Shown: positions 1 through 10,360 of the stretch, piece by piece
How positions within the stretch are numbered: position 1 is the first letter of the stretch
How the letters are laid out: each line of letters begins with the position of its first letter
Source: an uncultured Clostridia bacterium
Lineage (GTDB): Bacteria > Bacillota > Clostridia > Lachnospirales > Lachnospiraceae
Length of the DNA stretch: 10,360 nt
Assembly: GCA_946623485.1 (NCBI GenBank)
Contig: CAMORF010000047.1
Coordinates: 1-10,360 of the forward strand
Reading direction: 5' to 3'
Translations under genes and position numbers: made by a program
The notes under the pieces: generated by a model
Told to the model about the DNA's origin: nothing
Seen by the model: the letters and a program-made list of their open reading frames with translations, nothing else
Database searches by the model: none

Positions 1-1
1 C

Positions 2-196
2 CTTGTAGAGGGAACGTTTTCAGATGCGGATTCCCGGACCACGATATACAATGAAGAAATGGAAGAACTCTATTCCTGTTCCTCATGGGTCTATCCTTGC
101 ATTGAAGAGTATTACTTTGTTCATCGCGGTCCTTGGGCAGGTGTTATTGACGCCCACGGCAGCTGGATCCTGAAAGAGCTTCAATATGATGAGTGA
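2..196 (+). CDS. C-terminal end of a hypothetical protein with a WG-repeat-like tail (partial)
   Basis: The frame is open from the window edge to a TGA at 194-196 and gives 64 residues; the start lies outside the window. The protein is acidic and aromatic-rich. The segment near the end reading PWAGVIDAHGSWIL resembles the WG beta-repeat pattern (W-x-G-[LVI]-I-D-x-x-G-x-W-I). Such repeats are found in many clostridial hypothetical proteins, often in tandem, but only one is visible here. The motif match is seen in the sequence; assignment to the WG family is inference from one unit. No function can be given. A terminator at 355-390 is the first plausible end of its transcript. Confidence 0.6.
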   Translation, partial: LVEGTFSDADSRTTIYNEEMEELYSCSSWVYPCIEEYYFVHRGPWAGVIDAHGSWILKELQYDE

Positions 197-294
197 TTTA
201 TTGTAGAGGAATAAAGTGATACGGGAAGTCACGGATGATTCTGATTATAAGAATTCGGCACTTGCAAAGCATTGATTAAGCGTGGGAGATGGTA

Positions 295-342
295 ATGGAA
301 CAAACAGAAGCACTGCATATTGACCGCTATAGACTATTATAG
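295..342 (+). CDS. Possible micro-ORF, 15 residues
   Basis: An ATG at 295 has a good Shine-Dalgarno sequence (GGGAG, 284-288) at six bases' distance. The frame reads MEQTEALHIDRYRLL and stops at TAG 340-342, twelve bases before the stem of the terminator at 355. The ribosome site, short frame and terminator form a compact unit, but no good promoter was seen upstream. It could equally be the remnant of the start of a longer lost gene, or chance. The peptide is not recognised. Confidence 0.2.
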   Translation: MEQTEALHIDRYRLL

Positions 343-354
343 AAAGCCTGCTTA

Positions 355-395
355 CCAGCCTGCGGGAATATCAGCCTCGCAGGCTGGTTTGTCTT
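355..395 (+). terminator. Rho-independent terminator
   Basis: A perfect 10-bp stem (CCAGCCTGCG, 355-364, with CGCAGGCTGG, 378-387) encloses a 13-base loop and is followed by a T-rich run (TTTGTCTTTTT, 388-398). It would end transcripts from the partial gene at the window start and from the micro-ORF at 295. Confidence 0.8.
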
Positions 396-573
396 TTTGG
401 CTGTGGAGGGGATGATCCGTATCAGGAGCAGATGGTAATCGAGCAATTCCTTTCTGGGGTGTGGCTTAAGCAGCAAGATTTTGGTTTGGCAGATTTCACT
501 GGTAAACACAACGTGTGAACCGCTGGTGAAATGGACGGATGTTTTTATCCGGCTTGGTGAACCCCTTCTGTTT

Positions 574-602
574 TTGACCCATGCATGGTTTTATGGTAAG
601 AT
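574..602 (+). promoter_or_regulatory. Sigma-A type promoter with extended -10 for the secreted protein at 679
   Basis: The -35 box TTGACC (574-579) and the -10 box TAAGAT (597-602) are 17 bases apart. A TGG triplet directly before the -10 (594-596) fits the extended -10 TGn element. Transcription would begin near 609, giving a leader of about 70 bases. This is a sequence match only. Confidence 0.6.
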
Positions 603-678
603 GTCTGTGATGGCACGGGGAAACTATCGTTTTGACAGACAACTACAGCAAACCGGGTTTTACATGTAAGGAGATTGT

Positions 679-1722
679 ATGATGAAGAAGAATTTCAGAA
701 ACAGATTGCTTGCGGTCACTGCAGCGGCGGCATCGTCCTTCCTGCTTTTGTCCGGATTTGATTCTGCACTGACTGTCCAGGATGTCAATGACCATATGCG
801 TGAGGCGTTAAGCTCCATGGGCGGTTTTTCCGCAGACATGAACGCGACGGCAGATATTTTGCTGGATGTGGCGATGGGAGAGCAGAGCCAGTCGATCCCG
901 ATTACCGGGTCGATGGATATGTCAGTCCAGTTGGTAGAGGAGCCGTTTGCGTTGGCAGTCAGCGGGAATGCGGCCGGTGATGCTTCTGCGATGGGAGTCG
1001 CAGGAAGCATAGATCTGGATATGTACCTTCTGACACAGGAGGACGGAAGCGGGGTTGCGTATGTACGTTTCCCACAGGGAGGCGATGAGGCATGGCATGC
1101 CGCCGCCCTCAGTGCGGAGGATATGGAGAAGTATACCGGTGCCATCAAAGCTGCTTTGAGCGGTAACGCGTCTGAGGCGTTTTCGAGCCAGCTTGGGACA
1201 CAGGTTGACGTGACGAACGAACTGATGGAGATGGCGACAGAAAATATGATTCTTGCGCCGGAGGCGGTCAGTGTCAACGGAGTGGATTGCTATGAGATGA
1301 CCCAGTCGATCGATGGGAACACTTTATTTGAGATTATATCCAAGGTTGTCGAAGCGGTTCCGACGTCTGGCCTGGATGCGTCTTCTCTTTCCGCGTTCCA
1401 GATGTTCTTTGATGGAATCCGTGTGGACACTGTGACGGATGTAGCGGTTGATACTTTCCAGCCGGTTTCCGCCGGGATAGATCTTTCCGGAAGCGACTTC
1501 TCTGCCCTCGGGCAGCTGCTGGGATCGATGATGTTCTCTTCTCAGGATGCTTCCTCTGCGGCACCGCAGATCGGTGTTACGGTTAATGCGCTGAATTGCT
1601 CGATCAATTATAGCGAGGCTCCGGCTGAGATCATCGTTCCGGAGGAGGCTCTTGCGGCTGAGATCGAAACCACCCTTGCTTTGTCTGATGTAGCCGCTGC
1701 GGCAGCTACAACTGTCGGGTGA
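679..1722 (+). CDS. Secreted lipoprotein-like protein (DUF6612/LolA-like style) with a lost lipobox cysteine
   Basis: The 347-residue product has a typical export signal: a positive start (MMKKNFRNR), a hydrophobic stretch, then LLLSGFDSA. In clostridial lipoproteins of this build the last part normally reads L-S-G-C or L-A-A-C; here Phe sits where the lipidated Cys is expected. The mature part begins with a VQDVNDHMREALSSMGGFSADMNATADI segment and runs in alternating beta-type stretches. This is the style of LppX/LolA-like lipoproteins annotated as DUF6612 in Lachnospiraceae, whose function is unknown. The family call is from memory of sequence style, so moderate. AAGGAG (668-673) lies 5 bases before ATG 679 and 8 before ATG 682; the second ATG is equally good. 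The gene is a single unit between its own promoter and terminator. Only one Cys is prominent in the mature part (VDCYEM), plus one near the end (LNCSIN). Confidence 0.7.
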   Translation: MMKKNFRNRLLAVTAAAASSFLLLSGFDSALTVQDVNDHMREALSSMGGFSADMNATADILLDVAMGEQSQSIPITGSMDMSVQLVEEPFALAVSGNAAGDASAMGVAGSIDLDMYLLTQEDGSGVAYVRFPQGGDEAWHAAALSAEDMEKYTGAIKAALSGNASEAFSSQLGTQVDVTNELMEMATENMILAPEAVSVNGVDCYEMTQSIDGNTLFEIISKVVEAVPTSGLDASSLSAFQMFFDGIRVDTVTDVAVDTFQPVSAGIDLSGSDFSALGQLLGSMMFSSQDASSAAPQIGVTVNALNCSINYSEAPAEIIVPEEALAAEIETTLALSDVAAAAATTVG

Positions 1723-1744
1723 TGGGATTTGAATCTGTGTCCGG

Positions 1745-1780
1745 AAAAACTGCCGTGCCCCGTGCCACGGCAGTTTTTTT
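1745..1780 (+). terminator. Strong rho-independent terminator after the secreted protein gene
   Basis: The stem ACTGCCGTG (1749-1757) pairs perfectly with CACGGCAGT (1766-1774) around an 8-base loop and is followed by seven T (1774-1780). The A run at 1745-1748 can extend the pairing into the T tract, so a terminator on the opposite strand is also possible. It isolates the gene from the symporter gene downstream. Confidence 0.9.
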
Positions 1781-1872
1781 AATTGATGCATCTTTCTTAG
1801 AAAACCTGACATGGATTGATGCGTAAAAATTTCGGGATAAGAGTGGGATCCCTGCAAAAACCAAAATAATTA

Positions 1873-1901
1873 TGGACAATAAGCCATAAAAAGACTATGA
1901 T
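1873..1901 (+). promoter_or_regulatory. Sigma-A type promoter of the symporter gene
   Basis: TGGACA (1873-1878) and TATGAT (1896-1901) are spaced by 17 bases, each one base from consensus. Transcription would begin near 1908, leaving a leader of about 40 bases that ends in the ribosome site GGAGGAG (1937-1943). Confidence 0.7.
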
Positions 1902-1948
1902 TAACGGAAATGGCACATTGCCGTTAGTATTATTTTGGAGGAGAGAGT

Positions 1949-3376
1949 ATGGAGAAGGTTACTGAGTTTATTAACTCTCTGGACAGCTTTGTCTGGGGAT
2001 GGTGGATGATCATCCTGCTTCTGGGGACACATATCTTTATGACGATCCGGACAGGGTTCATTCAGCGCAAAACCATCAGCAAGGGAATTAAATTATCTGT
2101 TTCGAAGGATCCGGACGCGGAAGGGGAGGTTTCTTCTTTTGGTGCTTTGACGACTGCGCTGGCGGCTACCATCGGAACCGGCAATATCATCGGCGTCGGA
2201 ACGGCGATTGCCCTCGGGGGGCCGGGCGCTGTTTTGTGGTGCTGGCTGACGGGCGTGTTCGGGATTGCCACAAAGTATGCCGAATCCCTGATCGCTGTGA
2301 AGTACAGAGTGAAGACAAAGGACGGGCGCATGCAGGGCGGCGCGATGTATGCATTGGAACGCGGGCTGAATATGAAATGGCTTGGGGTTCTGTTTGCGCT
2401 GTTTGGGGGAATTGCTTCCTTCGGGATTGGCTGCGCGACGCAGGTGAATGCGATTGCGACGGTTGCAGAAGAGAATTTCCACTGTCCGGCATGGGTTGTC
2501 GGTGTTGTGACCGGAATACTCGTGGCAATCGTTATCTTTGGCGGCATTAAGTCCATCGCGACGGTCTGCGAACGCCTTGTCCCGTTTATGGCGCTGTTTT
2601 ATGTTGCCGGCTGCGTTATCATTCTCTGCATCAATTATGATTTCATCATTCCGGCGATCGGCGCGATTGTGAGCCTGGCATTTACAAAAGGAGCCGTGGC
2701 CGGCGGACTGGTCGGCGGCGGGATCAGGGTTGCGATCCAGTACGGAGTGGCACGCGGACTGTTTTCCAATGAGTCCGGCATGGGTTCTGCCCCGATCGCG
2801 GCGGCGGCGGCCCAGTCCAGGAATCCGGTGCGGCAGGCACTGATTGCCTCCACGGGAACATTCTGGGATACGGTTGTCGTGTGCCTGATGACAGGCCTTG
2901 TGCTGGTCAGCTCGATCATGAAGAATCCGAACATTGATGTGAGCATGGTGGACAATGGCGGAAAGCTGACAAGCCTTGCCTTTGCGCAGATTCCCGGCAT
3001 CGGGCCGCTGCTTTTGACGGTGGGCATTATCACATTTGCCTTCTCCACAGTGCTCGGATGGGCGTATTACGGAGAAAGATGCGTGGAATACATCGGCGGC
3101 AGGAAGGTTTTGATTGCTTACCGCTGCCTGTATATCGCAGTTGCGGTGATAGCGCCTATCACAGCATTGAACCTTGTATGGACTGTGGCGGATATTCTGA
3201 ATGCGCTGATGAGCATTCCGAACCTGATTGCTGTCCTGCTTCTGTCGGGGGTGATCGTAAAGGATACAAAACGGTTTATCAATGACCTGGATGCATGGGA
3301 CGAGACACCGGTGCCTGTGGTTGATGATAAGGGGATCACAATCTCAGAGAAACCCGATATGACGTTGGTAAAGTAA
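1949..3376 (+). CDS. Sodium:alanine symporter family (AGCS) amino-acid carrier
   Basis: The 475-residue integral membrane protein has about ten or more hydrophobic segments and a full-length AGCS build. It would take up alanine or glycine together with sodium (some members use protons) across the cytoplasmic membrane. Family marks are the SFGALTTALAATIGTGNIIGVGTAIALGGPGA stretch (about residues 63-94), LWCWLTGVFGIATKYAE (96-112), the QGGAMYALERG loop (129-139), and the helix-breaking GLFSNESGMGSAPIAAAAA segment (270-288), which belongs to the substrate path in this family. The N-terminal MEKVTEFINSLDSFVWGWW is usual for AlsT/AgcS-like carriers. The C-terminus is a short charged cytoplasmic tail (VVDDKGITISEKPDM). 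ATG 1949 is fixed by GGAGGAG (1937-1943). It appears monocistronic. Substrate preference cannot be read from sequence; glutamine carriers also occur in the family. Confidence 0.95.
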   Translation: MEKVTEFINSLDSFVWGWWMIILLLGTHIFMTIRTGFIQRKTISKGIKLSVSKDPDAEGEVSSFGALTTALAATIGTGNIIGVGTAIALGGPGAVLWCWLTGVFGIATKYAESLIAVKYRVKTKDGRMQGGAMYALERGLNMKWLGVLFALFGGIASFGIGCATQVNAIATVAEENFHCPAWVVGVVTGILVAIVIFGGIKSIATVCERLVPFMALFYVAGCVIILCINYDFIIPAIGAIVSLAFTKGAVAGGLVGGGIRVAIQYGVARGLFSNESGMGSAPIAAAAAQSRNPVRQALIASTGTFWDTVVVCLMTGLVLVSSIMKNPNIDVSMVDNGGKLTSLAFAQIPGIGPLLLTVGIITFAFSTVLGWAYYGERCVEYIGGRKVLIAYRCLYIAVAVIAPITALNLVWTVADILNALMSIPNLIAVLLLSGVIVKDTKRFINDLDAWDETPVPVVDDKGITISEKPDMTLVK

Positions 3377-3409
3377 TATACGAAAGAAGCATTCAGATTG
3401 GAGAAAGCG

Positions 3410-3430
3410 GGCCGGACAGAAAGTCCGGCC
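3410..3430 (+). terminator. GC hairpin after the symporter gene, probable weak terminator
   Basis: GGCCGGAC (3410-3417) pairs perfectly with GTCCGGCC (3423-3430) around an AGAAA loop, 33 bases after the symporter stop. The following bases (TGTATTGGTATG) have few T in a row, so intrinsic termination would be weak. The hairpin may instead protect the 3' end of the message. Confidence 0.5.
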
Positions 3431-3460
3431 TGTATTGGTATGTGTAAGTCGCTTCGCGCC

Positions 3461-3501
3461 TTTGCCCGTCCTCAGCGCTGCCGGAGCGGTGCTGTGCAAA
3501 G
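3461..3501 (+). other. Second structured element: stem-loop with flanking pairing
   Basis: Bases 3473-3494 fold into a 9-bp stem (CAGCGCTGC with GCGGTGCTG, including two G-T pairs) closed by a CGGA tetraloop. Flanking CTTTGC (3461-3466) can pair with GCAAAG (3496-3501), forming an outer stem. There is no T tract. It lies between the symporter hairpin and the -10-like box before the sigma gene. Function unknown; it may be part of the symporter 3' region or a small RNA. Confidence 0.3.
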
Positions 3502-3511
3502 CGATGAATTG

Positions 3512-3543
3512 TTGAATGAATAGGGGAGATATTGTAATATAAT
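3512..3543 (+). promoter_or_regulatory. Possible promoter for the sigma-factor gene
   Basis: A perfect TATAAT (3538-3543) is seen, but the best -35-like box, TTGAAT (3512-3517), is 20 bases away, which is too far for a good promoter. If used, transcription starts near 3550 and the tandem hairpin repeats (3574-3690) lie inside a leader of about 210 bases. No better promoter was found between the repeats and the start codon. Confidence 0.35.
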
Positions 3544-3573
3544 TCTTTATTCAGAGTGCAATGTGTACTGAGC

Positions 3574-3690
3574 ATTCGGCATGAGGTGGCACCAGCGAAG
3601 CTGGTGACGGAGTCCTGGTGCCATATTCGGCATGAGGTGGCACCGGCTTTAGCCGGTGACGGAGTCCTGGTGCCAAATTCGGCATGAGGA
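3574..3690 (+). repeat. Tandem hairpin repeat, two full units of 51-52 bp and a partial third
   Basis: Unit 1 is 3574-3624, unit 2 is 3625-3676, and a 13-base partial copy (ATTCGGCATGAGG) begins at 3677. Each full unit has the same frame: ATTCGGCATGAGGTGGCACC, a variable middle, then GGTGACGGAGTCCTGGTGCC. Each can form an inner 7-bp hairpin (3590-3606 and 3641-3658) or an outer stem of TGGCACC with GGTGCCA (3587-3593/3617-3623 and 3638-3644/3669-3675). The two share the CACC strand, so they compete. Between units the inner stem changes from an A-T to a G-C pair, which keeps the pairing. The array ends about 70 bases before the sigma gene. It looks like a dispersed intergenic repeat, but copies elsewhere cannot be seen here. 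Confidence 0.85.
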
Positions 3691-3760
3691 TTTTTCTATA
3701 GATCCTGTTTCATGGAGATTGGATTACAGTTCCAGAGGGGAGATTCCGGAAGAGGTGGGA

Positions 3761-4897
3761 ATGAGCACACATCGTGATGGGACCGTTGTGCAGACGGACC
3801 GGGAAAAAGAGCTGAAAGAAAGGGCCGAGGCACTTGTCCGTGATGCTCAGAAGGAAAAGAATGCGCTGAACTTCCAGGAAGTCACGGAGTATTTTGATGA
3901 CCTGAATGTTTCAGACAGTGAATTTGACCATGTGCTGGATATTCTTTCCGGACACGGCATTGAGATTCTCCTTCCTGCGGAGGAAGAAGAGGAACTCATC
4001 CTGGATGAGGATGAGGCGGATCTTGCGAATGAAGAGATGCTGATAACGGAAGACGCCGGCAGCAGCGATACCGGAAGCGTCACGGATCCGATTCATATGT
4101 ACCTGAAGGAAATCGGGCAGGTGCCGCTTCTGACATCAGATCAGGAGATTGCGCTTGCAAAACGGGTGGAGCAGGGAGATGAGGACGCGAAAAGGCAGCT
4201 TGAGGAAGCAAACCTCAGGCTGGTGGTATCGATTGCAAAGCACTATACCGGGCATGGGATGAGCCTGATGGACCTGATCCAGGAGGGAAGCCTGGGTCTG
4301 ATCCGCGCGGTTGAAAAGTATGATTATAAAAAAGGCTTCCGGTTTTCAACCTATGCAACCTGGTGGATCCGCCAATCCATCACCCGTGCCATTGCGGACC
4401 AGGGGCGTACGATACGGATTCCGGTGCATATGGTGGAGAATATCAACAAGGTGAACCGTGCGGCAAGGGATCTGGTTCAAAAACTGGGACGGGATCCGAC
4501 GCCGGAGGAGCTGGCGAAGGAAGCGCATATGAGTGTTGAGCGCATCCGGGAGATCCAGAGAATCTCCAGGGAACCGGTTTCCATGGAAACGCCTGTCGGC
4601 GATGAGGAAGACAGCTCGCTGGGGGATTTCATCCGGGATGATACGACGCCCCATCCGGCGGACGAGGCAGCACGTACGATGCTGCGGGAGCAGATCCGTG
4701 AGATTCTGTCAGACCTGACAGAACGGGAACAGCAGGTGCTGAGGCTTCGGTACGGACTGGACGACCATCATTCAAGAACGCTGGAAGAGGTCGGAAAGCA
4801 GCTGAATGTGACGCGGGAGCGGATCCGGCAGATTGAAGCGAAGGCACTTAGGAAGCTGAAGCGCAAAAACATCCGCATGAGAGACTATCTGGAGTGA
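3761..4897 (+). CDS. rpoD: RNA polymerase sigma-70 factor, RpoD/SigA-like, possibly a paralogue
   Basis: The 378-residue protein directs RNA polymerase to promoters. A short region-1.1-like N-terminus (about 10-75) and an acidic linker (73-100) come first. Region 1.2 follows ([17 protein letters not shown], 109-125), then region 2 (150-215) with [20 protein letters not shown], where Q205 and T208 match the -10 reading residues. Region 3 is at 220-300 and region 4 at 310-378, with recognition helix [10 protein letters not shown] (351-360). The extreme C-terminus reads [16 protein letters not shown] and lacks the HPSR motif usual in housekeeping Sig[11 protein letters not shown] and DQGRTIRIP also differ from the common MLFLDLIQEG and DQARTIRIP. 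No dnaG lies upstream. ATG 3761 is chosen because GAGG (3752-3755) sits five bases before it; the frame stays open back to GTG 3656, but that lies inside a repeat and has no ribosome site. Sigma identity is certain; primary versus paralogue is open. Confidence 0.93.
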
Positions 4898-4950
4898 AAG
4901 CCGGTGAATCAGAGATGTATTGCCAGGCGGCTATGAGTTTTTGGAAATGA

Positions 4951-6717
4951 ATGGGGAATCGTATGAAGAATTGTTACAGAATAAGTCGTTTCGCTCTGGC
5001 GCTGCTGATGTCACTGGTCATGTCATTGTTGTCTCTCTCCACTGCTTTCGCGGCGGAATATGACTATGCGTATCCGTCGGCATCCAGTAAAAAGGGCTTG
5101 TATATCCGGCCGGGGATGGAAGAGGATGCGCTGGAGCTGGGTGTCCGGCATGCGACGATCAACCTGAGTGTTGGGGACTTTTTGCCGGCGCCTGCATTCC
5201 GGAACGAGACCAACTGTATCCCGTTTTCCTACGAAGGGACAACATACTGGTTCTCCAAACAGGCGGTGGGACAGTATGATACGGAGCTGATCCGGCTTGC
5301 GCAGGGCAATGTCCTGGTGACGGCGATCCTGTTGCTTCCGAACCGGACCGATGACCTGCAATACCTGATCTATCCCGCGGCCAGGGGAAAGAGCGCCAAC
5401 TATTACCAATGGAATATGGCAAGCGAAGAGGCGATCCGCGCCCTGCGGGCAATCGTGACTTTTTTCCAGAGAAGGTATTCCGGGACTTCCGGCCCGAGGA
5501 TTGTCGGGTGGATTGTGGGAAATGAAGTGAACAATTCTGGTGTGTGGAACTGGGCAGGCAATATCGACCAGGATACCTATGTGGGGCTCTACGCAGCCCA
5601 GGTTCAGGAGGTATACAATGCCGCGCGCAGCGTATGCGCGAATACCCGGATCTATATGTGCCTGGATCATTATTGGTCTGTGGGAAACGGGAATTACTGG
5701 TACGCAGGGAAGGAAATCCTGCGTAAGTTCGCTTCTGCCATGGCAGCCAGGGGGCTCGGGAACGGTACCTGGAACATTGCCTATCATCCTTATAATATCA
5801 GCCAGTATGAGCCGAACATCATGAGCAACAGCGATGCCGTAACAAACAGCCCGGACACGCGCATCGTCACGATGAAAAACCTGAAAGCATTTACCAAGTA
5901 TGTCAAAAAGCATTACTCCAAAAACTGCCGGGTGATCCTGAGTGAACAGGGGTATTCTTCTGTCACTGCCGGGAAAGATACTTCGGCAGAGCAGGCAAGG
6001 AACATCGCCCTGGCTTATTACATTGCCCAGCAGAACAGTATGGTGGATGCCCTGATCCTGCACCGGCAGGTGGACCATACCGCGGAAGAAGAGCGGTTCG
6101 GGCTGTACACAAGCTGGGGCGGAGAGAATGCGGCCCTGCCGAAGCCGTCATGGTCCTCTTATAAATATGCGGATACCACGGCTTCAGACCAGTATACAAA
6201 AGACGCTGCAAAGCAGGCGAAGGATCTCCTTGGGAAAAAAGTGAAAAAAAAGCTGACGGTAAAGCGCGGCAACCTGCAGCCGATCGGCGACCTGTCCTGG
6301 ACAAAGAGATACGGGAATGGCTTTGCTTCTTTTGGGGCACTGACTGAGTTCAGGCAGGAGAATGATGGATATGTCCTGGTCCATGACTATGCGAGAAATC
6401 CGAATGTTCCCTGGGGAATGATCCGTAACGGAAAGATCAACTGCAAGAAAAGGACAAAGTTTGGTTTTGGCGTCTACGTCAGCAGCTCGCTGAGTGGAAC
6501 CGCAGTGGTATATCTTAGGCTTTGGTCCGGGAACAATTGTTATTATGATGCGTCCGCCATCATTCCATGCGGCACACAGAACCAGCTATATGCGGAACTG
6601 AAGAATTGGAAATACCGGGGAAAGATCACGAAGGCGGAGATAATGATCCGGCCGAATCAGGCAGGCTGGGAATCCGGGACGAATGCCCGCATCTATTCCA
6701 TTGGAGCAAGACCCTGA
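4951..6717 (+). CDS. Secreted DUF5722 protein, TIM-barrel glycoside-hydrolase-like
   Basis: The 588-residue product begins with a signal peptide (hydrophobic core about 14-33, likely cut after AFA at 34), so it acts outside the cell. Residues 45-405 match my memory of DUF5722, a family of unknown activity with a clan GH-A-like barrel: GLYIRPGMEEDALELGVRHATINL, VTAILLLPN, NYYQWN and GWIVGNEVNNSGVWNW. The Asn-Glu pair N191-E192 fits the acid/base at strand 4, HPY (279-281) a strand-6 site, and E332 in VILSEQGYSS the nucleophile at strand 7. These roles are inferred by analogy. A basic linker (KKVKKKLTVKRG, 429-440) leads to a C-terminal beta-rich domain (441-588) that may bind carbohydrate. ATG 4951 and ATG 4963 have equally modest GGA ribosome sites five bases upstream. 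The gene starts 53 bases after the sigma gene without a clear terminator, so co-transcription is possible. Substrate unknown. Confidence 0.85.
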   Translation: MGNRMKNCYRISRFALALLMSLVMSLLSLSTAFAAEYDYAYPSASSKKGLYIRPGMEEDALELGVRHATINLSVGDFLPAPAFRNETNCIPFSYEGTTYWFSKQAVGQYDTELIRLAQGNVLVTAILLLPNRTDDLQYLIYPAARGKSANYYQWNMASEEAIRALRAIVTFFQRRYSGTSGPRIVGWIVGNEVNNSGVWNWAGNIDQDTYVGLYAAQVQEVYNAARSVCANTRIYMCLDHYWSVGNGNYWYAGKEILRKFASAMAARGLGNGTWNIAYHPYNISQYEPNIMSNSDAVTNSPDTRIVTMKNLKAFTKYVKKHYSKNCRVILSEQGYSSVTAGKDTSAEQARNIALAYYIAQQNSMVDALILHRQVDHTAEEERFGLYTSWGGENAALPKPSWSSYKYADTTASDQYTKDAAKQAKDLLGKKVKKKLTVKRGNLQPIGDLSWTKRYGNGFASFGALTEFRQENDGYVLVHDYARNPNVPWGMIRNGKINCKKRTKFGFGVYVSSSLSGTAVVYLRLWSGNNCYYDASAIIPCGTQNQLYAELKNWKYRGKITKAEIMIRPNQAGWESGTNARIYSIGARP

Positions 6718-6740
6718 CACGCAATAACAACATCATCCTG

Positions 6741-6881
6741 GAATCATCAGGAACATGAATCATCGGGACATGAATCATCGGGACATGAATCATCAGGGAC
6801 ATGAATCATCAGGGACATGAATCATCAGGAACATGAATCATCTGGGACATGAATCATCGGGACATGAATCATCAGGAATAT
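6741..6881 (+). repeat. Minisatellite of nine 15/16-bp units abutting and forming a start codon
   Basis: Nine head-to-tail units follow GAATCATC[A/T]GGGACAT, or the 15-base form lacking one base. They start at 6741, 6757, 6772, 6787, 6803, 6819, 6835, 6851 and 6866. Six are 16 bases long and three (second, third and eighth) are 15. Each junction reads ACATGAATC, so an ATG recurs at 6755, 6770, 6785, 6801, 6817, 6833, 6849 and 6864, preceded by GGGA or GGAA. The ninth unit is slightly changed (GGAATAT) and supplies the A and T of the start codon of the DUF362 gene at 6880. Each junction also carries the dyad ATGAATCAT. The array begins 23 bases after the stop of the DUF5722 gene. There are no spacers, so it is not CRISPR. 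Confidence 0.95.
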
Positions 6882-8055
6882 GAAAAAACAGGAAATCATC
6901 GTTGCGTGCGGCACGGATATCATACAGATGGCGGCCGCGCTGTGTAAAATGGCAGATCTAAGCGCCTTGATCCGGATGTCCTGCGGGAAGCGTCAGCCCA
7001 GGATTGCGTTAAAACCCAATCTTCTCGGACCGATCCCGGCATCGGAAGGTGCCACCACCCATCCGCAGGCTGCGGAGGGCGTGATCAGCTACCTCCGGGA
7101 GCAGGGATTTGAAGACATTGTCATGATGGAAAGTTCCTGGGTGGGGGACAGGACAGAGGATTCGCTTCTCGTGACCGGGTTCGGAGCATTGTGCGAAAGA
7201 TTAAACGTGCCGTTCTTTGACCTGCAGAAGGATTCCGCCGTGACCGTGGACTGCGCGGGCATGATGCTGAAGATCTGCAGGAAGGCACTGGAGGCGGACT
7301 TTCTGATCAATCTTCCTGTGGCGAAGGGACACTGCCAGACCGGCATGACCTGTGCCCTGAAGAATCTGAAGGGGTGCATTCCGGCATCGGAAAAGCGAAG
7401 GTTCCACCGGATGGGGCTGCATGAGCCCATCGGGCACCTGTCGGCAGGCCTGAAGCAAGGCTTTATCCTGGCTGACGCCATCTGCCCGGATCTGATGTTT
7501 GAAGACGGGGGGAATCCGGTGCCGCTGAATCGATTGGTTTGTGCCGTTGACCCGGTTTTGCTGGATGCGTATGTCTGCGGTAAGCTGGGACTTGATCCGG
7601 CACAGGTCCCCTATATCCGGATTGCGGAAGAATGCGGCGCGGGATCATCGGATCTTCTGGCCGCATCGGTGACGATGCTCAGAGAGGATTGGCAGAACAA
7701 GGAGGCAAGGTATCTTGAGGAGGCCGACTCCGGGGACACCTGGAGGAACGAGGCGGATTGTGCCCTTTCCGTGAAGGAGATGGTCAGCGACGTGGATTCA
7801 TGCTCGGCATGTTATGGAACGCTGATTCCTGTATTACATAAGCTGGAGGCGGAGGGGCTGTCATTTGCCCCTGGGGAAAAGCTATGCATCGGTCAGGGAT
7901 GGCGCGGCATGTCCGGAGCAATTGGGATCGGAACCTGTACGTCCGGTTTTGCGTGTTCCCTCCCGGGATGTCCTCCTGATGCCGTTGCGATGGAACGTTT
8001 CCTTCGGGAAAGAATGGCTTCATCGGACCAAAGGCGGGGGTGTGCAACGACTTGA
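6880..8055 (+). CDS. DUF362 domain protein with cysteine-rich C-terminus (putative Fe-S protein)
   Basis: The 391-residue cytoplasmic protein carries DUF362 hallmarks: IALKPNLLGP (42-51), EGATTHPQ (56-63), MMESSWVGDRTEDS (82-95) with TGFGALCERL, and a central FLINLPVAKGHCQTGMTCALKNLKGCIP stretch (141-168). The family's reaction is not settled; several members bind iron-sulfur clusters. The C-terminal part has C308-x2-C311 (DSCSACYG), C336, C353 (GIGTCTSG), C359 and C364 in GCPP, a set that could hold a [4Fe-4S] cluster (inference). ATG 6880 is the only near start: a TGA in the same frame lies at 6865-6867. Its ribosome site AGGA (6874-6877) is only two bases from the ATG, an unusually short gap, and both belong to the last minisatellite unit. 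No own promoter was found, so expression may depend on read-through from 4951 upstream. Confidence 0.85.
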   Translation: MKKQEIIVACGTDIIQMAAALCKMADLSALIRMSCGKRQPRIALKPNLLGPIPASEGATTHPQAAEGVISYLREQGFEDIVMMESSWVGDRTEDSLLVTGFGALCERLNVPFFDLQKDSAVTVDCAGMMLKICRKALEADFLINLPVAKGHCQTGMTCALKNLKGCIPASEKRRFHRMGLHEPIGHLSAGLKQGFILADAICPDLMFEDGGNPVPLNRLVCAVDPVLLDAYVCGKLGLDPAQVPYIRIAEECGAGSSDLLAASVTMLREDWQNKEARYLEEADSGDTWRNEADCALSVKEMVSDVDSCSACYGTLIPVLHKLEAEGLSFAPGEKLCIGQGWRGMSGAIGIGTCTSGFACSLPGCPPDAVAMERFLRERMASSDQRRGCATT

Positions 8056-8081
8056 CGCGATCAACATGCACGCCGTATAAT
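8052..8081 (+). promoter_or_regulatory. Near-consensus promoter of the amidase gene, inside the end of the DUF362 gene
   Basis: TTGACG (8052-8057) overlaps the TGA stop of the DUF362 gene and is 18 bases from a perfect TATAAT (8076-8081). Transcription would start near 8088. It is among the best promoter matches in the window and would drive the amidase gene and, by read-through, ilvN. Confidence 0.75.
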
Positions 8082-8082
8082 G

Positions 8083-8096
8083 AACGCGTTCGCGAA
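8083..8096 (+). promoter_or_regulatory. Overlapping palindromes at the predicted transcription start
   Basis: AACGCGTT (8083-8090) and TTCGCGAA (8089-8096) are two perfect 8-bp palindromes sharing two bases, directly after the -10 box. The position fits an operator for a repressor. No known regulator site is recognised. Confidence 0.3.
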
Positions 8097-8123
8097 ACAG
8101 TTGTCATGTTAATGGAGTTAAGA

Positions 8124-9554
8124 ATGAATGATATGAAGCGGAAACATCTCATGACGGTGCTGCTGAGTGGTATTATGCTCGCGGCGCTGTTTTTTGCTTT
8201 CCCTGCTTTTGCGGGATGGAACACTTCCGGGGATCAGGTAACTTATACGGACGCTGCCGGGAAGAAACTGACCGGGCTGCAGGAGATCAAAGGTAATACG
8301 TTCTATTTCGACGGGAACGGTGTGCTTCAGACCGGTTTCCAGAAGGTCGGCGATGACAGTTATTTTTTCCGGAGAAATGGAAAAGCCGGGGTTCTGGGAC
8401 GGGCGATCAAGTCAGATTTCCGCGACCTGGAGGATGGCCGCAGGATTTACCTGCTCCCGGACGGCCGGATGGCAGTCAATGCCTGGGTAGAAAAACATAC
8501 CTATTACATGGATGAGAACGGGAACATGCTGAAGTCCACCATCACGAAGGATGGCTATGTGATCAAAGCGACCGGCAAGGCGAAGAAGAAGCAGCTGAAG
8601 GATTCCCAGTTTGTCAGGCTGGGTGGAAAGTGGTATTTCTTCCAAAAGGAGACAGGGGCGTTAAAGGATCAGGTCTTCCTATTTGATGGCGCTTATTATT
8701 ATGTAAATGCAGATGGCGTCAGGCAGACCGGATGGGTGACCTGGCAGGGGCACGAATACTATTTTGAGTCGGACGGGAAGGCCGTATGCGGGACAAAAAC
8801 CATTGACGGGAAGTCCTGTACATTTAACAGTGAGGGACAGCTCATGGAGAAAACGGATGCCGGCAGCACACCGGAAACCGAAGAAAAAAAGAAGAAGAAT
8901 TCCGGCAAGCCGAGCATCCTGATCCTGTGCGGACACGGGCAGGGAGATGTCGGCGCGGTAGGCTGCAATGGAAAATATGCAGAGCACGAGTATACCCGGG
9001 ATTTCGGGAAACGGATTTATGAAGCGCTCCGAAAAACGGGAGATGTGAATGTAGAACTGTTTAATCAGAATTATGACATGTTCCAGCAGATGAGGTCCAC
9101 GCTGGTGAGTGTGGGGTCTTTTTCAGGAAATGGGAATAAAGCGAAAAAAGTCCGCAGAGCGGTGGCATTGAACGCCAGGATTCCGGATCCGGAGCAGTTT
9201 GACTTTGTGCTGGAGATCCATTTCAATGCGACCGGGTATAACCTGAAGGATCCGAAAGGCGATAAAAAGATAAAGGGAACCGGGACGTATATCAACTCTT
9301 ATAAGCCTGCCGCTGACAGGCAGATCGACCTTAAGATCATCGGGGCACTGAACAATCTCGGGCTCAATACCTGGGGGAGCGGCGTGTACGGATCTCCCAA
9401 CCTGCTGAACGCAAAGACCTATAATGAGCTTGGCGTGAATTACACTCTGCTTGAGACTTGCTTTATCGATGATAAAGATGATATGAAGTTTTATCTGAAA
9501 AACCGGGACAAGATGGCGGAAGCAATTGCAGATGTCATTGCGGCATATTTTTAA
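8124..9554 (+). CDS. Secreted N-acetylmuramoyl-L-alanine amidase (Amidase_3) with cell-wall-binding repeats
   Basis: The 476-residue exported protein would cut the bond between muramic acid and the stem peptide in peptidoglycan. A signal peptide (MNDMKRKH, hydrophobic 9-25, cut near FAFPAFA at 30) is followed by choline-binding-like repeats of the form G-x-x-Y-Y-F-x-x-x-G (about 55-240; for example NTFYFDGNGVLQTGF, KWYFFQKETGAL, HEYYFESDGKA). A lysine/glutamate linker (246-262) leads to the Amidase_3 domain (263-476). Zinc ligands appear as H271 (CGHGQGDVGAVG), E289 (AEHEYTRDF) and H366 (EIHFNA), and the catalytic glutamate as E444 (LLETCF), so the enzyme looks intact. ATG 8124 is chosen because GGAG (8114-8117) lies six bases upstream; the frame is open back to 8040, but that part overlaps the DUF362 gene and the promoter. 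Whether the repeats bind choline or another wall polymer cannot be told. Confidence 0.92.
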   Translation: MNDMKRKHLMTVLLSGIMLAALFFAFPAFAGWNTSGDQVTYTDAAGKKLTGLQEIKGNTFYFDGNGVLQTGFQKVGDDSYFFRRNGKAGVLGRAIKSDFRDLEDGRRIYLLPDGRMAVNAWVEKHTYYMDENGNMLKSTITKDGYVIKATGKAKKKQLKDSQFVRLGGKWYFFQKETGALKDQVFLFDGAYYYVNADGVRQTGWVTWQGHEYYFESDGKAVCGTKTIDGKSCTFNSEGQLMEKTDAGSTPETEEKKKKNSGKPSILILCGHGQGDVGAVGCNGKYAEHEYTRDFGKRIYEALRKTGDVNVELFNQNYDMFQQMRSTLVSVGSFSGNGNKAKKVRRAVALNARIPDPEQFDFVLEIHFNATGYNLKDPKGDKKIKGTGTYINSYKPAADRQIDLKIIGALNNLGLNTWGSGVYGSPNLLNAKTYNELGVNYTLLETCFIDDKDDMKFYLKNRDKMAEAIADVIAAYF

Positions 9555-9572
9555 GAAATTCGGAGGATGACC

Positions 9573-10070
9573 GTGAATAAGAGAACCCTTTCCCTTCTGG
9601 TTGACAATACGCCAGGCCTTCTGAGCCGGGTATCCGGCCTGTTTACCAGGCGCGGGTATAACATCGTGAGCATCACGGCCGGCGTGACGACAGATCCTGC
9701 ATACACCCGGATTACCATTGTGACTGAGGGGGATGAGGATATTATCGAGCAGATCGTCAAGCAGCTGCGCAAGCTGGTGGATGTCATTGATATCAAAGTG
9801 CTTGACGACGCTTCCAGCGTTACCCGTGAGCTGATCATGGTGAAGGTGCGCGTGGAAGAGAGCCAGCGCCAGGGCGTGATATCCATGGCGGATGTATTCC
9901 GCGGCAGCATCGTGGACGTAGGCACCGATTCCCTGATCATTGAGATGACCGGAAAGCAGGACAAGCTGGATGCATTTATCCGGCTTCTGGAGGGATATGA
10001 GATTCTTGAGCTTGCAAGGACGGGGATTACCGGCCTGTCCAGGGGCTCGGATGACGTACGGTATCTGTAG
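9573..10070 (+). CDS. ilvN: Acetolactate synthase small (regulatory) subunit
   Basis: The 165-residue protein is the regulatory subunit of acetohydroxyacid synthase, the first common step of valine, leucine and isoleucine synthesis. It activates the catalytic subunit and mediates valine feedback. An N-terminal ACT domain (about 3-76) shows TLSLLVDNTPGLLSRVSGLFTRRGYNI, where NTPG and the RGYNI turn are typical of the valine site. The C-terminal ALS small-subunit domain follows (TRELIMVKVRV onward), ending in GITGLSRG. An ATG at 9567 would be in frame, but GGAGG (9562-9566) touches it; the GTG at 9573 is six bases from GGAGG, so GTG is taken as start. It lies 18 bases after the amidase stop with no terminator between, so it is probably read from the amidase promoter. 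The catalytic ilvB is not in the window; ilvC follows. Confidence 0.96.
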   Translation: MNKRTLSLLVDNTPGLLSRVSGLFTRRGYNIVSITAGVTTDPAYTRITIVTEGDEDIIEQIVKQLRKLVDVIDIKVLDDASSVTRELIMVKVRVEESQRQGVISMADVFRGSIVDVGTDSLIIEMTGKQDKLDAFIRLLEGYEILELARTGITGLSRGSDDVRYL

Positions 10071-10328
10071 GTGCCGGGAAGTGTCTGTGCAACCGAACCT
10101 TGACTTGTGGAATCGGAGAAAAAGACAAGTAAGATCATAAGTTATTTATGAACAGATCCTATGTAATTCAAGAAGTGTGTAACGATAGTAAGCGAACGGG
10201 ATAACCGCATGATAGAAAATGCAAAACCCGGTGCAGGTTTTCCTGTGAAAATCGAAAGATGAAAACAGATTCGTTTACTATATGTTTACTATAAACTGAA
10301 GCAACAAAGAAAGTGAGGAAATGTAACT
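10071..10328. other. 258-bp leader region between ilvN and ilvC
   Basis: No gene and no strong terminator are seen. It holds a dyad TCATAA-GTTAT-TTATGA (10135-10151), an AAAACC/GGTTTT hairpin (10223-10241) that competes with a smaller CAGG-TTTT-CCTG hairpin (10234-10245), and a doubled GTTTACTATA box (10273-10293, listed separately). A 17-codon frame at 10209-10262 contains only two Ile and one Val and no Leu, so it is a poor attenuator peptide. T-box marks are absent. A possible -35 box TTGACT (10100-10105) has no matching -10 at normal distance. Confidence 0.5.
10273..10296 (+). promoter_or_regulatory. Doubled GTTTACTATA box ending in a palindrome, before ilvC
   Basis: GTTTACTATA occurs at 10273-10282 and 10284-10293, exactly 11 bases apart, that is one helical turn. 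The second copy extends to GTTTACTATAAAC (10284-10296), a perfect dyad of GTTTA and TAAAC. The spacing and symmetry suggest a protein-binding site, and the TATAAA inside could also serve as a -10 box. It lies 32 bases before the ilvC start. No known regulator is recognised. Confidence 0.4.
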
Positions 10329-10360
10329 ATGGCGGCAAAGATCTATTATCAGGAAGATTG
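10329..10360 (+). CDS. ilvC: Ketol-acid reductoisomerase, first codons (partial)
   Basis: The ATG at 10329 starts MAAKIYYQED and runs off the window. This is the usual opening of class I ketol-acid reductoisomerase in Clostridia, which converts acetolactate in the second step of branched-chain amino-acid synthesis. Only ten complete codons are visible, so the call rests on this N-terminus plus its place after ilvN. AGGA (10316-10319) lies nine bases before the ATG. Confidence 0.85.
   Translation, partial: MAAKIYYQED

Follow-up and report, generated by a model that had tools for sequence, protein, structure and literature searches.

A minisatellite that takes in a DUF362 start codon, and spacer arrays elsewhere in a Lachnospiraceae genome

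Why would a tandem repeat run through the start codon of a gene? We analyzed a 10,360-nt stretch of DNA (the window), contig C47 of a 2.45-Mb genome that is 73% complete and lies in 390 contigs, in which a minisatellite fills most of the spacer between a DUF5722 gene and a DUF362 gene (Table 1). Of 15 named loci that encode a related DUF362 protein, the three nearest come from MAGs, two of uncultured Lachnospiraceae and one of uncultured Clostridia, and rumen is stated for one. An earlier note on this DNA had seen in the array a tandem amplification of a translation-start region, built from ribosome-site/start-codon modules, in which gain or loss of units might tune the output of DUF362. With moderate confidence, we favor a reading in which the minisatellite is non-coding, arose locally in the spacer, and split a compact gene pair as it expanded by slippage. 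It would be one case of spacer expansion rather than a dedicated switch, because in the sampled part of the same genome other spacers have grown through arrays of this kind.

Table 1. Features at the DUF5722-DUF362 junction (window coordinates)
Feature	Position	Strand	Basis	Remarks
DUF5722 gene, upstream neighbor	4951..6717	+	Pfam PF18989, E 9.3e-106	Stop 162 nt before DUF362 ATG
Minisatellite, nine 15/16-bp units	6741..6884	+	TRF and unit parse	Ninth unit holds DUF362 start codon
11-codon frame	6801..6836	+	Unit parse	TGA overlaps ATG 6833
16-codon frame	6833..6883	+	Unit parse	TGA 6881-6883 overlaps DUF362 ATG (ATGA, -4 nt)
Out-of-frame reading from ATG 6849	6849..6947	+		Also entered from 6864; stop inside DUF362
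AGGA	6874..6877	+		2 nt before DUF362 ATG; sole 4-nt Shine-Dalgarno match nearby
DUF362 gene, 391 aa	6880..8055	+	Pfam PF04015, E 1.7e-47	

The structure of the array is clear. TRF gives it a period of 16, 9.2 copies and a score of 232, and its parsed units measure 16, 15, 15, 16, 16, 16, 16, and 15 bp, with a last unit that extends into DUF362; head-to-tail units of this size (about 10-60 bp) make it a minisatellite. GAATCATC and the ATG are invariant in 9/9 units and GGGA or GGAA lies one base upstream of every ATG, while the base preceding GG and the choice between GGGA and GGAA vary. TRF and the parse thus bear out the description in the earlier note of nine units each carrying one of these tetramers and then an ATG, with the DUF362 ATG (6880) in register as the ATG of the ninth. 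As an array, it is not the product of chance, because a two-unit pattern (at most two mismatches) is confined to it: all five matches in its own genome fall inside it, and 249 other genomes drawn from the family hold none. The shared unit was found nowhere outside the array in 250 family genomes (its own included) and the viral contigs, and DNA matching found the array in 0 of the 18 congeners that, with its own genome, make up our genus sample of 19. An ATG inside a unit is by itself unremarkable (32 of 73 sampled non-coding consensus units of the genome have one on the + strand). The window has no Rfam match at gathering scores, and a + strand scan of the spacer for promoters and terminators found none, its counts being at shuffle level.

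Could a DNA- or RNA-binding regulator of DUF362 recognize the units as a row of sites? The invariance of GAATCATC through all nine units speaks for such sites, as does ATGAATCAT, which forms, by eye, a 4-bp dyad around one base. So short a dyad is, however, expected by chance in some 16-bp units; moreover, the pattern is absent from the rest of the genome and from the 249 other family genomes, and no unit is common to the other arrays. We regard binding sites as quite improbable. Likewise, an array of 144 bp is close to the usual short-read length, so that in a genome as fragmented and incomplete as this one the array, or its number of units, might have arisen in assembly. Yet the units differ from one another and sit between unique flanking sequences in a single contig, two arrays come to within 15 nt of a contig end among the 76 ends sampled, and comparable junctions in other assemblies also carry arrays (DUF362 in G015 and trpB-trpA in G014). 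We consider an assembly product very improbable.

Are the units working ribosome-site modules? Judged by their sequence, they do not look so. The DUF362 start is probably right, because the alignments of most congeneric orthologues begin at residue 1 or 2, and 12 nt upstream of it there is an in-frame TGA. The earlier note had correctly placed its ribosome site a mere two bases from the ATG. Two of the eight upstream ATGs (6755 and 6833) likewise have AGGA 2 nt away and no other match; the remaining six have no 4-nt Shine-Dalgarno match within 16 nt, two of them having one only at 17-18 nt and four having none within 25 nt. Hence, 0/9 array ATGs have the Shine-Dalgarno match at 4-12 nt that a tandem of modules would carry, three having AGGA at 2 nt. 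When scored as a 4-nt match to AAGGAGGTG at 4-12 nt before either of the first two ATGs (starts being approximate), 212 of 298 sampled ORFs of at least 200 aa in this genome have a site, and 11 have a closer match only. The same spacing occurs in 9 of 11 congeneric DUF362 orthologues that lie behind DUF5722 (G009 and G018 have no match). The leader folds no better than its shuffles (z of +0.89; 163 of 200 fold at least as well). Of the supposed ribosome-site/start-codon modules, then, the ATG register is supported and the ribosome-site part is not, six of the eight upstream ATGs being without a workable match.

The part of the start-module reading that stands is the frame geometry. As had been noted, most of the eight upstream ATGs open frames that close within the array (five of them: 6755, 6770, 6785, 6801, and 6817), and 6849 runs out of frame into the gene; 6864 does the same, both stopping at 6947. 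The TGA said to overlap the next ATG does overlap an ATG, but that of a later unit, reached after two 16-nt steps. A point absent from the earlier note is that the frame from 6833 ends on the DUF362 ATG itself, at ATGA 6880-6883, which is the short stop/start overlap expected of a termination-reinitiation pair. If reinitiation is assumed at every stop-ATG overlap, 2/8 upstream ATGs (6801 and 6833) reach DUF362, and 6/8 pass beyond it. Units of 16 nt shift the frame and units of 15 nt do not; by frame arithmetic alone, loss or gain of one unit routes the first array ATG to DUF362 in 9 of 16 cases. Both the parse and this arithmetic support the ATGA overlaps and the frame logic, by which a change of one unit sends the upstream frames along other routes.

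Does this geometry amount to a copy-number switch, in which gain or loss of units changes the frame meeting the DUF362 start, tunes output, and is under selection? The 9 of 16 single-unit changes that send the first ATG to the gene rather than past it favor one, as does the frame shifting of 16-nt units against 15-nt units. We nevertheless think a switch unlikely: the upstream ATGs have no workable ribosome sites, many other arrays of this genome precede genes without a start codon in register, and the first array ATG lies 37 nt beyond the DUF5722 stop. In one study, coupling of three E. coli gene pairs dropped by 80-90% or was abolished at 38 nt, and reporter work showed it declining within some 20-40 nt (PMC10666635); a review cites work in which coupling was not lost up to +25 nt (PMC12548453). 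Because coupling declines within 20-40 nt and the stop precedes the first ATG by 37 nt, DUF5722 is unlikely to feed the array strongly.

How common are such arrays in this genome and its relatives? We surveyed same-direction spacers for tandem arrays of at least 20 nt, with genes called by a simple longest-ORF rule, in a sample of this genome and in parts of 7 of the 18 congeners. In its sampled part, this Lachnospiraceae genome of rumen type abounds in spacer minisatellites that arose locally. Arrays were found in 47 of its 216 sampled spacers vs. 16 of 427 in the seven congeners pooled (Fisher 4e-12; G008, 5/157; G015, 3/22; G002, 2/44; G009, 0/74; G013, 2/21; G014, 4/61; G016, 0/48), and E. 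coli K-12 gave 0/24 over its first 50 kb by the same procedure. There are 73 non-coding arrays in 601 kb of our genome vs. 40 in the roughly 1,143 kb sampled from the seven congeners, and those of at least three copies number 26 vs. 7. In G013, where coding-sequence arrays outnumber those of our genome, the density of all non-coding arrays is close to the focal one (112 vs. 121 per Mb, from a small sample of seven arrays in 63 kb); the excess is therefore clearest at three or more copies. The periods of non-coding arrays show no bias toward multiples of 3 (24/73), and those of coding arrays do (60/73). No common unit was found among 44 array units from same-direction spacers, in which some short words are over-represented (e.g., TTGAT, 10 vs. 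2.3 expected).

Spacers with arrays are also longer than their counterparts. We took conserved residues in the proteins on either side as end points, which was possible for 53 of 269 gene pairs. By this measure, array spacers exceed orthologous ones by a median of 96 nt (range -4 to 239; n = 11), whereas array-free spacers show a median difference of 0 (range -1026 to 383; n = 42; p 7e-4). Three of the 11 array spacers belong to one operon, and one (-4) is not longer.

Has this genome a general habit of amplifying start regions? Copies of start regions upstream of genes were found at 4 of 334 starts vs. 11 of 1336 control positions inside genes, and at 5 of 1033 vs. 33 of 4132 when eight genomes were pooled. 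We reject such a general process, as it is not clearly enriched over the in-gene controls. Six of 53 listed array-start pairs of the genome were flagged as having a start in register: the DUF362 pair, a second pair in the window (a GTG before a sigma-70 gene, probably not its start), one ATG with 4 of 11 bases alike, and three GTG or TTG codons. The array unit is itself moderately like the head of its own gene, the consensus matching 8 of 13 positions after the ATG (a score that 15 of 1055 other heads reach) and the best of five unit forms 9 of 13 (3 of 1055). Of the idea that a start region was amplified in tandem, the register holds and a parallel in G015 (see below) agrees; the ribosome sites and enrichment in the sampled genome do not. 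No special amplification of starts is needed to account for the array, because many unrelated minisatellites occupy gene spacers here.

Some other repeats deserve mention. In this genome, a 346-aa ORF begins at a 16-bp repeat (L116:8556-8596) that appears by eye to be a second start-region duplication and a second true case of a start in register; AAAGGAG is normally spaced from the ATG there. At L123:6383-6506, a 16-bp × 7.8 array of CTGAATGATTCAGGAT units lies ahead of a 370-aa ORF call, similar to the DUF362 unit in style and unlike it in sequence. Before the sigma-70 (rpoD-like) gene of the window, a 52-bp tandem repeat (3574-3689) belongs to a dispersed family with 15 matches in the genome, the window copy included; by eye, its unit holds an inverted repeat, TGGCACCAG...CTGGTGCCA, which we take to resemble REP-type elements.

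What did the junction look like before the array? A DUF5722 orthologue (at least 62% identity) followed by DUF362 occurs in 12 of the 19 genus genomes, ours included. The stop-to-ATG gap is compact in 3 of the 11 congeners with the pair (3 nt in G013 and G002, 4 nt in G009) and 16-131 nt in the others: 16 in G018 (taken from printed context), 18 in G005, 59 in G007, 66 in G008, 78 in G016, 84 in G015, 126 in G014, and 131 in G010. In G002 and G013, the DUF362 Shine-Dalgarno lies within the last DUF5722 codons. The sister species G015 has an array of its own at its DUF362 start (TRF, 19 bp × 2.8, with units of 18/19 bp), in register with the ATG; two upstream units match the head of its own gene at 11 of 15 positions after the ATG, as do 2 of 1056 sampled heads. 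The gap in G008 ends, by eye, in a near copy of the DUF5722 tail. Duplication seems to have struck this junction more than once, with different units.

Arrays also occur around genes that, judging by their protein sequences, we take to be trpB and trpA. The putative trp operon of our genome (L083:10008-13499) has four tandem arrays of differing units in its spacers, preceding trpB, trpA, and the gene before trpB, with a small one after trpA. In some congeners the two genes overlap, either by 4 nt (G011, G013, and G017) or by 8 nt (G004 and G006); for G002 and G014, -4 was computed, but from ORFs that are too long, with doubtful starts. In G008, G016, G018, G010, G005, and G015, they stand 37-111 nt apart and no array was detected between them. 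A 91-bp array precedes trpB in G002, and a 32-bp one does so in G013. At the trpB-trpA junction of G014 (L209:2672-2781) lies an 18-bp × 6.1 array whose unit is unlike ours except for GAATCGAT.

We propose the following history for the spacer minisatellite. An ancestor probably had DUF5722 and DUF362 separated by a few bases, the ribosome site of the second within the end of the first, and the pair was probably coupled; this compact state is a reconstruction from relatives, since only the three congeners noted above have it. Both gene ends carry similar AATCAGGAA-like words, and slippage there may have duplicated and amplified a 15/16-bp piece through the start codon. Such expansion would have carried the DUF5722 stop to its present distance of 162 nt and left DUF362 as it now stands, without a well-spaced Shine-Dalgarno. 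DUF362 might then be initiated directly, though weakly, on an unstructured leader, or be reinitiated from the small ATGA frame. The only feature with the potential to repair initiation is the -4-nt overlap of that frame (6833-6883), which possibly does rescue it. Elsewhere in the sampled part of the genome, similar arrays have lengthened spacers.

A wider version, in which slippage keeps inserting minisatellites into operons and splitting partners (DUF5722-DUF362, trp), small frames couple them again, and changes in unit number retune their ratios, strikes us as improbable. Taken singly, the array is of modest interest, although it offers a clean case of repeat frame arithmetic meeting a real start codon. 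Should the sampled pattern hold genome-wide, this lineage would show operon gaps growing by tandem duplication, and it raises the question of how translation is kept up after a compact junction has been broken.

How does the array compare with known systems? Our literature search, whose coverage left out most subscription journals, found no paper on the array or its source genome, and none that fully matched a search for repeats at ribosome sites. In a survey of archaea (142) and bacteria (119), 21 and 18 species, respectively, lay above 4 satellites per Mb, and unique, mutually unrelated satellites were reported in Methanobrevibacter ruminantium and Clostridioides difficile (PMC6749651); its detection rules differ from ours, and densities are not directly comparable. 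Like those satellites, ours are local tandem arrays with unrelated units, partly non-coding; unlike them, many lie in same-direction spacers, some within an operon, and one covers a start codon. With mycobacterial interspersed repetitive units (MIRUs), in which, according to a review, an ORF within the inserted repeat is coupled to the gene at -4 nt (PMC12548453), the array shares its position at a gene start and a small frame, here a predicted one, that overlaps the next start by 4 nt; MIRUs, however, are described as one mobile family, and the present unit is confined to one array. The TAACTGA repeats before start codons in Beggiatoaceae (PMC4679880) are the nearest parallel in position, although there one heptamer recurs at many genes and here each array has its own unit. 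Finally, the frame that ends on the DUF362 start resembles the pairs at which termination-reinitiation is described at ATGA overlaps (PMC10666635 and PMC6728339), but its upstream member is a 16-codon product of the repeat and no known gene.
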